64,000 bases of DNA from Kiloniellales bacterium (GTDB lineage Bacteria; Pseudomonadota; Alphaproteobacteria; Kiloniellales; JAKSBE01): assembly GCA_030066685.1 (NCBI GenBank), contig JASJBF010000025.1:1-64000 (forward strand), read 5' to 3'. This document shows positions 1-64,000 of this stretch, piece by piece. How positions within the stretch are numbered: position 1 is the first letter of the stretch; each line of letters opens with the position of its first letter. Below the pieces are notes generated by a model. That model made no database searches. It worked only from the letters and a program-made list of their open reading frames with translations, and was not told the origin of the DNA. A program made the position numbers and the translations under genes.

Positions 1-66
1 CTGCCGCTGGAGATCATCGTCATCGCGGTGGCGATCCCGATGATCCTGCTGGTCTGGCCGCTGTAG
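1..66 (+). CDS. C-terminal end of a membrane protein, probably SLC13-type permease (partial)
   Basis: Only the last 21 codons are in the window, ending at TAG. They encode one very hydrophobic segment (PLEIIVIAVAIPMILLVWPL) that reaches the stop codon, so the protein ends in a membrane helix. This ending resembles the last helix of SLC13/DASS sodium:anion symporters as I remember them, but 21 residues cannot establish a family. The upstream sequence would decide it. Confidence 0.5.
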   Translation: MPLEIIVIAVAIPMILLVWPL

Positions 67-85
67 CGGGCCGGCGCCGGAGCCG

Positions 86-1420
86 TCAGAACTTCAGGTC
101 GTAGGTCAGGGAGATCGAGGCCTCGGCGAGGGGGCCGGTGCCGGCGTCGTCGGAGAAGGAGGTCTCGCCCTCGAGGCCGAGGGTGCCGTGCCAGAAGCGG
201 GCGGTGGTGAGGTCGAATTCCAGGTCGAGGCCGTGGGAGTCCCGGGCGCCGCCGCCGTCGATCTCGCGCTGCAAGGTCCAGGTCGCACCCGCCGAGAGCG
301 CCCAGTCGGCGATCCGGACCGCGCGGCTGAGGCCGAGCTCGAGGCTGGAGTCGGCCGCGGTCTCCGCGTCCGGCGCCCGGTCGCGCCGCGCGGAGCCGGA
401 CAGGTCCAGGGTCGTGGTGCCGCCCTGGTGGTCCCAGGCCAGGCGCAGGGTCAGGCTGCGGGTCCGCTGGTCGAGGTCTTCGCCGCCCTCGGGCTCCGCG
501 TGATCCGCCAGTTCCTGCTCCAGGGTCAGGCTGACGTCCTGGGGCAGCAGCCCGTGCAGGCCCGAGAGGTCGAGGTCGAGGCCGGCCGACCAGACCCGCC
601 AGCGGTCGGTGTCCCGGCCCGTCTCGCCCTCGACGTTGTCGGTCGCGACGCTGTGCGCCAGGTTCAGGCCGAGGCGCCGCCAGTCGAGCGCCAGGGCGAG
701 CCGCCGCCGCGCCCGGTCGGCGTCCAGGTCGACGCCCTCGGCGGCATAGCCCGGGCTGGCCAGGGCGAAGCCGGCCGTGCCGGAGAGGGTCAGGCCGTCG
801 CCACGCCAAAGCTCCGCCTCAAAGCGGGTGCGGGTGGCGTAGCCGCTCGGTTCCCGCGCCCGGTCCAGGGCGAGGCCGAAGTCCGTCGAGGCCCGCAGGC
901 GGTCGCCGAAGAGGCCGAAGCCGTTGCGGGCGCCGAGGTAGCTGGTGGGCGCCGCCTCGGTCGCATCCTCGGTCAGGAAGGAGGTCTCGACGGACCAGCT
1001 CGCCCAGTCGTCCTCCGGGCCGAGGTCGGCGGTCAGGGTGGCGAGGGTCGGCCGGTCCTCGGCCTGGGCGACGTCGAGGGCCAGGCGGTCGCCCAGAAGC
1101 GCGGCGTCGAGGGAGAGGCCGCAGGGGCTGTCGAAGGCCGGCATGAGGGAGTTGTCGGCGCGCAGCCGGACCCGGCCGGCCTCGGCGCGCGGGGCGGCGT
1201 CGCCCCAGGACCCGGCGGCATCGGATACCGCCGAGCCCAGGGGGTCCGTCTCCCTCGAGAGATAGCCGAGCAGCTCGCAGTCGGACGCACAGGCCGTTCC
1301 CGCCATCGCCAGAAGGCCGGCCGCCGCGATGACCGAGGCCGTCGCGGGGCGCCGACCCGCGGTCGGCCCCCCACGAACCGACGCAGGAAGGCGTGCCGCC
1401 GCCGCTCGCGGGCCGCTCAT
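86..1420 (-). CDS. Hypothetical secreted protein, probably outer-membrane beta-barrel
   Basis: A 444-residue protein from the second of two in-frame ATGs; an AGGGA sits about nine bases upstream of this one, while starting at 1438 would add six residues. An N-terminal hydrophobic stretch (IAAAGLLAMAG) ending in ACA-S looks like a signal peptide with a type I cleavage site. The rest alternates short acidic turns with strands such as LSGTAGFALA, and the chain ends in TYDLKF. A terminal phenylalanine after alternating residues is the usual signature of Bam-inserted barrels. No enzyme motif was seen. It is convergent with the partial permease 19 bases away. The barrel reading is an inference from pattern; no family was recognised. 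Confidence 0.6.
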   Translation of the reverse strand: MSGPRAAAARLPASVRGGPTAGRRPATASVIAAAGLLAMAGTACASDCELLGYLSRETDPLGSAVSDAAGSWGDAAPRAEAGRVRLRADNSLMPAFDSPCGLSLDAALLGDRLALDVAQAEDRPTLATLTADLGPEDDWASWSVETSFLTEDATEAAPTSYLGARNGFGLFGDRLRASTDFGLALDRAREPSGYATRTRFEAELWRGDGLTLSGTAGFALASPGYAAEGVDLDADRARRRLALALDWRRLGLNLAHSVATDNVEGETGRDTDRWRVWSAGLDLDLSGLHGLLPQDVSLTLEQELADHAEPEGGEDLDQRTRSLTLRLAWDHQGGTTTLDLSGSARRDRAPDAETAADSSLELGLSRAVRIADWALSAGATWTLQREIDGGGARDSHGLDLEFDLTTARFWHGTLGLEGETSFSDDAGTGPLAEASISLTYDLKF

Positions 1421-1606
1421 GTCGTCAATCCCTGGCAAAGGTCTTTTTCTTTCGGCAAGTGGCGCTGGGACTTGCCGTCGATACGGGATACACCGGAGCC
1501 CGTTACGGACTCGCTAACGGGATGCGGGAAATGCACGCAAGTCTGGGCGCGGAGGCTTCTTCTTCACGTCGGCTCGGTCGCGGGCTGCGTTGCTCGACAC
1601 GCCCGA

Positions 1607-1738
1607 GGTGTCACCCCCACCCCAACCTTCCCCCATCAAGGGGGGAGAAAGTGGCGGCGGCGGTCCGTAAAAGCCCTCCCCCTAGATGGGGCGCGTCCGC
1701 GCGGCGCTGCGCGCGGGTTGGGTGGGGGTGATGACACC
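1607..1738. repeat. Pyrimidine/purine-rich inverted repeat, long form (copy 1)
   Basis: The outer arms GGTGTCACCCCCACCCCAAC (from 1607) and GGGTTGGGTGGGGGTGATGA (from 1715) are inverted copies. Inside each arm is a smaller palindrome built on CCCCCAT/ATGGGG. The organisation and inner sequence (AAGCCCTCCCCCT) match the copy near 7017-7130, so this is a family of about 130 bp. An extra GC module, GGCGCGTCCGCGCGGCGCTG, sits in the right arm. The spacer from 1421 to 1606 holds nothing I can identify apart from the presumed promoter of the minus-strand gene. Confidence 0.75.
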
Positions 1739-1756
1739 GCTCGGGAAAGCGAGGAC

Positions 1757-1871
1757 TAGAGCACGATGATATGAGGTTGAAGCAACCTCATATCTGAATC
1801 GTGCTCTGATCTGTTGAAGTAGAGCGGGATTCAGATTTGAAGTCGAATCGACTTCAATTCATCCCGCTCTA
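1757..1871. mobile_element. Paired-hairpin MITE-like element, family 1 copy A
   Basis: A 111-bp element (1759-1869) lies between two TA dinucleotides, each inside CTAG. Its ends, GAGCACGATGA and (reverse complement) GAGCGGGATGA, form imperfect terminal inverted repeats. It folds as two hairpins: AGAGCACGAT...ATCGTGCTCT, then AGAGCGGGAT...ATCCCGCTCT. It is identical at 110 of 111 positions to the copy at 5931-6041, in opposite orientation. The right-hand TA and last base supply the TAG stop of the minus-strand gene ending at 1869. No transposase gene is present. Confidence 0.75.
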
Positions 1872-2594
1872 GGCGGTGTCCTTCACGGCTTTGAGATCCG
1901 CGAGCACCGGCATGGCCTCGAGGTCGGCCGGGGTGAGGCGGGCCCAGTCGATGCCGCGCGGCGGTGCCGGCGGATCGGCAACGGCGTGGGTTCGGGTCGG
2001 GGTGACGATGAAGCTAAGCGGCAGGTCGTTGCCGACCTGGGGAAAGCCGGCGACGACCTGGACGTCGTGGACCGTGGTCGCAACCGGGACCGGCGCGTGG
2101 CCCAGCTCGGCGAGGATCGCGAACTCGATGTCGCTGTAGCCCTCGCCTTTGCCACAGCGGAAGCCGGCGGCGGTGACCGCGACCGAGCCGCAGACGATGG
2201 CGTCGAGCTGCGGCAGCTCGGTCAGGGCGACGTCCTCGGCGAAACGCCGGCACTTGGACATGGTGGTCGCCGCCGGGATGTCCTGGGGCGAGATCCGCGC
2301 CGGGTCCAACATCATGAAGCCGCCGGCCAGGCGCGGGGTCGGGACATAGACCGTGATGCCGCGGCGCAGGGCCTCGGCGCGGACCGGGCGCTGGGCGGCG
2401 TCGGGATTGACCTTGATCCGCCGGGCGTCGCGGAAGGCCGGGATTTCGAAGAGCCGGGCGGCGGCCTGGGACGCGCCCTTGAAGTTCGGGATCCGGCCGT
2501 GGGGCGGGAAGGGGAAGGCGGCCAGGCGCTCCTCCTGGAGACGGTCCCAAACCGCACCGCGCGCCGCCTGCTTGCTGGCGAAGGCGCCGGTCAT
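1869..2594 (-). CDS. 5-formyltetrahydrofolate cyclo-ligase-like protein (MTHFSD-like)
   Basis: A 241-residue cytoplasmic protein of the MTHFS fold. It begins with the basic helix of the family (ASKQAARGAVWDRL) and keeps the glycine loop as GKGEGYSDIEF near residue 150. This form is the one I associate with the MTHFSD subgroup rather than with canonical YgfA, which has a YYDR-type loop. Canonical members make 5,10-methenyl-THF from 5-formyl-THF; the activity of this subgroup is not established, so folate activity is an inference. The ATG overlaps the stop of the upstream HNH gene by four bases (ATGA), so the two are translationally coupled. The TAG stop is formed by the edge of an adjacent repeat. 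Confidence 0.75.
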   Translation of the reverse strand: MTGAFASKQAARGAVWDRLQEERLAAFPFPPHGRIPNFKGASQAAARLFEIPAFRDARRIKVNPDAAQRPVRAEALRRGITVYVPTPRLAGGFMMLDPARISPQDIPAATTMSKCRRFAEDVALTELPQLDAIVCGSVAVTAAGFRCGKGEGYSDIEFAILAELGHAPVPVATTVHDVQVVAGFPQVGNDLPLSFIVTPTRTHAVADPPAPPRGIDWARLTPADLEAMPVLADLKAVKDTA

Positions 2595-2881
2595 CGCCGG
2601 CGCCTTCGAGCGGCGCTGGGCCGGGTCATCTTGTGGAAGTCGGCCGGCTTGTTCCTCAGCCAGCGCAGGAAGGGCGCGATCTCGGGATGGCGGCGCAGGG
2701 CTTCCGGTGTGGCGTAGTCCTGCGCCAGCTCACGCTCGCCGAGGACGTCGTGGACCTTGCGGTGGCAGATCGGGTGCAGCTCGACCGTCTCGCGCCCGCC
2801 GTAGCTGCGCGGCACCAGGTGATGCTTCTCGCGCAGCCGACCCAGCGGACGCCGGCACAGGGCGCAGGTGTCTTGCTCCAT
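2591..2881 (-). CDS. Small HNH-domain protein
   Basis: A 96-residue protein with CALC near the N-terminus, then KHHLVPRSYGG and LHPICHRKVHDVL. This is the CxxC...HH...CH layout of the HNH/beta-beta-alpha-metal nuclease fold with a structural zinc. The C-terminus is strongly basic (SAARRRRR), fitting nucleic-acid contact. Many stand-alone HNH proteins of this size are of unknown function, so nuclease activity is only predicted. It is the first gene of a two-gene unit with the MTHFSD-like gene, with which it overlaps by four bases. Nothing resembling a toxin, intein or intron surrounds it. Confidence 0.7.
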   Translation of the reverse strand: MEQDTCALCRRPLGRLREKHHLVPRSYGGRETVELHPICHRKVHDVLGERELAQDYATPEALRRHPEIAPFLRWLRNKPADFHKMTRPSAARRRRR

Positions 2882-2956
2882 CGCGGCTCCACCTCGGCCA
2901 GGGACCGCGGCAGTGTAGCGCGCTTCGGCGGAGCTGCGACCCCGGCCCGGAGCGGG

Positions 2957-4198
2957 CTAAAGGGCGTCCAGGAGCGACAGGACGACCCGCGCCTGGTTCT
3001 CGGCGGCCACGGCGAAGAAGGTATCGAGCTCGCCGGCCGCCGAGTCCCCGCCGCCGGCCAGGTCGGAGACGCTGCGCACGGCGATGAAGGGCACGCTGGC
3101 CGAGTCGGCGACCATGGCCGAGGCCGTGGTCTCCATGTCGAGGACCAGGACGTCGGTCTCCTCGCCGCGTTCGCCCGCCTCGTCGAAGTTCAGGGTCTCG
3201 GCAACGAAAGCGCGGTAGCGCGCGTTGTCGACGAAGGTCGGCCCGGAGACCCCGTTCTGCCCGACGATGAGCCGGGGCGCCGGCTCCAGCGGGGTGCCGA
3301 GGCAGCTCCCCTCCGGGCCGGGCTCGGCGCAGTCCAGCAGCTCGACCTTCAGGCCCTGCGCCGCCGCGAAGAGGGTCTCGTCGGCCGGGAACCAGAACTT
3401 CAGGTCCTGGTCGGTCTCCGGGTCGGCCGGTGCCCCCGGAAAGGGCACGGCGCGCAGCTGCTGCTGATCCTGCTCGTTCAGGAAGAACTGCGGGGCAGCG
3501 GCCGAGCTGACGTTGGTGTCGCGCAGGAAGGCGTTCTTGGCATCCGGCCGGAAGAGGGAGTTGCGATCGGCGCGGCCCGGGCGCCGCTCGCTGCCGAAGA
3601 CGAAGTTGCAGCTCTTGGCCTCGGCCGACGCGTCCTGGAGCGTGTGGTTCAGCTTGAGCCCCGGCAGGAAGGCGCAGGGCACCTGGTTGCCCTTGGTGTT
3701 GAAGAACATCTCCTGATGGAAGCCCCAGCGCTGCGGGATCACCACCGAGCCGATGGGCGCCTCGTTGGGGGTCGCCGGGTCATCGTCGTTGGCGCCCAGG
3801 CCGCCGATGCCCCCGGCGATGCCGCTGAAGACGACGGCGATGACCTTGAAGCGCTCCAGGGCCAGCTGGGTCACCATGGCGGCGTTGACGATGGAGATGT
3901 TGGTCAGCACCACGACCACGTCCTGGCCGCGCAGCCGCCCGGTGGTGAAGCGGTGGCCGTTGATCACCACGCAGCCCTCGAAGGCGTTGGCGCCGTCATC
4001 CAGCTGCATCTCCTCGATGAAGCGGTCCGCCTCGCCGGAAAAGGCTGAGATCAGGGCGATCCGGGGCGTGGCGTCGGTGCCGCCGGTGCAGGCGCCCTGG
4101 ATCGGTGCCGCGGCCGCCGGCGCGGAAAGGAGCAGGCCAAGGCCCAGCATGAGCGGCAGGGCGGCGCGGAGGGCGCCTTGCTGGGATCGCTTGATCAT
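2957..4198 (-). CDS. Secreted nucleoside phosphorylase/nucleosidase-superfamily protein
   Basis: A 413-residue protein with a clear signal peptide (LPLMLGLGLLLSAPAAAA) and a mature part of the PNP/MTAN fold. Recognisable segments are RIALISAFSGEADRF (first strand), VFSGIAGGIGG (glycine-rich base-binding loop) and, near the C-terminus, LDMETTASAMVA followed by AVRSVSDLAGGG. The last two match the MTA/SAH nucleosidase DMEx and RxISDxA regions. A mid-protein insertion of about 150 residues makes it much longer than the ~230-residue cytoplasmic MTAN. Export suggests a periplasmic nucleosidase, possibly feeding purine salvage with the nucleoside hydrolase nearby. The substrate cannot be read from sequence. 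Confidence 0.7.
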   Translation of the reverse strand: MIKRSQQGALRAALPLMLGLGLLLSAPAAAAPIQGACTGGTDATPRIALISAFSGEADRFIEEMQLDDGANAFEGCVVINGHRFTTGRLRGQDVVVVLTNISIVNAAMVTQLALERFKVIAVVFSGIAGGIGGLGANDDDPATPNEAPIGSVVIPQRWGFHQEMFFNTKGNQVPCAFLPGLKLNHTLQDASAEAKSCNFVFGSERRPGRADRNSLFRPDAKNAFLRDTNVSSAAAPQFFLNEQDQQQLRAVPFPGAPADPETDQDLKFWFPADETLFAAAQGLKVELLDCAEPGPEGSCLGTPLEPAPRLIVGQNGVSGPTFVDNARYRAFVAETLNFDEAGERGEETDVLVLDMETTASAMVADSASVPFIAVRSVSDLAGGGDSAAGELDTFFAVAAENQARVVLSLLDAL

Positions 4199-4427
4199 CG
4201 TCGAGAGTCCTCCCGGAAAAGCGGGCGCTCCAGCGTCGAGTCCGGATCGCGCGAAGCAGGCGCACCACTATAGCGATTGATCGCGGCAAAGAAATTCCAT
4301 CTCGCCCAGCCGGCCGTGACGAAGTCGTGACCGGGCGGGGCCTCGCCAGGTTTCGGAACCCGGGGGCTGTCCGAATCCCTCGATCGCTGCTAGTGAGACG
4401 GGGAGAGCAACCCGCGGGACGGAAAGG

Positions 4428-4820
4428 ATGCCGCAGCACCTGGGCCTGGTCGCCCTGCTGGTCCGGGACTACGACGAGGCCCTCGGCTTCTATGTCGGGA
4501 AGCTGGGCTTCACCCTGGTCGAGGACCGGCCGCTGGACGGCGACAAGCGCTGGGTCGTCCTAGCGCCGCCGGGATCGCGGGAGGCGCGCCTGCTGCTGGC
4601 GCGGGCGGCCACGCCGGCGCAGGCGGAGCGGGTCGGCGACCAGACCGGGGGCCGGGTCTTCCTGTTCCTGGAGACCGACGACTTTCGGCGCGACCACGCC
4701 GACTACCGCGCCAAGGGCGTGGTCTTCCGCGAAGCGCCCCGGGAAGAAGCCTACGGCACCGTTGCGGTCTTCGAGGATCTCTACGGCAATGCCTGGGATC
4801 TGTTGGAGCGGCGGACCTGA
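4428..4820 (+). CDS. VOC/glyoxalase-family protein
   Basis: A 130-residue protein with the double beta-alpha-beta-beta-beta layout of the vicinal oxygen chelate superfamily. The first module begins HLGLVALLVRDYDEALGFYV and the second ends AVFEDLYGNAWDLLE; His4 and a Glu near each end are plausible metal ligands. Family members include glyoxalase I, dioxygenases and antibiotic-binding proteins, and short members like this are often unassigned. An AAGG lies just ahead of the ATG. It reads in the same direction as the nucleoside hydrolase 45 bases downstream, so the two may be cotranscribed. Confidence 0.8.
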   Translation: MPQHLGLVALLVRDYDEALGFYVGKLGFTLVEDRPLDGDKRWVVLAPPGSREARLLLARAATPAQAERVGDQTGGRVFLFLETDDFRRDHADYRAKGVVFREAPREEAYGTVAVFEDLYGNAWDLLERRT

Positions 4821-4865
4821 GCGCCGCAAGTATGCTGGACCAAGATCACGGAGGGAGGTTCCGAG

Positions 4866-5804
4866 GTGGCGCCACGCCCCATCATCATCGACAGCGATCC
4901 AGGGACCGACGACGCCATCGCGATCTGGCTGGCCCTGGCCTCGCCCGAGCTCGAGCTGCTCGGCATCACCGCGGTCGCCGGCAACGTGCCGCTGGCGCTG
5001 ACCGAGAAGAACGCCCGCAAGGTCTGTGAGCTGGCCGGGCGCGGCGAGGTCAAGGTCTTCGCCGGCTGCAGCCGGCCGATGTTGCGCAACCTGGTGACGG
5101 CCGAGTCCTTCCACGGCCACGACGGCCTGGGCAACGCGCCCCTGCCCGAGCCAAGCATGCCGCTGCAGCCGCAGCACGCGGTCGACTGGCTGGTCGAGAC
5201 CCTGATGGCGGCCGGGGGTGAGGGCGTGACGCTCTGCCCCATCGGGCCGCTGACCAACATCGCCTTGGCGATCGTCAAGGAGCCGCGCATCCTGCCCAAG
5301 ATCCGCGAAATCGTGCTCATGGGCGGCGGCTTCTTCGCCGGCGGCAACACGACCCCGGCGGCCGAGTTCAACATCCACGTCGACCCCCACGCCGCCCATG
5401 TGGTCTTTACCAGCGGGGTGCCGCTGACCATGATGCCGCTGGACGTGACCCACAAGGCGCTGATGACTTCGGAGCGGATCGCCGCGGTGCAGGCCCTGGA
5501 GACGCCGGTCGCTAAGGCCGCGGCGGGCATGATGGCCTCCTACGGCGCCCACGACGCCGAGAAGTACGACCGGGACGGCGGGCCGCTGCACGATCCCTGC
5601 GTGATCGCCTACCTGCTGGAGCCGGAAATCTTCGACGGGCGGGACTGCAACGTCAGGATCGAGACCACCTCGGAAGCGACCCTGGGCATGACCGTGGTCG
5701 ACTGGTGGGGCACCACGGCGGCGCCCAGGAACTGCCGGGTGATCAACGAGATCGACGCGGGGCGCTTCTTCGCCCTGCTGACCGAGCGGCTGGCGAGGCT
5801 CTAG
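4866..5804 (+). CDS. Inosine-uridine preferring nucleoside hydrolase
   Basis: A 312-residue protein from a GTG start preceded by GGAGGGAGG. The N-terminal IIIDSDPGTDDAIAI motif is the calcium/ribose-binding aspartate cluster of the IUNH family, LMGGGFF follows in the middle, and HDPCVIAYLL near residue 240 supplies the late aspartate. The enzyme hydrolyses the N-glycosidic bond of nucleosides to give base and ribose in the cytoplasm. Length and motif order are normal for the family. It follows the VOC gene and may work with the secreted nucleosidase-like protein upstream in nucleoside salvage. Base preference cannot be read from sequence. Confidence 0.9.
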   Translation: MAPRPIIIDSDPGTDDAIAIWLALASPELELLGITAVAGNVPLALTEKNARKVCELAGRGEVKVFAGCSRPMLRNLVTAESFHGHDGLGNAPLPEPSMPLQPQHAVDWLVETLMAAGGEGVTLCPIGPLTNIALAIVKEPRILPKIREIVLMGGGFFAGGNTTPAAEFNIHVDPHAAHVVFTSGVPLTMMPLDVTHKALMTSERIAAVQALETPVAKAAAGMMASYGAHDAEKYDRDGGPLHDPCVIAYLLEPEIFDGRDCNVRIETTSEATLGMTVVDWWGTTAAPRNCRVINEIDAGRFFALLTERLARL

Positions 5805-5830
5805 CGGGCTGTTGAACAATTGCGAGCCGC

Positions 5831-5928
5831 CACCCTCGCCCTTCGACAAGCTCAGGGTGAGGGTGAGCAAGTCAGGAGGCTTCACCTCATGCTGAGCTTG
5901 TCGAAGCATGACCTCTGGCAAGGGCTCC
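5831..5928. repeat. Intergenic repeat with TTCGACAAGCTCA inverted arms (copy 1)
   Basis: CTTCGACAAGCTCA (left) and TGAGCTTGTCGAAG (right) are exact inverted copies. Each lies in its own hairpin, CACCCT...AGGGTG and CATGCT...AGCATG. A second, altered copy is at 51708-51823. Repeats with this core are common between genes in alphaproteobacteria (from memory). This copy directly abuts a family 1 paired-hairpin element, so the whole spacer between the nucleoside hydrolase and kdsA is repeat DNA plus a short leader. Confidence 0.75.
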
Positions 5929-6043
5929 TAGAGCGGGATGAATTGAAGTCGATTCGACTTCAAATCTGAATCCCGCTCTACTTCAACAGATCAGAGCACG
6001 ATTCAGATATGAGGTCGCTTCAACCTCATATCATCGTGCTCTA
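5929..6043. mobile_element. Paired-hairpin MITE-like element, family 1 copy B
   Basis: A 111-bp element (5931-6041) with TA on each side inside CTAG, inverted relative to the copy at 1759-1869. Only one base of 111 differs (in the loop of the GAGGTTGAAG hairpin). It lies 98 bp upstream of kdsA, so kdsA's promoter must be inside it or in the short leader after it. Confidence 0.8.
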
Positions 6044-6129
6044 GGCACATCAGCAGCCCGCGAGAGGAAACAGGTCCACAGACCGCCTGCCTTGGCCAAC
6101 CCAGGCGGGGATTCGCAGTATCGAGCTAG

Positions 6130-6987
<858 letters not shown>

Positions 6988-7016
6988 TCTGGCACCAGTC
7001 TGTAGATTTCGGAGAG

Positions 7017-7130
7017 GCACCCCACCCCCACCCCTACCCTCCCCCATCAAGGGGGAGGGAGAACGTCACGGCCGCCGACCACTGAAGCCCTCCCCCTGGA
7101 TGGGGGAGGGTTGGGAGGGGGTGGCTGTCC
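7017..7130. repeat. Pyrimidine/purine-rich inverted repeat, long form (copy 2)
   Basis: The left arm CACCCCACCCCCACCCC and right arm GGGTTGGGAGGGGGTGGC are inverted. Each contains a smaller palindrome, CCCTCCCCCAT...GGGGGAGGG and CCCTCCCCCTGGATGGGGGA. It shares the arrangement and the inner AAGCCCTCCCCCT with the copy at 1607-1738 but lacks that copy's extra GC module. It fills the space between the convergent kdsA and azlD genes, where it could also act as a bidirectional terminator. Confidence 0.75.
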
Positions 7131-7161
7131 GAACCGCGTAAGTGCGCGCTCGACCTGGGCC

Positions 7162-7467
7162 CTAGCCCAGCAGCAGGCGCGCCGCCGCCACCGCGAGCAC
7201 GCCGCAGAGCACGGCGGCCAGGACCTGGCCCGTGAGGCGATAGGCCAGGGCGGTGAGCGCAGCGCCCGCCCATTCGAGCGGGCCGCCCTGGACCACCATG
7301 GGGGCGATCAGGGCGGCGAAGGTGGCGCCGGGGATCTGGTTCAGGATTCGGGCCAGGCGCGGGCCGGGCTCGACCCCGGCGAGCAGCAGGAAGCCGCCCA
7401 GGCGGCTGGCGTAGGTCACCGCGGCCATGCCGGCGATCACGAGAAGGTGCAGGGGCTCAAGCGTCAT
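7162..7467 (-). CDS. azlD: AzlD-family branched-chain amino acid exporter small subunit
   Basis: A 101-residue, very hydrophobic protein with three to four helices (LLVIAGMAAVTYASRLGGF, ATFAALIAPMVV, VLAAVLCGVLAVAAARLLL). AzlD proteins pair with AzlC to export branched-chain amino acids or analogues from the cytoplasm; the B. subtilis pair gives azaleucine resistance. I chose the ATG at 7467 because it gives the normal ~100-residue length and overlaps the end of azlC by 11 bases, the usual coupled arrangement. A longer frame starting at 7680 would lie wholly inside azlC and was rejected. Confidence 0.88.
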   Translation of the reverse strand: MTLEPLHLLVIAGMAAVTYASRLGGFLLLAGVEPGPRLARILNQIPGATFAALIAPMVVQGGPLEWAGAALTALAYRLTGQVLAAVLCGVLAVAAARLLLG

Positions 7468-8143
7468 CGAAGAGGCCTCCGGCCAGGCTGCCGGCGAGGC
7501 CGCCGACGAGCACGTGCCAGCCGGCCGGCAGCAGCATCCAGGCGATGAGGGCGACGCCGGAGGCGACACCCCAGGGCAGCAGGCTGCCCTTGCCGCGCCA
7601 GAAGAGCAGCAGCAGCGAAAGGAAGAGCGCCAGGGGCAAAAAGTCCATGGCGAAGGCGCGGGGATCGACGACCAGGCCACCGAAGACGGCGCCGAGACCC
7701 GTCGTGGCGATCCAGACCGGATAGAGGGTCAGGCCGCCGCCCAGGAGGTAGGCCACGTCGCCCTCGCCCCGGCGTAGCCGGGCGACCGAGAGGCCCCAGT
7801 TCTCGTCGACCATGAAGAACAGCGAGAAGCAGCTCAGCGGCCGGGGCAGCGGCCTCAGCCAGGGGGTCAGGGTCATGCCCATCAGCAGGTGGCGGGCGTT
7901 GACCGCCAGGGTCGCCATGACGATGGTCAGCACCGGCAGGGGCGCGGTCCAGAGCTCGGCCGCGACCATCTGGCTGGCGCCGGCGAACACGGTGGCGCTC
8001 ATGACTATGACCTCGGCTGGGCTGAGCCCTTTCTGGGCCGCCAGCAGGCCAAGCACCAGGCCGAACATCGCCGCACCCAGGGCGAAGGGCAGGATGTCCC
8101 TGGCCCCGGCCAGGAGGCCGGGCAGGCTGAAGGCGATCTTCAT
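7457..8143 (-). CDS. azlC: AzlC-family branched-chain amino acid exporter large subunit
   Basis: A 228-residue membrane protein. FALGAAMFGLVLGLLAAQKG, the hallmark SATVFAGASQMVA segment and LTPWLRPLPRPL are all typical of AzlC, followed by helices to the C-terminus. With AzlD it forms an exporter for leucine-type amino acids. The ATG is 32 bp from the edge of a paired-hairpin repeat, so the promoter region is short or repeat-borne. An AraC-type regulator gene lies upstream in the same orientation and is the obvious candidate controller, since AzlCD genes often sit next to a regulator. Confidence 0.93.
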   Translation of the reverse strand: MKIAFSLPGLLAGARDILPFALGAAMFGLVLGLLAAQKGLSPAEVIVMSATVFAGASQMVAAELWTAPLPVLTIVMATLAVNARHLLMGMTLTPWLRPLPRPLSCFSLFFMVDENWGLSVARLRRGEGDVAYLLGGGLTLYPVWIATTGLGAVFGGLVVDPRAFAMDFLPLALFLSLLLLFWRGKGSLLPWGVASGVALIAWMLLPAGWHVLVGGLAGSLAGGLFDDA

Positions 8144-8175
8144 CGCGAACCCTCCGTCGCGTCCTTGGATGGCGA

Positions 8176-8299
8176 GGGCATTATCCGATCAGATGGGATC
8201 GCTTCGCGATCCATCTGGCCGGATGTAATGCCCTCGTTCCAACGTGTTAGCGCACTACTCCCGGCCAGACGCGAACGCGTCTGGTCGGGAAGTGCGCTA
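8176..8299. mobile_element. Paired-hairpin MITE-like element, family 2 copy A
   Basis: A 122-bp element (8176-8297). The first hairpin runs GGGCATTATCCG...CGGATGTAATGCCC; the second runs GCGCACTACTCCCGG...GGGAAGTGCGC. The right boundary is TA within CTAG (8297-8300); the left flank reads GA rather than TA. The copy at 39705-39826 is the same length and inverted. It separates azlC from the AraC regulator gene, so it lies in the azlC promoter region. Confidence 0.7.
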
Positions 8300-8362
8300 G
8301 AGGCTAGGGTCCCAGCCGGCGGAAGCCTTGCACGTTCTTGCCGTTATCTACGCGGCCGGCGG

Positions 8363-9211
8363 TCAGCCCTTGCGGAACTGGCCCGGGGTGAAGCCGAGGC
8401 TGCGCTTGAAGACCCGGGTCAGATGGCTCTGGTCGGCGAAGCCGCAGTCCAGGGCGACCTCGGCGATGGGCCGGCCGACGCGCAGGCCCTCCTGGGCCCG
8501 GGCGACCCGGAGCTGGATCTGGTAGGCGTGGGGCGGCAGACCGGTCGCCGCCTTGAAGACCCGGGCCAGGCGGAAGGGGCTTAGCCCGGCGACGGCCGAG
8601 AGCTCGGCCAGGGTGACCGGCTCCGCCCAGTGGGCGTGCAGGTGGTCGCGCGCCCGGCTGACCGCGCGCGGTGCGGCGCCCAGTGGCCGGACCTCCTGGG
8701 CTCCGCCGTAACTGCGCAGGGCATAGCCCAGAACCGCGAGCAGGGATTCGTGCTGTCCGAGCAGCGCGTCGGGCCGCGCCTCGCTCCGGCGCAAGCCGCC
8801 GTGAAGCCGGGTCAGGGCCCGGCGCAGCCTGAGGTCCCGGGTCACCCGCTCTGGCATGACCTCCGGCCCCGGCACCCCGCCGACCAGCTCGCCCGCCGCA
8901 TCGTCCAGCAGGCGCTCCGGCAGGTAGAGGGTCAGGATCCGCCAGCCCTCGGCGTCGACGTTGCCGCCGGCGTGGACCCAGCTGCGCGGCATCATGACCA
9001 CGCTTCCGGCGTCCGCGACGATCCGGCTGCCGCCGCGCTCGACGCTGTGGCTGCCGCAGTCGATCAGGCTGATCACGTCGCGGTCGTGGGCGTGGGCCGG
9101 AAAGCGATAGCGGCCGAAATCGGCCTGCAGCACCTCCAGCCCTTCCAGCGCCGCGACCCGGCGAAAGGCCCGCACCCGCCCGCCCTCGGCAATCTCCGCT
9201 TCGACTCCCAT
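8363..9211 (-). CDS. AraC-family transcriptional regulator
   Basis: A 282-residue regulator. The first ~150 residues are a cupin-like sensor (HAHDRDVISLIDCGS, then RIVADAGSVVMMPRSWVH). The last ~95 carry two helix-turn-helix motifs: VTLAELSAVAGLSPFRLARV and IAEVALDCGFADQSHLTRVF, the second being the conserved AraC/XylS signature. Such proteins bind direct repeats at target promoters and respond to a small ligand held by the cupin. Downstream in the same direction are azlC and azlD, so control of amino acid export is the simplest hypothesis. The ligand is unknown. Confidence 0.92.
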   Translation of the reverse strand: MGVEAEIAEGGRVRAFRRVAALEGLEVLQADFGRYRFPAHAHDRDVISLIDCGSHSVERGGSRIVADAGSVVMMPRSWVHAGGNVDAEGWRILTLYLPERLLDDAAGELVGGVPGPEVMPERVTRDLRLRRALTRLHGGLRRSEARPDALLGQHESLLAVLGYALRSYGGAQEVRPLGAAPRAVSRARDHLHAHWAEPVTLAELSAVAGLSPFRLARVFKAATGLPPHAYQIQLRVARAQEGLRVGRPIAEVALDCGFADQSHLTRVFKRSLGFTPGQFRKG

Positions 9212-9441
9212 GGTGGCAGCGTAGCAGCCTGCGCCGAACCCGCCTTGAACGTTCTTGCCGCTCTGCCGCGGGGCGCCGGCAACCCGGAGAATGCTGGCGA
9301 TTGTCTCGAATCCAGAGGTTTAACCGGGCTTTTGCGGTTTCGCGCTAAAGCTGCGCTTCGCCACGGTGTTGAAACGTTAGCACCCACGGAGCGGGCGAGC
9401 GATAAGCAGGATTACGGGGACCTTGGGGGCGCGGCGACGGG

Positions 9442-10569
9442 ATGGCTCAGACGATTATTCCAGCCAGCGGAATGCAAGGCGGTGTCGGCGCCCCACAGGC
9501 GACCGGCGATCGTGAGACGTGGCATCCTCCCCTATCGCTATGGCGTTGCTATCTGCTTTGCGTCGTCAGCCTTGGGCTATGGCTTCCTGTCTGGGCCTGG
9601 CGGCTCGCAGACGACCTGAGGCGACATCGCGACGACAGCGTCAGGCCCTGGGCCATCTCGCTCGGGATGCTGGTTCCAATCCGTGGCTCTAGTTTGCTTC
9701 TGGACCTTGCGGACGCGGCAGAGAAGATCGATCCGGACGCTTGCAAAGCGCAACGGGACGCACACTGGAGCCGTTCCTACCTAATCGGCGGCCCACTCTG
9801 CCTTTATCAAAGCTACCTGGGCGCCGCCCTGATGTTCAGCATCCCTTCAAACGGCGTTTCCTGTCTTTGCTTCGTGCCGCCAGCTATCGTGTTCTTGCTA
9901 TTGCTGCCCTTGCCGGTTCTTGCAATTCAGAAACGCATCAACGCCCTAAAGGCGAAGTTGGCCGCGCCGCGCTGGACGCACAAGGCATACCGATGGAAGT
10001 CGAGCCATCGGTTTGCCAAGATCGGTGTGATTGCGATGGTCACCACCTTCGCGCTTTCGCAATTGGACACGAAGATCGACCGCTGGCGGGGCGAATCTCT
10101 CACGGCGAACCTTGCCATCGCCGGAACCAGCGGTCTCTACACCCTGACCCCGTCCGAAGCGGGCTGGGTCCGGGTCGGCGCCGATCACTTCCATGCGGAT
10201 AGCGACCTCTCGCTCTACGGACCAAGCGAGGAGACGCACGTTCTGATCTGGGTTCGCTGCGACGGGGTGAGCGTCGAAGACCGGGTACGCTTCCGCCGCC
10301 GCAAGAAGCGTGCGGCCTACCGTGAGATGCGCATCGACGAGGAAAGACGGCTTCTGCCGGAGTCCTTCCTGCCGATCTCGTTCGCTCGCTACGAAGGCGT
10401 TCGGAATGGTCGGACGAACGCCAGCCTGGTTGCCACCGTCGCTCAGGGCGACGTCATGGTCGAAGTAATCGGCACGAGCACCGGCGGCGAGGAAGAGCGC
10501 GCAGCGATGGAGCGCATGGTCATGAGCTTGAAACTGAAGGAGGACGTCACGTCGTGCGACGGCAACTGA
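9442..10569 (+). CDS. Hypothetical integral membrane protein
   Basis: A 375-residue protein I do not recognise. Hydrophobic stretches lie near residues 34-53 (LLCVVSLGLWLPVWAWRL), 80-95, 120-155 (CFVPPAIVFLLLLPLPVLAI) and about 190-205, followed by a soluble C-terminal domain of ~165 residues that starts GTSGLYTLTPSEAGWVRV and looks beta-rich. The topology suggests four helices with the C-domain on one face. Codon use is visibly less GC-biased than in neighbours (CTTTATCAAAGC, GCTTGCAAAGCG), hinting at separate ancestry. Its end overlaps the GTG start of the next gene by 16 bases, so the two are coupled and may form one machine. Confidence 0.65.
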   Translation: MAQTIIPASGMQGGVGAPQATGDRETWHPPLSLWRCYLLCVVSLGLWLPVWAWRLADDLRRHRDDSVRPWAISLGMLVPIRGSSLLLDLADAAEKIDPDACKAQRDAHWSRSYLIGGPLCLYQSYLGAALMFSIPSNGVSCLCFVPPAIVFLLLLPLPVLAIQKRINALKAKLAAPRWTHKAYRWKSSHRFAKIGVIAMVTTFALSQLDTKIDRWRGESLTANLAIAGTSGLYTLTPSEAGWVRVGADHFHADSDLSLYGPSEETHVLIWVRCDGVSVEDRVRFRRRKKRAAYREMRIDEERRLLPESFLPISFARYEGVRNGRTNASLVATVAQGDVMVEVIGTSTGGEEERAAMERMVMSLKLKEDVTSCDGN

Positions 10570-12533
10570 GAATCCTTGTACTTCTGGCCAGCGCGCTGCT
10601 CGCCGGAGATGCCGCCGCCGGAAACGCCCAGCGCCTGACATCCGGTGGCCAGCCAGTCGATTTCGCCCTTTGGTCGCCGCAGCCGCCGGGCTTTGCCTTC
10701 GAGGACCTGGCCTTGGGCGAAGCGCGCCGGGATGCTCTCGAGCACGAGGGAATCGATTATGCCGTCCGGCTCTTCCGCGCCGAGATCCATCTTCGGGCCG
10801 ACGGCGACGTCGAGGAGACCAGGACCACCGTTCGGCTGTTGCTGAGCCAAGCCGCGATCCGACGCCATGGCGACGACGACGCATGGGTGGACGCCTACAG
10901 CCAGACCGCGACGATCCGCGAGGCCTACAGCCTGCTGCCGAGCGGCGAGCGGATCGAGGTCGAGCCGGCGACCATCCAGGTCACGCCGGACGACGAAGAC
11001 CGGATCTTCAGCGACGAGTTCCAGATGATCGTGCCCTTCGCGGGCCTAGTCCCGGGCGCCATGACTGTCTTGGCAGTCCACTCGCGGCACCGCAGCCGGG
11101 ACTTTCCCCTGCCCTGGTCGCGCATTTTCTGGCCGCAGATCACGCGCCCCAGCGAGCGTTTCGAGGTGGTGGTCACCTGGGACGCGGGCGTCACGCCACC
11201 GAAATGGCGCAGCGACATGCCGGATCTGACCTGCGAGGAGGAGGGCCGCCGGCGCCTGGTCTGCGGCGCCTCGGAGGTCCCGGCCTTCAAGACCGATCCG
11301 GATATCCTCTACCGCGACACCATGCCGACCCTGGTGATAGCCGAGGCGATCACCTGGTCGGAGCTCGTGCGGCGCGAGATCGAGCTCTTCAACCGGGCCC
11401 TGGAGGACAGCGCCGCGCTGGACCGGGCGGTCGCGCGCCTGACCGAGGGTGCCGAGGGCGCCGAAGAGCGCCTGGCCCGGATCCACGCCTTCGTCGCCCA
11501 GGAGGTCCGCTACCTTGGCCTGGAGCACGGCCTCGGCGGGATCATCCCGCGCCCGACCCACCGCACGCTGTCACGGCGCTTCGGCGACTGCAAGGACAAG
11601 ACCGCGCTCTTCGTCGACCTGGTGCGCCGGGCCGGCATCGAGGCCTTTCCGGTGCTCACTTCGACGCGCCGGGAGAACGTCGGGAAGCTTCTGCTGCCCG
11701 CCTCGAGCTACTTCAACCACATGGTCGCCTGCGCCAGACTGCCCGACGCGGAGGGCGGGCCGGAGCGGGAGATCTGCGTCGACCTGACCGACCCCTACAG
11801 CGCCTATTCGGTGCCCTATCGAAGCGTCCAGGGCGCGATCCGGCTGGACATAAGGCCCGAAAGCCGCGCTCCCGGACAGATGCCCGCGGCGGACTACGGC
11901 TGGGTCCTCACCGTCGCCTCGAACAATGTCCTGACCCCGGAGGGCAGCTTCGAAAAAGACGCGACCCGGACCTTTGCCGGCATGAACGCGGCCTGGCTGA
12001 GAACCCGCCTGCAGACCCGCAACCCGGAGGAGCGGCAGGAATGGCTGACCGAAGACTTTCGGGACATCCACACCGACGCGGTCGACTTGATCTCAGTCGC
12101 GACCGAAGGCGTGGAACGCTTGACCGACGAGGTGACGATCCGGACCAAGTCAGTCTACGCCGAATCCTTCGATCCGGAGGACCTGAGCAGCTTCAGCCAT
12201 TGGGAGACCGAGATGTTCAACGAGGCCCGGAACTTCCGGACCGGAAACGAGAACCATCCCTATGCCTTTCCGGGGCTGCGCTACCACGGCGTAAACCGCT
12301 ACACGCTGCCCGAGGGCCATCGCGTCGTCCACGCCGGCGCCCGCATCGACTTCGACTCGGCCTTCGGCCGACTGACGCGCAGCTATCGGATCGAAGGGCA
12401 AAGCTTGGAAGTCACCACCGAGCTCAGGATGCCGCGCCAGCGGATCCCGACGGAGTCGATCCCCAGCTTCAACGCCTTCATCGAGCACATTACCGATCAC
12501 GCCAAGATCGCCTTCGACATCGCGAAGGAGTGA
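10554..12533 (+). CDS. DUF3857 / transglutaminase-like domain protein
   Basis: A 659-residue protein with a signal peptide (ILVLLASALLAGDAAAG). Residues ~60-230 match the DUF3857 module (YAVRLFRAEIHLRADGDVEE, FAGLVPGAMTVLAV). A transglutaminase-like core follows, with Cys346 in RRFGDCKDKTALF, a His in FNHMVACARL and an Asp in CVDLTDPYSAYS as the likely triad. A beta-rich C-terminal region ends the chain. The GTG start is fixed by GAAGGAGG about ten bases upstream, inside the previous gene. Export and a Cys-His-Asp core suggest a periplasmic peptidase or cross-linking enzyme; the substrate is unknown. It probably works with the membrane protein it overlaps. Confidence 0.85.
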   Translation: MRRQLRILVLLASALLAGDAAAGNAQRLTSGGQPVDFALWSPQPPGFAFEDLALGEARRDALEHEGIDYAVRLFRAEIHLRADGDVEETRTTVRLLLSQAAIRRHGDDDAWVDAYSQTATIREAYSLLPSGERIEVEPATIQVTPDDEDRIFSDEFQMIVPFAGLVPGAMTVLAVHSRHRSRDFPLPWSRIFWPQITRPSERFEVVVTWDAGVTPPKWRSDMPDLTCEEEGRRRLVCGASEVPAFKTDPDILYRDTMPTLVIAEAITWSELVRREIELFNRALEDSAALDRAVARLTEGAEGAEERLARIHAFVAQEVRYLGLEHGLGGIIPRPTHRTLSRRFGDCKDKTALFVDLVRRAGIEAFPVLTSTRRENVGKLLLPASSYFNHMVACARLPDAEGGPEREICVDLTDPYSAYSVPYRSVQGAIRLDIRPESRAPGQMPAADYGWVLTVASNNVLTPEGSFEKDATRTFAGMNAAWLRTRLQTRNPEERQEWLTEDFRDIHTDAVDLISVATEGVERLTDEVTIRTKSVYAESFDPEDLSSFSHWETEMFNEARNFRTGNENHPYAFPGLRYHGVNRYTLPEGHRVVHAGARIDFDSAFGRLTRSYRIEGQSLEVTTELRMPRQRIPTESIPSFNAFIEHITDHAKIAFDIAKE

Positions 12534-12596
12534 ATACGGAGGAAACCTGGACCCGTGACCGAGGTCGCCTTCGGACAGCCGTCGCTCTGAGGCCGG

Positions 12597-13529
12597 CTAC
12601 CCAGGCTTCCGGCCGAACTCCCGGCCCTTGGTTTCGCAGGCGCCCTTGACCGGAGAGACGACCTCGGCTTCCAGGCTGCCGCCGTCGATCTCCTCGCGCT
12701 CCAGGGCGGGCGGGCCCGGGCGCTGCTCGGCGGCGCGGTGGAGCTGGACGATCTCGGCCAGGATCGAGAGGGCGACCTCCTCCGGCGTGGCGGCGCCGAT
12801 GTCGAGGCCGGCGGGGGCGTGCAGCGCCGCGAGGCGCGCGGGATCGGTGCCGGCCTTCAGGAGGGCTTCCTTCAGGGCGGCGGCCTTGCGCCGGCTGCCG
12901 ACGAAGGCGACGTAGGGCGCCCCGGTCGCCAGGGCGGATTGCAGAGCCTCGCGGTCGCGCTTGCCCTGGGTCGCGACCACGACGAAGCCGCTCCCCGCCC
13001 CGACCGCCGCGCCGAGGTCGAAGCCCTCGATGCGGTGGTCGGCCTTGGCCAGGCGCTCGTGGTCCTCGGGCGCCGCCGCGGCGGTGACCGCGAAGCCGGC
13101 GCCGCGGCCCAGCTCGGCCAGGGCCCGGGCAACCGGCGAGGCGCCGGCGACGATCAGCATGGGGCGCGGCAGGACCGGCTCGACGAAGAGTTCGATGCTG
13201 CCGCCGCTGGGGCAACCGCTGGCGTGTAGCTCGACGTCGGGCGCCGCCGCCTCGGCGGCCAGCTTGGCCTTGGGCCGGACCCGGACGTAGCGCGCCCGGC
13301 CGTCGGCCAGGGCCCGGGCCGCGACCTTTCGGGCGGCGGCCTGGGTGCAGCCGCCGCCGATCCAGCCGTGCAGGCCGCCCTCCAGGTCGATCACCGCCTT
13401 GGCCCCGGCCTTGGCCGCGGTCAGGTCCTCGGTGCGCACCACGGTGGCCAGGGCGAAGGGCCGCCCGGCCGCCTTGAAGCGCGCCATGCAGTCGATGATG
13501 TCCTCGGTCTCGGCGGTCATGACCATCAT
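12597..13529 (-). CDS. coxF: XdhC/CoxF-family molybdenum cofactor maturation protein
   Basis: A 310-residue protein of the XdhC/CoxF/CoxI family. The N-terminal part has ALATVVRTEDL and IGGGCTQAAARKVA, the conserved GGC(T/V) segment. The C-terminal part is a Rossmann-like domain (MLIVAGASPVARALAEL, FVVVATQGKRDREAL) ending with GLDIGAATPEEVALSILAEI. These proteins bind or sulfurate molybdenum cofactor before its insertion; CoxF is needed to complete the Cu-S-Mo site of CO dehydrogenase. It closes the cox operon, 13 bases after coxE. Three ATGs are clustered at the start, so the first few residues are uncertain. It converges with the DUF3857 gene. Confidence 0.85.
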   Translation of the reverse strand: MMVMTAETEDIIDCMARFKAAGRPFALATVVRTEDLTAAKAGAKAVIDLEGGLHGWIGGGCTQAAARKVAARALADGRARYVRVRPKAKLAAEAAAPDVELHASGCPSGGSIELFVEPVLPRPMLIVAGASPVARALAELGRGAGFAVTAAAAPEDHERLAKADHRIEGFDLGAAVGAGSGFVVVATQGKRDREALQSALATGAPYVAFVGSRRKAAALKEALLKAGTDPARLAALHAPAGLDIGAATPEEVALSILAEIVQLHRAAEQRPGPPALEREEIDGGSLEAEVVSPVKGACETKGREFGRKPG

Positions 13530-13542
13530 GGTCCCATTCCCC

Positions 13543-14709
13543 TCAGAGCTTGGCCAGGTGCGGCTCGAGGGCGGCCAGGCTGTCCAGGGTGTGGGCCGGC
13601 GCGAAGAGGTCGACGTGCGGCAGGGCCGCCGCCATGCCCTGGGCGACCGGCTCGTAGCCCTGCCAGCCGATCATCGGGTTGAGCCAGATGACGCGCCGGG
13701 CGCGGCGCTTGAGGCGCGCCATCTCGGCGGCCAGAACCTCAGGCGGGCCGGTGTCGTAGCCGTCGCTGAGGATCATCACCACCGCGCGCCCGTGCAGCAG
13801 CTGCTTGGCGTGGTTGTCGTTGAAGCTGCGCAGGCTCTCGCCGAGCCGGGTGCCGCCGCCCCAGCCGGCCGAGAGGATATTCATCCGGTCGACCGCCTTC
13901 TCCAAGTCGCGCTCGCGCAGCACGGCGCTGATGTGCACCAGGCGGGTGTGGATGACGAAGGCCTCGGCCCGGGCCAGGGTCTCGACCAGGCCGCGGATGA
14001 AGCGGATGAAGAAGCTGCTGTAGAGACTCATCGAGCCGCTGGCGTCGAGCATCATCACCAGCTTGACCGGCCGCGGATGGCGGCGGCGGTAGGCCAAGTC
14101 CAGGGGCAGGCCGCCGTGGCGCAGGCTGCGGTGGATGGTGTTGCGCAGGTCGACCCGACGGCCGCGGCGCCGGACCCGCTCGCGCCGCGACAGGCGCCAG
14201 CGCAGGCGCCGGGCGAGGCGCTCGGCCAGGGCGTAGACCGCCTGGAGATCCTCGGCCGTCTCCAGGTGGCGGAAGTCGGTGCCCGCCAGGCGCTCGGCCG
14301 CGCTGGCGCCGCCCAAGGTCTCCTCGACGCCCGCGCCCTCGCCGCCGGAGCCCAGGGGCGCCGGCGAGGGCACCTCGCCTTCCCCGCCCGCGCGCGGCAA
14401 GGAGCCGGAGACCCGCAGGACGGTGCGTTCGCTGTCGTAGAACCAGAAGGAGTCGAAGAGGTCGTCGAAGCGTTCCCAGTCGGTGGTCGAGGCGCAGAAG
14501 ATCGCCCGTAGTCCGCGGCGCAGCTCTTCCCGGTCGAGCAGGTCGAAGTCGCCGGCGAAGGTCAGCGCGTCGAGGCTTTCCTCGATGCCGACCGGAAAGC
14601 CGTTGTCCCGGGCCCGGCGGGCGAAGGCCAGCAGCTTGCGGTGGATCCGCCGGCCGTCCGGCTCCCCGTCGTCCCGGAGGCCGTGGAGGCCCGAGGTGTC
14701 CGGGCTCAT
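13543..14709 (-). CDS. coxE: VWA-domain protein CoxE
   Basis: A 388-residue protein of the CoxE-like VWA family. After an N-terminal region containing FARRARDNGFPVGIEESLDA and a variable linker, the VWA domain carries the MIDAS motif MLDASGSMS near residue 205, a conserved threonine region (GGTRLGESLRSF) and ILSDGYDTGPP. CoxE acts with the AAA+ ATPase CoxD in building the Cu-S-Mo centre of CO dehydrogenase. I chose the ATG at 14709 because it overlaps the coxD stop as ATGA; a frame reaching 14784 would lie inside coxD. Thirteen bases separate it from coxF. Confidence 0.87.
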   Translation of the reverse strand: MSPDTSGLHGLRDDGEPDGRRIHRKLLAFARRARDNGFPVGIEESLDALTFAGDFDLLDREELRRGLRAIFCASTTDWERFDDLFDSFWFYDSERTVLRVSGSLPRAGGEGEVPSPAPLGSGGEGAGVEETLGGASAAERLAGTDFRHLETAEDLQAVYALAERLARRLRWRLSRRERVRRRGRRVDLRNTIHRSLRHGGLPLDLAYRRRHPRPVKLVMMLDASGSMSLYSSFFIRFIRGLVETLARAEAFVIHTRLVHISAVLRERDLEKAVDRMNILSAGWGGGTRLGESLRSFNDNHAKQLLHGRAVVMILSDGYDTGPPEVLAAEMARLKRRARRVIWLNPMIGWQGYEPVAQGMAAALPHVDLFAPAHTLDSLAALEPHLAKL

Positions 14710-15590
14710 AGCGCCTTGGCGGCCAGGCGGTCGACCACCTCGGGGGTGATCCGGCCGCGGTCGCTGCGGGTCTTCAGCAGGCACATGAGGGTCTGGCGCA
14801 TCTCCTCAAGGTCCTCGTCGATGCGCCGGGCGCCGAGGCCGGTCAGCGCCCGCGCCCAGTCCAGGGTCTCGGCGATGCCCGGCTTCTTGTCCAGGTCCTC
14901 CCGACGCAGGGCCTGGACGAAGCGTACGATCTGGCCGGCCAGGACCCCTTCGATCCCCGGCACCCGGGCGTCGACGATGGCCAGCTCCTTGGCCTCGCTG
15001 GGATAGTCGAGCCAGTGATAGAGGCAGCGCCGGCGCAGGGCGTCCGAGAGTTCCCGGGTCGAGTTCGAGGTCAGGACCACCAAGGGGACGCTGGTCGCCG
15101 CGATGGTGCCGAGCTCTGGGATGCTGATCTGGAAGTCGGAGAGCACCTCCAGCAGGTAGGCCTCGAACTCCTCGTCGGCCCGGTCGATCTCGTCGATCAG
15201 CAGCACCGGCGGCGTGGGCCGGGAGATGGCATCGAGCAGCGGCCGCTTGAGCAGGAACTTCTCCTGGAAGACGTGCTCCTCCTTCTGGTCGGCGGTGAGC
15301 TGCTCGCCCTCCCAGACCTTGATGGCCAGAAGCTGGCGCTGGTAGTTCCACTCGTAGACCGCGGCGTTGGCGTCGAGGCCCTCGTAGCACTGCAGGCGGA
15401 TCAGCTCGGTGTCCAGCGCCTGGGCCAGCGCCTTGGCGACGTCTGTCTTGCCGACCCCGGCCTCGCCCTCGATCAGCAGCGGCCGCTGCAGCCGCTGCAT
15501 CAGGGCCAGCGCCATGGCCAACTCGGGATCGGCGACGTAGCCGGTCCCGCCGAGCTTGTCCTTCAGGTCACGCCAGTTCACGCTTTTCAC
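14706..15590 (-). CDS. coxD: MoxR-type AAA+ ATPase CoxD
   Basis: A 294-residue AAA+ ATPase of the MoxR class. Walker A is GEAGVGKTDVAKALA near residue 40, Walker B is VLLIDEIDRADEEFEA near 130, sensor 1 is VVLTSNSTRELSDA, and the arginine-rich RRRCLYHWLDYP follows. CoxD is the membrane-associated chaperone that, with CoxE, introduces copper and sulfur at the molybdenum site of apo-CO dehydrogenase. The GTG start overlaps the stop of the DUF559 gene (GTGA); a second in-frame GTG four codons later is an alternative. In known cox clusters coxD directly follows coxL, but here a DUF559 gene and repeats intervene. Confidence 0.88.
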   Translation of the reverse strand: MKSVNWRDLKDKLGGTGYVADPELAMALALMQRLQRPLLIEGEAGVGKTDVAKALAQALDTELIRLQCYEGLDANAAVYEWNYQRQLLAIKVWEGEQLTADQKEEHVFQEKFLLKRPLLDAISRPTPPVLLIDEIDRADEEFEAYLLEVLSDFQISIPELGTIAATSVPLVVLTSNSTRELSDALRRRCLYHWLDYPSEAKELAIVDARVPGIEGVLAGQIVRFVQALRREDLDKKPGIAETLDWARALTGLGARRIDEDLEEMRQTLMCLLKTRSDRGRITPEVVDRLAAKAL

Positions 15591-15985
15591 TGCAAGGCCT
15601 CGGTGTCCCCAATCTCTCCCTCCCCCCTTGTGGGGGAGGGTTGGGGTGGGGGGTGGGAGGTGAGCTCGGCCTCGATCGAAAGGACCACGCCTTCGAAATT
15701 TCCGAGCACCTCAGAGTTCCAGAAACGGATGACCCGAAATCCATCTTCTTGGATGCGTCGAGTTCGCGCTGTTTCCCTAGCCGAGCCAAGATCATGCTGA
15801 CCGCCGTCCACTTCGATGACCAGCTTTGCTTCATGGCTGGCGAAGTCCACGACGTAGGGGCCGATTGAGACCTGCCGCCGAAACCGGATGCCAGCGATCT
15901 GCCGTCGACGCAGATGCGACCAGAGGCGCATCTCTGCGTCAGTCGGATTCTTGCGTAGAGATTTGGCCCGTTCGCTCACATGCAT
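15587..15985 (-). CDS. DUF559 endonuclease-like protein with repeat-derived C-terminus
   Basis: A 132-residue protein of the DUF559 group, distantly related to Vsr/PD-(D/E)XK nucleases. It starts with the typical RAKSLRKNPTDAEMRLW, continues GIRFRRQVSIGPYVVDF, then has the catalytic-like LVIEVDGGQHD and ends its core at GFRVIRFWNSEVL. The last ~20 residues (PPPQPSPTRGEGE) are translated from an inverted-repeat arm. A matching arm lies just upstream of the gene, so it is bracketed by inverted copies. Family function is unproven. It sits in the cox operon between coxL and coxD, where no cox function is known for it, and its stop overlaps coxD's start. Confidence 0.85.
   Translation of the reverse strand: MHVSERAKSLRKNPTDAEMRLWSHLRRRQIAGIRFRRQVSIGPYVVDFASHEAKLVIEVDGGQHDLGSARETARTRRIQEDGFRVIRFWNSEVLGNFEGVVLSIEAELTSHPPPQPSPTRGEGEIGDTEALQ
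15610..15664. repeat. Inverted-repeat arm inside the 3' end of the DUF559 gene
   Basis: CTCCCTCCCCCCTTGTGGGG, then GAGGGTTGGGGTGGGGGG. Read in reverse complement it matches the arm at 16015-16057 with only a few differences. It resembles the right half of the long-form repeats at 1607-1738 and 7017-7130. It lies in frame in the DUF559 gene and encodes that protein's proline-rich tail. Confidence 0.8.
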
Positions 15986-16014
15986 CCCTGTCGGAGAGAC
16001 ATGAGACTAGGTCT

Positions 16015-16057
16015 TACCCCCCTCCCCACCCCTCCCCCACAAGGGGGGAGGGAGCTC
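16015..16057. repeat. Inverted-repeat arm between coxL and the DUF559 gene
   Basis: CCCCCCTCCCCACCCCTCCC followed by CCACAAGGGGGGAGGGAGC. It is the inverted partner of the arm at 15610-15664; the two bracket the DUF559 gene about 0.4 kb apart. It lies between the coxL stop (16078) and the DUF559 start (15985), so the cox mRNA would contain both arms and could fold into a long stem. Confidence 0.8.
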
Positions 16058-16077
16058 GTCGCGATGCTCTGAAGCAT

Positions 16078-18486
16078 CTACTTGGCCAGCCCCGCCGCTT
16101 CGATGGTCTGCCAGACCCGCCAGGGGGTGTGCGGCATGGGGGTGTGGGTGACGCCGTGCTGGGCGAAGGCGTCGACCACGGCGTTGGTGAAGGCCGGGAC
16201 GCCGCCAACGTTGGGCGACTCGCCGACGCCCTTGGCGCCGATCGGGTGATGCGGCGAGGGCGTCACCGTGTGGTCGGTCTCCCAGAAGGGCGTCTCGACC
16301 GAAGTCGGGACGAAGTAGTCCTGGAAGCTGGCGCCGAGCACGTTGCCGGTCTCGTCGAAGACGATCTCCTGGCCCATGGCGATGGCGAAGGCCTCGGCCA
16401 GACCGCCGTGGACCTGGCCCTCGATGACCATCGGGTTGATCCGGGTGCCGCAGTCGTCGAGGGCGTAGAAGCGGCGCACCTTGACCTCGCCGGTCTGGCG
16501 GTCGATGTCGACGACGCAGATGTAGGCGCCGAAGGGATAGGTGAAGTTCGGCGGGTCGTAGTAGCTGGTCGTCTCCAGCCCCGGCTCCAGGCCCTCCGGC
16601 AGGTTGGTCGAGTAGGCGGCCATGCAGACGTCCTTCATGGTCGAGAAGCGCTCCGGCAGGCCCTTGACCTTGAAGCGGTCGACCTCCCATTCCAGGTCGT
16701 CCTCGCCGACCTCGAGCAGGTGGGCGGCGATCTTCTGCGCCTTGGCCCTGATCTTGCGCGCCGCGACCGCGCAGGCCGCGCCGGCGACGGGGGTCGAGCG
16801 CGAGCCGTAGGTGCCCAGGCCGTAGGGCGCGGTGTCGGTGTCGCCCTCCTCGACCGTGATTGCGTCCGAGGGCAGGCCGATCTCGGTGGCGACGATCTGG
16901 GCGAAGGTGGTCTCATGGCCCTGGCCCTGGCTCTTGGTGCCCAAGCGGACGATGGCCGAGCCGGTCGGATGGACCCGGATCTCGCAGGAATCGAACATGC
17001 CGAGGCCGACGATGTCGCAGTTGCGGGTCGGCCCGGCGCCGACGATCTCGGTGAAGGTCGAGATGCCGATGCCCATGAGCTCGCCCCGGGCCGCCTTCTC
17101 CTGCTGCTCGCGGCGCAGGCCGTCGTAGTCGACCGCTTCCAGGGCCTTCTTCAGGGCCGTCGGGTAGTCGCCGGAGTCGTACTCCCAGCCGAGGCAGGAG
17201 TCGTAGGGGAACTGCTCGGGCTGGACGAAGTTGCGCAGGCGGATCTCGGCCTTGTCGACCCCGATCTTCTGGGCCAGGACGTCGACCAGGCGCTCGATCA
17301 GGTAGGCCGCCTCGGTGACCCGGAAGGAGCAGCGGTAAGCCACCCCGCCCGGCGCCTTGTTGGTGTAGACCCCGTCCACCTCGACGTGCCCGGCGGCGAT
17401 GTCGTAGCTGCCGGTGACGATGTTGAAGAAGCCGGCCGGCCACTTCATCGGCTGGGCGTGGGTGTTGAAGGCGCCGTGGTCGGCCAGGACCTTGGCGCGG
17501 ATGGCGGTGATCTTGCCGTTCTCGTCGGCCGCCAGCTCGCCGGTCATGTGGTAGTCGCGGGCGAAGGCCGTGGTCGAGAGGTTGTCCATGCGGCTCTCGA
17601 TCCACTTGACCGGCAGGCCGGTCACGATCGAGGCGGCCGCGGCGCAGACGTAGCCGGGATAGGCGCCGACCTTGTTGCCGAAGCCGCCGCCGACGTCCGG
17701 CGAGACGATGCGGATGTTGTTCTCGGACAGCCCGGTGATCAGCGAGACCACGGTGCGGATGACGTGCGGCGCCTGGAAGGTGCCGTAGACCGTGAGCACG
17801 CCGTTGATCGAGTCCATCGAGGCGACGCAGCCGCAGGTTTCCATCGGGCAGGGATGGTTGCGCGGATAGGCGATGTCCTCCTTGATGGTCACAGCGGCCG
17901 ACGCGAAGGCGGCATCGGTGGCCGCCGCGTCGCCGACCTCCCAGTGGAAGATGTGGTTCGGATGCCGTCGATGGCCCTGGCCGACGTCGTCCTTCCCCGC
18001 GACATCGTCGCGCAGGATCGGGGCGTCGTCGTCCAGCGCCTTGCGCGGGTCGACCAGAACCGGCAGCTCCTCGTACTCGACCTCGACCGCCTGTACGCCG
18101 TCGGCGACGGCATAGCGGTCGGCGCCGACCACGAAGGCGACCTCCTGGTTCTGGAAGTGCACCTTCTTGTCGGCCAGGACCGCGGCCACGTCGCCGGCCA
18201 GGGTCGGCATCCAGTGGAGGCCCAGGGGCTCCAGGTCCTTGGCCGTGATCACCGCGGCGACGCCGGGCACGGCCAGGGCCGCCTCGGTGTTGATTGCCTT
18301 GATCTTGGCGTGCGCGTAGGGGCTGCGCACGAAGTCGCCGTAGACCATGCCGGGCAGCTTGATGTCGTCGACGTAGTTGCCCTTGCCGCGGATGAAGCGG
18401 GCGTCTTCCTTGCGCTTGCGGGCGGAGCCGATGCCGCCGAGGGTCGCCTCGCGCTCCTCGAGGGTCATTTCCTTGACGTCGTTCAT
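16078..18486 (-). CDS. coxL: Aerobic carbon monoxide dehydrogenase large (molybdenum) subunit, form I
   Basis: An 802-residue Mo-binding subunit that oxidises CO with water to CO2 at a Cu-S-Mo centre. The active-site loop is AYRCSFR at residues 383-389, with Cys386 as copper ligand. This is the form I signature; form II proteins have AYRGAGR. Glu756 in GVGESPNVGG matches the conserved catalytic glutamate. Other family blocks are KRKEDARFIRGKGNYVDDI and DVGGGFGNKVG. The ATG overlaps the coxS stop by one base (TAATG). A frame extending to 19062 runs through coxS out of register and was rejected. Length fits the ~800-residue norm. Confidence 0.96.
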   Translation of the reverse strand: MNDVKEMTLEEREATLGGIGSARKRKEDARFIRGKGNYVDDIKLPGMVYGDFVRSPYAHAKIKAINTEAALAVPGVAAVITAKDLEPLGLHWMPTLAGDVAAVLADKKVHFQNQEVAFVVGADRYAVADGVQAVEVEYEELPVLVDPRKALDDDAPILRDDVAGKDDVGQGHRRHPNHIFHWEVGDAAATDAAFASAAVTIKEDIAYPRNHPCPMETCGCVASMDSINGVLTVYGTFQAPHVIRTVVSLITGLSENNIRIVSPDVGGGFGNKVGAYPGYVCAAAASIVTGLPVKWIESRMDNLSTTAFARDYHMTGELAADENGKITAIRAKVLADHGAFNTHAQPMKWPAGFFNIVTGSYDIAAGHVEVDGVYTNKAPGGVAYRCSFRVTEAAYLIERLVDVLAQKIGVDKAEIRLRNFVQPEQFPYDSCLGWEYDSGDYPTALKKALEAVDYDGLRREQQEKAARGELMGIGISTFTEIVGAGPTRNCDIVGLGMFDSCEIRVHPTGSAIVRLGTKSQGQGHETTFAQIVATEIGLPSDAITVEEGDTDTAPYGLGTYGSRSTPVAGAACAVAARKIRAKAQKIAAHLLEVGEDDLEWEVDRFKVKGLPERFSTMKDVCMAAYSTNLPEGLEPGLETTSYYDPPNFTYPFGAYICVVDIDRQTGEVKVRRFYALDDCGTRINPMVIEGQVHGGLAEAFAIAMGQEIVFDETGNVLGASFQDYFVPTSVETPFWETDHTVTPSPHHPIGAKGVGESPNVGGVPAFTNAVVDAFAQHGVTHTPMPHTPWRVWQTIEAAGLAK

Positions 18487-18980
18487 TATTCGGCGGCCTC
18501 CCTGCCGGCGTTGATCTTGTCGGCGGCGTAGCGCACCGCCTTGACGATGTTCTGGTAGCCGGTACAGCGGCAGAGGTTGCCGGAGAGGCCCCAGCGGATC
18601 TCCTCGTCGGTCGGGTTGGGATTCTCCTGCAGCAGGCGGTGCGCCCGGACCAGCATGCCCGGCGTGCAGTAGCCGCACTGCAGGCCGTGCTCCTGCATGA
18701 AGCCTTCCTGCAGGGCCGAAAGGGTCCCGTCGGCTTCGGCCATGCCCTCGACCGTGGTGATCTGCCCGCCCTCGGCCTGGACCGCGAAGACCGTGCAGGA
18801 CTTCACCGACTTGCCGTCGAGGTCGACGGTGCAGGCGCCGCAGTGCGAGGTCTCGCAGCCGATGTGCGGGCCGGTGAGGCCCACCTTCTCGCGCAGGAAG
18901 TGGATCAGCAGGGTGCGCGGCTCGACCAGCTCCTCGACCGCCGCGCCGTTGATGGTCATCTTGACCGGAATCTTGCTCAT
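18486..18980 (-). CDS. coxS: Carbon monoxide dehydrogenase small (iron-sulfur) subunit
   Basis: A 164-residue protein with two [2Fe-2S] clusters that carry electrons from the Mo site to FAD. The plant-ferredoxin-type cluster uses Cys42, Cys47, Cys50 and Cys62 ([12 protein letters not shown]...SC). The second uses Cys102, Cys105, Cys137 and Cys139 ([21 protein letters not shown]). Spacing and length are those of CoxS and other xanthine dehydrogenase-family small subunits. It starts 20 bases after coxM and overlaps coxL by one base, so the MSL subunits should be made together. Confidence 0.95.
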
Positions 18981-19000
18981 GTTCTTCTGTCTCCCCGCAC

Positions 19001-19867
19001 TCAGGCGCTTGCCCGCTCGCGCGCCCGCGCGACGGCGCGCTGGACCATGACACCGGCGGCATGGCGCTTGAAGTCGGCCGGGCCGCGCAGGTCCTCGACC
19101 GGATCGGTGGCCTCCCGGGCCAGGCGGACGGCCTCGGCGACGGCGGTTGCGTCGAGGCTGCTGCCGACCAGAGCCTGGGCCGCCGCCTCGGCGAGGATCG
19201 GGGTCTGGCCGAGGTTGGTGAGCGCGATCGCCGCCTGGCTGCAGGTCCCGCCGTCCAGGCTCAGGACCACCGCGGCCGCGGCCGTGGCGTAGTCGCCGAC
19301 CTTGCGCTTCAGCTTTTCGTAGGCCTGGCCCTGACCCTCGGGCGGCCGCGGGATGCGGACCGCGGTCAGGATCTCGTCCTCGCCCAGGGCGGTGAAGTAG
19401 GCGCCCTCGTAGAAGTCGCGGGCCGGGATCTCGCGCGCGCCGCTGGCGTTGCGGACCAGATAGGTCGCACCCAGGCACTGCATCACCGCCGGCAGGTCGT
19501 TGCCCGGATCGCCGTTGGCGACATTGCCGCCCAGGGTGCCACAGTAGCGCACCTGGGGATCGGCGATCAGGAGCGCGGTCTCCCGCAGGATCGGGCAGAC
19601 GGCCTGAAGCAGCTCGGAGCCGATGATCTCGTGCTGCGTGGTCATGGCGCCGATCTCGAGGTTGCCGTCGGCCTCGCGGATGCCCCGCAACTCGGATAGG
19701 CTGCCGAGGTCGATGAGGTGGGCCGGCGCCGCCAGGCGCAGCTTCATCATGGGCACCAGGCTGTGGCCGCCGGCGATCACCCGGCCGTCCTCGCCGTGCT
19801 GGGCGAGAAGCGCCAGGGCTTCATCGACCGAGCCCGGCCGATGGTAGTCGAAGGGTCCTGGAATCAC
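19001..19867 (-). CDS. coxM: Carbon monoxide dehydrogenase medium (FAD-binding) subunit
   Basis: A 288-residue flavoprotein subunit. The two FAD-binding motifs are present as [15 protein letters not shown] near residue 31 and [17 protein letters not shown] near 108. It takes electrons from CoxS and passes them to quinone or the respiratory chain. The start is GTG with AGGAG about 14 bases upstream. It is the first of the contiguous M-S-L genes, the order found in Oligotropha-type cox operons. CoxC is upstream but separated by a 351-bp spacer containing a repeat element. Confidence 0.95.
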
Positions 19868-20107
19868 GGTCTAGCCTCTCCTGTATCGATTTCGGTCTCT
19901 AGCGGCCGTTATCGGCCCGGACCATCTTGGAGCTGTAGGAGCGCCCGACATCACAACCGCACGTCCAAGTCCGTCAGCTCGACTGCAAGGGTAACGAAAG
20001 TGAAACGAAAGGCCAACCGTGGCGCACCAACGGCAGTCCAGCTGCACGGGCGGCGGCCTGGGCGCACGAATGGCAGACCGAAGGCGCCCCGACCACGACC
20101 GCGGGAC
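19868..20107. promoter_or_regulatory. Spacer upstream of coxM
   Basis: This 240-bp stretch, together with the adjacent repeat, separates coxC from coxM and holds no convincing gene. It is the likely place for a coxMSL promoter and, since coxC encodes a LytTR regulator, possibly its binding sites, which are usually paired ~9-bp direct repeats. I could not pick out a convincing repeat or sigma factor box by eye. Confidence 0.35.
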
Positions 20108-20221
20108 TAGAGCGGGATGACATGAAGCCGATCCAGCTTCATGTCTGAATCCCGTCTCTTTCAACAGTTTAGAGCACGATTCAGACAAGAGGTCGATTCG
20201 ACCTTATGTCATCGTGCTCTA
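20108..20221. mobile_element. Paired-hairpin MITE-like element, family 1 copy C (diverged)
   Basis: A 110-bp element (20110-20219) with TA in CTAG on both sides. The hairpins are AGAGCGGGATGACATGAAGC... and AGAGCACGATTCAGACAAGA..., same order as copy B but with many base changes, several keeping the stems paired. The right-hand TA and terminal base give the TAG stop of coxC. It lies between coxC and coxM and so could alter transcription between them. Confidence 0.75.
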
Positions 20222-21343
20222 GGACGGTAGGCCTAGGGCCTCGCGCAGCCTCGACACGTTGCGGCGGCTGACCGGGACGCTGGCTCCGGCACGGCCGCCC
20301 AGGCGTACCACCGCCTGCTCGCGGTGCTTCTCGAAGGCCCGGGCGTGCTTCAGGTTGATGATGTGGCTGCGGTGGACCCGCAGGAAAACCGCCGGGTCCA
20401 GCCGGGCCTCCAGGTCGGAGAGCGAGAGGGAGCAGAAGTAGGTCTCGGCGCCGTCGAAGACCCTGGTGTAGTGGGCCTCGGCCTGGATCGAGACGATCTG
20501 CTCCGGGTCGAGCAGCAGGGTGGTCTTGTTGCGCTCGACCGGCAGGCGGGTGAGCCGCTCGGGCTCTAGGCCGTTCGCGGCCGGCCGGGATTCGCCAGCC
20601 GCCGGCGGTTGGCCAGCCTCGGCGCCAGTGCCGGGGACCGCCGGGTCGGGCAGGGCGATCAGCAGGGCCAGGCCGAAGATCAGGAAGGCCGCCAGGGCCA
20701 CCACGATGGCCAGCAGGTAGGGGCTGAGCGCCGGCGCGGCGTGCTCGATCAGCACCTCGACCGGCAGGAAGGTGGCGGCCGCCATGGCCGTGTAATGCAT
20801 GCCGGCGATCGCCAGGCCCATGACCACCGCGGCGGCCAGGGTCTGCCAGGGGCCTTTCAGGTTGAAGGCGAGCCAGAGCGCCAGGCTGGCCGCGGCGATG
20901 CCGACCAAGACCGAGGCGGCGACCAGCCCCCAGGCATAGCTGATCACGCAGTTGGCCCGCACCGCGGCCATGCCGATGTAATGCATGGAGGAGATGCCCA
21001 GGCCCATGAAGACGCCGGCGGCGGCCAGGCGGCGCAGGCTGGCCTCGCCGTAGCTGGCGACCGAAAGGCCGATCCCGGTGACCAGGATCGAGACCAGGGC
21101 CGAGATCAGGGTCAGCAGGACGTCATAGTTAATGGTGACCGGCAGCTCCAAAGCCAGCATGCCGACGAAGTGCATCGACCAGATGCCGCCGCCGATGGTG
21201 ACCGCCGCCGCGGACAGCAGGGCCTTGCGCAGCGTGCCGCCCTGGCGCAGCAGGCCCCGCGCCAGGCGCAGCCCGGCGTAGGCGCCCAGGATGGCGATGA
21301 CCACCGAGAGCAGGATCAGCAGCGGATCGTAGGTGGCAACCAC
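20219..21343 (-). CDS. coxC: MHYT-domain membrane sensor with LytTR DNA-binding domain (CoxC-like)
   Basis: A 374-residue protein. Seven hydrophobic segments fill residues 1-235 and contain three MHYT-type motifs (WSMHFVGM, SSMHYIGM, AGMHYTAM), proposed to bind copper and sense O2, CO or NO. After a Pro/Ala-rich linker, residues ~270-370 form a LytTR DNA-binding domain (ILLVERNK-like start, VSIQAEAHYTRVF, LRVHRSHIINLKHARAF). The combination and position, just upstream of coxM, match CoxC of Oligotropha, so it probably regulates the cox operon from the membrane. Its TAG stop is the edge of a repeat element. CoxH has similar architecture, so the letter is less sure than the role. Confidence 0.8.
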   Translation of the reverse strand: MVATYDPLLILLSVVIAILGAYAGLRLARGLLRQGGTLRKALLSAAAVTIGGGIWSMHFVGMLALELPVTINYDVLLTLISALVSILVTGIGLSVASYGEASLRRLAAAGVFMGLGISSMHYIGMAAVRANCVISYAWGLVAASVLVGIAAASLALWLAFNLKGPWQTLAAAVVMGLAIAGMHYTAMAAATFLPVEVLIEHAAPALSPYLLAIVVALAAFLIFGLALLIALPDPAVPGTGAEAGQPPAAGESRPAANGLEPERLTRLPVERNKTTLLLDPEQIVSIQAEAHYTRVFDGAETYFCSLSLSDLEARLDPAVFLRVHRSHIINLKHARAFEKHREQAVVRLGGRAGASVPVSRRNVSRLREALGLPS

Positions 21344-21646
21344 GATGCCTCAGCCCCTGTGCCAAAGCCGTCGCGCACCTTGCGACGGGGGCATGATAGC
21401 ATCTCTGGCGGAAAAGCACGCCGTTCCGCGCAGCGACGGCCGGCGGCCCGGAGGGATCGCCATGCCCGGCGACCTGCAAGGCAGGCACACCCCCTCCCGG
21501 ACATGGCGACCGTGGTGTCTGCGGACGCCCGGATGGAGACGCCCGCCTCGGCACGAGACCGAGACCCGCATCCTGTCGCCTGTTTCGGGGTTCGACGGTG
21601 GGAAATCCCACAGCGCAGCAAAAAAACGCGCTGGCGGCGTGCTTTA
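21344..21646. promoter_or_regulatory. Spacer between the Anbu operon end and coxC
   Basis: This 303-bp spacer should contain the coxC promoter and the end of the Anbu transcript. Read on the minus strand, a run of seven T (21620-21626) follows GC-rich sequence just beyond the Anbu stop and may be part of a terminator, though no strong stem is obvious. No ORF in it looks real. Confidence 0.3.
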
Positions 21647-22384
21647 TCAGCTCCAATCCGGGCGCGGGATCGATTGGTAGGCCTCGCGCAGGGCGGCGGA
21701 CCAGCTCTGTCGGATGCTCAGGAAGTAGGGATCATCCTCCGAGATCCGCCGCTTCAACTCGATCCGCTGGCTGTCGCGGCGGTAGACCAGCAGGTCCAGG
21801 GGCATGCCGACGGTCAGGTTGGAGCGCAGGGTGGAGTCCATCGAGATCAGGACCAGCTTGATGCCGTCGTCGATCTCGCTGCCGTGGGTCAGGACCCGGT
21901 CCAGGATCGGCTTGCCGTACTTGTGCTCGCCGATCTGCAGGAAGGGCGTCTCCTCGGTGGCCTCGATGAAGTTGCCCGCGGCGTAGACCTGGAAGAGGCG
22001 CATGTTGCGGTTCTTGATCTGCCCGGCCAGCAGGACCGAGACGTCGAAGGACAGGCCCTGGGCCTCGAGGGTCGGGCCATCGGTCTCGTAAACCTGGCGG
22101 ACCGCGCGGCCGACCAACCGGGCGGCGCGGAACATCGAGGGCACCGTCAGGAGCGTCTCGCTCGCCCCGTCCTCGCCGTTCTCCAGGCCCTCGCTCAGGA
22201 GGTTGATCACCGCCTGGCTGATCGCCAGGTTCCCGGCGGTCATGGCGACGATGACCCGCTCGCCCGAGGTCTCGAAGACGTGCATCTTGCTGAAGGTCGA
22301 GATGTGGTCGACCCCGGCGTTGGTCCGCGTGTCCGACAGCAGGACCAGGCCGTCCTGCAGGTAGAGGCCAACGCAATATGTCAT
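21647..22384 (-). CDS. Anbu proteasome-type peptidase
   Basis: A 245-residue Ntn-hydrolase of the Anbu (ancestral beta subunit) family, related to HslV and the proteasome beta subunit. The start MTYCVGLYL places Thr2 at the mature N-terminus without a propeptide, as in other Anbu proteins; SDTRTNAGVDHIST, then VAMTAGNLAISQAV, follow the expected strands. Anbu forms open helical assemblies in the cytoplasm; substrates are unknown. It is the last gene of a unit with transglutaminase-like, alpha-E and ATP-grasp genes, a conserved set thought to make and cleave a peptide tag or product. I chose 22384 because upstream residues are out of character. Confidence 0.92.
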   Translation of the reverse strand: MTYCVGLYLQDGLVLLSDTRTNAGVDHISTFSKMHVFETSGERVIVAMTAGNLAISQAVINLLSEGLENGEDGASETLLTVPSMFRAARLVGRAVRQVYETDGPTLEAQGLSFDVSVLLAGQIKNRNMRLFQVYAAGNFIEATEETPFLQIGEHKYGKPILDRVLTHGSEIDDGIKLVLISMDSTLRSNLTVGMPLDLLVYRRDSQRIELKRRISEDDPYFLSIRQSWSAALREAYQSIPRPDWS

Positions 22385-22424
22385 GGCCGCTGTCTCACTC
22401 CAGAGTCTGGATCCGGGCTGAAGG

Positions 22425-23246
22425 CTACTGTTGACTGGCGACGGCGGCAATCCGGACCTCGACTTCCAGGTCTTCGCTGGCCAGGCCGCGGCGCAGGCCG
22501 CGCACCGGGGCCGCGGTCTGGTAGTCCAGGCCGACCGCGGTGCGGACGTAGGCCTCGCCCGGCGAGACCCCGTTGGCCGGGTCGAAGCCGACCCAGCCCA
22601 GGCCCTCGACGTAGGCCTCGGCCCAGGCATGGCCGGCCTCGTAGGGCTCGGCGTTGTCGCCGGTCCAGAGGTAGCCGCTGACGTAGCGCGCCGGATAGCC
22701 CAGGCTCTGGGCGGCGGCGATGAAGACGTGGGCGTGGTCCTGGCAGACCCCTTCGCCCTTGGCCAGCGCCGCCGCGGCGGTGGTGGTCGTGTCGCTGGCG
22801 CCCAGGGTGTAGGCGATCCGATCGCGGATCGCGTCCATCAGACGGTGCAGGCGTTCGACGTCGTCAGAGACCCCGGCCACCGCGCCCGCGGCCAGGTCGC
22901 CGATCGCGGAATCGCGCTCGGTCATGGCGGTCGGGCGCAGAAAGAAGGCCGGCGGCAGACGTTCCTCGCCGCCGCGGACCACGCCATGGGTCTCGTTGGT
23001 CTCGACCTCGCCCTCGATCTCGATCGCGGTCTCGTCGTGGGCGCCGTTGACGGTGTGGACGTGGACGATGTTGCCGAAGCCGTCCTCGGAGACCGGCAGG
23101 GGCTCCTTGCGGCCGGGCACCCGAAGGTCCCAGCCGAGCACGCTCTGCCCGTCGTGCTCGCGGGGACAGAGGCGCAGCAGCTGGATCGTGTAGTCGATCC
23201 GCGAGTCGTAGCGGTACAGCGTGCGGTGCCGGACGTGAATCCGCAT
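22425..23246 (-). CDS. Transglutaminase-like cysteine peptidase (Anbu cluster)
   Basis: A 273-residue protein. The N-terminal ~90 residues are the beta-rich module common to this family (HVRHRTLYRYDSRIDYTIQL). The catalytic core follows with Cys in GEGVCQDHAHVFIAAAQSLG, His in EAGHAWAEAYVEG and Asp in GFDPANGVSPGEAY. Proteins of this type are predicted cytoplasmic peptidases or amide-forming enzymes rather than true cross-linkers. It lies 10 bases after the alpha-E gene and 40 before Anbu. In such clusters it is expected to process the peptide made by the ATP-grasp partner (inference). Confidence 0.92.
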   Translation of the reverse strand: MRIHVRHRTLYRYDSRIDYTIQLLRLCPREHDGQSVLGWDLRVPGRKEPLPVSEDGFGNIVHVHTVNGAHDETAIEIEGEVETNETHGVVRGGEERLPPAFFLRPTAMTERDSAIGDLAAGAVAGVSDDVERLHRLMDAIRDRIAYTLGASDTTTTAAAALAKGEGVCQDHAHVFIAAAQSLGYPARYVSGYLWTGDNAEPYEAGHAWAEAYVEGLGWVGFDPANGVSPGEAYVRTAVGLDYQTAAPVRGLRRGLASEDLEVEVRIAAVASQQ

Positions 23247-23256
23247 CTCGGGTCTC

Positions 23257-24189
23257 TTAGAAAAGGAAGAAATCCGATATCTCGTCGCCGAGCTCTAAGG
23301 TTCTATCGATGTATTCGGTTAAGAATTCGTGCAGGCCGGTCTGAAAGATGTTGTCGATTCGGCCGAAGCGCAAGCGGGCATGCAGCTCCCCGGCCAAGCG
23401 GTGGCATTCCCCGTAGTGGCCGCCGTAGGTTGCCCCCAAGAGGTCGAGATTGCTTGTGATTTCGTCGTAGCAAGCGCGCAGGGAGCGGGGCATCTCCGGC
23501 CGCAGGATCATCAGCTCGGCCACGTTCCAGGGCTTGACCCGGTCCCGGTAGACCCAGTGGTAGGCGCGCAGGGCCGAGACCGCGCGCAGGATTGAGGTCC
23601 AGTGGTGGTAGTCCAGGCCACCGCCGACCACCTCGTAGTCCGGCAGCAGCACGTGGTACTTGACGTCGAGGATACGCGCCGTGTTGTCGGCCCGCTCGAT
23701 GTGGCTGCCCAGGCGGGCGAACCAGTAAGCATCGCTGCGCAGCATGGTGCTGCCGTAGGCGCCACGGAACAGCACCGCACGGGTCTTGACCCAGTCCGTG
23801 GCGCGGTTCAGATCCTCGGGCCGCAGGCCGCCGCCAAAGAGCTCGCGGCTCTCCTGCCAGGTGCCGTTCAGCGCCTCCCACATGTCGGTGGTGATGGCGG
23901 TGCGGACCGCGCGGGCATTCTGCCGCGCGGTGGTGATGCAGGACTGGACGCTGGAGGGGTTGTCCGGGTCGCGGAACAGGAAATCGACCGCGGCCGCCGT
24001 CGTGACCCTCGCGTGCTTCTTCACGAAGGCCGGCTCGCAGCCGGCGGCGATCAGCATCGAGCGCCATTCCTCGCCGCCGCGCGACAGCCCGGACATGCGC
24101 TGGCCCACTTCCAGAAGGCGCGCGACGTAGTCCATGCGCTCCATGTAGCGGGCGAGCCAATAGAGGTTGTTGGCGGTGCGGCTGAGCAC
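23257..24189 (-). CDS. Alpha-E domain protein (DUF403)
   Basis: A 310-residue all-helical protein. It opens with LSRTANNLYWLARYMERMDYVA, the recognisable DUF403 start, and ends in the acidic, helical RTLELGDEISDFFLF. It has no known catalytic motif. It nearly always accompanies circularly permuted ATP-grasp and transglutaminase-like genes and is thought to assist their peptide chemistry. The start is GTG, four bases after the ATP-grasp stop. The first ~150 bases at its 3' end are noticeably less GC-rich than the rest of the operon. Confidence 0.92.
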   Translation of the reverse strand: MLSRTANNLYWLARYMERMDYVARLLEVGQRMSGLSRGGEEWRSMLIAAGCEPAFVKKHARVTTAAAVDFLFRDPDNPSSVQSCITTARQNARAVRTAITTDMWEALNGTWQESRELFGGGLRPEDLNRATDWVKTRAVLFRGAYGSTMLRSDAYWFARLGSHIERADNTARILDVKYHVLLPDYEVVGGGLDYHHWTSILRAVSALRAYHWVYRDRVKPWNVAELMILRPEMPRSLRACYDEITSNLDLLGATYGGHYGECHRLAGELHARLRFGRIDNIFQTGLHEFLTEYIDRTLELGDEISDFFLF

Positions 24190-24193
24190 CGTG

Positions 24194-25645
24194 TCAGCCC
24201 TGCGCCTGAGATTGCGGTCCGTCGTCCGGGGTCCGGATCACCCAGGTGTCCTTGGTGCCGCCGCCCTGGCTGGAGTTGACCACCAGCGAGCCCTCGCGCA
24301 GGGCGACCCGGGTCAGCCCGCCGGGCACGATGCGGACGTCCTGGCCGCAGAGCACGAAGGGCCGGAGGTCGACGTGGCGCGGGGCGACGCCGCTCTCGAC
24401 GAAGGTCGGACAGGTCGAGAGCGCCAGTGTCGGCTGGGCGATGTAGCCGGCCGGCTTGGCTTTCAGCTTGGCTGCGAAGTCCTCGCGCTCGGCCCGGCTG
24501 GCGGTGGGACCGACCAGCATGCCGTAGCCGCCGGAGCCGTGGACGTCCTTCACCACCAGCTCGTCCAGGTGATCGAGGACGTAGGCCAGCTCCGCCTCGT
24601 CGCCGCAGGAGTGGGTCGGGACGTTCTTCAGGATCGGCTCCTCGCCCAGGTAGAAGCGGATCATCTCCGGCACGTGGATGTAGACCGCCTTGTCGTCGGC
24701 GATGCCGGCGCCGACCGCGTTGGCCAGGGTGACGTTGCCGGCCCGGTAGGCCTGCATCAGCCCGGGCACGCCGAGCGCCGAGTCCGGCCGGAAGGCGAGC
24801 GGATCGAGGAAATCGTCGTCGATCCGCCGGTAGATCACGTCGACCCGCGTCAGGCCGCGGGTCGAGCGCATGTAGACGACGTTGTCCTCGACGATGAGGT
24901 CCTGGCCCTCGACCAGCTCGACGCCCATCTCGTCGGCCAGGAAGCAGTGCTCGTAGTAGGCGCTGTTGTAGGCGCCCGGGGTCAGCAGGGCGACGGTCGG
25001 CTCGTCCTTGCAGTTCGGCGGCGCCACCGAGGCCAGCACGCCGAGCAGCTCCTCCGGATAGTGCGAGACCGGGGCGATGTCATGGGTCTCGAAGAGCTCC
25101 GGGAAGAGCCGCATCATGACCTCGCGGTCCTCGATCATGTAGGACACGCCGGAAGGGGTGCGGCAGTTGTCCTCCAGGACGTAGAACTCCTCGGGCCCGA
25201 CCCGGACCATGTCGATTCCGGCGATGTGGGTGTAGACCCGCTGCGGCACGTCGAAGCTCTGCATCTCAGGCCGGAAGCTCTCGTTGTGCAGGACCAGGCC
25301 CTCGGGGACCTTGCCGGCGCGGATGATCTCGCGCTCGTGATAGACGTCCCAGATGAAGGCGTTGAGCGCCTTGACCCGCTGCTCCAGGCCGCGGGCGATA
25401 TGCGACCACTCCTCCTCGTCGAGGATCCGGGGGATGATGTCGAAGGGAATCAGCCGCTCGGGATCGCCGCCTTCGGTGTAGACCGCGAAGGTGATGCCGA
25501 TGCGCTTGAACAAGAGCTCGGCCTCGCGGCGCTTGAGCGCCAGCAGGTCCGGCGAGACCGCCGTCAGCCAGTCCTCGACCCGGCGGTACTGGGCCCGGCA
25601 GTCCCCCGCCGTGCCGTTCATCTCGTCGAAGGCGGTTTTTGTCAT
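24194..25645 (-). CDS. Circularly permuted type 2 ATP-grasp protein
   Basis: A 483-residue protein of the DUF404/DUF407 group. Typical segments are LKRREAELLFKRIGITFAVY, IPFDIIPRIL, VLEDNCRTPSGVSYMIEDRE and the C-terminal VKDVHGSGGYGMLVGPTAS, which carries nucleotide-binding glycines. ATP-grasp enzymes join a carboxylate to an amine with ATP, so this is the probable peptide-bond-forming enzyme of the Anbu cluster. Substrates are unknown. It is followed at four bases by the alpha-E gene and preceded at 46 bases by a secreted-protein gene, which may extend the operon upstream. Confidence 0.93.
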   Translation of the reverse strand: MTKTAFDEMNGTAGDCRAQYRRVEDWLTAVSPDLLALKRREAELLFKRIGITFAVYTEGGDPERLIPFDIIPRILDEEEWSHIARGLEQRVKALNAFIWDVYHEREIIRAGKVPEGLVLHNESFRPEMQSFDVPQRVYTHIAGIDMVRVGPEEFYVLEDNCRTPSGVSYMIEDREVMMRLFPELFETHDIAPVSHYPEELLGVLASVAPPNCKDEPTVALLTPGAYNSAYYEHCFLADEMGVELVEGQDLIVEDNVVYMRSTRGLTRVDVIYRRIDDDFLDPLAFRPDSALGVPGLMQAYRAGNVTLANAVGAGIADDKAVYIHVPEMIRFYLGEEPILKNVPTHSCGDEAELAYVLDHLDELVVKDVHGSGGYGMLVGPTASRAEREDFAAKLKAKPAGYIAQPTLALSTCPTFVESGVAPRHVDLRPFVLCGQDVRIVPGGLTRVALREGSLVVNSSQGGGTKDTWVIRTPDDGPQSQAQG

Positions 25646-25691
25646 TGTCCTCCCTGTGCCCGGACAGGGTCCCCCGCGAAACGGGCGCAGG

Positions 25692-26258
25692 TCAAGGCTT
25701 CAGGCGACCTGACTCGTCGGAATCGGCCGCAGCCTCGGATCCCTCGGCCCGCGCCACCTCGATGGCGAAGGAGGTGCCCGAGGCCATGACGACCTGGAGC
25801 AGGAGCAGCCGCGTCTCGCCCGCGCCGGGCAGGGCAGGGCGCGGCAGATCGAGGGCCAGGCCGGTCACGGTCTTCTTGTCCCCGGGCGCCAGGGTCAGCG
25901 GGTGGTCGATCAGGGGGCCCGCCGCGCCCCGGTCGGGAAGCGGCTCCTCGTTGATCGCATCCAGATAGCCGGCGGCGAGCCGGAAGCCGGCGACCTCCAG
26001 GGCCTGGGGATAGCCGCGGTTGGGCTCCAGGGCGACCGCCTCAAGCTCCAGGACCAGCTTGCCGTCCCGTTCCTCGAGCAGGCAGTGGCCACGGACCCAG
26101 AGGCCCCAGTCGCTGCCGTAGGTATTGATGTAGAGCCGCTCGGCGGCCGCCGGCGGCGACCCGGGGTCGAGCAGGCAGAACAGCAGGAGGCCGGCCGCCG
26201 CGATCCACCCAGCCGCGCGCGGCCGGGCTAGCGTTCGGCGACGACCGTCGCCCCGCAG
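25692..26258 (-). CDS. Hypothetical secreted protein, start codon unclear
   Basis: About 188 residues with a strong signal peptide (AAGWIAAAGLLLFCLLDPG, then AAA-E) and a small beta-rich mature domain (RLYINTYGSDWGLWVRGHC, VVMASGTSFAIEVA). No family was recognised. The frame is open far upstream into the M23 gene, but I find no ATG, GTG or TTG in a sensible place; the CTG at 26258 is the best candidate and would overlap the M23 gene by about 30 bases. It is thus either a non-standard start or a gene with a lost or mis-sequenced start. It lies between the M23 gene and the ATP-grasp gene in the same direction. Confidence 0.55.
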   Translation of the reverse strand: MRGDGRRRTLARPRAAGWIAAAGLLLFCLLDPGSPPAAAERLYINTYGSDWGLWVRGHCLLEERDGKLVLELEAVALEPNRGYPQALEVAGFRLAAGYLDAINEEPLPDRGAAGPLIDHPLTLAPGDKKTVTGLALDLPRPALPGAGETRLLLLQVVMASGTSFAIEVARAEGSEAAADSDESGRLKP

Positions 26259-27172
26259 GGCAGAGGATAGGTGAGAGCGGTCGGATCCGCAGCGAAGGTC
26301 CGCTCGGGCAGGAAGCAGGTGATGCGGCCCTGCCCGTCGTGCCAGTAGAGGTGGGGGTTGCTGCCCGCGGTGTCGAAGTGCAGGTGCGGAAGCTCGGGGA
26401 CCGCACCCTTTCCGGAGACGCCGACGGTGCCGATCTGCTGGCCGCGCCGCACGGTATCGCCGACCGCGACCAGGATCTCGTCGAGGTGGAGATAGCGGGT
26501 GACCAGCGCAGGGTCCTCGCCGCTTCCGCCGTGGGCGATCTCGACCCGGCGTCCCGCCACCTCGCGGGCGCCCGCCGCCTTGACCACGCCGTCCGCCGCG
26601 GCCAGGACCGGGGTTCCGATCCGGGCGAGGATGTCGATCCCGCTGTGCTGCGGCCGGATCATCTTCCGCTTGGCGCGCAGCCCGCCGAGGACCCCGCGCG
26701 CCGAGCGATAGTCGGAGATGATCGACGGCGCTTCCTCCGGCATGACCAGAGGCAACTCGTGCGGCCGCCCCTCGCCGTAGTAGCGCCAGACCGCGCCGCG
26801 GCGCGCCGGCGCGGGCAGCGCCCGGGCCCGCCCCACCGCGGCCTTCTCGGGGTCCCAGACCACCGAGTTGCCGATGGCGTAGAGCTGGCATTCGGTCCCG
26901 GAGCGGGTCTCGCAGGCGCGCAGAGCGATTCGGTTCGCCTCCCACTGGCTGCGATAGCCGTGGCTCCAGCCCCAGGAGCTCCGGGTGACCGAGACCGCAA
27001 AGGCCTTCTTGAAGCGCAGGTCGGTGTAGCGCTCCAGATCCCCGAGAACACCGGGGTCCTTGAAGGGCGCGCTTGAGGCCAGGGACCGGGACCAGAAGTC
27101 GGCCGACGCGGCGCCCGGGGGCAGGACGAAGAGCAGCCCGCAGAGCACCGAGAAAGCAATCGTCCTGATCAT
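26228..27172 (-). CDS. M23/LytM-family metallopeptidase
   Basis: A 314-residue exported protein (signal peptide IAFSVLCGLLFVLPPGAAS). The C-terminal LytM domain holds PQHSGIDILARIG (HxxxD zinc ligands), GVVKAAG, TRYLHLDEILV and ELPHLHFDT (HxH). This is the full zinc site, so it should be an active peptidoglycan endopeptidase rather than a degenerate activator. A preceding ~150-residue domain (FKKAFAVSVTRSSWGWSHGY) is unassigned. I chose the ATG at 27172 because the signal peptide begins there. It may be the first gene of the unit running down to Anbu. Confidence 0.88.
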   Translation of the reverse strand: MIRTIAFSVLCGLLFVLPPGAASADFWSRSLASSAPFKDPGVLGDLERYTDLRFKKAFAVSVTRSSWGWSHGYRSQWEANRIALRACETRSGTECQLYAIGNSVVWDPEKAAVGRARALPAPARRGAVWRYYGEGRPHELPLVMPEEAPSIISDYRSARGVLGGLRAKRKMIRPQHSGIDILARIGTPVLAAADGVVKAAGAREVAGRRVEIAHGGSGEDPALVTRYLHLDEILVAVGDTVRRGQQIGTVGVSGKGAVPELPHLHFDTAGSNPHLYWHDGQGRITCFLPERTFAADPTALTYPLPCGATVVAER

Positions 27173-27321
27173 CACCGCTTCCTGCGTCGAATGCGCGAGG
27201 TCCCCGGATTCGCGCGACCGCGTCGGACGACTCTCGAAGACAGAGCCTAAGAAAGGATAAAGGCCTCCTAAATCCCTCGAGGCGTGGAGAGGCGCGTGCC
27301 ATGTCGCTCGACGCGCTCCGG

Positions 27322-28944
27322 TCACGAGGCCTCGGAGTGCGCTTCATGCCGGAAGGCGGCGGTGATCAGCGCCTTTGTGTAGGTTTCCTTCGGACGTTCG
27401 TAGATCGCCTCGGTCACGCCCTGCTCGACCACGCGGCCGTCCTTCATCACCACCACCTCGTCGGCCATGGCGCGCACCACCGCCAGGTCGTGGCTGATGA
27501 AGATGTAGGTCAGGCCGTTCGCCGCCTGCAGCTCGCGCAGCAGGGCCAGGACCTGCTTCTGCACCGAGCGGTCGAGCGCCGAGGTCGGCTCGTCGAGCAC
27601 GACCAGCTTGGGCTTGAGGATCATGGCCCGGGCGATGGCGATGCGCTGGCGCTGCCCGCCGGAGAACTCGTGCGGGAAGCGGTTGCGCATCAGGGGATCG
27701 AGCTGCACCTCCTCCAGCGCCTGCGCGGCACGACGGTCGCGCTCCCTGGCCGAGAGCTCCGGCTCGTGGACCAGCAGGCCCTCGGTGACGATCTGGCCGA
27801 CGGTCATGCGCGGCGAGAGCGAGCCGAAGGGGTCCTGGAAGACCAGCTGCAGCTCGCGGCGCAGCGGGCGCAGCGCCGCGCGGTCCTGGCCCTGCAGGTC
27901 CCGGCCTTTGTAGCGGATGGCGCCTTTGCTCGGCAGCAGGCGCAGCAGCGCCCGGCCCAGGGTCGACTTGCCGGAGCCGGACTCGCCGACCACGCCGAGG
28001 GTCTGGCCCTCGCGCAGGGCGAGGTCGATGCCGTCGACGGCGCGGACCTCGTGCTTGTCGCGCGACAGCCAGCCGCCGCCGAGCCGGAAGATCACCTTCA
28101 GGTCCCGGCCCTCCAGCAGCAGGGGCTCGGCCGCCGGCACCGCGGGCTTGCGGCCTTCCGGCTCGGCGGCCAGCAGCATCTTGGTGTAGTCGTGCTCGGG
28201 CCGGGCCAGGATCTGGGCCGTCGGGCCGGTCTCGACCACCCGTCCCTCCTGCATGACGTAGACCCGCTCGGCGAAGTCTCGGACGATGCCCAGGTCGTGG
28301 GTGATGAAGACGATGGCCATGCCGAGGCGCCGCTGCAGCTCGGCCAGCAGGTCCAGGATCTGCGCCTGGATGGTGACGTCGAGCGCGGTGGTCGGCTCGT
28401 CGGCGATCAGGATCTCCGGGCCGTTGGCGAGCGCCATGGCGATCATCGCCCGCTGGCGCTGGCCGCCGGAGAGCTCGTGAGGATAGGACTGGAGGCGGCG
28501 CTCGGGCTCCGGGATGCCGACCAGCTTCAGGAGCTCCAGGACCCGCGGCCGCGCCTGGGCGCGGCTGATCCCCTTGTGGTGGACCAGCGGCTCGGCGATC
28601 TGCCGGCCGATGGTGTAGAGCGGATCCAGCGAGGTCATCGGCTCCTGGAAGATCATCGAGAGCCTCTCGCCGCGGTAGCGGTTAAGCGCCCGGGCGGAGA
28701 GCCCCAGAAGCTCCTCTCCGCGGAAGCGCACCGAGCCCTCGGTCCGGCCGTTCTGGGCCAGCAGGCCCATGGTCGCCATCATCAGCTGGCTCTTGCCCGA
28801 GCCGGACTCACCGACGATGGCGATGGTCTCGCCGGCGCGCACCTGAAGGTCGACGCCGCGCACGGCGTGGACCTCGCCGTTCGGGGTCGAGAAGCGGACG
28901 TGGAGCCCGCGGCTCTCCAGGATCGGCTCTCCGGCGGCGCTCAC
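27322..28944 (-). CDS. Peptide ABC transporter, fused double ATPase (YejF/OppDF type)
   Basis: A 540-residue protein with two complete ABC ATPase domains. Domain 1 has Walker [14 protein letters not shown] near residue 40, signature [15 protein letters not shown] and Walker [13 protein letters not shown]. Domain 2 has [13 protein letters not shown] near 325, [15 protein letters not shown] and [12 protein letters not shown]. It powers import of peptides by the two permeases encoded just upstream. The start is GTG two bases after the oppC-like stop; frames extending further overlap that gene and were rejected. Fusion of both ATPases is usual in YejF-type importers. Confidence 0.93.
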
Positions 28945-28946
28945 GG

Positions 28947-30092
28947 CTAGCGGTCCTTGGGGTCGAGGGCGTCGCGCAGCCCGTCGCCGATGAAGTTGAG
29001 GGCGAAGAGCGTCGCCATCAGGAAGAGCGAGGGGAAGATCAGCATCCAGGTCGCGCCCTGGATGTTGCGCGCGCCCTCCGAGATCAGCACGCCCCAGGAG
29101 GTCATGGGCTCCTGCACCCCGAGGCCGAGGAAGGACAGGAAGCTCTCCAGCAGGATCACTTTGGGCACCATCAGGGTCATGTAGATCACCACCGGCCCCA
29201 GGGTGTTGGGCACGACGTGGCGGCGCAGGATGCCGCGGGCGCCGACGCCCAGCGCCTCGGCCGCCTGGACGTACTCCTGGCGCTTGATGGAGAGGGTCTG
29301 GCCGCGGACGATGCGCGCCATGTCGAGCCACTCGATGGCACCGACGGCGATGAACATCAGCACGAAGTTGCGGCCGAAGAAGACCACCAGCAGGATGACG
29401 AAGAAGATGAAGGGCAGCGAATAGAGGATATCGACCACCCGCATCATCATCATGTCGACCCGGCCGCCGAGGTAGCCGGAGACGGCGCCGTAGGTCACGC
29501 CGATGAAGAGCGCGACGAAGGTCGCCAGCAGGCCGATGGTCAGAGAGATCCGGCCGGCGATCAGGGTCCGGGTCAGGAGGTCGCGGCCGTTGGAGTCGGT
29601 CCCGAAGAGGAAGTAGAGCCGCTCGACCTCGGCCGAGAGCATCATGCGCTTCCCGTCCGCCGAAGTCTCCTCGACCCGGGTGTTGGAGAAGTCGTTGGCC
29701 CGGTCGAGGTAGCGGGTGGTCCGCGGATCGATCGCCCGGCTCGAGGTCACGGTGACGAAGACGCGGCCGCCCTCCTCGCGCCAGTCCTCCACCGTGACCC
29801 GGGCGCGGCGCAGGGCGCTCTCCAGGCCGGGGCCGATCTGCTCGGCCCGGGGGTAGGGCGTCAGGCTGGCCGGGACCTTGACGTAGCTGCGGTAGACCGC
29901 GTCGAAGGGATGCGGCGAGAGCCAGGGCCCGACCACGCAGGCCAGGACCATCAGGACCAGGAGCGCCGCGCTGGCGACCGCCGCCCGGTTGGCCTTGAGC
30001 CGGTCCCAGGCGTCGTCCCAGAGCGAACGGCCGCGCTGCGGCTCGGCGCCGGTCCCGGCTTGCTCCTCGGCGGGTCGCTGGGCGATGGCCAT
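28947..30092 (-). CDS. Peptide ABC transporter permease, OppC/DppC type
   Basis: A 381-residue permease. One N-terminal helix (ALLVLMVLACVVGPWLSPHP) is followed by an extended periplasmic region of ~110 residues, then the core starting LFGTDSNGRDLLTR, the OppC hallmark. The EAA loop is EYVQAAEALGVGARGILRRH. The chain ends FNFIGDGLRDALDP-like, as in the family. It forms the channel with the OppB-type partner eight bases upstream. The long periplasmic insert is typical of some OppC subfamilies. Substrate class is taken from the neighbouring binding protein. Confidence 0.93.
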   Translation of the reverse strand: MAIAQRPAEEQAGTGAEPQRGRSLWDDAWDRLKANRAAVASAALLVLMVLACVVGPWLSPHPFDAVYRSYVKVPASLTPYPRAEQIGPGLESALRRARVTVEDWREEGGRVFVTVTSSRAIDPRTTRYLDRANDFSNTRVEETSADGKRMMLSAEVERLYFLFGTDSNGRDLLTRTLIAGRISLTIGLLATFVALFIGVTYGAVSGYLGGRVDMMMMRVVDILYSLPFIFFVILLVVFFGRNFVLMFIAVGAIEWLDMARIVRGQTLSIKRQEYVQAAEALGVGARGILRRHVVPNTLGPVVIYMTLMVPKVILLESFLSFLGLGVQEPMTSWGVLISEGARNIQGATWMLIFPSLFLMATLFALNFIGDGLRDALDPKDR

Positions 30093-30099
30093 GGCCGCC

Positions 30100-31023
30100 T
30101 CAGTCGTAGCGCACGCGCGGATCGAGGACCGCGTAGAGCAGGTCGACGATCAGATTGAAGACGATGATGAAGACGGCGATCATGATCACCGTGCCCATCA
30201 CCAGGGTGTAGTCCCGGTTCAGCGCCCCCTGGACGAAGTAACGCCCGACCCCCGGAATGCCGAAGATGGTCTCGATCACCACCGAGCCGGTCAGCAGCGC
30301 CGCTGCCGCCGGACCCAGGTAGGAGACCACCGGCAGCAGGGCGCCGCGCAGGGCGTGGACGCCGACCACCACGTAGCCCGGCAGCCCGTTGGCCCGGGCG
30401 GTGCGGATGTGGTTGGCGCGCAGCATCTCGATCATGCTGCCGCGGGTCAGCCGGGCGATGATCGCAACCTGCGGCAGGGCCAGGGTGAAGACCGGCAGGA
30501 CCTTGTTGATCAGGGCGCCGTCGCCCCAGCCGCCGGCCGGCAGCCAGCCCAGCCAGATCGCGAAGAGCAGGGTCAGCAGGGGCGCGACGACGAAGTTGGG
30601 GATCGTGATCCCGATGGTCGCCGTCGCCATGACCGCGACGTCGGTCCCGCGGTTCTGGCGCAGGGCGGCGATGACGCCGAGCAGCCCGCCCACCAGCAGC
30701 GCCAGCAGCAGCGCGGCGCTGCCGAGCTGGATCGAGATCGGCAGCCCGCGGGCGAAGAGCTCGTTCACCGAGAAGTCGCGGAAGTAGAAGCTGGGGCCCA
30801 GGTCGCCGCGCAGCAGGCTCTCCAGGTAGAGCGCGTACTGCTGCCAAAGCGGCTTGTCGAGCTGGTAGATCCGGTTGAGGTTCTCCATCACCTTGGCTTC
30901 CAGCGGCCGCTCCAGGTCGAAGGGGCCGCCCGGCGCCACCCGGATCAGGAAGAAGGCGACGGTGACGATGATGAAGAGGGTCGGGACCGCACCGAAGAAA
31001 CGTCTCGCCACGTAGCTGAACAT
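30100..31023 (-). CDS. Peptide ABC transporter permease, OppB/DppB type
   Basis: A 307-residue permease with six helices. It starts MFSYVARRFFGAVPTLFIIV, as OppB proteins do, with APGGPFD in the first periplasmic loop and the EAA-like loop IRTARANGLPGYVVVGVHAL. It ends NLIVDLLYAVLDPRVRYD, another family hallmark. With the OppC-type protein it makes the membrane channel. It follows the binding-protein gene by 47 bases, a common place for a stem that lowers expression relative to the abundant binding protein; I did not identify one there. Confidence 0.94.
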   Translation of the reverse strand: MFSYVARRFFGAVPTLFIIVTVAFFLIRVAPGGPFDLERPLEAKVMENLNRIYQLDKPLWQQYALYLESLLRGDLGPSFYFRDFSVNELFARGLPISIQLGSAALLLALLVGGLLGVIAALRQNRGTDVAVMATATIGITIPNFVVAPLLTLLFAIWLGWLPAGGWGDGALINKVLPVFTLALPQVAIIARLTRGSMIEMLRANHIRTARANGLPGYVVVGVHALRGALLPVVSYLGPAAAALLTGSVVIETIFGIPGVGRYFVQGALNRDYTLVMGTVIMIAVFIIVFNLIVDLLYAVLDPRVRYD

Positions 31024-31070
31024 GGCCGTCGCTCCGCCGCGGTCCCGGTCATCCCCCTACAAGGCTGCGG

Positions 31071-32660
31071 CTACTCCACGATCGACATGAAGCGGGTCGG
31101 ATGGACGTTCTGGATGTTGTCCTCCCAGCCGACGAGCTTGTCGGAGACCATGCTCAAGGAGCCGTAGTACATCAGCGGGATGAAGGGCAGGTCACGCATG
31201 AAAAGCTCTTCCGCCTTCTTCAGGATGTTGGCCCGCTTGTCCAGGTCGGTCTCGGCCGCCGCCTGGTCCATCAGGGAATCGTACTCCGGATTTTTGTAGT
31301 TGGCGTAGTTGAAGCCGTCGTTGTCGCTCTCGACCATGAACAGGAAATTCTGCGGGTCGGAGTAGTCGCCGATCCAGCCGGCGCGGGCGACGTCGAAGTC
31401 GCCCTTGTCGCGCAGGTGGGCGTAGTGGGTCTTGGTGTCGGTGTTGAGCATCGAGACCTCGACCCCCAAGGGCTTCCACATGTCGGCGATGGCCACGGCC
31501 GTGTTCTTGTGGTTCTCCGAGGTGTTGTAGCGGATCTCGACCTTCAGCGGCTTGTCCGGCCCGAAACCGGCTTCCTTGAGCAAAGCCGCGGCCTTGTCCT
31601 CCCGGTCGATCATCGACATGTCCTTGTAGTCGGCGAAGGCCGGGTCGACGTAGTTGCCGATGCCCGGGGGCACGAAGGAGTAGCCGGCGACCATGGCGCC
31701 GCCCCAGATCTCCTCGGCGATGAACTCGCGGTCGACGGCCATGGACAGGGCCTGGCGCACGCGGACGTCGTCGAAGGGCGCCTTGTCGGCCTTGACCGCG
31801 TAGTAGTAGGTGCCGAGGTAGGGCGCGACGCGGAACTGCTTGCCCAGGTTCTCGCGCATCCACTTGATCTGCTCGGTCGGCGCGTCGTTGTTGGAATGCA
31901 GTTCGCCAGCCTGGAAACGGCGCAGCGCGGCGCCGCGATCCTCGGTCGGATGATAGAAGACCGTGTCGATCTTGACGTTGGCGGCGTCGTGGAACTTGGC
32001 GTTCTTGACCGACTTGACGTGGGCGTTCGGGATGAACTCGGCGAGCACGTAGGCGCCGTTGGTGACGATGTTCTCAGGCCGGACGAAGTCGCTGCCGTGC
32101 TTCTCGACCGTGGCCGGGTGGACCGGCAGGCCGGTCTGATGGGTCAGGAGCTCCAGGAAGAAGGGCGTCGAGGCCTCGAGAGTGATCTCCAGGGTGCGGT
32201 CGTCGACCGCCTTGACGCCCAGGGTTTCCGGCAGGGCCTCGCCCTTGTTGATCTTTTCCGCGTTCTTGACCGGGTAGAGGATGTTGGCGTACTTGGCGCC
32301 GGTCGCCGGCTTCATGATCCGGCGCAGCGAGTAGACGAAGTCGCCGGCGACCACGGGATCGCCGTTCGACCACTTGGCGTCGCCGCGCAGCTTGAAGGTG
32401 TAGACCGTGCCGTCGTCCGAGACAGACCAGCTCTCGGCGACGCCGGGGATGACCTCGGCCTTGGCGTTGTAGATCACCAGGCCCTCGTAGAGGTCGCGCA
32501 GGATGTTCGACTCGTAGATCGTCGAGGTCTTGTGCTGGTCGAGGGTCTCCGGATCCGCCGTGTTGCCGCGGTGGTAGACCATCTCGGCGGCGGCTGCGAA
32601 GCTCCCCGCCACGGCGAGCGAAACCGCGAGGACCGCGGTCCTCAGCGAGGTCATGAGCAT
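31071..32660 (-). CDS. Peptide ABC transporter substrate-binding protein (OppA/SBP family 5)
   Basis: A 529-residue periplasmic binding protein. The signal peptide is TAVLAVSLAVAGSFAAAA-E. The mature start MVYHRGNTADPETLDQHKTS and the SWSVSDDGTVYTFKLRGDAKW block are diagnostic of SBP family 5, as is YNTSENHKNTAVAIADMWK later. It closely follows the OppA pattern, whose members bind oligopeptides; murein peptides or other amides are possible. The ATG at 32660 (or the next at 32654) starts the signal peptide. It is the first gene of the importer operon and lies downstream of the M20 amidohydrolase. Confidence 0.93.
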   Translation of the reverse strand: MLMTSLRTAVLAVSLAVAGSFAAAAEMVYHRGNTADPETLDQHKTSTIYESNILRDLYEGLVIYNAKAEVIPGVAESWSVSDDGTVYTFKLRGDAKWSNGDPVVAGDFVYSLRRIMKPATGAKYANILYPVKNAEKINKGEALPETLGVKAVDDRTLEITLEASTPFFLELLTHQTGLPVHPATVEKHGSDFVRPENIVTNGAYVLAEFIPNAHVKSVKNAKFHDAANVKIDTVFYHPTEDRGAALRRFQAGELHSNNDAPTEQIKWMRENLGKQFRVAPYLGTYYYAVKADKAPFDDVRVRQALSMAVDREFIAEEIWGGAMVAGYSFVPPGIGNYVDPAFADYKDMSMIDREDKAAALLKEAGFGPDKPLKVEIRYNTSENHKNTAVAIADMWKPLGVEVSMLNTDTKTHYAHLRDKGDFDVARAGWIGDYSDPQNFLFMVESDNDGFNYANYKNPEYDSLMDQAAAETDLDKRANILKKAEELFMRDLPFIPLMYYGSLSMVSDKLVGWEDNIQNVHPTRFMSIVE

Positions 32661-32811
32661 AGCGATACTCCCTGTCCGTGCACGCGCCAGCGGATCGCCG
32701 TCCGCCGGTGTTTGGGGAACACTATCCCCCCTCTGGGGTTCCGACAATCCACAACTTGGACGGGCAGAAAGCCCGATAACATCAGGTTAATGGACGGATA
32801 GCCCGTCAGAA

Positions 32812-33978
32812 CTATCCCGCCGCCAGGCGGTCGCGGGCGAGCTGGACCCAGTAGGAGATGCCAAGCTCCAGAGCGTCGTCGTTGAAGTCGTAGCCCGGGT
32901 TGTGCAGGTCGGCCGTGTCGCCGTTGCCCAGGAAGATGTAGGCGCCCGGCTTCTCCAGCAGCATGTAGGCGAAGTCCTCGGAGCCCATGACCGGCCGGGT
33001 ATCGGGGTCGACCCGCGCCGCGCCGGCCACGGCGGCGGCGGCGGTGGCGGCGGCGTCGGTCTCGCCGGCATGGTTCTCGGTCGGCGGATAGCCCTCGCGG
33101 TAGTCCAGGTTGATGGTGACCCCAAGGGCCTTCTCGGTGCCCTCGCAGATCTCGGTCATGCGCCGGCGGACCATCTGCCGGGTCTCCTCGCTGAGGGCGC
33201 GGACCGTGCCGCCCAGGGTCGCGCGCTGTGGGATGACGTTGTGAGTGTCGCCAGCGTGGAGCATGGTGATCGAGAGCACGCCGGTGGTCAGGGGGTCCAG
33301 GGTGCGGCTGATGATCGACTGGAAGGCCTGCACCAGCTGGCCGGCGGCGACCACAGGATCGACGCAGGTGTGCGGCCATGCGGCGTGGCCGCCGCGGCCC
33401 TCGACCGTGATGTCCCAATAGTCGGAGGAGGCCATCTGGGCGCCCGGGCGGATGCCGAAGTGGCCCTGCGGGATGCCCGGCATGTTGTGCAGGCCGTAGA
33501 CCTCGTCGCAGGCGTAGCGCTCGAAGAGGCCGTCGTCGATCATCGCCTTGGCCCCGGCCCCGCCCTCCTCGGCGGGCTGGAAGATGAAGCAGAGCTGCCC
33601 TGAGAAGTCGCGGTTCTCGGCCAGGTAGGCGGCGGCGCCCAGAAGCATGGCGGTATGGCCGTCGTGGCCGCAGGCGTGCATCACGTTCTCGTGCACGGAC
33701 TTGTAGGCCAGGTCGTTGGCCTCGTGGATCGGCAGAGCGTCCATGTCGGCGCGCAGGCCGATCATGCGCGCCCTGTCGCCGCCTTCTCCGGTCAGCAGGC
33801 CGACCACCCCGGTCTTGCCCAGGCCCTCGTGCACCTCGAGCCCGAAGCCGCGCAGCTTCTCGGCGACGAAGGCCGCCGTGCCGACCTCCTCGTAGCGCAG
33901 CTCGGGGTGCCGATGGATGTGGTGGCGCCAGCCTCTGGCCTCCTCCGCCAGGGCCTTGATCCGGTTCGAGATCGTCAT
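32812..33978 (-). CDS. M20-family amidohydrolase (hippurate/N-acyl amino acid hydrolase type)
   Basis: A 388-residue enzyme of the M20D group. HRHPELRYEEVGTAAFVAEKL opens the catalytic domain, MHACGHDGHTAMLLGAA gives the metal ligands, QPAEEGGAGAKAMIDDGLF holds the catalytic Glu pair, and PVMGSEDFAYMLL supplies a late ligand. These enzymes split N-acyl, N-carbamoyl or aromatic amides of amino acids. It sits between an oxoprolinase/hydantoinase gene and a peptide importer, so hydrolysis of an imported amide or ring-opened product is likely. The ATG at 33978 starts the conserved sequence. Confidence 0.92.
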   Translation of the reverse strand: MTISNRIKALAEEARGWRHHIHRHPELRYEEVGTAAFVAEKLRGFGLEVHEGLGKTGVVGLLTGEGGDRARMIGLRADMDALPIHEANDLAYKSVHENVMHACGHDGHTAMLLGAAAYLAENRDFSGQLCFIFQPAEEGGAGAKAMIDDGLFERYACDEVYGLHNMPGIPQGHFGIRPGAQMASSDYWDITVEGRGGHAAWPHTCVDPVVAAGQLVQAFQSIISRTLDPLTTGVLSITMLHAGDTHNVIPQRATLGGTVRALSEETRQMVRRRMTEICEGTEKALGVTINLDYREGYPPTENHAGETDAAATAAAAVAGAARVDPDTRPVMGSEDFAYMLLEKPGAYIFLGNGDTADLHNPGYDFNDDALELGISYWVQLARDRLAAG

Positions 33979-34072
33979 GCTCCGCTCCGCTGTCGTGACC
34001 GGCCGGTACCATGGCTGAGCGGGCGGCGCGGGGCAATGAGGGAGAGTCGTTCCGGAGGGGCGAAGGCGGTGT

Positions 34073-34214
34073 GCCCCCCTCACCCTCCCACAGCGCTCAC
34101 GCGCTGCGGGTCCCTCTCCCTCCAGGGGAGAGGGACTTTTGGCCGCGCACCCATTTCCCTCTCCCGCGGGGAGAGGGAGGGGCCCGACGCGAAGCGTTGG
34201 GAGGGTGAGGGGGC
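34073..34214. repeat. Inverted repeat with nested stems between oxoprolinase and amidohydrolase genes
   Basis: The outer arms GCCCCCCTCACCCTCCCA and TGGGAGGGTGAGGGGGC are inverted. Inside are CAGCGCTCACGCGCTG, then TCCCTCTCCCTCCAGGGGAG and TTCCCTCTCCCGCGGGGAGA. The plan resembles the long-form repeats near 1.6 and 7.0 kb but with a different sequence, so it is a separate family of similar build. It occupies most of the 240-bp spacer. Confidence 0.75.
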
Positions 34215-34218
34215 GTTG

Positions 34219-37200
34219 TCAGGCCCGCTTCCGCGCCCGGCCTATCTCCGCCGTGACCAGGCCCTTGCGGCGGTCCGCCTCGCGGCGGGCGGGGTCGCGC
34301 TCGGCCGGGGGGCCGTAACCGCCGCCGCCGGGGAGTTCCAGGATCAGGGTCCGGCCGGCCGGGACGATCTGCTTGCCCTTGGCCTTGAGGGGACGGCCGT
34401 CGGAGAGCGCGATGCGGCCGGGCGCGCCGGGCGCGCCGCCGTGGCGGCCGCGGGCCGGATGGTCGATGCGGTCGAAGAGCGCGAAGACGGCGAAGGGCGC
34501 GCCCTGGGCGTGGCCGATCTCGATCACCTGGCCGAGGCCGCCGCGCCGCCGCCCGGCGCCGCCGGAATCGGGCCGGTACTCCTTGCGGTGATAGAGGACG
34601 GGGGCGACGGTCTCGGTGATCTCGACCGGCGTGTTGCGCACCCCCGAGGGAAAAGCCGTGGCCGAGAGGCCGTCGCCGCCCGGGCGGGCGCCGGCACCGC
34701 CGGAGTGGAAGATGGTCACCGAGAAGGGCGTCGCCGATCCGTAGTCGGTCTCGCCGACGATGCCGCGGCCGCCGGAGAGCATGGGGTTCCAGAGGCTGGA
34801 GCTGCCCTCGGCGGGGGCGCAGCCCGGCAGGGCCTGCTCCAGGCAGCCGAGCACCACGTCGGGCAGCATCTGGCCGGTGACGTGGCGCACGTTGACCGCC
34901 GCCGGACGCGGGGCGTTGAGGATCGAGCCCTTGGGCGCGGTCACCCGGATCGGCGCCAGGGAGCCGGCGTTGTTGGGGATCTGCGCCCCCAGGACGCAGC
35001 GGACTCCGAAGGAGGCATAGGCCTGGGTGTAGGTCAGCGGCACGTTGACCCCGAAGGCCGACATGGCCGAGGAGCCGGAGAAGTCGAGGTCGAGACCGTC
35101 GGCGCCCAAAGTCATCAGCGCCCGCAGGGTCACCGGGCGGTCGTAGCCGTCGACGGTCATGGCGTTCTCGTAGACCCCGGCAGGCAGGGCGCGGATCTCG
35201 GCCAGCATGGCGTCGCTCGAGGCAGTGAGGATGTGCGCGCCAACCGCGTCGAGGCTCTCCAGGCCGAACTCGGCCATCATCTCGGCCAGGCGCCGGGCGC
35301 CGACCTCGTTGCTGACCGCCAGGGAATAGAGGTCGCCGACGACCTGGTCCGGCTCGCGGACGTTGGCGCGGACGATCTCCAGCAGGGAGTCCTCGGCCGT
35401 ACCGGCGCGGAACAGGGGCAGCGGCGGGATGCAGAGCCCTTCCTCGAAGACCTCGCCGGCGTCGGGGCCGAAGCCGCTGCCGCCGATGTCGACGACGTGC
35501 ACCGTGGAGGCGAAGAGCGCGACCAGGCGGCCGCCGTGGAAGGCGGGGCTGACCACGGTGAAGTCGAAGAGATGCCCGGTGCCGAGCCAGGGATCGTTGG
35601 TCACGTAGGCGTCGCCCGGCGCCATGGTCTCCGCCGGGAAGCGCCGCAGGAAATGGCCGACCGAGGCCGCCATGGCGTTGACGTGGCCCGGCGTGCCGGT
35701 GACCGCCTGTGCGAGCATGCGGCCCTGAAGGTCGAAGATCCCGGCCGAGAGGTCGCCGGCCTCGCGCACCGTGGTCGAGAAGGCGGTGCGGATCAGGGCC
35801 TGGGCCTGCTCCTCGACGATGGAGATCAGGCGGTCCCAGGCGACCTGGCGGCGCAGGCCCTCGGAGACCGCGGCGGTGGCCGCGCCGCGCCGCTCCAACA
35901 GGAGGGCACCCCCGGTCCCGACGCGGGCCCGATAGCCCGGCGCGACCAGGGTCGTGGTCTGGTCCTCGACGATCACCGCCGGGCCAGCGACCTCCGCGCC
36001 CGCGGCGAGCTCGATCCGCCGGTGGACCGCCGCCGCCACGACCTCGCCGCCGAGCAGGCGCAGGCGGCGGCGGCCGATGGCCCCTGCTTCCGAGGCCGCA
36101 GACGTATCCGCCGCCACGGGCACCACCGGGGCCGGCGCGCTCAGGGTCAGCGACCAGGTCAGGACTTCGATCTCCAGCCCCGGCACGCTGCGGCCGTACT
36201 GCGCCTGGTAGGCGGCCTCGAAGGCCCGGCGCAGGGTCTCGGCGTCGGCGGCCGTCAGCTCGGTATTGGGCAGGGTCACCTTGATCTCATGGCCTTGACC
36301 GACGTAGCGGACGTAGGCGTGGCGCTCGGCCTCGAGCGGCCCCTCCGGGGCGCCGAGGCGGACCACGGCCTCGGCCTCAACGGCCATCTCCGCGAAGAGC
36401 GCGTTGAGCGCCGCCGCGTCGAAACCGGCGAGCCGGGTGTAGCGGCTGCGCACCACCTCGTAGGCGATGGGCGCCAGGAGGAAGCCAATGGCCGAGCCGA
36501 CCCCGGCGTCGGTCGGCACGATCACGCGGGCGATGCCCAGCTTCTCGGCCAGGCGTGCGGCGTGCAGGGGCGCCGCGCCGCCGAAGGCGATCAGGGTGCG
36601 GGCCGCGACCTCCTTGCCGCGCTCCACGGCGTGGACCCGGGCGGCCGAGGCCATGGCCTCGTCGACGATCTCGGCCACAGCCTCGGCGGCGGCGGGAGCG
36701 TCAAGATCGAGGCCCGCGCCGACGCCACTTTCCAGGGCGGCCGCGGCGGCGTCCCTATCCAGGGTCATGCGGCCGCCGGCGAAGCCCTCGGGGTCGAGCC
36801 TTCCGAGCAGGAGGTCGGCGTCGGTCACCGTCGGCGACCTGCCGCCGCGGCCGTAGCAGGCCGGCCCCGGCTCGGCACCCGCGCTCTCGGGCCCGACCGC
36901 CACCCGGCCCAGGGAATCGACCCGGGCGATCGAGCCGCCGCCGGCGCCGATCTCGACCATCTCGACGACCGGGATCTTCACCGGCAGGCCGCTGCCCTTC
37001 ATGAAGCGGTGGGCGCGGTCGATCTCGAAGCTGCGCGAGAGCTGCGGCCGGCCCCCGTCGATCAGGCAGATCTTGGCGGTGGTGCCGCCCATGTCGAAGG
37101 ACAGCACCCGGTCCTCGCCCAGGCTGCGCGCGATGTGGCAGGCCAGAATCGCGCCCCCGGCCGGCCCGGACTCGACCAAGCGGATCGGAAAACGCGCCGC

Positions 37201-37956
37201 GGTCTCCAGGGTGACCAGGTTGCCGCCCGAGGTCATGACCAAGCAGGGGCAGGCGAAGCCCGCCGCCTCCAGGCGCACCGCGATCTCCGCCAGGTAGCGC
37301 GCCATCAGGGGCCGGACGTAGGCGTTGGCGCAGGTCGTCGACTGGCGGTCATACTCGCGCACCTCGGGGCAGACCTCGGAGGCCAGGGTGACCGGCAGCC
37401 CGGGATGGACGGCCCGGAAGATCTCGGCGATGCGGCGCTCGTGCTCCGGGTTGGCGTAGCCGTGCAAGAGGCCGACCGCCAGGCTCTCGACCCCCTGGCG
37501 CTCGAACTCCGGCAGCCAAGCCTCGACCGAGGCCTCGTCCAGCGGGGCCAGCACCCCGCCGCGCCAGTCGCAGCGCTCGCGCACCGGCCAGCGCAGGTCG
37601 CGCGGCACCAAGGGCGCCGGCCGCTCGGCCTCCAGGTCGTACTGGGCGAAGCGGTTCTCGTAGGCCATCTCCAGGGAGTCGCGATGGCCCTCGGTGACGA
37701 TCAGCGCGGTCTTCGCGCCCTTGCGCTCGATCAGGGCGTTGGTCGCCAGGGTCGTGCCGTGCAGGATCAGCCCGACGTCGCCCGGTGCCGTGCCGGTCTC
37801 GCTCAGCACCCGCGCGATGCCGGCGAGGAAGCCCTCGGCCGGCTGGGCCGGCGTGGTCAGAACCTTGGCGGTGTGCAGCCGGCCGTCCCTCTCCAGGGCG
37901 ATGTCGGTGAAGGTGCCGCCGATATCGACCGCCAGACGTGCCTGCGCCCCTGACAT
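34219..37956 (-). CDS. Fused hydantoinase A/B, 5-oxoprolinase type
   Basis: A 1245-residue fusion. The HyuA part (about 1-690) starts LAVDIGGTFTDIALERDG, the actin-fold phosphate loop, and has VLSFDMGGTTAKICLIDGG. The HyuB part (about 715-1230) starts WDRLISIVEEQAQALIRTAF and includes VTNDPWLGTGHLFDF and SGGRGIVGETDYG. Such ATP-dependent enzymes open 5-oxoproline to glutamate or hydrolyse hydantoins. Length and fusion fit eukaryote-like 5-oxoprolinase. The next genes encode an M20 amidohydrolase and a peptide importer, arguing for use of cyclic amides or gamma-glutamyl compounds. 5-Oxoproline versus hydantoin cannot be settled by motif. Confidence 0.92.
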   Translation of the reverse strand: MSGAQARLAVDIGGTFTDIALERDGRLHTAKVLTTPAQPAEGFLAGIARVLSETGTAPGDVGLILHGTTLATNALIERKGAKTALIVTEGHRDSLEMAYENRFAQYDLEAERPAPLVPRDLRWPVRERCDWRGGVLAPLDEASVEAWLPEFERQGVESLAVGLLHGYANPEHERRIAEIFRAVHPGLPVTLASEVCPEVREYDRQSTTCANAYVRPLMARYLAEIAVRLEAAGFACPCLVMTSGGNLVTLETAARFPIRLVESGPAGGAILACHIARSLGEDRVLSFDMGGTTAKICLIDGGRPQLSRSFEIDRAHRFMKGSGLPVKIPVVEMVEIGAGGGSIARVDSLGRVAVGPESAGAEPGPACYGRGGRSPTVTDADLLLGRLDPEGFAGGRMTLDRDAAAAALESGVGAGLDLDAPAAAEAVAEIVDEAMASAARVHAVERGKEVAARTLIAFGGAAPLHAARLAEKLGIARVIVPTDAGVGSAIGFLLAPIAYEVVRSRYTRLAGFDAAALNALFAEMAVEAEAVVRLGAPEGPLEAERHAYVRYVGQGHEIKVTLPNTELTAADAETLRRAFEAAYQAQYGRSVPGLEIEVLTWSLTLSAPAPVVPVAADTSAASEAGAIGRRRLRLLGGEVVAAAVHRRIELAAGAEVAGPAVIVEDQTTTLVAPGYRARVGTGGALLLERRGAATAAVSEGLRRQVAWDRLISIVEEQAQALIRTAFSTTVREAGDLSAGIFDLQGRMLAQAVTGTPGHVNAMAASVGHFLRRFPAETMAPGDAYVTNDPWLGTGHLFDFTVVSPAFHGGRLVALFASTVHVVDIGGSGFGPDAGEVFEEGLCIPPLPLFRAGTAEDSLLEIVRANVREPDQVVGDLYSLAVSNEVGARRLAEMMAEFGLESLDAVGAHILTASSDAMLAEIRALPAGVYENAMTVDGYDRPVTLRALMTLGADGLDLDFSGSSAMSAFGVNVPLTYTQAYASFGVRCVLGAQIPNNAGSLAPIRVTAPKGSILNAPRPAAVNVRHVTGQMLPDVVLGCLEQALPGCAPAEGSSSLWNPMLSGGRGIVGETDYGSATPFSVTIFHSGGAGARPGGDGLSATAFPSGVRNTPVEITETVAPVLYHRKEYRPDSGGAGRRRGGLGQVIEIGHAQGAPFAVFALFDRIDHPARGRHGGAPGAPGRIALSDGRPLKAKGKQIVPAGRTLILELPGGGGYGPPAERDPARREADRRKGLVTAEIGRARKRA

Positions 37957-38023
37957 GACCGCGCTCCCGAGTCCCTCTCGGAGTCGACTCTAGCGCGGCG
38001 CGGGCGCCTGTCGAGCCGCCGCC

Positions 38024-38848
38024 CTAGACCGGCTTGCGCGCGACCGCATAGACCGCGCCGGTCTCGATCCCGGCGACGCCTTCGAGGCGCAGCCGCGCCA
38101 GGTTCGCCTCACGGACCTTGCGGGCCTCCTCCGCCGAGAGCAGGTCGATGGTCGCGCGGAAGCCGGAGCCGAGGGCGATGGTCCACCAGTCCTCGACCTT
38201 GGACAGCGGCTGGACCCCCGCCTCCGCCGTCACCTCCGGGGCGGCCGCCCCGCCCTCCAGGAACAGACGGGTCACCGCCTCCGGCTCGGTGATCCGGGTC
38301 CAGGGCCGGAAGTCGTTGACGAGGTCCGGCCGGAAAAAGCGGACCGCGTCCCAGAAGGTGCGGCTGCCGGGCTCGAAAGCCTCGGTGCCCCAGGTCGTGA
38401 CCGCAAGGCGCCCGCCCGGCCGGACCAGTCGCCAGAGCCTGGCGATCTGGGCCTCCATGTCGGGGGCGAAGAAGAGGGCGAAGACGCAGACCACGGCGTC
38501 GAAGCTGGCGTCCGGGAAACCGAGATCGGTCATGTCGCCGTAGCGGAACTCGGCGTTGCCCAGGCCGAGCCTTGCGGCCTTGATCCGCGCCCGCTCCAGC
38601 AGGGCCTCGGCCAGGTCGACGCCGATCACCCGGCCCTCGGGCCCGACCGCGCGGGCCGCGGGCAGCGCCGAGGCGCCGGCGCCGCAGCCGACGTCCAGCA
38701 CGCGGTCGCCCAACGCAGGAGCCAGGCGCTCCACAGTTCGGTCGCCGATACGGTCCCAGAAGGCCAGCGGCGGTTCGTCGAAGTGATCGGCGGCGGCGTT
38801 GTAGGTCGCGGCCGCCCTTGCCTTGGCTGCGTCGAGGCAATCCAGCAT
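38024..38848 (-). CDS. SAM-dependent class I methyltransferase
   Basis: A 274-residue methyltransferase. Motif I is VLDVGCGAGASALPAA near residue 50, motif II VIGVDLAEALLERARI, then FRYGDMTDLGFPDASFDAVV and motif III LRPGGRLAVTTWG-like (RLVRPGGRLAVTTWG). The fold places it near the UbiE/Methyltransf_11 group; the acceptor is unknown. It starts 44 bases after the persulfide dioxygenase gene and likely shares its transcript. Frames extending to 39646 read through that gene out of register and were rejected. Confidence 0.88.
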   Translation of the reverse strand: MLDCLDAAKARAAATYNAAADHFDEPPLAFWDRIGDRTVERLAPALGDRVLDVGCGAGASALPAARAVGPEGRVIGVDLAEALLERARIKAARLGLGNAEFRYGDMTDLGFPDASFDAVVCVFALFFAPDMEAQIARLWRLVRPGGRLAVTTWGTEAFEPGSRTFWDAVRFFRPDLVNDFRPWTRITEPEAVTRLFLEGGAAAPEVTAEAGVQPLSKVEDWWTIALGSGFRATIDLLSAEEARKVREANLARLRLEGVAGIETGAVYAVARKPV

Positions 38849-38892
38849 GTCTTTCGTCTCCTTGAGGCGCGCAGCGCCGTGGCGCGGCGGGT

Positions 38893-39630
38893 TCAGACGA
38901 AGTAGGCGCCGGGCAGGTCCAGGACCGGGGCCGGTTCCGGCGCCGCCGGCGGCAGGCCGAGCCGCCGGTTGGCCGGCAGCGCGACGTCGATCAGCTTGGG
39001 CCTGGGTAGGTTCAGGCCGTTCATCAGGTCGACGTAGTCCCGGACGCAGCCGACCTGGAGCCGCGGGTTGAAGGCGCGCTCCTCGCCGATGGTGCTGACC
39101 GAGTCGCCCTTGTAGTCGTGGCCCGGAAAGACCAGGGTCTCGTCCGGCAGGCGAAGCAGTCTGCCGAAGATCGACTCGTACTGGGCGGCGGGATCGCCGC
39201 CTTGGAAGTCGGTCCGTCCGGTGCCGCGGATGAAGAGCGTATCGCCGGTCAGCACCCGGCCGCCCAGAAGGAAGCTGTAGGAGTCGGGGGTATGTCCCGG
39301 CGTGTGCAAGGCCCGCAGGGTGATGCCGTCGAGGTCGATCACCTCCCCGTCTGCGACCCGCAGGGAGACCAGCTCGGCCTCGGTTTCCCGGCCCATGACG
39401 GTCATGCAGTCGGTGCATTGGGAGAGCCGCCCGGCGCCGGTCACGTGGTCGGCATGCAGGTGGGTGTCGATCGCCATCACCAGGGAGAGCCTGAGCTCCT
39501 CGAGCAGCGTGAGATAGCGATCGACCTGCTCCAGCACTGGATCGACCAGGCAGGCCTCGCCGCCCTGCCGGCTGGCGATCAGGTAGCTGTAGGAGCAGGA
39601 GCCCTGGTGGAAGAGCTGACGGAAGATCAT
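38893..39630 (-). CDS. ETHE1-like persulfide dioxygenase (MBL fold)
   Basis: A 245-residue metallo-beta-lactamase-fold protein. THLHADHVTGAGRL is the HxHxDH motif, LHTPGHTPDSYSFLL the third metal-binding block, LTGDTLFIRGTGRTDFQGG carries the Asp ligand and FPGHDYKGD the last His. The RTDFQGG stretch after the Asp separates ETHE1-type from glyoxalase II. These non-heme iron enzymes oxidise glutathione persulfide to sulfite. A periplasmic rhodanese gene is next upstream, so the pair fits sulfide/persulfide detoxification. Length matches bacterial ETHE1. Confidence 0.92.
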   Translation of the reverse strand: MIFRQLFHQGSCSYSYLIASRQGGEACLVDPVLEQVDRYLTLLEELRLSLVMAIDTHLHADHVTGAGRLSQCTDCMTVMGRETEAELVSLRVADGEVIDLDGITLRALHTPGHTPDSYSFLLGGRVLTGDTLFIRGTGRTDFQGGDPAAQYESIFGRLLRLPDETLVFPGHDYKGDSVSTIGEERAFNPRLQVGCVRDYVDLMNGLNLPRPKLIDVALPANRRLGLPPAAPEPAPVLDLPGAYFV

Positions 39631-39702
39631 CTTTCGGAGTCCTCATCCGGCCGGAACCGGGACCTTCGGCGCCCCGGCTCCGGCCGCGTCTCTTGCCGTG
39701 GC

Positions 39703-39828
39703 TAGCGCACTTCCCGATCAGACGCCTTCGCGTCTGGCCGGGAGTCGTGCGCTATGACTCTGAAGGTAGGCCATGACATCCGGTCAGATGGATCGCGAAG
39801 CGATTCCATCTGACCGGATAATGCCCTA
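39703..39828. mobile_element. Paired-hairpin MITE-like element, family 2 copy B
   Basis: A 122-bp element (39705-39826) with TA in CTAG on both sides. The left hairpin is GCGCACTTCCCG...GGGAGTCGTGCGC and the right hairpin ATCCGGTCAGATGG...CCATCTGACCGGAT, ending AATGCCC. It is inverted relative to the 122-bp copy at 8176-8297. The terminal inverted repeats GCGCACTTCCCGATCAGACG and (reverse complement of the right end) GGGCATTATCCGGTCAGATG agree at 14 of 20 positions. Its right TA is also the left TA of the next element. Confidence 0.78.
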
Positions 39829-39957
39829 GTGTCCCGATTCTGAAATTCGCAAGAGCGAATTTCGGAATCAAAGGGACACTATCTCATTGAATCTAGTGTG
39901 ATTCAGCTTCCAAAGCTCGGCACATGAAATGTGCCGAACTTCGAAACCATCACACTA
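39827..39957. mobile_element. Paired-hairpin MITE-like element, family 3
   Basis: A 127-bp element (39829-39955) between TA dinucleotides in CTAG. Hairpin 1 is GTGTCCCGATTCTGAAATTC...GAATTTCGGAATCAAAGGGA; hairpin 2 carries TTCGGCACAT and its mirror ATGTGCCGAA inside AGTGTGATT...CATCACACT. It is head-to-tail with the family 2 element, sharing one TA. Its right TA plus last base form the TAG stop of the rhodanese gene. Only one copy is in the window. Confidence 0.7.
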
Positions 39958-40884
39958 GAGCTTCAGGTCCCGGGGCACGGGACCGTCGAGCGCGGCCTGC
40001 GGCCCGGCGGCCTTGGGCAGGTCGTCGGCCGCGCCCCACTCCGCCCAGGAGCGGTCGTAGCTGCGCACCCGCGGGAAGCCGAGCAGCCGCAGGGCGAAGT
40101 AGGAATGGGCCGCGGCCTTGCCGTTCTGACAGTGCACCGCGACGTTCTTCTCCCGGGTCACGCCCTGCGCCGCGAAGTGCGCGACGAGCTCGGCGGCTGG
40201 CTTCAGGGTCCCATCCTCGGCGAGGTTCTGCTTCCAGGGGATGCTCCGCGCCCAGGGGATGTGGCCCGCCCGGAAGAGCTTGGGCGGACGCACGTCGATG
40301 ACCACGGTCGCCGGATCACTGCGGTGATCGAGCAGCCACTCGGCGGTGGCCAGGCGCCGCGGCGTGATCGTCAGGCCGAAGGTCCGGGCCTCGAAGACGG
40401 GGACCCGGTCGCTGACCTCGCGGCCTTCCGCCTGCCACTTGGGGAAGCCGCCGTTCAGGACCGCGGCCTTGCGATGCCCGAAGTACTCGAGCATCCAGAA
40501 CAGCCGGGCGGCGTGGAACCCGCCCTTGTCGTCGTAGAGCACGACCTTCGAGGTCCGGTCGATGCCCAGCGCTCCGAGTTTGGCGGCCAGGACCTCGGCC
40601 GGCAGCAGGGTGCCCTCGACATGGCTCTCGGGATCGATCACCGCGTCGGCGGAGAGGTGCAGGGCCTGCGGGATGTGCCCGGCGTCATAGGCCGCCTTCG
40701 GTCGCACGTCGAGGATCCGCAAGTCCGGGTCGACCGGCCCGGTGGGATCGTCGAGCCAGGCCGCCAGCTCATGCGTCTCCACCAGGAGCTGCGGGTTGGG
40801 GTAGTCCTCCGTCCAGGCGGGTCGTGCCGCCGTGGCGACGAGGAGCAGGCCGGCCAGGGCCGGCGCAAGGATTTTGGCATTCAT
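39955..40884 (-). CDS. Periplasmic two-domain sulfurtransferase (rhodanese)
   Basis: A 309-residue exported protein (signal peptide LAPALAGLLLVATAARPAWT). The first rhodanese domain (ILDVRPKAAYDAGHIPQALH) lacks an active Cys. The second (VIDVRPPKLFRAGHIPWARS) carries the active-site loop HCQNGKAAAHSYFAL with the catalytic Cys. The two-domain plan matches thiosulfate or mercaptopyruvate sulfurtransferase. It would move sulfane sulfur in the periplasm, beside a persulfide dioxygenase gene. The TAG stop lies on the edge of a repeat element 127 bp long, and the last residues (PVPRDLKL) are unusual, so the natural C-terminus may have been set by that insertion. Confidence 0.9.
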   Translation of the reverse strand: MNAKILAPALAGLLLVATAARPAWTEDYPNPQLLVETHELAAWLDDPTGPVDPDLRILDVRPKAAYDAGHIPQALHLSADAVIDPESHVEGTLLPAEVLAAKLGALGIDRTSKVVLYDDKGGFHAARLFWMLEYFGHRKAAVLNGGFPKWQAEGREVSDRVPVFEARTFGLTITPRRLATAEWLLDHRSDPATVVIDVRPPKLFRAGHIPWARSIPWKQNLAEDGTLKPAAELVAHFAAQGVTREKNVAVHCQNGKAAAHSYFALRLLGFPRVRSYDRSWAEWGAADDLPKAAGPQAALDGPVPRDLKL

Positions 40885-41058
40885 CGTCTCTTGTTCCTGT
40901 ATTCCGGGCGCTGCGGCCGGACCTCCGGTCGCAAAGGCCCATCTTGATGTGAGCGCCGCCGACCCCGCCCGGGGGCTCGCCTTCGACGTTTGGGGATCGA
41001 GGGCAGGGCTGTCAAAGCTTGGGCGGGGCGAGCGGCCGGCATCCCGCGCGGCGGCGCC

Positions 41059-41718
41059 TTACGCCGGCTGCGGGACGATCCGCATGTAGGGCTTGGGCGC
41101 GGTCCAGCCCTCCGGGAAGCGCTGCCTGGCCTCCTCCTCGCCGACCGCGGGCACGATGATGACGTCCTCGCCGGAACGCCAGTTCACCGGGGTCGCGACC
41201 TTGTGGCGGGCGGTGAGCTGCAGGGAATCCAGGACGCGCAGGATCTCGTCGAAGTTGCGCCCGGTGCTCATCGGATAGGTCAGCATCAGCTTGATCTGCT
41301 TGTCCGGCCCGATGACGAAGACCGAGCGGACCGTGGCGTTGTCCGCGGCCGTGCGTCCGGCCGCGCCGCCGGCGGTCTCCGCCGGGAGCATGCCGTAGAG
41401 CTTCGCGATGCGCAGCTCTGTATCGCCGATCAAGGGATAGTTGGGCGCGGTCCCGGTGGTCTCCTCGATGTCCTGCGCCCAGCGCTCGTGGTCGGCGACC
41501 GGGTCGACGCTCAGGCCCAGGATCTTGCAGTTCCGCTTTTCGAACTCCGGCTTCAGCTTCGCCATGTAGCCCAGTTCGGTGGTGCAGACCGGCGTGAAGT
41601 CCTTGGGGTGCGAGAAGAGGACGCACCATCCCTCGCCGATAAAGTCGTGGAAGGAAATCGCACCTTGGGTCGTCTCGGCCGTGAAGTCCGGGGCCGGGTC
41701 GTTGATCTGAAGAGTCAT
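41059..41718 (-). CDS. 1-Cys peroxiredoxin (Prx6 type)
   Basis: A 219-residue peroxiredoxin. Peroxidatic Cys45 lies in HPKDFTPVCTTELGYM, the Prx6-class signature, and the C-terminal extension (VNWRSGEDVIIVPAVGEEEA) is typical of that class. There is no resolving Cys in the Prx1 position; the only other Cys residues are Cys32 and the one in EKRNCKIL. It reduces peroxides in the cytoplasm using an external thiol. GGGAGCGAGG precedes the ATG. The spacer upstream holds strong inverted repeats that would fall in its leader. Neighbouring sulfur genes suggest a shared redox role. Confidence 0.94.
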   Translation of the reverse strand: MTLQINDPAPDFTAETTQGAISFHDFIGEGWCVLFSHPKDFTPVCTTELGYMAKLKPEFEKRNCKILGLSVDPVADHERWAQDIEETTGTAPNYPLIGDTELRIAKLYGMLPAETAGGAAGRTAADNATVRSVFVIGPDKQIKLMLTYPMSTGRNFDEILRVLDSLQLTARHKVATPVNWRSGEDVIIVPAVGEEEARQRFPEGWTAPKPYMRIVPQPA

Positions 41719-41763
41719 GCCTCGCTCCCTTAACGAAGATGTGAACCTGACTTGAATCCGGTT

Positions 41764-41864
41764 CGGCAGGCCGCTCCCATCCCCCGATGGCGCTGGACCG
41801 CCTGCGCCGCTTGGCGCCCGCGGCCCGGAGCGGCCTGCCGGCCCGCTGCTCTACTGCGGGCCGG
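41764..41864. repeat. Overlapping strong hairpins in the peroxiredoxin leader region
   Basis: A 14-bp perfect inverted repeat, CGGCAGGCCGCTCC (41764-41777) and GGAGCGGCCTGCCG (41827-41840), is followed by a 9-bp perfect stem, CCGGCCCGC (41838-41846) and GCGGGCCGG (41856-41864). The two stems share three bases. They lie about 45-145 bases upstream of the peroxiredoxin ATG and beyond the stop of the 216-residue protein gene, on the strand both are read from. They may be a terminator for the upstream gene or a leader structure for the downstream one. Confidence 0.5.
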
Positions 41865-41879
41865 AAAGAGAGTCCTGAA

Positions 41880-41896
41880 GAAAACCGACCGTTTTC
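41880..41896. promoter_or_regulatory. 17-bp palindrome upstream of the peroxiredoxin gene
   Basis: GAAAACCGACCGTTTTC is a symmetrical site with 6-bp arms and a 5-bp spacer, AT-rich against a GC-rich background. Its place in the spacer upstream of the peroxiredoxin gene and its symmetry suggest a dimeric regulator site. The regulator is unknown. Confidence 0.35.
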
Positions 41897-41981
41897 CTGA
41901 AGGGCGCGAATTGGGCGCCCGGTCGAAGCGGGCAGCCCTCGGCAATGAGGGCTCCCCGCGATCGTCGCGGCCGGCCCGGCC

Positions 41982-42632
41982 TTACCACAGGCGGGCCTTG
42001 GGGCTGGGGTGAACCGAAGCCTGAACGTTGGCGCAGCTGTAGGGCGGGCAGCCGCCGTTGAACTGGGTGAGCTGCGCCTCGAGAACCTCGGGATCGTCGG
42101 AGGCCGGCCCGTGGTCGCGCAGCACGATGTGGATCTCGGCATTGGGCCTGATCGGATTGGCGCGCTCCGCGTTCGGCACCTGGTCCTCGCCGTCCGGCAG
42201 CTCGCCGTAGTCCACCTGGGCCGCGAAATTGGCCTGTCCGTAGGCGTCGGTCACGCGGCCCGCGGCAAAGAACACGCCGACCTCGGCCGCGGCGTTGCCG
42301 AGATCCTCGGCCCCGCAGTCGTAGGGGGTGAAGCAGGCGCGCGGCCGGTTGAAGACCACCCACCAGGCAGTGTAGGGCGCCTCGGGCGCAAGCGCGGTCG
42401 TGTCGAAGGTGAAGCCGACTCCGGTCCTGGTCCGGACCAGGTGCGAGGTCCCGTCGACCTCGGCCAGCGAGCCGTCCGGCAGGGCCGGAAAGGCGCCGAC
42501 CGGCGCAACGCTGACGCTCTGCTTGCCGAAGCGCACGTGCCGGATGCCGTCTTCGGCCGCCGCTGCCCCCGGTAGGGACGCGACGGATATGAGGCCTGCG
42601 AGGCCGAGGGACAGGATTTGTCGATGCAACAC
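41982..42632 (-). CDS. Hypothetical secreted protein
   Basis: A 216-residue protein with a signal peptide (ILSLGLAGLISVASLPGAAAA). The mature part has two Cys in ACFTPYDCGAE and two in GGCPPYSCANVQ, likely disulfide-forming, and PNAEIHIVLRDHGPASDD. It ends SVHPSPKARLW. I do not assign a family with confidence. The GTG start is fixed by AAGGAG six bases upstream. It is the most distal gene of the minus-strand group that continues with the peroxiredoxin, though hairpins between them may separate the transcripts. It is divergent from the winged-helix/TPR regulator. Confidence 0.7.
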   Translation of the reverse strand: MLHRQILSLGLAGLISVASLPGAAAAEDGIRHVRFGKQSVSVAPVGAFPALPDGSLAEVDGTSHLVRTRTGVGFTFDTTALAPEAPYTAWWVVFNRPRACFTPYDCGAEDLGNAAAEVGVFFAAGRVTDAYGQANFAAQVDYGELPDGEDQVPNAERANPIRPNAEIHIVLRDHGPASDDPEVLEAQLTQFNGGCPPYSCANVQASVHPSPKARLW

Positions 42633-42951
42633 GGATTTCTCCTTTCAATTGATGATCCTGGTGTTCGCGGTGCTTTGCCGGCGGCGGCCCGCTGGGGCGC
42701 GGCGGCAAGAGGGCGCTCTAGTAGCGGCGCTCGGGCGCGGAGACCTGATGCTTTTCGACTGTTTTTCTGAGGACGCCGGCCTGTGACTTTTGCCACCTCC
42801 CGCCTTGAACGGGGCGGCTAAACACCCCTCAAATCGGGGATTTGCCGCAGTGCTCCGGCAACTAACGTCCCCGGACCGCGAAACCGGAAAGGAAACGAAG
42901 CCTCCGAGGCCGCAGGCCGTGCCCCTGCGCAGCGGCTTCAAGGGAGAAACA
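42633..42951. promoter_or_regulatory. Divergent spacer between secreted protein and winged-helix regulator
   Basis: A 319-bp region between divergent start codons, so it should hold both promoters. An open frame on the plus strand beginning at 42790 runs into the regulator gene but lacks a good ribosome site and family similarity, so I treat it as leader. No palindrome or sigma box stood out. Confidence 0.35.
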
Positions 42952-44715
42952 GTGCAAGACTTCACGCTCGGAATCTGGCAGGTCGACCCGCTGGGTCGGC
43001 GGCTGACCCACACCCAGGACCAGACGCGCCCGCCGGTCCGCTTGTCCAACAAGGCCAACGGCGTGCTTCTGACCCTGGTCGAGGCGGGGGGCCAGGTCGT
43101 CACCCGCGACAGCCTGATGGACAGCGTTTGGCCTGACGTCGTCGTCGGCGAGGAGGTCCTGACCCACGCCGTCGCCGAGCTCCGCCGGGCCCTGGGCGAC
43201 AAGCCGCGGCGGCCGAGCTACATCGAGACTGTGCACAAGGCTGGCTACAGGCTCCTGGCGCCGGTCACCCGCGGCAGGGGCGCGGAACGGCACTGCAGCG
43301 CCGACCTTGCCGAGCGCCATTCAGCCGCCGGCCGTGGCGACGAGCGGCCGAACGGGCATCCGTCGACTTCGGCCGCCGCGCTGCCGGTTGCCGTGCCGAG
43401 CGTCGGGACCGCCATCCGGTTCGACCAGGACCGGCTGTCCGGAACGCGCGAAAGCGCCGGGCCGTCGCTCCGCGGCAACCTGCTCGGCCACAAGCGGTCG
43501 ATCGCCGTCCTGCCCTTCGCCGACATGACCGGCGATCCGGCCCTGGCCCAGATCGGCGACGGCATGGTCGAGGACATCATCACCGAATGCGCGCGCTTCC
43601 ACAGCCTGGTCGTCGCCGCCCGCAGCGCCAGCGCCGCCTATCGGGACCGGGCCGTCGACCCGGTCGAGGCGGGGCGCGACCTCGAGGTCGACTACCTTCT
43701 CCGAGGCAGCCTGCGGCGGCTTGGCCCGGGTCTGCGGATCAACGTGCAGCTGGTCGAAGTCCGGACCGGCGCCCACCTCTGGGCCGAGCGCTTCGACCGC
43801 CGCCTCGAGGAGATCTTCGAGGTCCAGGACGAGATCATCGGACGGATCGTCGCCACCCTGTCGGACCAGATTTCCTGCGCCCTTCTGCAAGAGGTCAGGC
43901 GGCGCCCTCTGCCCGACTGGCAGGCCTATGACCACTACATGATGGCCCGCCGCTATTCCCAGCTGCCGCGCACTGCCGAGCACGTGGGCCGGGTCCTTGA
44001 CTTCGCGCAGCGGGCGGTCGCCGCGGACCCGCAGTTCGCGCCGGGCTACGGCATGCTGGCCAATGCCTATCGCTGGCTCGCGGTCCTGACCGACGCGGGG
44101 GATGCCGCCAAGCTGCGCTGGGCCTACCAACGCGCCCGCGACTGCGCCCTCAAGGCCTCGGAGCTCGACCCCAACGACCCGGAGACCCTGCGCTCGCTCG
44201 GTTGGAGCTACCTGGCCTGCCGGAACTACGCGGAGGCCGAACGCTTCCTCGCGCGCTCCCATGCGATGAGCCCCCATGACGGCGACGTCGCGATGAGCTG
44301 GACCACCGCCCTCTCCTATCTCGGCCGGCCGGAGGAAGCCACCGAGCTGGCGCAGCGGACGATGCAAAAGACGCCCGAGCATCCGGACTACTATCTCTTC
44401 GACCTCGGCGAAGCGCTGTTCTTCGCCGGCCTGGACGAAAAGGCGGTCGAGTTCTTCGAGCGCGTCCCGGACGACGAGCTGGACGAGAGCATCGTCGTCG
44501 TCATCGCCGCCCTGGCCCACAGCGGCCGCAGGGACGCAGCGCAAAGGCATGCCGCCCACTACCTCGAGGATCTCGGAAAGCGCTGGGCGGGCGACCCGCG
44601 GGCCGGCGCCGCCGAGCGTATCGCCTGGGAGTTCGAGTTCCGCCACGTCTACAGCCGACCCCAGGACATCGCGCGCCTGCGCGCCGGGCTTTGCCTGGCC
44701 GGCCTGCCGATCTGA
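42952..44715 (+). CDS. Winged-helix (OmpR-type) regulator with TolB-like and TPR domains
   Basis: A 587-residue cytoplasmic protein. Residues 1-100 are a winged-helix DNA-binding domain of the OmpR/CadC type (VLLTLVEAGGQVVTRDSLMD, YIETVHKAGYRLLAPV). After a linker comes the adenylate-cyclase-associated TolB-like module (KRSIAVLPFADMTGDPALAQ, VDYLLRGSLRR). The C-terminal half is TPR-like helices (DPNDPETLRSLGWSYLACRN). Proteins of this build are predicted one-component regulators; the ligand is unknown. The GTG start is chosen for AGGGAG just upstream; an ATG at 42790 would add 54 residues unlike the family. It may control the divergent secreted-protein/peroxiredoxin genes. Confidence 0.85.
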   Translation: MQDFTLGIWQVDPLGRRLTHTQDQTRPPVRLSNKANGVLLTLVEAGGQVVTRDSLMDSVWPDVVVGEEVLTHAVAELRRALGDKPRRPSYIETVHKAGYRLLAPVTRGRGAERHCSADLAERHSAAGRGDERPNGHPSTSAAALPVAVPSVGTAIRFDQDRLSGTRESAGPSLRGNLLGHKRSIAVLPFADMTGDPALAQIGDGMVEDIITECARFHSLVVAARSASAAYRDRAVDPVEAGRDLEVDYLLRGSLRRLGPGLRINVQLVEVRTGAHLWAERFDRRLEEIFEVQDEIIGRIVATLSDQISCALLQEVRRRPLPDWQAYDHYMMARRYSQLPRTAEHVGRVLDFAQRAVAADPQFAPGYGMLANAYRWLAVLTDAGDAAKLRWAYQRARDCALKASELDPNDPETLRSLGWSYLACRNYAEAERFLARSHAMSPHDGDVAMSWTTALSYLGRPEEATELAQRTMQKTPEHPDYYLFDLGEALFFAGLDEKAVEFFERVPDDELDESIVVVIAALAHSGRRDAAQRHAAHYLEDLGKRWAGDPRAGAAERIAWEFEFRHVYSRPQDIARLRAGLCLAGLPI

Positions 44716-44888
44716 GGGCCGGGCTCTCTGCACCGAGAGGCGTTGGCTCTGCCACGGACACGCCGGCTTCCTCGTCGGGAATGGGACCGGACCGCCGCCG
44801 TCTACCGGGAGGCAGCGTCGCCATCTTGGAAGCGGGAGGGCGGCCGCCTATGCTCGGCCGCGACGAAGCAGGATTCGGAGACGGCCTC

Positions 44889-45998
44889 ATGTCCCAATAC
44901 GAGATTCCCTTCACGGCGCTGGTGGAGAGCCTGCCGGCGACGGTGCCCTTCGTCGGGCCGGAGGCGATCGAGCGCCAGCGGGGCCGGAGCTTCCGGGCGC
45001 GGATCGGCGCCAACGAGAGCGCCTTCGGGGTCTCGCCCAAGGCCGCCGCGGCGATGCGCGAGGCGGTCGACCGGGTCTCCTGGTACGGCGATCCGGAGAG
45101 CTTCGACCTGCGCCGGGCCCTGGCCGCCGAGCACGGCGTGGCCAGGGAGGAGATCTGCGTCGGCGGCGGCATCGACGAGCTGCTCGGCCTGGTGGTCCGC
45201 ATGACCGTGACGCCGGGCACGCCGGTGGTGACCTCGCTGGGCGCCTATCCGACCTTCAACTACCACGTCGCCGGCTTCGGCGGCCGCCTGGTGAAGGTGC
45301 CCTATGTCGAGGACCGGGAGGATCCGGAGTCCCTGCTGTCCGCCGTCAGGAAAGAGGCCGCGCCCCTGGTCTATCTGGCGAACCCGGACAACCCCATGGG
45401 GACCTGGCAGGAGACCGGTGTCGTCGCCGACTTCATCGCGGCCCTGCCGCAGGGCTGCCTGCTGGTGCTGGACGAGGCCTACATCGAGTTCGCGCCCCGA
45501 GGCCTGGCGCTGCCGATCGACACCGGCGACCCCCGGGTCATCCGCATGCGCACTTTCTCCAAGGCCCATGGCATGGCCGGCGCGCGCATCGGCTACGCCA
45601 TCGCGCATCGGGAGCTGATCACCGGCCTCAACAAGATCCGCAACCACTTCGGGCTCAACCGCATCGCCCAGGCGGGCGCTTTGGCGTCGCTGGGCGACCG
45701 GGATTTCATCGCGCAGGTCGTGGGCCAGGTCGAGGAAGGCCGCCAGGACTATTACGCCCTGGCCGGACGCCTGGGCGTCTCGGCGATTCCCTCGGCGACC
45801 AATTTCGTCGCCATCGACGTCGGCTCCGGCGAGCGCGCCCGGGCGATCCTCAAGGCCCTGCAGGACGACGACGTCTTCATCCGCATGCCGGGCGTGCCGC
45901 CGCTCGATCGCTGCATTCGGGTCTCGGTCGGCCAGCCCGAGGAACGCGCCCTCTTCGCCGCCGCCTTCGAGAAGGTCCTCGGGCGACTGCCGGGCTGA
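44889..45998 (+). CDS. PLP-dependent aminotransferase, HisC-like
   Basis: A 369-residue class I/II aminotransferase close to histidinol-phosphate aminotransferase. The PLP-binding blocks are ANPDNPMGTW, VLDEAYIEF with the cofactor-contacting Asp and Tyr, and RTFSKAHGMAGARIGYA with the Schiff-base Lys. CIRVSVGQPEERALF holds the substrate-carboxylate Arg. It is not in a his operon, so it may be an aromatic or other aminotransferase of the same subfamily. The ATG at 44889 starts the conserved sequence; frames reaching 44691 overlap the previous gene. Confidence 0.9.
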   Translation: MSQYEIPFTALVESLPATVPFVGPEAIERQRGRSFRARIGANESAFGVSPKAAAAMREAVDRVSWYGDPESFDLRRALAAEHGVAREEICVGGGIDELLGLVVRMTVTPGTPVVTSLGAYPTFNYHVAGFGGRLVKVPYVEDREDPESLLSAVRKEAAPLVYLANPDNPMGTWQETGVVADFIAALPQGCLLVLDEAYIEFAPRGLALPIDTGDPRVIRMRTFSKAHGMAGARIGYAIAHRELITGLNKIRNHFGLNRIAQAGALASLGDRDFIAQVVGQVEEGRQDYYALAGRLGVSAIPSATNFVAIDVGSGERARAILKALQDDDVFIRMPGVPPLDRCIRVSVGQPEERALFAAAFEKVLGRLPG

Positions 45999-46072
45999 GG
46001 CGGAGAGACGGCAGCACCCGCCTTGTCCTGTCCGATGCCCGGCGATGCGTCCGGCATCAAGACGGCCAGCAC

Positions 46073-46366
46073 CTAAGGCAGCTGGGAGACGATGTCGCGG
46101 AGCTGGTCTTCCGGGAAGGCCTGCAACGTCGTCGTGCGCACGTTGCCCAGGGATCCGAGCGTCAGGGCGAACTTGGCCGCCGTCTCGGCATCCGGGAACT
46201 CGGTCATCGCGACGATGTCGTGGGCACCCATGGTCAGATAGAGATTGCCCATCGTGCCGCCCAGCTTCTCGGCGAGCACCCGGACGCCGTCGATGCGCCT
46301 CGGCGACTCCTTGATCGCCTTGATCCCTTGTTCGGTGTAGTTCACGAGCATGATGAAGGTTGCCAT
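46073..46366 (-). CDS. GYD-domain protein
   Basis: A 97-residue protein. It opens MATFIMLVNYTEQGIKAIKE, with the middle MGAHDIVAMTEFPDAETAAK where the family has its G-x-Y-D/H-D segment, and ends in a short helix. GYD proteins are small dimeric alpha-beta barrels related to ferredoxin-like folds, with no proven activity. I set the start at 46366 because the conserved sequence begins there and AGGAGACG is just upstream. It is a single gene between the HisC-like gene (convergent) and the omega-aminotransferase gene. Confidence 0.87.
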   Translation of the reverse strand: MATFIMLVNYTEQGIKAIKESPRRIDGVRVLAEKLGGTMGNLYLTMGAHDIVAMTEFPDAETAAKFALTLGSLGNVRTTTLQAFPEDQLRDIVSQLP

Positions 46367-46578
46367 TTCACGTCTCCTGGCTAGGTCCTTGCCGTCCATT
46401 GATGCCCCTTGGGGCGCTCGGCCCGGGCCGGGGCCGCCATCCGAGCGGACCCGCTGCGCAAGGTGTCGCGGGCCTTCCGCGCCCACTCAGGACAACAGAA
46501 GGCCGCGCCGCGATCACTGATTCAGGTCAGGTGTCGGAGCGTCCGCCGAGGCGAAGGTCCGTGCGACGGCTGACGGAC

Positions 46579-47907
46579 CTAATAGGCCGAGAGCACCTCG
46601 CGCAGGATGCCGCAGATCTCGTCGACGTGGGCGCGCTCGGCGACCAGGGGCGGCGAGACGATGCCGGAATCGCCGGTGAACTTGATGTGCATGCCGCGGG
46701 CGAAAAGCCGCTTGGTCGCGTCGTAGCCGCGCACGCCCGGGACGCCGTCGGGCGCCAGCTCGACCCCGGCCAGCAGGCCGTAGCCGCGGATGTCGGCGAC
46801 CACCGGGATGTCCTGCAGGTCGAAGACCGCCGCCTGGAAGTAGGGCGCCAGCTCGGCGGCCCGCTCGAAGAGGCCCTCGCGCTGGTAGATGTCCTGCACC
46901 GCGATTCCGGCGGCGCAGGCGGCCGGATGGCCGGAGTAGGTGTAGCCGTGGAAGAGCTCGACCGAGCGCTCCGGCGCGGCGTTGACCACGGTGTCGTAGA
47001 TCTTCTCGTCGACCGCGACCGCGCCCATGGGCTGGGCACCGTTGGTCAGGGCCTTGGCCATGGTCATCATGTCCGGCCGGACCCCGAAGCTCTGCGCCGC
47101 GAAGGCCTCGCCGGTGCGCCCGAAGCCGCAGATCACCTCGTCGAAGACCAGGAGGATGCCGTGCTGGTCGCAGATCTCGCGCAGGCGCTCCAGGTAGCCC
47201 ACGGGCGGCACCAGGACACCGGTCGAGCCGGCGATGGGCTCGACGAAGCAGGCCGCGATGGTGTCGCCGCCGAAGGTCTCGACCGCGCGCTGCAGGTCCT
47301 CGGCCAGCTCCGCGCCCGTCTCGGGCTGGCCCTGGGCGAAGCGGTTCTCCTCCAGCCAGGTGTGGCGCATGTGGAAGACGCCGGGCATGACCGCCGGGAA
47401 GGCGTGGCGGTTCTTGATCATGCCGCTCAGGGACACGCCGCCGATGTTGACCCCGTGGTAGGCCCGTTCGCGGGAGACGAAGCGGCTGCGCTGGCCCTCG
47501 CCGCGGGCCAGGTGATAGGCCTGGGCGATCTTGATCGCGCTGTCGACCGCCTCGGAGCCGGAGTTGGCGAAGAAGATCCGGTTCAGGCCCTCGGGCGTGA
47601 TCCGGGCGATCCGGCTGGCGAGCTCGAAGGACAGCGGGCTGGCGACCTGGAAGTGCGGGGAGTAGTCGCATTCCAGCAGCTGGGCGTGGACCGCCTCGGC
47701 GATCTCGGGCCGGCCGTGACCGGCGGCGACGCAGAACAGGCCGGAGGAGGCGTCGATCAGCTTCTCGCCCTTGTGGTTCCAGTAGTAGACGCCCTCGCCG
47801 CGGACCAGGAGTCGGGGATCCGCCTTGAAGTCCCGGTTGGCCGTGAAGGGCAGCCAGTGGTGCTCGAGGGTGTTCGTCGCCTGCTGCATCTCGGTCGCTC
47901 CCGACAT
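46579..47907 (-). CDS. Omega-amino acid:pyruvate aminotransferase (class III)
   Basis: A 442-residue class III aminotransferase. NTLEHHWLPFTANRDFKADP at the N-terminus, FFANSGSEAVDSAIKIAQAYH, VFDEVICGFGRTGEAFAAQSF and the Schiff-base Lys in MTMAKALTNGAQPMG closely follow beta-alanine/omega-amino acid:pyruvate aminotransferase. It would move the amino group from beta-alanine, taurine-like or other omega-amines to pyruvate. The gene is divergent from a MocR regulator, a common controller for such enzymes. Beta-alanine is the best guess; taurine is possible given an xsc gene 9 kb away. The ATG at 47907 starts the family-like sequence. Confidence 0.9.
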   Translation of the reverse strand: MSGATEMQQATNTLEHHWLPFTANRDFKADPRLLVRGEGVYYWNHKGEKLIDASSGLFCVAAGHGRPEIAEAVHAQLLECDYSPHFQVASPLSFELASRIARITPEGLNRIFFANSGSEAVDSAIKIAQAYHLARGEGQRSRFVSRERAYHGVNIGGVSLSGMIKNRHAFPAVMPGVFHMRHTWLEENRFAQGQPETGAELAEDLQRAVETFGGDTIAACFVEPIAGSTGVLVPPVGYLERLREICDQHGILLVFDEVICGFGRTGEAFAAQSFGVRPDMMTMAKALTNGAQPMGAVAVDEKIYDTVVNAAPERSVELFHGYTYSGHPAACAAGIAVQDIYQREGLFERAAELAPYFQAAVFDLQDIPVVADIRGYGLLAGVELAPDGVPGVRGYDATKRLFARGMHIKFTGDSGIVSPPLVAERAHVDEICGILREVLSAY

Positions 47908-47973
47908 ACCGCCTCCGTCGCCTTTCCCGGGGAAAGGCGCTGCGGCTTGTTCTGCGCAAAACGGAAGCGTAGG

Positions 47974-48001
47974 CTGGGCCACTGGCCCAACCCTAGGGCC
48001 A
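47974..48001. promoter_or_regulatory. Candidate MocR operator in the divergent spacer
   Basis: CTGGGCCA (47974) and CTAGGGCCA (47993) are near-direct repeats about 19 bp apart, and the first is followed by its mirror CTGGCCCA (47982). The cluster lies between the divergent aminotransferase and MocR start codons. MocR regulators typically bind direct repeats in just such a spacer. The assignment is by position and symmetry only. Confidence 0.4.
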
Positions 48002-48046
48002 GATCGGAGGATTGATTAGGTCCAGGAACTGCGGGGGTTCCAGGGA

Positions 48047-49525
48047 ATGCGGGATTCGCTGTTCCATCTGGAGCGGGTCGAGAGCGTCAGCGTGCAGTCG
48101 CAGATCCGCGAGCTGCTGGTCTCGGCGATCCTGAACGGCCAGTTGCGCGGCGGCGAGCCCCTGCCCTCGAGCCGCAGGATGGCCAAGATGCTGGGCTGCT
48201 CGCGCAACACCGTGGTCCTGACCTACCAGAGCCTGGTCGACGACGGCTACCTGACCGCGCGGGAACGCAGCGGCTTCTTCGTCAGCCCGGAGATCCTGGA
48301 GGGCCGCGCCGCGACCCTGCCGCCCCCGGTCCAGGCGGCCGGCAGCCGGCCGGCCTGGCGCCGGCGCTTCCGGGTCCGGCCCAGCGGCCAGGAGAACATC
48401 GAGAAGCCCTTGGACTGGACCTCCTATCCCTTTCCCTTCATCTACGGCCAGGTCGACCAGAGCCTCTTTCCCATCGCCGCCTGGCGGGACTGCCAGCGGC
48501 GAGCTCTGGGCCGGCGCGGCATGGACGCCTGGACCAGCGACACCCGGGGCAGCGACGATCCCCTGCTGGTCGAGCAGGTCCGCAGCCGCCTGCTGCCGCG
48601 CCGCGGGATCCTGGCGAGCGACGACCAGATCCTGATCACCCTGGGCGCCCAGAACGCGCTCTACATCCTGGCCAGCCTGCTGGTCACGGAGCGCAGCACG
48701 GTGGCGATCGAGGACCCGGGCTATCCGGACCTCAGGAACATCCTGCGCCTGCGCACCGACCAGGTGATCCCGATCCGGGTCGACCGCCACGGCCTGGTGG
48801 TCGACAAGCGCCTCAACGTCTGCGACGCGGTCTACGTCACGCCAAGCCACCAGTTTCCGACCACCGTCACCATGCCGATCGAGCGGCGGACGGCCCTGCT
48901 GCGCCGCGCCGCCGATCGCGACTTCCTGATCATCGAGGACGACTACGAGCCGGAGACCAACTACGTCAGCGATCCGACTCCGGCGCTGAAGTCGCTCGAC
49001 ACCCAGGACCGGGTGATCTACGTCGGCAGCCTCAGCAAGACCATCTTCCCCGGCCTGCGCCTGGGCTACCTGGTGGCGGCGCCGGAGCTGGTCGCCGAGG
49101 CCCGAGCGCTGCGCCGCCTGATGCTGCGCCATGCGCCCAACAACAACCAGCGCACCACCGCCCTGTTCCTGGCCGAGGGCCACCACGACACCCTGGTGCA
49201 CCGGCTGCAACGGATCTATCGGGCGCGCTGGCAGACCCTGGGCGAGGCCCTGGCCCGTCACCTGCCGGAGTCCAGCCAGATGCCGACCTTCGGCGGCAGC
49301 GCCTACTGGGTCCGCGCGCCGGAGGGGGTCGACGCGGAGGCGCTGGCCGAGGCGGCCCGCGCCGAGGGCGTGCTGATCGAGCCCGGCCGGGTCTGCTTCT
49401 TCTCCCAGGACGCGCCGCGCAACCACTTCCGCCTCGGCTTCTCCTCGATCCCGCAGGAGCGGATCGCGCCGGGCATCGAGCGCCTGGCCGGGGTGATCCG
49501 CCGGCTGCAGAGGGATGCGGCCTAG
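48047..49525 (+). CDS. MocR-family (GntR/aminotransferase) transcriptional regulator
   Basis: A 492-residue regulator. The N-terminal GntR-type winged helix (QSQIRELLVSAILNGQLRGG, LPSSRRMAKMLGCSRNTVVL) is joined by a linker to a fold type I aminotransferase domain with FLIIEDDYEPETNY and the PLP-Lys in YVGSLSKTIFPGLRLGY. Such proteins (GabR, PdxR, TauR) sense an amine or PLP and activate a divergent gene. Here that gene is an omega-aminotransferase 139 bp away. The effector is probably that enzyme's substrate. Confidence 0.93.
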   Translation: MRDSLFHLERVESVSVQSQIRELLVSAILNGQLRGGEPLPSSRRMAKMLGCSRNTVVLTYQSLVDDGYLTARERSGFFVSPEILEGRAATLPPPVQAAGSRPAWRRRFRVRPSGQENIEKPLDWTSYPFPFIYGQVDQSLFPIAAWRDCQRRALGRRGMDAWTSDTRGSDDPLLVEQVRSRLLPRRGILASDDQILITLGAQNALYILASLLVTERSTVAIEDPGYPDLRNILRLRTDQVIPIRVDRHGLVVDKRLNVCDAVYVTPSHQFPTTVTMPIERRTALLRRAADRDFLIIEDDYEPETNYVSDPTPALKSLDTQDRVIYVGSLSKTIFPGLRLGYLVAAPELVAEARALRRLMLRHAPNNNQRTTALFLAEGHHDTLVHRLQRIYRARWQTLGEALARHLPESSQMPTFGGSAYWVRAPEGVDAEALAEAARAEGVLIEPGRVCFFSQDAPRNHFRLGFSSIPQERIAPGIERLAGVIRRLQRDAA

Positions 49526-49611
49526 ATCGGGCGCTGGGCCCAACGTCGAAGTTCGGTCAAGATCGGCTCTCAAGCTGACGGCGATCGAACTGCAACCGGA
49601 GACGAGCCGGC

Positions 49612-50262
49612 ATGGCATCACCGAAGGTACTGCTCTTCGACCTCGGCGGCGTCCTGGTCGACTTTGCCGGCCTGCGGGAGTTTCCGGCGCTTCTCGAGGA
49701 CGCGCCGCCGTCCAGTGAGATACGACGCCGTTGGGAGGGCTCGGCGGCCATGGCCGGCTTTCAGCGGGGCGAGATCTCGACCGCCGAGTTCGCCCGCATT
49801 TTCTCGGCCGAATGGGGACTCGTGCTCGACACGGAGGCCTTCATCGCGCTGTTCCGGTCCTGGAACCGGGCGGCCTTCGACGGCGCCCACGCGCTCCTGG
49901 CCCGCCTGCGCCCGCGCTTCACGCTCGCCTGCCTCAGCAACACCAACGAGGTCCATTGGGAGGACATCCTCGACGGCCACGGCCTGCGGTCCTGCTTCGA
50001 CCACCACTACGCCTCCCATCTTCTCGGGATGCTCAAGCCGGACCCGGAGATCTACGGCTTCGTCGCCCAAGACCTCGGGCGGGCCGTCTCCGAGATCGTC
50101 TTCTTCGACGACGGCCCGGACAACGTCGAGGGCGCGCGCGCCGCGGGCATGGAGGCTCATCAGGTCGAAGGCATCGCCGACCTGGAAGCCACGTTGGCGG
50201 CGCGGGGCCTGCTGGACGCCGAGCCGGACCGGCTGACAAGGCCGGCCCCGCCTCGGCCGTGA
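49612..50262 (+). CDS. HAD-family phosphatase (YihX-like)
   Basis: A 216-residue haloacid dehalogenase-superfamily hydrolase. Motif I is LLFDLGGVLVDF, with the nucleophile Asp but Gly at the second position as in the YihX group. Motif II is LACLSNTNEVHW, motif III the Lys in GMLKPDPEIYGFV, motif IV VFFDDGPDNVEGARAAG. YihX members dephosphorylate sugar phosphates such as glucose 1-phosphate; the substrate here is unknown. It starts 86 bases after the MocR gene in the same direction. Confidence 0.88.
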   Translation: MASPKVLLFDLGGVLVDFAGLREFPALLEDAPPSSEIRRRWEGSAAMAGFQRGEISTAEFARIFSAEWGLVLDTEAFIALFRSWNRAAFDGAHALLARLRPRFTLACLSNTNEVHWEDILDGHGLRSCFDHHYASHLLGMLKPDPEIYGFVAQDLGRAVSEIVFFDDGPDNVEGARAAGMEAHQVEGIADLEATLAARGLLDAEPDRLTRPAPPRP

Positions 50263-50506
50263 CAGGCCGGAAGGCTGTGCCATTCCGGTTACGGCGTAAA
50301 GAAAGCTTGCCATTGGGGGATCTCTGTCGATGTCCGCCCTAGCGAGCCGGCGATATATTGGATCGGGCGGCCCGCGCTCGGTGGAAGACGCCACCAAAGG
50401 CCTCCGCCGGTCCTCTACAAAGCTCACAATGCCGTGGGATCATCGCCTCGGCGCAGACTTGTCAGAAGAACTCCATTAGTGTTCCTGCAATCGCGGATGA
50501 CAGAGA

Positions 50507-51658
50507 ATGAGGCGGATGATCAGTAACAGGTCCCGTAGCCTTGGCTGCACGGCTTGGCTCGCCTTGGCGGCGGGCATCTTCTCGCCCCTTCCCGCCGCGG
50601 CGATCGAGGTCGAGGCGCTGGACCGCTACGTCTTCGTCGCCAACCGCGCCTCGTCCGAGATCAGCGTGATCGACGCCCGGGACGACCGGGTGGTCGAGCG
50701 GCTCGACCTGGGCCTGACGCCGGACAGCTTTCTCTTGTCCGGCAGCCTGGGCCTGCTGGTCGCCGCCCACGCCGAGGCGCGGCGTCTCAGCATCCTTGAC
50801 GTGACGAGCCGGCGGGTCGTCGAAGTGATCGAGACCGGCTTCCGGCCAGAGCTGATCCAGCTCAACGGCGACGGCGACCTGCTCGCGGCCGCGGACCCTG
50901 AGACGGGTCGGCTGCTGCTGGCCGGCCTGGACGACCCCGACCTGCGGCAGGAAATCGACGGGCTGCCCGCCCCCAGCGACCTGGTCTTCGACCGGGAGGG
51001 CGGACGGCTCTTCGTCGCCAGCGGCCGCGAGAGCCGGATCGACGTGGTCTCGCTCGAGCAGGGAGGGGTGACGAAGGTGATCGACCTGGGCGCCGAGCTG
51101 CCAGGCATCGCCGACCTGGTCCGGACCCCGGGCGGCGGCATCGCCCTGGCCCTGCACGGCCAGAGCGGCGAGGTCAGCGTCATCGACCTGCCCAAGGCCG
51201 AACGGATCGCCAAGCTTCGCGTTCCCGGTCCGGCGCTGCGCGGCTTCCCCTCGGCCAACAGCCAGTTCTTCCTGATCCCCAACGGTTTGGACGGCAGCGT
51301 CTCTTCGGTCTCGACCTGGACCCACCGCGAGACCTTCCGGCTGCCGGCGGCGCCGGACGTCCAGGGCGTCAACCTGGGCATGTTCGACACCCTGGGCTTC
51401 GCGATCAGCCGCTCCCGTCGCCAGGCCGTCGCCCTGGACCTCCAGGACGGCCGGCGCGACAAGACCCTGGAGCTGCCGGGGACGCCGGAGACCGGCGTCT
51501 CCGCCGAAGGCGGCACCAAGCTCTATGTCGCGCTCAGCAGCAGCGACCAGGTCGCCGTCATCGACCTGATGGGGCGCCGGCTGCTGCGCCTGATCGACGG
51601 CGTCGGCGAACGGCCCTGGGCCGTCAACCGCGCCGGCGGCCTCAGCTACTGCCATTGA
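50507..51658 (+). CDS. Secreted YncE-like beta-propeller protein
   Basis: A 383-residue exported protein (signal peptide LGCTAWLALAAGIFSPLPAAA). The mature part is a seven-bladed propeller of YVTN/YncE type: YVFVANRASSEISVIDARDD, LSILDVTSRRVVEVIETGFR, LFVASGRESRIDVVSLEQ and LYVALSSSDQVAVIDL are blade repeats. Propellers of this kind are periplasmic; some bind DNA or act as chaperones, and others accompany quinoprotein systems. No such partner is next to it. An alternative ATG lies three codons in. The 244-bp spacer before it holds nothing I can name. Confidence 0.87.
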   Translation: MRRMISNRSRSLGCTAWLALAAGIFSPLPAAAIEVEALDRYVFVANRASSEISVIDARDDRVVERLDLGLTPDSFLLSGSLGLLVAAHAEARRLSILDVTSRRVVEVIETGFRPELIQLNGDGDLLAAADPETGRLLLAGLDDPDLRQEIDGLPAPSDLVFDREGGRLFVASGRESRIDVVSLEQGGVTKVIDLGAELPGIADLVRTPGGGIALALHGQSGEVSVIDLPKAERIAKLRVPGPALRGFPSANSQFFLIPNGLDGSVSSVSTWTHRETFRLPAAPDVQGVNLGMFDTLGFAISRSRRQAVALDLQDGRRDKTLELPGTPETGVSAEGGTKLYVALSSSDQVAVIDLMGRRLLRLIDGVGERPWAVNRAGGLSYCH

Positions 51659-51707
51659 GGTCGTGGGCTCGGCACCGCTGACAGGCGGTCGGGGATGTGC
51701 AAACGGC

Positions 51708-51823
51708 CACCCTCGCCCTTCGACAGGGGGCGCAGCCCGGCGCTACGCGCGGGTGAGGGCGAGCAGTAGCAGAAGCTTCACCTCATGCTGAGCTTGTCGA
51801 AGCATGATCACCTGCAAGGGCTC
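51708..51823. repeat. Intergenic repeat with TTCGACA arms (copy 2, chimeric)
   Basis: The right part (CACCTCATGCTGAGCTTGTC, then GAAGCATGA) and the start (CCACCCTCGCCCTTCGACA) match the copy at 5831-5928. The middle is different: GGGGGCGCAGCCCGGCGCTACGCGCGGGT replaces AGCTCAGGGT. (Read in two parts: GGGGGCGCAGCCCGGCG and CTACGCGCGGGT.) That GC module resembles the insert in the long-form repeat at 1691-1717. It fills the convergent spacer between the propeller and PhyH genes. Confidence 0.7.
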
Positions 51824-51866
51824 TCTGCCTTTTCGCTGGCTTGCTGGACCCCTGCGAGACGCAGGC

Positions 51867-52742
51867 CTATTCCGCTGCGTCCGGGTGCTTGGCCTGCTGG
51901 TCGAAGAAGGAGGCGGTGGTGGGGAGCTGGGGCAGGGCGATGTCGTAGGCGATGCTGCGGACGCGGCCGGAGCGCGCGCCGCGGACGACCAGGCCCTCGT
52001 GGCGGTTCGGCATGGGGTTGGGGGAGAGCGGGACCGCGTCCTCGGCGCTGTAGACCGAGATGAAGAGGGTGCGCGGCCGGGCCGAGCGGTTCGGCGCCGA
52101 GCCGTGCAGCAGCCGCGTGTGCATCAGGCAGACCGCGCCGGCCGGCCCGGTGCAGAGCTCGGCCTGAGGCCGGCAGTCGGCGGCGACCGCCTCGGCGACC
52201 GCGCCGGTAAATACGCCGTCGTGCCAGAGCCCGTGCAGCGGGCCCCGGTGCGAGCCGGGCAGGACTTCCAGCGCGCCGTTCTCGGCCGTGACCTGGTCGA
52301 GCATCAGGAGCGCGGTCACCACGTCGTCGTTGCTGTGCGGGGTGAAGAGGAAGTCCTGGTGCCACTTCACCGCGGTCTGGCCGCCGGGCAGCTTGGCGTT
52401 GATCTTGCTGTGGTGGAACTTGACGTTCGGGCCGATCAGCGCGGCGACGCAGTCGGTCATGCGGCTGTCGGCCATGGCCTTGAAGTAGGCCTCGGAGACC
52501 TCGACCGGCGCGTTGACGCGGCGCAGCGCGGGAAGTTCGGCGCTGTGGCCGGGCTCCAGGTCGAAGCGCGGCCGGCCGTTGACGGTCTCGCCGTAGGGCG
52601 CGTCGTGGTCGCGGCTCTCCTCGACCCAGGCGGCGAAGGTCTCTTGGAGCTCGGACAGGAGCGCGGGCTCGACCGCGTCCTCGACAACGAGGTAGCCCCC
52701 GGTCCGGAAAAGCTCGATCTGCGCCGACGTGAGCTGTGCCAT
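51867..52742 (-). CDS. Phytanoyl-CoA dioxygenase (PhyH)-family protein
   Basis: A 291-residue Fe(II)/2-oxoglutarate dioxygenase. The HxD ligands are in [16 protein letters not shown] near residue 140, and the distal His in [16 protein letters not shown] near 220, with the 2-oxoglutarate-binding Arg just after ([10 protein letters not shown]). The N-terminal [18 protein letters not shown] is typical of the family. Substrates range from phytanoyl-CoA to ectoine and small natural products; nothing nearby specifies one. I prefer the ATG at 52742 to one five codons upstream because the family begins there. Confidence 0.9.
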
Positions 52743-52813
52743 GGCCCGTCCTCCCACTGAAGCCTAGCGGAGACGGCCGCGAAAATCCCGCGCGATGCGA
52801 CGCGGCCGCGCCT

Positions 52814-53236
52814 TCAGGCGTCGTCGGGCTTGCTGCGGCGCTGCTTCTTGAGCGCGCCGCGGCGGGCCTTGGCCTCCAGGCGGCGCCTCTTAGAGGCCCG
52901 GGTCGGGCGGGTCGCCACACGCGGCCGGGGCGGGCGCGCCGCCGCCTGCAGCAGGGCGACCAGGCGAGCGAGGGCATCCTCGCGATTGCGCTCCTGGCCG
53001 CGGAAGCGGGCCGCGGTGATCACCAGGATGCCCTCCTTGTTGAGCCGCCGGCCGGCCAGGCGCGCGGCGCGGGCGCGGACCGCCTCCGGCAGGGAGGGGG
53101 AGCCGGCGAGGTCGAAGCGCAGCTGGACCGCGGTCGAGACCTTGTTGATGTTCTGGCCGCCCGGGCCGGAAGCGCGGACGAAGCTCTCCTCGATCTCCGC
53201 CGGATCGAGTTTGATCCGCTCCGTGATCTTGATCAT
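52814..53236 (-). CDS. arfB: Alternative ribosome-rescue factor ArfB (YaeJ)
   Basis: A 140-residue peptidyl-tRNA hydrolase. [21 protein letters not shown] holds the catalytic GGQ at residues 26-28, followed by the compact RF1-like domain. The C-terminal tail ([20 protein letters not shown]) is long and basic, the part that enters the empty mRNA channel of stalled ribosomes. Both features, with the small size, separate ArfB from true release factors. It is divergent from the yaiI-type gene; the start codons are 42 bases apart, so the promoters must overlap. Confidence 0.94.
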
Positions 53237-53278
53237 GCTGAAAGGCCCTTCTTGCCGGCCCGCTTCGGAACCCGATCC

Positions 53279-53755
53279 ATGACCGACGCACAGACCTCGC
53301 CCGATTGCCGGATCTATGTCGACGCCGACGCCTGCCCGGTCAAGTCGGAGGTCTACAAGGTCGCCGCGCGCCACGGCGTGCCGGTCCGGGTCGTCTCCAA
53401 CAGCTTCCTGCGCCTGCCCCCGGACCCGCGGCTCGAGCTGGTCGTGGTCGGCGAGGCGCTGGACGCGGCGGACGACTGGATCGCCGAGCGGGCCGGGCCG
53501 AAGGACGTCGTGGTCACCGCCGACGTGCCCCTGGCCAGCCGCTGCGTCAAGGCCGGGGCCTGCGTCATCGCGCCCAACGGCAAGCTCTTCACGCCGGAGT
53601 CCATCGGCATGGCGCTGGCGACCCGCAACCTGATGACCGACCTGCGCGAGGCCGGCCAGGTTACCGGCGGGCCAAAGGCCTTTTCGCAGCGCGACCGCTC
53701 GGCCTTTCTCTCGGCCCTGCACGAGGCCATCGAGCGGCTGAAGCGGGCCGGATGA
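53279..53755 (+). CDS. YaiI/YqxD-family protein (DUF188)
   Basis: A 158-residue protein. It opens [20 protein letters not shown], the conserved aspartate block of DUF188, and continues [20 protein letters not shown] and [18 protein letters not shown]. The fold is PIN-like, but no activity is known. Its stop overlaps the ATG of the large membrane-protein gene (ATGA), so the two are coupled. It is transcribed away from arfB. Confidence 0.92.
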
Positions 53756-55215
53756 CCGCCTCCGCCCCGTCTGCCGCGGCCCCCGATCCCCTGGCCGCCG
53801 CGACCGCGCCCAGGCCGCTGCTGGGCGCCGTCCTGATCGCCCTGATGGTCCTGGAGCTGGTCCAGCTCTACCTGGGCTGGGCGGCCGCGGGCCTGGCCGG
53901 CCAGGCCCTGCTGCTGTGTCTGCCGCTGCTGGCCCTGCGGGCGCTCAGGGCCCGTGAGGCCTATCTGCTGGCGGTCGCCGGCGGGGTCTTCCTGCTGGTC
54001 TGGGCGGGCCCGTCTGACGACCTGGGCGTCGTGTCCCGCGGCCTGGATCGCGCCCTCTATCTCGCGGCCTTCATCCTGCTGATGGGCCTGCTGCGCGAGG
54101 GCGCCGTGACCTCGCCGGCGGTGCTCGACTGCGGCAGCTACGTCACCCTGCAGCCCCCGCGCCGGCGCTTCCTGGCGGTCTTCACCGGGAGTCATCTCTT
54201 CTCCGTCCTGATCAACCTGGGGGCGCTCAGCCTGCTGGCGCCGATCATCCAGCGCGGCGTGCGCCGCGGCCGCGACCCGGCGGCGCCCCTGGACGAGATC
54301 GCCCGGGTGCGCGAGCGGCGGCAGCTCAGCGCCGCCCTGCGCGGCTTCGCCTGGTTCCTGGTCTGGGCGCCGACCGCGGTGACCCAGGCGGTGCTGCCGA
54401 CCCTGATCCCGGGGATCGACGCCGGCCGCCTGATCGGCATCGGCCTCGGGCTCGCCGCGGTGATGCTGCTGGTGAGCTGGGCCGAAGACAGCCTGCGCTG
54501 GTGGCCCCTGCGCCGCCGCCTGCAGGCCAGCGGCAGCCTGCCGAGCCCCGTTCGCCAGGCCGTCCCCAAGGCCGCCTTCGGCCGGCTCGGCGCGGTCTGT
54601 GCGCTGCTCTTCGGCCTGACCCTGAGCTTGTCGTGGCTGACCGGGGTCTCGGTGGTCTCGGGGGTCATGCTGGCCGCCCCCATCACCCTCGGCGCCTGGG
54701 TCCTGGCCCAGCAGGGCGGCCGCCGTTTGGTCGGTGCAGCGGCGCGGCTGAAGGAGATCGCGACCGTCGCCCTGCCGGGCGCAGTGCGCGAGGCGGTCTC
54801 CCTGGCCTGCGCCGGCTTTATCGGCACCCTGGCGGCGCACCTGGTGCCGGCCGATCAGGTGGCCGCCGCCCTCGACCTCCAGGCCCTGCCCGGCTGGCTC
54901 TTCCTGCTGGGGCTCTCGGTGCTGGTCCTGATCGGCGGCCAGGTCGCGCTCAGCCCGATCACCATGGCGGTCTTCCTGGGCAGCCTGGTCGCCGAGCTCG
55001 GGGTCCTGCCGGTCGACCCGACCCTGGCCGCGCTCGCCATCGCCGCCGGGACCGCGATCTGCACCACCGGCGCGCCCTTCGCCTCGGGCACCCTGATGCT
55101 GGCCCGCGCCTCGGGCCACAGCGGCGTCACCCTGGCCTGGCGCTGGAACCTCGCCTACACCCTGACTTGCGTCGCGGTGCTGCTGGTCGTCTATGCGGTC
55201 TTGACGGCGGTCTGA
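53752..55215 (+). CDS. Hypothetical polytopic membrane protein
   Basis: A 487-residue protein with about 11-12 hydrophobic segments, including [60 protein letters not shown] and [18 protein letters not shown]. The central cytoplasmic loop is basic ([20 protein letters not shown]). Two similar half-blocks with [11 protein letters not shown]-like glycine/threonine loops recall ion-transporter (IT) superfamily carriers, but I cannot name a family. Translationally coupled to the yaiI-type gene. It is followed by a convergent thioesterase gene. Confidence 0.75.
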
Positions 55216-55249
55216 GGCAATCTTGCTTTGGCGGCCGAGCGGAGCGCCG

Positions 55250-55657
55250 TCACTCCTTCGTCCGGTCGGCGAGCTTCGCCTGGACGCGCTTGTCGAAGCG
55301 CGCGACCTCGACCACGACGCGGCGGTGCCGGCCCTCGCCGATCAGGTCCGCCTCGTCGCGGGCCTCGACCTTGAAGGCGACCTTGTTGCCCGCCACTTCG
55401 GTCACCTCTGCGACGGCGCGGACCCGCATGCCGACGGGAGTCGCCGCGACGTGGCTGACGTCAAGGTGCGTGCCGAGACTCTGGTGTCCGGCCGGCAGCC
55501 GGTGCTCGACGGCGGCCAGCGCGGCGGCCTCCATGAGGTTGATCATCACCGGCGTCGCCAGGACGTGGACCCGGCCGCTGCCGATCCGTGGCGCGGTATG
55601 CGCGGCCTCGACGACGAGCTCCGCCATGCCGGTCATGCCAACCTCGATTTCGACCAT
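55250..55657 (-). CDS. FlK-like thioesterase
   Basis: A 135-residue hot-dog-fold protein. It starts MVEIEVGMTGMAELVVEAAH, with LATPVMINLMEAAALAAVEH (the Glu-bearing central helix) and GTHLDVSHVAATPVGM (the His segment) matching the fluoroacetyl-CoA thioesterase group. Those blocks carry the Thr/Glu/His catalytic residues in FlK. Most such proteins are general acyl-CoA thioesterases. I chose the ATG at 55657; a frame running to 55771 adds 38 residues that overlap the upstream gene and do not look like the family. Confidence 0.88.
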   Translation of the reverse strand: MVEIEVGMTGMAELVVEAAHTAPRIGSGRVHVLATPVMINLMEAAALAAVEHRLPAGHQSLGTHLDVSHVAATPVGMRVRAVAEVTEVAGNKVAFKVEARDEADLIGEGRHRRVVVEVARFDKRVQAKLADRTKE

Positions 55658-55736
55658 CGCCGGCGTCCCTTTGCTGCTGTGCCAGGTCTTGCGGTCTGCC
55701 ATGGCATCCGAGGAGCCGCGGCCGGGTCGCAGGGAA

Positions 55737-56117
55737 TCAAGACTCGTCGTCGTTCCATTGCGATAGGTCATCCACAGGGCGTGGCAAACGCCCTTCCAGC
55801 CACTCGGCCAGGGTCCCCGGTCTGAAATCGGGCGACGAGGATTCGATAACCCAGGAAAGAAAATCCCTTGGACCGCCGTTCATGTAGGGCGGCGGCGAGA
55901 CCGGCATGAAGACGGCGGGCAGCCGTTCGTCCAAAGAGAGGTAGTTGACCACATGCCCAAGCTCCTGGACCACCTGCCAGGCGAGGGGGTGATCGATGTC
56001 GATGCCGAACTTGACCCACCAGTTGCCGTCGTCGCTCGTCCCCTTGCCGATCGCGCCCGTGATACCGGGCACCCGCTTGAGAAAGTCCTCCAGCTTTACG
56101 AAAGCACGCTCGTCCAT
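55737..56117 (-). CDS. Hypothetical acidic protein
   Basis: A 126-residue protein I do not recognise. It starts MDERAFVKLEDFLKRVPGIT, has WWVKFGIDIDHPLAWQVVQE and FMPVSPPPYMNGGPRDFLSW, and ends in an acidic tail (DDLSQWNDDES). It is soluble, without signal or membrane segments, and may be a small alpha/beta domain. The start at 56117 is preferred to 56192 since the added residues look like read-through. It is divergent from xsc. Confidence 0.6.
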   Translation of the reverse strand: MDERAFVKLEDFLKRVPGITGAIGKGTSDDGNWWVKFGIDIDHPLAWQVVQELGHVVNYLSLDERLPAVFMPVSPPPYMNGGPRDFLSWVIESSSPDFRPGTLAEWLEGRLPRPVDDLSQWNDDES

Positions 56118-56466
56118 TGCGACATCCCCTTTCACGGCCCGGGCGACGGAGGTCCGCCGAACCGGACCCGCCTGCAGACTACGCATCTGCACCCTCCTGT
56201 GAAGACCCGATCGCCGCTGCCTGCCTGGCCCAGGGGAAAGGGCGTGTCTGGACCTATGGGGGGGCCAGGCTTTGGTCTATCACCGAAGCTTGCCGCTGGC
56301 GACGGCCTGATGACAGGCAGGCGGTCCCTGCGCAAGACTGAGCGCGGCGCGGGACCGTCCCGCCGCCTTGACGACACCGTTTTCCCGACGCCCGAGGCGC
56401 CGAAGACCCGCCCTTCCGCGGGCCCCGCGCCGGCGGATCGTCCCGATCTCTGGGGAGGCTAGAGAC
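56118..56466. promoter_or_regulatory. Divergent spacer upstream of xsc
   Basis: A 349-bp spacer between the divergent hypothetical gene and xsc, expected to hold both promoters. TGGGGAGG just ahead of the xsc ATG is its ribosome-binding site. In other bacteria xsc is induced by taurine through TauR; I could not find a clear TauR-type direct repeat. No credible ORF was seen. Confidence 0.4.
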
Positions 56467-58185
56467 ATGACCCGCATGACGCCCAGCGAGGCCTTCGTCG
56501 AGACCCTGGTCGCGCACGGCGTGACCGACGTCTTCGGCATCGTCGGCTCCGCCTACATGGACGCGCTCGACATCTTTCCGGCGGCCGGCATCCGCTTCAT
56601 CTCGGTGCAGCACGAGCAAGGCGCCGGTCACATGGCCGACGGCTATTCCCGGGTCTCCGGCCGCCAGGGCGTCTGCATCGCCCAGAACGGCCCGGGCATC
56701 ACCAACTTCGTGACGTCCATCGCGGCGGCCTACTGGGCCCATTCGCCGGTCGTCTGCATCACCCCGGAGACCGGCTCGGCGACCCAGGGCCTGGGCGGCT
56801 TCCAGGAGACCGAGCAGCTGCCCTTCTTCGAGAAGATTACCAAGTACCAGGCCCACGTGAACCGGCCCGACCGCCTGGCCGAGTTCACCGGCCGCTGCTT
56901 CGACCTGGCGCTGACCGAGCGCGGGCCGACCCAGCTCAACATCCCGCGCGACTTCTTCTACGGCGACGTCGACGTCGAGATCCCGCAGCCGATCCGGGTC
57001 GAGCGCCCGGCCGGCGGGCCGGGCAGCCTGGACGCCGCGGCCGCGGCCCTGGCCGACGCCAAGTTCCCGGTCATCGTCTCCGGCGGCGGTGTGATCATGT
57101 CGGACGGCGTCAAGGAATGCATGGCCCTGGCCGAGCACCTCTCGGCCCCGGTGGTGAACTCCTACCTGCACAACGACTCCTTCCCGGCCTCCCACGAGCT
57201 CTGGTGCGGCCCGCTGGGCTACCAGGGCTCCAAGGCGGCGATGAAGCTGATCGCCCAGGCCGACGTTGTGCTGGCCCTGGGCACCCGCCTCGGGCCCTTC
57301 GGCACCCTGCCCCAGCACGGCATCGAGTACTGGCCCAAGGGCGCGAAGATCATCCAGGTCGACGCCGACCATCGCATGCTGGGCCTGGTCAAGGAGATCT
57401 CCGTCGGCGTGCTCGGCGACGCCAAGGGCGCGGCGGCCGAGATCCTGACCCGGCTGCAGACCTCGAACCGCGAGATCGCCTGCCATGGCAACCGCGACCA
57501 GCGCCTGGCCGAGATCCGCCAGCAGAAGGACGACTGGGAGGCCGAGCTCAACGACTGGGGCCAGGACGAAGGCACGCCGATCGCGCCGCGCCGCCTGCTG
57601 CGCGAGCTCGAGAAGGCCATGCCCGAGGACGCCATGATCTCGACCGACATCGGCAACATCTGCTCGGTCTCGAACAGCTACCTGCGCTTCGAGGAACCGA
57701 ACTCCTTCTTCGCGGCCATGAGCTTCGGCAACTGCGGCTACGCCTTCCCGACCGCGATCGGCGCCAAGGTCGCCGCACCCGACCGCCCGGCCGTGGCCTA
57801 CGTCGGCGACGGCGCCTGGGGCATGAGCCTGCTGGAGACCCTGACTGCCGTGCGCGAGGACATCCCGGTGACCGCCGTGGTCTTCAACAACGGCCAGTGG
57901 GGCGCGGAGAAGAAGAACCAGGTCGACTTCTACGCCGACCGCTACGTCGGCACCAACCTGGAGAACCCCAGCTTCGCCGAGATCGCGAGGGCCATGGGCG
58001 CCAAGGGCATCAAGGTCGAGCATCCGGACCAGGTCGGCGACGCCCTGCGCGAGGCGACCCAAGCCGGCACGTGCACCATCGTCGAGTGCATGGTGACCCA
58101 GGAGCTGGGCGATCCCTTCCGCCGCGACGCCCTGAAGAAGCCGCAGCGGATGCTGGCCAAGTACAAGGACTTTTCGGTCGCCTGA
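56467..58185 (+). CDS. xsc: Sulfoacetaldehyde acetyltransferase
   Basis: A 572-residue ThDP enzyme that converts sulfoacetaldehyde and phosphate to acetyl phosphate and sulfite, the desulfonation step in taurine and other C2-sulfonate breakdown. The catalytic Glu50 is in FISVQHEQGAGHMADGYSR. The ThDP motif is VGDGAWGMSLLET with NNGQWGAEKKNQ, and the GSATQGLGGFQETEQLPFF segment is characteristic of Xsc as against acetolactate synthase. Length fits. No pta gene follows, though acetyl phosphate needs one; a TauE/SafE sulfite exporter gene lies 1.4 kb downstream. Confidence 0.95.
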   Translation: MTRMTPSEAFVETLVAHGVTDVFGIVGSAYMDALDIFPAAGIRFISVQHEQGAGHMADGYSRVSGRQGVCIAQNGPGITNFVTSIAAAYWAHSPVVCITPETGSATQGLGGFQETEQLPFFEKITKYQAHVNRPDRLAEFTGRCFDLALTERGPTQLNIPRDFFYGDVDVEIPQPIRVERPAGGPGSLDAAAAALADAKFPVIVSGGGVIMSDGVKECMALAEHLSAPVVNSYLHNDSFPASHELWCGPLGYQGSKAAMKLIAQADVVLALGTRLGPFGTLPQHGIEYWPKGAKIIQVDADHRMLGLVKEISVGVLGDAKGAAAEILTRLQTSNREIACHGNRDQRLAEIRQQKDDWEAELNDWGQDEGTPIAPRRLLRELEKAMPEDAMISTDIGNICSVSNSYLRFEEPNSFFAAMSFGNCGYAFPTAIGAKVAAPDRPAVAYVGDGAWGMSLLETLTAVREDIPVTAVVFNNGQWGAEKKNQVDFYADRYVGTNLENPSFAEIARAMGAKGIKVEHPDQVGDALREATQAGTCTIVECMVTQELGDPFRRDALKKPQRMLAKYKDFSVA

Positions 58186-58263
58186 GGGCGAGGGCTGAAG
58201 GGGTGGGGCCGGCTGGATGGAGCCGGTCCCGCGCTTCGAGCGGCCCGGCGGCCTGACCTCAAG

Positions 58264-58363
58264 CTGTCATGCCCGGAGCGCGTACGCGCGGCGCTTCGCG
58301 CGATCCGGGCATCCATCGAGGAGCTGGCACCATGGATTGCCGGGTCGAGCCCGGCAATGACAG
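58264..58363. repeat. Intergenic inverted repeat (CTGTCATGCCCG / CGGCAATGACAG ends)
   Basis: A 100-bp element bounded by CTGTCATGCCCG and its mirror CCCGGCAATGACAG. The inner hairpins are GCCCGGA...TCCGGGC and TTGCCGGGT...CCCGGCAA. Repeats of this type are common between genes in alphaproteobacteria (from memory). It lies downstream of xsc and could act as a transcription terminator, although no T-run follows. Confidence 0.7.
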
Positions 58364-58450
58364 TGGTTTGTGAAACGACCAGCGGGATTCAACGCAGCGT
58401 AGATCCGAACACCCCTCGAAGGCGCCCACCCTGCGCTGCTATGCTGAGGC

Positions 58451-59512
58451 ATGCGACTCCCCGCCCTTGCCGCCGTCTGGCTTCTCCTCTGCGTGCCGCT
58501 CCAGGCCGCCGCCCAGGTCTTCGAGGACCACGGCGATTCCGATCCGCCCTACCGGGTGTTCCTGCCACCGGGTCTGGACCCCGCCCGGCCGGTGCCGCTG
58601 GTGGTCATGCTGCACGGCTGCAACCAGGACGCCCAGGCCTTCGCCGAGGTCACCGGGATGAACGACCTGGCGGCCGCCGAGGGCTTCGTCGTGCTCTATC
58701 CGGAGCAGAGGGCGCATCCGACCGAATGCTGGCGCTGGTACGAGCCGGGACAGCAGCAGCGCGACCAGGGCGAGCCCGCGGCGATCGCCGGGCTGGTCGC
58801 CGAGGTCGGGCAGCGGCCGGACCTGACGATCGACCCGGGGCGGGTCTACGTCGCCGGCCTTTCCGCCGGCGCCGCCATGGCGGCGATCCTCGGCGCCACC
58901 TATCCGGAGGTCTTCGCCGCGGCCGGGCTCGCGGCCGGCATCCCCTATGGGGCCGCGGAGGGCTGCCTCAGTGCCTTCAACGCCATGCAGCGGATCCACG
59001 CCCGCCTGCCCGGGTCCTGGGCCGACTACAGCCAGGCCTACTGGACCTGCGTCTTCGCGGGAGAGTTCAATCCCCTGCTCTCGCCGCTGCCGACGCCGGA
59101 TGCGCTCGGCGAGAAGGCCCACGACGCCATGGGCCCGCGGGCCCGGATCCTGCCGGTCGTCGTCTTTCAGGGCAGCGCCGACGAAAGGGTCTTCCCGGAG
59201 AACGGGGACGACATGATCGGCCAGTGGGCCCAGGCCAACGACCTGGCCTCCGACGGCCTGGACAACGACGACATCGACGCCGTGGCCGAGCGCGCGACCC
59301 CGGGCGGCCGGCCCGGCGGGCATCCCTACAGCGAGAAGGTCTACGAGGACGGCCAGGGCGCGGTGGTGATGGTTTTCTACGAGATCGAGGGGATGGCGCA
59401 CGCCTGGCCGGGCGGCGCCCCCGGCCTGTCCTTCTCGGACCCCGAAGGGCCCGAGGCCAGCCGGCTGATCTGGGAGTTCTTCGCCGCGCACCCCAAGCCC
59501 GCGACGCCCTAG
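58451..59512 (+). CDS. Secreted PHB-depolymerase-family esterase
   Basis: A 353-residue alpha/beta hydrolase with a signal peptide (LAAVWLLLCVPLQAAA). The lipase-type blocks are PLVVMLHGCNQDAQAFAEVT (oxyanion hole), YVAGLSAGAAMAAIL (nucleophile Ser in GLSAG), VVVFQGSADERVFPEN (Asp region) and IEGMAHAWPGG (His). This set is typical of the PHB depolymerase/feruloyl esterase family. It probably cleaves esters outside the cytoplasm; polyhydroxybutyrate itself is only one possible substrate. It is downstream of xsc but separated by an inverted repeat. Confidence 0.9.
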   Translation: MRLPALAAVWLLLCVPLQAAAQVFEDHGDSDPPYRVFLPPGLDPARPVPLVVMLHGCNQDAQAFAEVTGMNDLAAAEGFVVLYPEQRAHPTECWRWYEPGQQQRDQGEPAAIAGLVAEVGQRPDLTIDPGRVYVAGLSAGAAMAAILGATYPEVFAAAGLAAGIPYGAAEGCLSAFNAMQRIHARLPGSWADYSQAYWTCVFAGEFNPLLSPLPTPDALGEKAHDAMGPRARILPVVVFQGSADERVFPENGDDMIGQWAQANDLASDGLDNDDIDAVAERATPGGRPGGHPYSEKVYEDGQGAVVMVFYEIEGMAHAWPGGAPGLSFSDPEGPEASRLIWEFFAAHPKPATP

Positions 59513-59564
59513 GACGTCGGGCCTTGGCGGGACCGAAACGCAGGGCGGGCGGGGCCTGAGCGCC

Positions 59565-60329
59565 ATGGCCGAGAGCGCCTTCGAGGTCTTTGGCCTGAGC
59601 GCGGGGCCGTTGGCCTTCTGGCTGGCCGCGATCTTTCTGGCCGGCATCGTGCGCGGCTACTCCGGCTTCGGCTTCTCCGCGCTCTGCGTCGCCAGCCTGA
59701 CCCTGGTCCTGCCGCCGGCGCAGGTGGTGCCGGTGGTGCTGATGCTGGAGGTCGCGGCCAGCGTCGGCATGCTGCCGCAGGTCTGGCGCGACATCGACTG
59801 GCGGGCGCTGGCCTGGTTGATCCTGGGCGCGATCGTCGGGACGCCCTTCGGCGTGCTCTTCCTGGCGGAGGTGCCGGCCGACGCGGCCCGGATCGCGATC
59901 TCGTGCCTGGTGCTGACCGCCAGCGGACTGCTCCTGCTGGGCTATCGGTTTCGGCGTCAACCCGGATCCAGGGGCACGCTTGCGACTGGCGTCGTCTCGG
60001 GCCTGGTCAACGGCGTCGGCGCGGTCGGCGGCCTGCCGGTGGTGATCTTCCTGCTGGCCAGCGCCGCCGGTGCCCACATGACCCGGGCGCTCTTGGTCGC
60101 CTATCTCATGCTGACCAACGTCTACGCCACGGGCCTCACGCTCAGCCAGGGCTTGCTCGACTGGGAGCTGATCGGCCGCTGGACGATCGCGCTGCCGGCC
60201 CTGTTCCTGGGCATCGCCCTGGGCCACCGGCACTTCCTCAAGGCGCCGCCGGAGTCCTTCCGCCGCTTCATCCTGTCGTTGCTGATCGCCCTGGCCCTGC
60301 TCGGGCTGCTGCGGACGCTCGTACTCTAG
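59565..60329 (+). CDS. TauE/SafE-family sulfite/anion exporter
   Basis: A 254-residue membrane protein of the TauE/SafE family with about eight helices. It starts LAFWLAAIFLAGIVRGYSGF, the family's conserved glycine motif, and the second repeat starts SGLVNGVGAVGGLPVVIFL. Family members export sulfite or sulfoacetate made during sulfonate breakdown; its neighbourhood with xsc supports that use (inference). It ends in CTAG shared with the convergent ABC permease gene, so each gene's TAG stop lies inside the other. Confidence 0.9.
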   Translation: MAESAFEVFGLSAGPLAFWLAAIFLAGIVRGYSGFGFSALCVASLTLVLPPAQVVPVVLMLEVAASVGMLPQVWRDIDWRALAWLILGAIVGTPFGVLFLAEVPADAARIAISCLVLTASGLLLLGYRFRRQPGSRGTLATGVVSGLVNGVGAVGGLPVVIFLLASAAGAHMTRALLVAYLMLTNVYATGLTLSQGLLDWELIGRWTIALPALFLGIALGHRHFLKAPPESFRRFILSLLIALALLGLLRTLVL

Positions 60330-61864
60330 GCCGCGACCGCCTCGCGCGGACGGATCGCCCAGGTGCCGAAGAGCAGCGTGAGGGTGACCACGGCGGGGAA
60401 GAGGGCGAGCCAGGTCCCGGTCGCCGCGAGGGTTGCGGTGCCGGCCCAGAGGATCGAGGAGAAGGCTTCGGCGAAGGTCGCAATGCGCGAGGAGGTCTGG
60501 CGGCGGCGGAAGGCGCTACGCTTGGCCTGGGCACGGAACCAGATCTGGATCACGGTCGCCGAGGCGGCCGAGACCGCGATTCCCCCGGCCGTCACCAGCG
60601 CGAGCCAGGGCGCGGCCAGCGCCAGGACCAAGACCAGCGGTGCGACCACCACCGCGATAGCGCCAAGCACCGCCTGGACCTTGGCCAGGATGATCGCCCG
60701 GCCCGAGATCGGCGCCGAGGCGACCAGTTCCGGGGCGTCCTCGCCGGAGACCGCCAGCCAGGCGAGGCCGCCGGCCAGCTGACCCGCCGCCATGACCAGG
60801 ACCGGCACGACCACCAGCAGCGCGCCGATGGAGTCGCCGAAGTTGCGCCACAAGAGGAGGGCCGGCGGCAGCAGGTAGAGGACCTGCATCAGGGTCTGGG
60901 AGACCAGCCAGGGATCGCGCCGGAGCAGCGCCCATTCCTTGCGGCGCAGGGCGGCCATGGTCGAGGCCTGGCGGAAGGACCCGCTGCGCCGGCGCTGCCG
61001 GACCGCGGCCTCGGCGCCGGAGGCGGCCGCGACGACCAGCGGCCCGAAGCGCGGCGCGAAGACCCCGACCGTCAGCGCCAGCAGGCCGAGGCTGACTGCC
61101 AGCACTGCGGCCAGGGCGCCGAGGTCGCCCAGCGCGGCGCGCGCCGGCCACCAGAGCGGGCTGTCCATCTCCGGCGCCAGGGCGAGCAAGGCCTCCGACC
61201 GGAGCAGCTCGAACCGCGAGATCCTGCCGAAGGACAGGATCGCCGCCGCCTGGACCCCGATGATGAAGGCGGCGCCGACCACCGCCGCAACGATCTGCGA
61301 GACCAGGCGCGTGCGCTTGGGGCCGAGGCCGCGGAACAGGGCCACGACCGTCACCACCGCCACTGCGGCGGCCAGTGCGCCCAGGGCGCAGAGCAGGCCG
61401 TAGGCGGCCAGCCAGCGCGGGCCGTCGATGACCGCCAGGACGTTGATGAAGGGCCCTGCGAGCAGCGCCGCCATGAGGCTCGCCGAGACCGCAATGGCGC
61501 CGATGCGGACCGCGAAGAGGCGGCGGGCCGGGGCCGGAGAGGCGAGGATCAGGTCGAGGTCGGCACGGGCGTAGAAGGCGCGGGTGACGAACTCCAGGGC
61601 CTGGGACAGCATCAGCGACCAGGACAGCAGCAGGCTCCCGGTCGCCACGGTCAGGGTCGCCGGGTCCGGCCGGATCCCGGCCTCGGCCAGGGGCGCGACG
61701 AAGAGGTAGGCCAGGGCGTGGGCGCCGGCGGCGAGGCCGAGCAGCACCGCCAGCACCAGCGGCTCGCGGCTGCGCTTGCCGGCGGTCATCATGGTGATGA
61801 AATCGCGCCAGACCAGCAGCAGCTCGTGGCGGGCGAACCAGATAAGGGTGCCGGGAGACCTCAC
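60326..61864 (-). CDS. ABC exporter permease
   Basis: A 512-residue membrane protein with about 12 hydrophobic segments (LVLAVLLGLAAGAHALAYLF, AAVAVVTVVALFRGLG, LLPPALLLWRNF, VLVMAAGQLAGGLAWLAV). It starts IWFARHELLLVWRDF-like, typical of ABC-2/PutABC export permeases, and holds a charged loop RQRRRSGSFRQASTMAALRRK. The GTG start overlaps the ATPase stop (GTGA). It forms an exporter with the ATPase just upstream. The substrate is unknown; toxic compounds or lipids are typical for this class. Confidence 0.85.
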   Translation of the reverse strand: MRSPGTLIWFARHELLLVWRDFITMMTAGKRSREPLVLAVLLGLAAGAHALAYLFVAPLAEAGIRPDPATLTVATGSLLLSWSLMLSQALEFVTRAFYARADLDLILASPAPARRLFAVRIGAIAVSASLMAALLAGPFINVLAVIDGPRWLAAYGLLCALGALAAAVAVVTVVALFRGLGPKRTRLVSQIVAAVVGAAFIIGVQAAAILSFGRISRFELLRSEALLALAPEMDSPLWWPARAALGDLGALAAVLAVSLGLLALTVGVFAPRFGPLVVAAASGAEAAVRQRRRSGSFRQASTMAALRRKEWALLRRDPWLVSQTLMQVLYLLPPALLLWRNFGDSIGALLVVVPVLVMAAGQLAGGLAWLAVSGEDAPELVASAPISGRAIILAKVQAVLGAIAVVVAPLVLVLALAAPWLALVTAGGIAVSAASATVIQIWFRAQAKRSAFRRRQTSSRIATFAEAFSSILWAGTATLAATGTWLALFPAVVTLTLLFGTWAIRPREAVAA

Positions 61865-62613
61865 GCCGCCTCGACCTGCTCCGCGACCAGGTCGAGGAAG
61901 ACCTCCTCCAGGCTGGAGCCGGCCTTGCCGGCTTGGCCGCGCAGCTCTTCCAGGGTGCCCTCGGCGATCAGGCGGCCCCGGGCGAGGACGCCGATGCGCT
62001 CCGCCATGCGCTCCGCGACCTCCAGGATGTGGGTGGTCATGATCACCGTCACCCCGCTGCGGACCCGCTCGGCGAAGACCTCCTTGACCTGGCGCGCCGC
62101 ACCGGCGTCGAGGCCGGTCAGCGGCTCGTCGAGGATGATCAGCCGAGGGTCGTGGACCAGGGCGCCGGCCAGGGCGACCTTCTGGCGCATGCCCTTGGAG
62201 AAGCCCTGGCAGCGCTCGTGGGCGTGGGGGCCGAGGCCGAGCCAGTCGAAGAGCTCGCGCGCCCGGGCCTCGGCCGCCGCGGCGTTGAGGCTCCAGAGTC
62301 CGGCGACGAACTCCAGGTATTCGAAGGGCGTCAGCTTCTCGTAGATCATCGGCTCGTCGGAGACCCAGGCGACCAGGCGCTTGGCGGCAACCGGATCGCG
62401 CCGGGCGTCGATCCCGAAGATCGAGATCCCGCCGGCGTCGGGTTCCAGCAGGCCGGCGACCATGCGCAGGGTGGTGGTCTTGCCGGCCCCGTTGGGCCCG
62501 AGCAGGGCGTAGAACTCGCCGGCCCGGACTCTCAGGTCCAGCCTGTCGACGGCCGGGCGGTCGAAGCTCTTGGTCAGGCGCAGGAGTTCCAGGGCGGCGG
62601 TCGGAGCGGGCAT
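61861..62613 (-). CDS. ABC exporter ATP-binding protein
   Basis: A 250-residue ATPase. Walker A is LLGPNGAGKTTTLRM near residue 40, the signature is GFSKGMRQKVALAGALVHDP, Walker B is LIILDEPLTGLD, and the switch His is in TTHILEVAERMAERIGVL. It resembles the ABC-2-type exporters of the CcmA/NatA class. It is coupled to the permease by a four-base overlap. The ATG is 26 bases from the start of a T-rich region; a separate promoter faces the AEC permease gene upstream. Confidence 0.93.
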   Translation of the reverse strand: MPAPTAALELLRLTKSFDRPAVDRLDLRVRAGEFYALLGPNGAGKTTTLRMVAGLLEPDAGGISIFGIDARRDPVAAKRLVAWVSDEPMIYEKLTPFEYLEFVAGLWSLNAAAAEARARELFDWLGLGPHAHERCQGFSKGMRQKVALAGALVHDPRLIILDEPLTGLDAGAARQVKEVFAERVRSGVTVIMTTHILEVAERMAERIGVLARGRLIAEGTLEELRGQAGKAGSSLEEVFLDLVAEQVEAA

Positions 62614-62805
62614 CTGGGGCCGGACCTCGCTGTGGGAAAGCCGAACCCGATTGGATACCTGTCAAAGGTTTCAGAGCCTTAAAGCCGGGCCCGGCGCCGC
62701 CCGGCGGGCCGCTTCCCTCGACCCGGCGCTTTGCCTAAGCTGGCGCGCCCCTGCCCGTCCGGCCGCTCGGCCCCGAGCCGGTCGTCCTCCGCCCGAGAGA
62801 CCGCC

Positions 62806-63744
62806 ATGTGGCTCGTGCTGACCGTCACCCTGCCGCTGTTCTTCGTGATCCTGGCCGGCTATCTGACCGCGCGGCGGGGCCTGATCGACGCGGCGGGCAT
62901 CAAGGGCATCACAGGTTTCGTCTTCTACTTCGCCTTGCCCTTGATGCTCTTCTACCTCATGGCGACCTCGCCGCTGGCCGAGCGCTTCGATCCGCGCTTC
63001 TTCCTGGCCTACCTGGGCCTCGCGCTGGCCTTCCACGGCCTCGGCATGGCGGTGACCCGCTGGGGATTCGACTGCCGGCTCAACGAGCAGGCGGTCGGCG
63101 GTTTCTCCTGCTGCTTCGGCAACAACGTCTTCATCGGGCTGCCGATCGCGCTCTCGCTCTTCGGGCCGGAGGCGGCCCTGCCGATGGCGTTGCTGATCGT
63201 CATCGAGGGCGGCTTCGTCATGCCCTACACGGTGGCCCTGCTGGAGATCGCACGAGCCCCCGCCGGCCGGCAGTGGCGCGCGGTCCTGCCGGCCGGCGCG
63301 GCGGTCCTGCGCAACCCGATCATCGTGGCCGCCTTCCTGGGCGCCGGCGCGGCGCTGGTGGAACTGCCCCTGCCCGAGCTCTTCGTCGGCCTGGTCGAGC
63401 TGGTGCGCGGCGCCGCCGTGCCTTGCGCGCTCTTCGCCCTGGGCGCCAGCCTGGCGGGTTTCCCGCTGTCGGAGAAGGTTGCGGAGACGGCGGTCCTGGT
63501 GACGGTCAAGCTGCTGGCCTTTCCCGTCGTGGTGTTCCTGATCCTGGGCCTGATTCCGGGGCTCGACCCGGACTGGCGCAAGATGGGCGTGCTGGCCGCC
63601 GCCATGCCGATCGGGGCCAACGTCTACCTGCTGGCCAACCGCTACGAGAGCTACGTCGCCCGCGCCTCCACCGCCACCCTGATCTCCACCGCGATCTCCG
63701 TGGTGACCGTGACCCTGCTGGCGGGGCTGCTGGCGCAGACTTGA
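62806..63744 (+). CDS. AEC-family (auxin efflux carrier-type) permease
   Basis: A 312-residue membrane protein with ten helices. It starts MWLVLTVTLPLFFVILAGYL, with LIDAAGIKGITGFVFYFALP in the N-half and LAAAMPIGANVYLLANRYE near the C-terminus, both AEC family hallmarks. Bacterial members move dicarboxylates such as malonate or act as amino-acid exporters; no specificity is evident. The ATG at 62806 starts the first helix; residues added by reading from 62731 look like leader. It is convergent with nth. Confidence 0.9.
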   Translation: MWLVLTVTLPLFFVILAGYLTARRGLIDAAGIKGITGFVFYFALPLMLFYLMATSPLAERFDPRFFLAYLGLALAFHGLGMAVTRWGFDCRLNEQAVGGFSCCFGNNVFIGLPIALSLFGPEAALPMALLIVIEGGFVMPYTVALLEIARAPAGRQWRAVLPAGAAVLRNPIIVAAFLGAGAALVELPLPELFVGLVELVRGAAVPCALFALGASLAGFPLSEKVAETAVLVTVKLLAFPVVVFLILGLIPGLDPDWRKMGVLAAAMPIGANVYLLANRYESYVARASTATLISTAISVVTVTLLAGLLAQT

Positions 63745-63745
63745 G

Positions 63746-64000
63746 TCACGGCCCGGTTGCGGCAAAGGCCTCGCAGAGATCGTTGAGGCAGCAGTCCGGG
63801 CACTTCGGCGCCCGGGCGCGGCAGGTCTTCTTGCCGAACTCCAGCAGCCAGAGGTGCCCCTGGGCCAGGGCCCAATCCGGCGCCCGGTCCTCGAGCGACC
63901 TGGCGGTGTCGGCCTCGCTGCGGCCACGGGCCAGGCCAATGCGGTTGCAGACCCGGTGGACGTGGGTGTCGACCGCGATGGTGTCCTGGCCGAAGGAGAA
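63746..64000 (-). CDS. nth: Endonuclease III (C-terminal part, runs off the window)
   Basis: The last 84 codons of a DNA glycosylase/AP lyase. TIAVDTHVHRVCNRIGLA is the end of the helix-hairpin-helix region with the catalytic Asp (VDTH). The [4Fe-4S] motif is present as C-x6-C-x2-C-x5-C (CRARAPKCPDCCLNDLC). Together these are diagnostic of Nth. The N-terminal half lies beyond the window. It excises oxidised pyrimidines in base excision repair. Confidence 0.92.
   Translation of the reverse strand, partial: FSFGQDTIAVDTHVHRVCNRIGLARGRSEADTARSLEDRAPDWALAQGHLWLLEFGKKTCRARAPKCPDCCLNDLCEAFAATGP

Follow-up and report, generated by a model that had tools for sequence, protein, structure and literature searches.

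Between the genes coxL and coxD of a Kiloniellales bacterium lies a short gene whose product carries a DUF559 domain, enclosed by two inverted repeat arms (Table 1). Here the window is the whole 64,000-nucleotide stretch of DNA that we analysed (contig JASJBF010000025.1, positions 1 to 64,000). The 132-residue protein scores 124.4 bits with the Pfam profile PF04480, whose cut-off is 20.6, and aligns to positions 3-108 of the 109 in the profile; its only other Pfam match, MTES_1575, falls below the cut-off. An earlier note on this DNA had placed the gene between coxL and coxD, and that placement holds: the coxL name is backed by a 921-bit match of the last 500 residues of its open reading frame to the NCBIfam model CO_dehy_Mo_lg (CO dehydrogenase large subunit), and coxD is named by position only, its best NCBIfam match, MadB_ATPase, reaching 285 bits and remaining below that model's cut-off. 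The stop codon of the DUF559 gene and the start codon of coxD overlap.

Table 1. Features of the cox-junction unit, its neighbours and related repeats in the window
Feature	Position	Strand	Basis and remarks
DUF559 gene, 132 aa	15985-15587	minus	ORF list and PF04480 match
DUF559 domain of the cox-unit gene	15662-15979	minus	domain coordinates from profile match
Left arm	15616-15654	+	hairpin 15618-15640, then purine-rich tail toward gene; codes the protein's C-terminal tail
Right arm	16016-16054	-	hairpin 16030-16052; tail 16016-16029 toward gene
coxD (downstream neighbour), AAA ATPase	14706-15590	minus	start 15590; named by position
ORF containing coxL (upstream neighbour)	16078-19062	minus	stop at 16078; true coxL start inside ORF, unrefined
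Dispersed dimer, cox-unit repeat type, tails outward	7037-7110		sequence; blastn matches 7021-7062, 7025-7070
Degenerate dimer, cox-unit repeat type	1610-1692		sequence read by eye; tails outward
Hairpin pair, second REP subtype (CCCTCTCCC), unlike cox-unit subtype	34112-34177		sequence

The cox-junction unit and its protein

The inverted arms described earlier around the DUF559 gene are present, with a well-paired core of 39 nt that is 95% complementary and separated by 361 nt. The inverted alignment of the flanks scored 33, and the maximum among 500 dinucleotide shuffles was 14, which rules out chance as the origin of the arms. Each arm consists of a CCCTCCCCC..GGGGGAGGG-type hairpin followed by a purine-rich tail that faces the gene. 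The left arm is also translated, as had been noticed: the last ~22 residues of the protein are read through it, and the structure model is less confident there (block means 63-71). On inspection of the sequence, GTAG is absent from both arms on either strand, and neither arm has the CGTC tag, the stem starting AT and the CCA tail by which CGTC REPs are defined; an Rfam search of positions 15000-16700 gave no match above the gathering score. The arms are single units of a dispersed repeat: in this genome blastn gives 99 matches, counting those of the query to itself, and the exact hairpin pattern has 133 hits per strand. The tails of the dimers at 1.6 and 7.0 kb point outward, whereas those of the unit arms point inward to the gene, in line with the swapped order that had been proposed.

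The structure model of the protein (pLDDT 82.7) found its best PDB match with Foldseek in 3HRL (NGO0050, 38% identity), a solved DUF559 structure whose title says only that it is a putative endonuclease-like protein. The second match was 3R3P, the catalytic domain of I-Bth0305I (Foldseek E 1.4e-5), which was also found by sequence profile (E 3.7e-4), and Vsr, 1VSR, matched more weakly (Foldseek E 0.019). Residues E18, E58, D60 and H64 are invariant in 40 aligned DUF559 proteins and D47 is kept in at least 90% of them; the catalytic residues are presumably among these conserved acidic positions. As far as the model can tell, the protein meets the description of a PD-(D/E)XK, Vsr/homing-endonuclease-like fold, from which its nuclease activity is inferred. 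Like a free-standing homing endonuclease, it has a homing-nuclease fold, and DUF559 units are present or absent at one site in close relatives, as seen at carB (see below) and not at the window's own site. I-Bth0305I itself is a mobile-intron protein, whereas the DUF559 gene is free-standing and REP-bracketed and has no proven recognition site. Separately, Foldseek matched several mitoribosomal proteins of Toxoplasma gondii to the structure model (E from 8e-4), which points to a related domain in them, and one DUF559 copy from another genome (L033, 1345-1686) has a tandem expansion around the conserved GGQH (GGQHSGGQHSGGQH) and is possibly an inactivated nuclease.

Repeats that accompany DUF559 and GIY-YIG genes

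DUF559 was found in 22 of 50 genomes from the order and in 99 of 290 from the class. The loci retrieved for our first, alphaproteobacterial sample contained 139 DUF559 domains scoring more than 100 bits, of which we kept 120 in standalone genes (ORF of at most 260 aa, at least 150 nt on both sides); the sample omits 15 class and 2 order matches of at least 100 bits, whose loci were not retrieved. Aligning the 250 nt on one side of the domain locally with the 250 nt on the other, and taking 20 as the threshold for the best score, we observed flank repeats at 84/120 genes (inverted 69, direct 39, with 15 of the 84 having direct-order repeats only) and, at a score of at least 30, at 62/120. No flank repeat reached score 20 at the remaining 36/120. 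Among neighbouring genes of the same loci, which we predicted in 76 loci with a crude caller of our own making, 1/420 reached the threshold, and neither short neighbours with both gaps of at least 40 nt (0/55) nor ParE toxin genes of the same class (0/28, from the 30 best-scoring loci, with approximate domain ends) had such repeats.

For a second sample we turned to named genomes and, of 162 relatives of the cox-unit protein, took the best 80. We scanned 79 loci and could use 62, of which 4 also occur in the first sample. In this second sample, 48/62 genes were flanked, or 45/58 once the overlaps are removed, so that the proposal that DUF559 genes in general bear arms is borne out in both samples. 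The loci are not phylogenetically independent; pairs above 90% DNA identity numbered none in the first sample and three in the second. A phylum sample of 27 new best-scoring loci contained 11 DUF559 genes outside the class, 6 of them flanked and 10 with the DUF559-type hairpin on at least one side. Some second-sample matches fall in metagenome bins named Chloroflexi, Planctomycetes and Dadabacteria, for which binning errors are possible.

The type of hairpin goes with the nuclease: pyrimidine/purine hairpins accompany DUF559 genes, and CGTC-type REPs accompany many GIY-YIG genes. Solo GIY-YIG genes had been intended as a control (70 top loci among the matches listed, 69 domains, 64 used). Hairpin D, with a stem of at least 8 bp and a pyrimidine 5' strand, was present on both sides of 58/120 DUF559 genes, 0/64 GIY-YIG genes among the matches listed and 0/420 controls, and on at least one side of 96/120, 0/64 (again among the matches listed) and 23/420, respectively. 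Held-out profiles of the DUF559 arms gave 48/120 on both sides, as against 0/64 of the listed GIY-YIG matches and 0/420 controls. The purine tail of the nearest hairpin on each DUF559 side points toward the gene in 94 cases, away from it in 15, both ways in 12 and is lacking in 33. A generic REP hot-spot for small genes is rejected in view of the absence of D hairpins from these 64 GIY-YIG genes and of the null counts for short neighbours and ParE given above.

Flanking repeats do occur at 30/64 of the GIY-YIG genes among the matches listed, and are of kinds other than the DUF559 arms. A [GT]TCA[TC]-headed hairpin lies on both sides of 19/64 of them, 1/120 DUF559 genes and 4/420 controls. Judged by eye, many of the repeats at GIY-YIG genes agree with the description of CGTC REPs, as does GTCATTCCCGCGAAGGCGGGAATCCAG in L243, and L215, L217 and L248 are further examples with CGTC-like repeats (loci L201-L270); a profile of the GIY-YIG arms was too weak, with 2/64 held-out genes among the matches listed and 1/420 controls positive on both sides at T=10. 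In the available part of the 2013 REP survey (PMC3733652), CGTC REPs, with their CGTC tag, stem starting AT and CCA tail, are palindromic, mostly dimers, common in Alphaproteobacteria and apparently without a dedicated transposase, and an enzyme is tied to the GTAG type only. The DUF559 arms differ from CGTC REPs in hairpin type, whereas repeats that fit CGTC REPs flank solo GIY-YIG genes. The product of the solo GIY-YIG gene is a candidate enzyme for the CGTC REPs reported to lack one.

Nuclease and repeat are also coupled across genomes. When we counted the exact hairpin pattern in the 290 genomes of the class, taking E<1e-25 as a strong DUF559 match, at least four hairpins occurred in 51/75 genomes with a strong match vs 11/215 others, and genomes with weak matches only (2/24) were similar to DUF559-free ones (9/191). 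Genome size is rejected as the cause of this link, the size-adjusted odds ratio being 29, with p<0.001 in each of four genome-size strata. ParE genes gave an odds ratio of 4.4 without size correction, and Y1 transposases showed no link to hairpin number (at least four hairpins in 12/60 vs 50/230 genomes, odds ratio 0.9). There are exceptions: the exact pattern has no hit in 14/75 strong-DUF559 genomes, and 6 genomes without a strong DUF559 match hold at least 10 hairpins.

Within genomes we observe that the arms follow the nuclease copy. Among 41 genes in 19 genomes with at least two arm-bearing copies, a gene's own two flanks were more alike than its flank and another copy's in 30 cases, less alike in 9 and tied in 2. 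Protein identity correlated with arm similarity (rho 0.68, 25 pairs), and did so below 80% identity (rho 0.53, 22 pairs) and below 65% (rho 0.44, p 0.05, 20 pairs); near-identical DUF559 pairs in this comparison may be mere duplicates. At 45-62% protein identity, arms were shared at 0.19 within a genome (n=16) and 0.13 between genomes (n=2704), and because sharing is about equally rare in the two settings, the arms follow the copy and not the genome. The second DUF559 gene of the window's genome (L009) has a different repeat from that of the cox unit.

Units at the cox junction, at carB and at other gene starts

The coxL-coxD junction is empty in 22/26 cox loci, where only 64-223 nt separate the coxL stop from the coxD motif (1 of the 26 was unscorable). 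The cox unit is present in the window and in its sister genome G001, with coxL-coxD distances of 535 and 538 nt, and in G025 an independent DUF559 gene lies at the junction in opposite orientation, between full dimers, with a distance of 872 nt. Two independent units thus occupy a junction that is empty in more distant relatives. The claim that related cox operons have no such gene is correct for most of them and fails for G001, which has the unit, and for G025, which has a DUF559 gene of its own. No target duplication was found at the window's own cox site, and no close empty cox site was found either, the single same-genus genome in which the locus was detected sharing the unit; the contrast between filled and empty close relatives that the earlier note had called for comes instead from carB.

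At carB, three same-genus pairs of filled and empty genomes (G044/G042, G001/G000 and G015/G016) display insertion of a whole unit with a target duplication of 42-45 bp. Between G044 and G042 the net insert of 529 bp consists of a 484-bp element and 45 bp that repeat the carB start without a mismatch; the duplication is 41/43 bp identical in G001 compared with G000, the window's genome, and 41/42 bp identical in G015 compared with G016. No REP occurs in the empty carB sites whose sequence we inspected. At L100 a unit lies at a YggS-family gene, of which 46 bp are duplicated, 43 of them identical. Two further cases have decayed and show shorter copies of the target gene: a fourth one at carB (L332, from the second sample, the best 80 of 162) and one at a GatB gene (L137). 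A GIY-YIG unit with CGTC-type arms lies in a NuoE-type gene (L234, among the matches listed), where 34 bp are duplicated, 30 of them identical. By eye, the duplication starts within ~3 bases of the start codon in 7/7 of these cases (three at carB, L100, L332, L137 and L234), and a Shine-Dalgarno-like run precedes the rebuilt start in 5 of the seven. Selection for an intact gene would account for only part of this position at the start codon.

Clear copies of a target gene, of 42-46 bp, were seen at only 4/120 loci (L012, L017, L018 and L100), and duplications below ~13 bp are invisible to the scan. The gene carB was hit in 4 genomes and the other targets differ; there are no cleavage data. A masked direct-repeat scan at score 25 was positive for 11/120 DUF559 genes vs 2/420 controls, and 7 of the 11 reflect repeat homology. 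A mechanical scan for duplicated gene starts (21/120 and 4/62 DUF559 loci, 11/64 GIY-YIG loci among the matches listed and 1/420 controls) was swamped by REPs, so we claim only the cases identified by eye.

In Azospirillum no empty site was found, the gene occupying one place in all 7 matching replicons. In A. argentinense MTCC4035 (L415, about 200-1456), a match to an annotated IS110 transposase adjoins a shortened REP dimer upstream of DUF559, and A. brasilense loci have the full dimer where MTCC4035 has the shortened one. Next to the intact unit at the YggS-family gene of L100, the minus strand carries the remains of a truncated DUF559 gene (about 156-503) with a similar repeat beside it, as if two units had landed.

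A probable mobile unit: a putative nuclease with its own repeats

We think it probable that the cox unit is a small REP-linked, homing-nuclease-like mobile element in which a DUF559 gene lies between two cognate REP hairpins with tails inward, cutting by the protein being inferred. This agrees with the small mobile unit envisaged in the earlier note, supported by whole-unit insertion in the filled and empty pairs at carB. The reading draws on what can be seen at the loci: the pairing of nuclease family with hairpin, arms that follow the copy, dispersed hairpins, entry at carB and the duplicated target of the YggS-family gene. As a mechanism, the nuclease would recognise the REP hairpin or its tail and nick or break DNA, after which repair would copy into the target either the unit or just REPs. 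Where the target is a gene start, the 42-46 bp duplicated in this way would restore the gene that had been interrupted. REPs scattered singly or as dimers would be the non-autonomous products of the process, comparable to the REPs of RAYTs. Recognition, cutting and repair-copying by DUF559 remain inferences, no cutting of the arms having been shown.

The pairing of RAYT and REP is a known precedent, with REPs dispersed as singlets and dimers and with repeat-specific gene-REP pairs (PMC3733652, available in part). Like the REPtron of that survey, the cox unit has one gene bracketed by REP copies and the same REP dispersed as singlets and dimers. Unlike a REPtron, it encodes a putative PD-(D/E)XK-type nuclease in place of a Y1 HUH transposase, the DUF559 hairpins have no GTAG tag, and there is no genome-level link to Y1 genes. 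The earlier analogy with RAYT transposases is sound as a description of how the unit may work and not of the protein, which has no Y1 domain and is not a RAYT. Y1 genes are few or absent in each alphaproteobacterial genome, according to the part of PMC6006769 at hand.

Alternatively, DUF559 may be a Vsr-like repair or hairpin-processing nuclease of the host, its arms being binding or control sites and not the ends of an element, which we regard as unlikely. The main argument for a host role is VsrA (CCNA_02930) of Caulobacter crescentus, which like the cox-unit protein has a DUF559 domain, is PD-(D/E)XK and Vsr-like, and acts on DNA in vivo, being genetically needed for a DNA-damage response in a methyltransferase mutant (PMC12907096, in the part available). 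Unlike the cox-unit protein, VsrA has been investigated in the context of DNA repair: it has a functional link to a solitary cytosine methyltransferase, and the authors propose for it very short patch (mismatch) repair, not mobility; the available part of that paper does not mention repeats for VsrA, and 'palindrom' is absent from its main text. These data support the action of DUF559 on DNA, and yet they slightly lower our confidence in the mobile-unit reading. The one retained place in 7 Azospirillum replicons and the invariant acidic residues are also consistent with a host role. However, DUF559 matches occur in only 99/290 genomes, new positions have empty same-genus relatives, and a genome may hold several divergent copies with different arms.

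Homologous recombination between REPs, with the nuclease as cargo moved via dispersed homology, would account for the several genes that lie between long direct-order dimers (L009, L081 and L104), but it seems improbable to us: the unit entered carB sites that have no REP, with a 42-45 bp duplication, and a nuclease-specific repeat type would be unexplained. We find it very doubtful that small solo genes simply end between REPs, without functional link, in REP-rich gaps that tolerate insertions. REPs are indeed mostly intergenic (PMC3733652, same partial source), and the IS110 match in Azospirillum lies beside such a repeat, but passive hitchhiking is at odds with the null counts for short neighbours, ParE and D hairpins at the listed GIY-YIG matches, with the distinct REP type of each nuclease family and with arms that track the nuclease copy, not the genome. 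Mobilisation of the REPs in trans by a Y1 transposase, with DUF559 incidental, has only the partly available RAYT-REP precedent (PMC3733652) behind it and is rejected as scarcely credible, given the lack of a link between Y1 presence and hairpin number, the single weak and partial Y1 match in the window's genome (E 7.3e-5) and arms without GTAG.

Returning to the REP-linked mobile element, we are evenly divided on whether it exemplifies a general class of selfish units that have no transposase. In each, a solo nuclease (from a superfamily that includes homing endonucleases) would be bracketed by a REP family of its own: pyrimidine/purine hairpins in the case of DUF559, CGTC REPs in that of GIY-YIG. 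Such nucleases would be the missing mobilisers of those REP families that have no known enzyme, and the units would insert near gene starts, where 34-46 bp counted from the start codon would be copied and the host gene thereby restored. Among the titles and abstract starts that our literature searches reached, none links DUF559 or GIY-YIG to REPs, a scope that leaves out most subscription journals and the whole of bioRxiv; in the part of PMC9465073 available, a REP transposase and a GIY-YIG gene appear in one table, unlinked.

Few small repeats are commoner in bacterial genomes than REPs, and DUF559 and GIY-YIG proteins offer testable enzyme candidates for two further REP types. The mobile element proposed here would give a possible role to a domain of unknown function and explain the repeat-encoded tails of such proteins, and it hints at how DNA may be inserted into gene starts without destruction of the gene. 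Our findings suggest that DUF559-like nucleases spread repeats of their own and may even have given rise to them.
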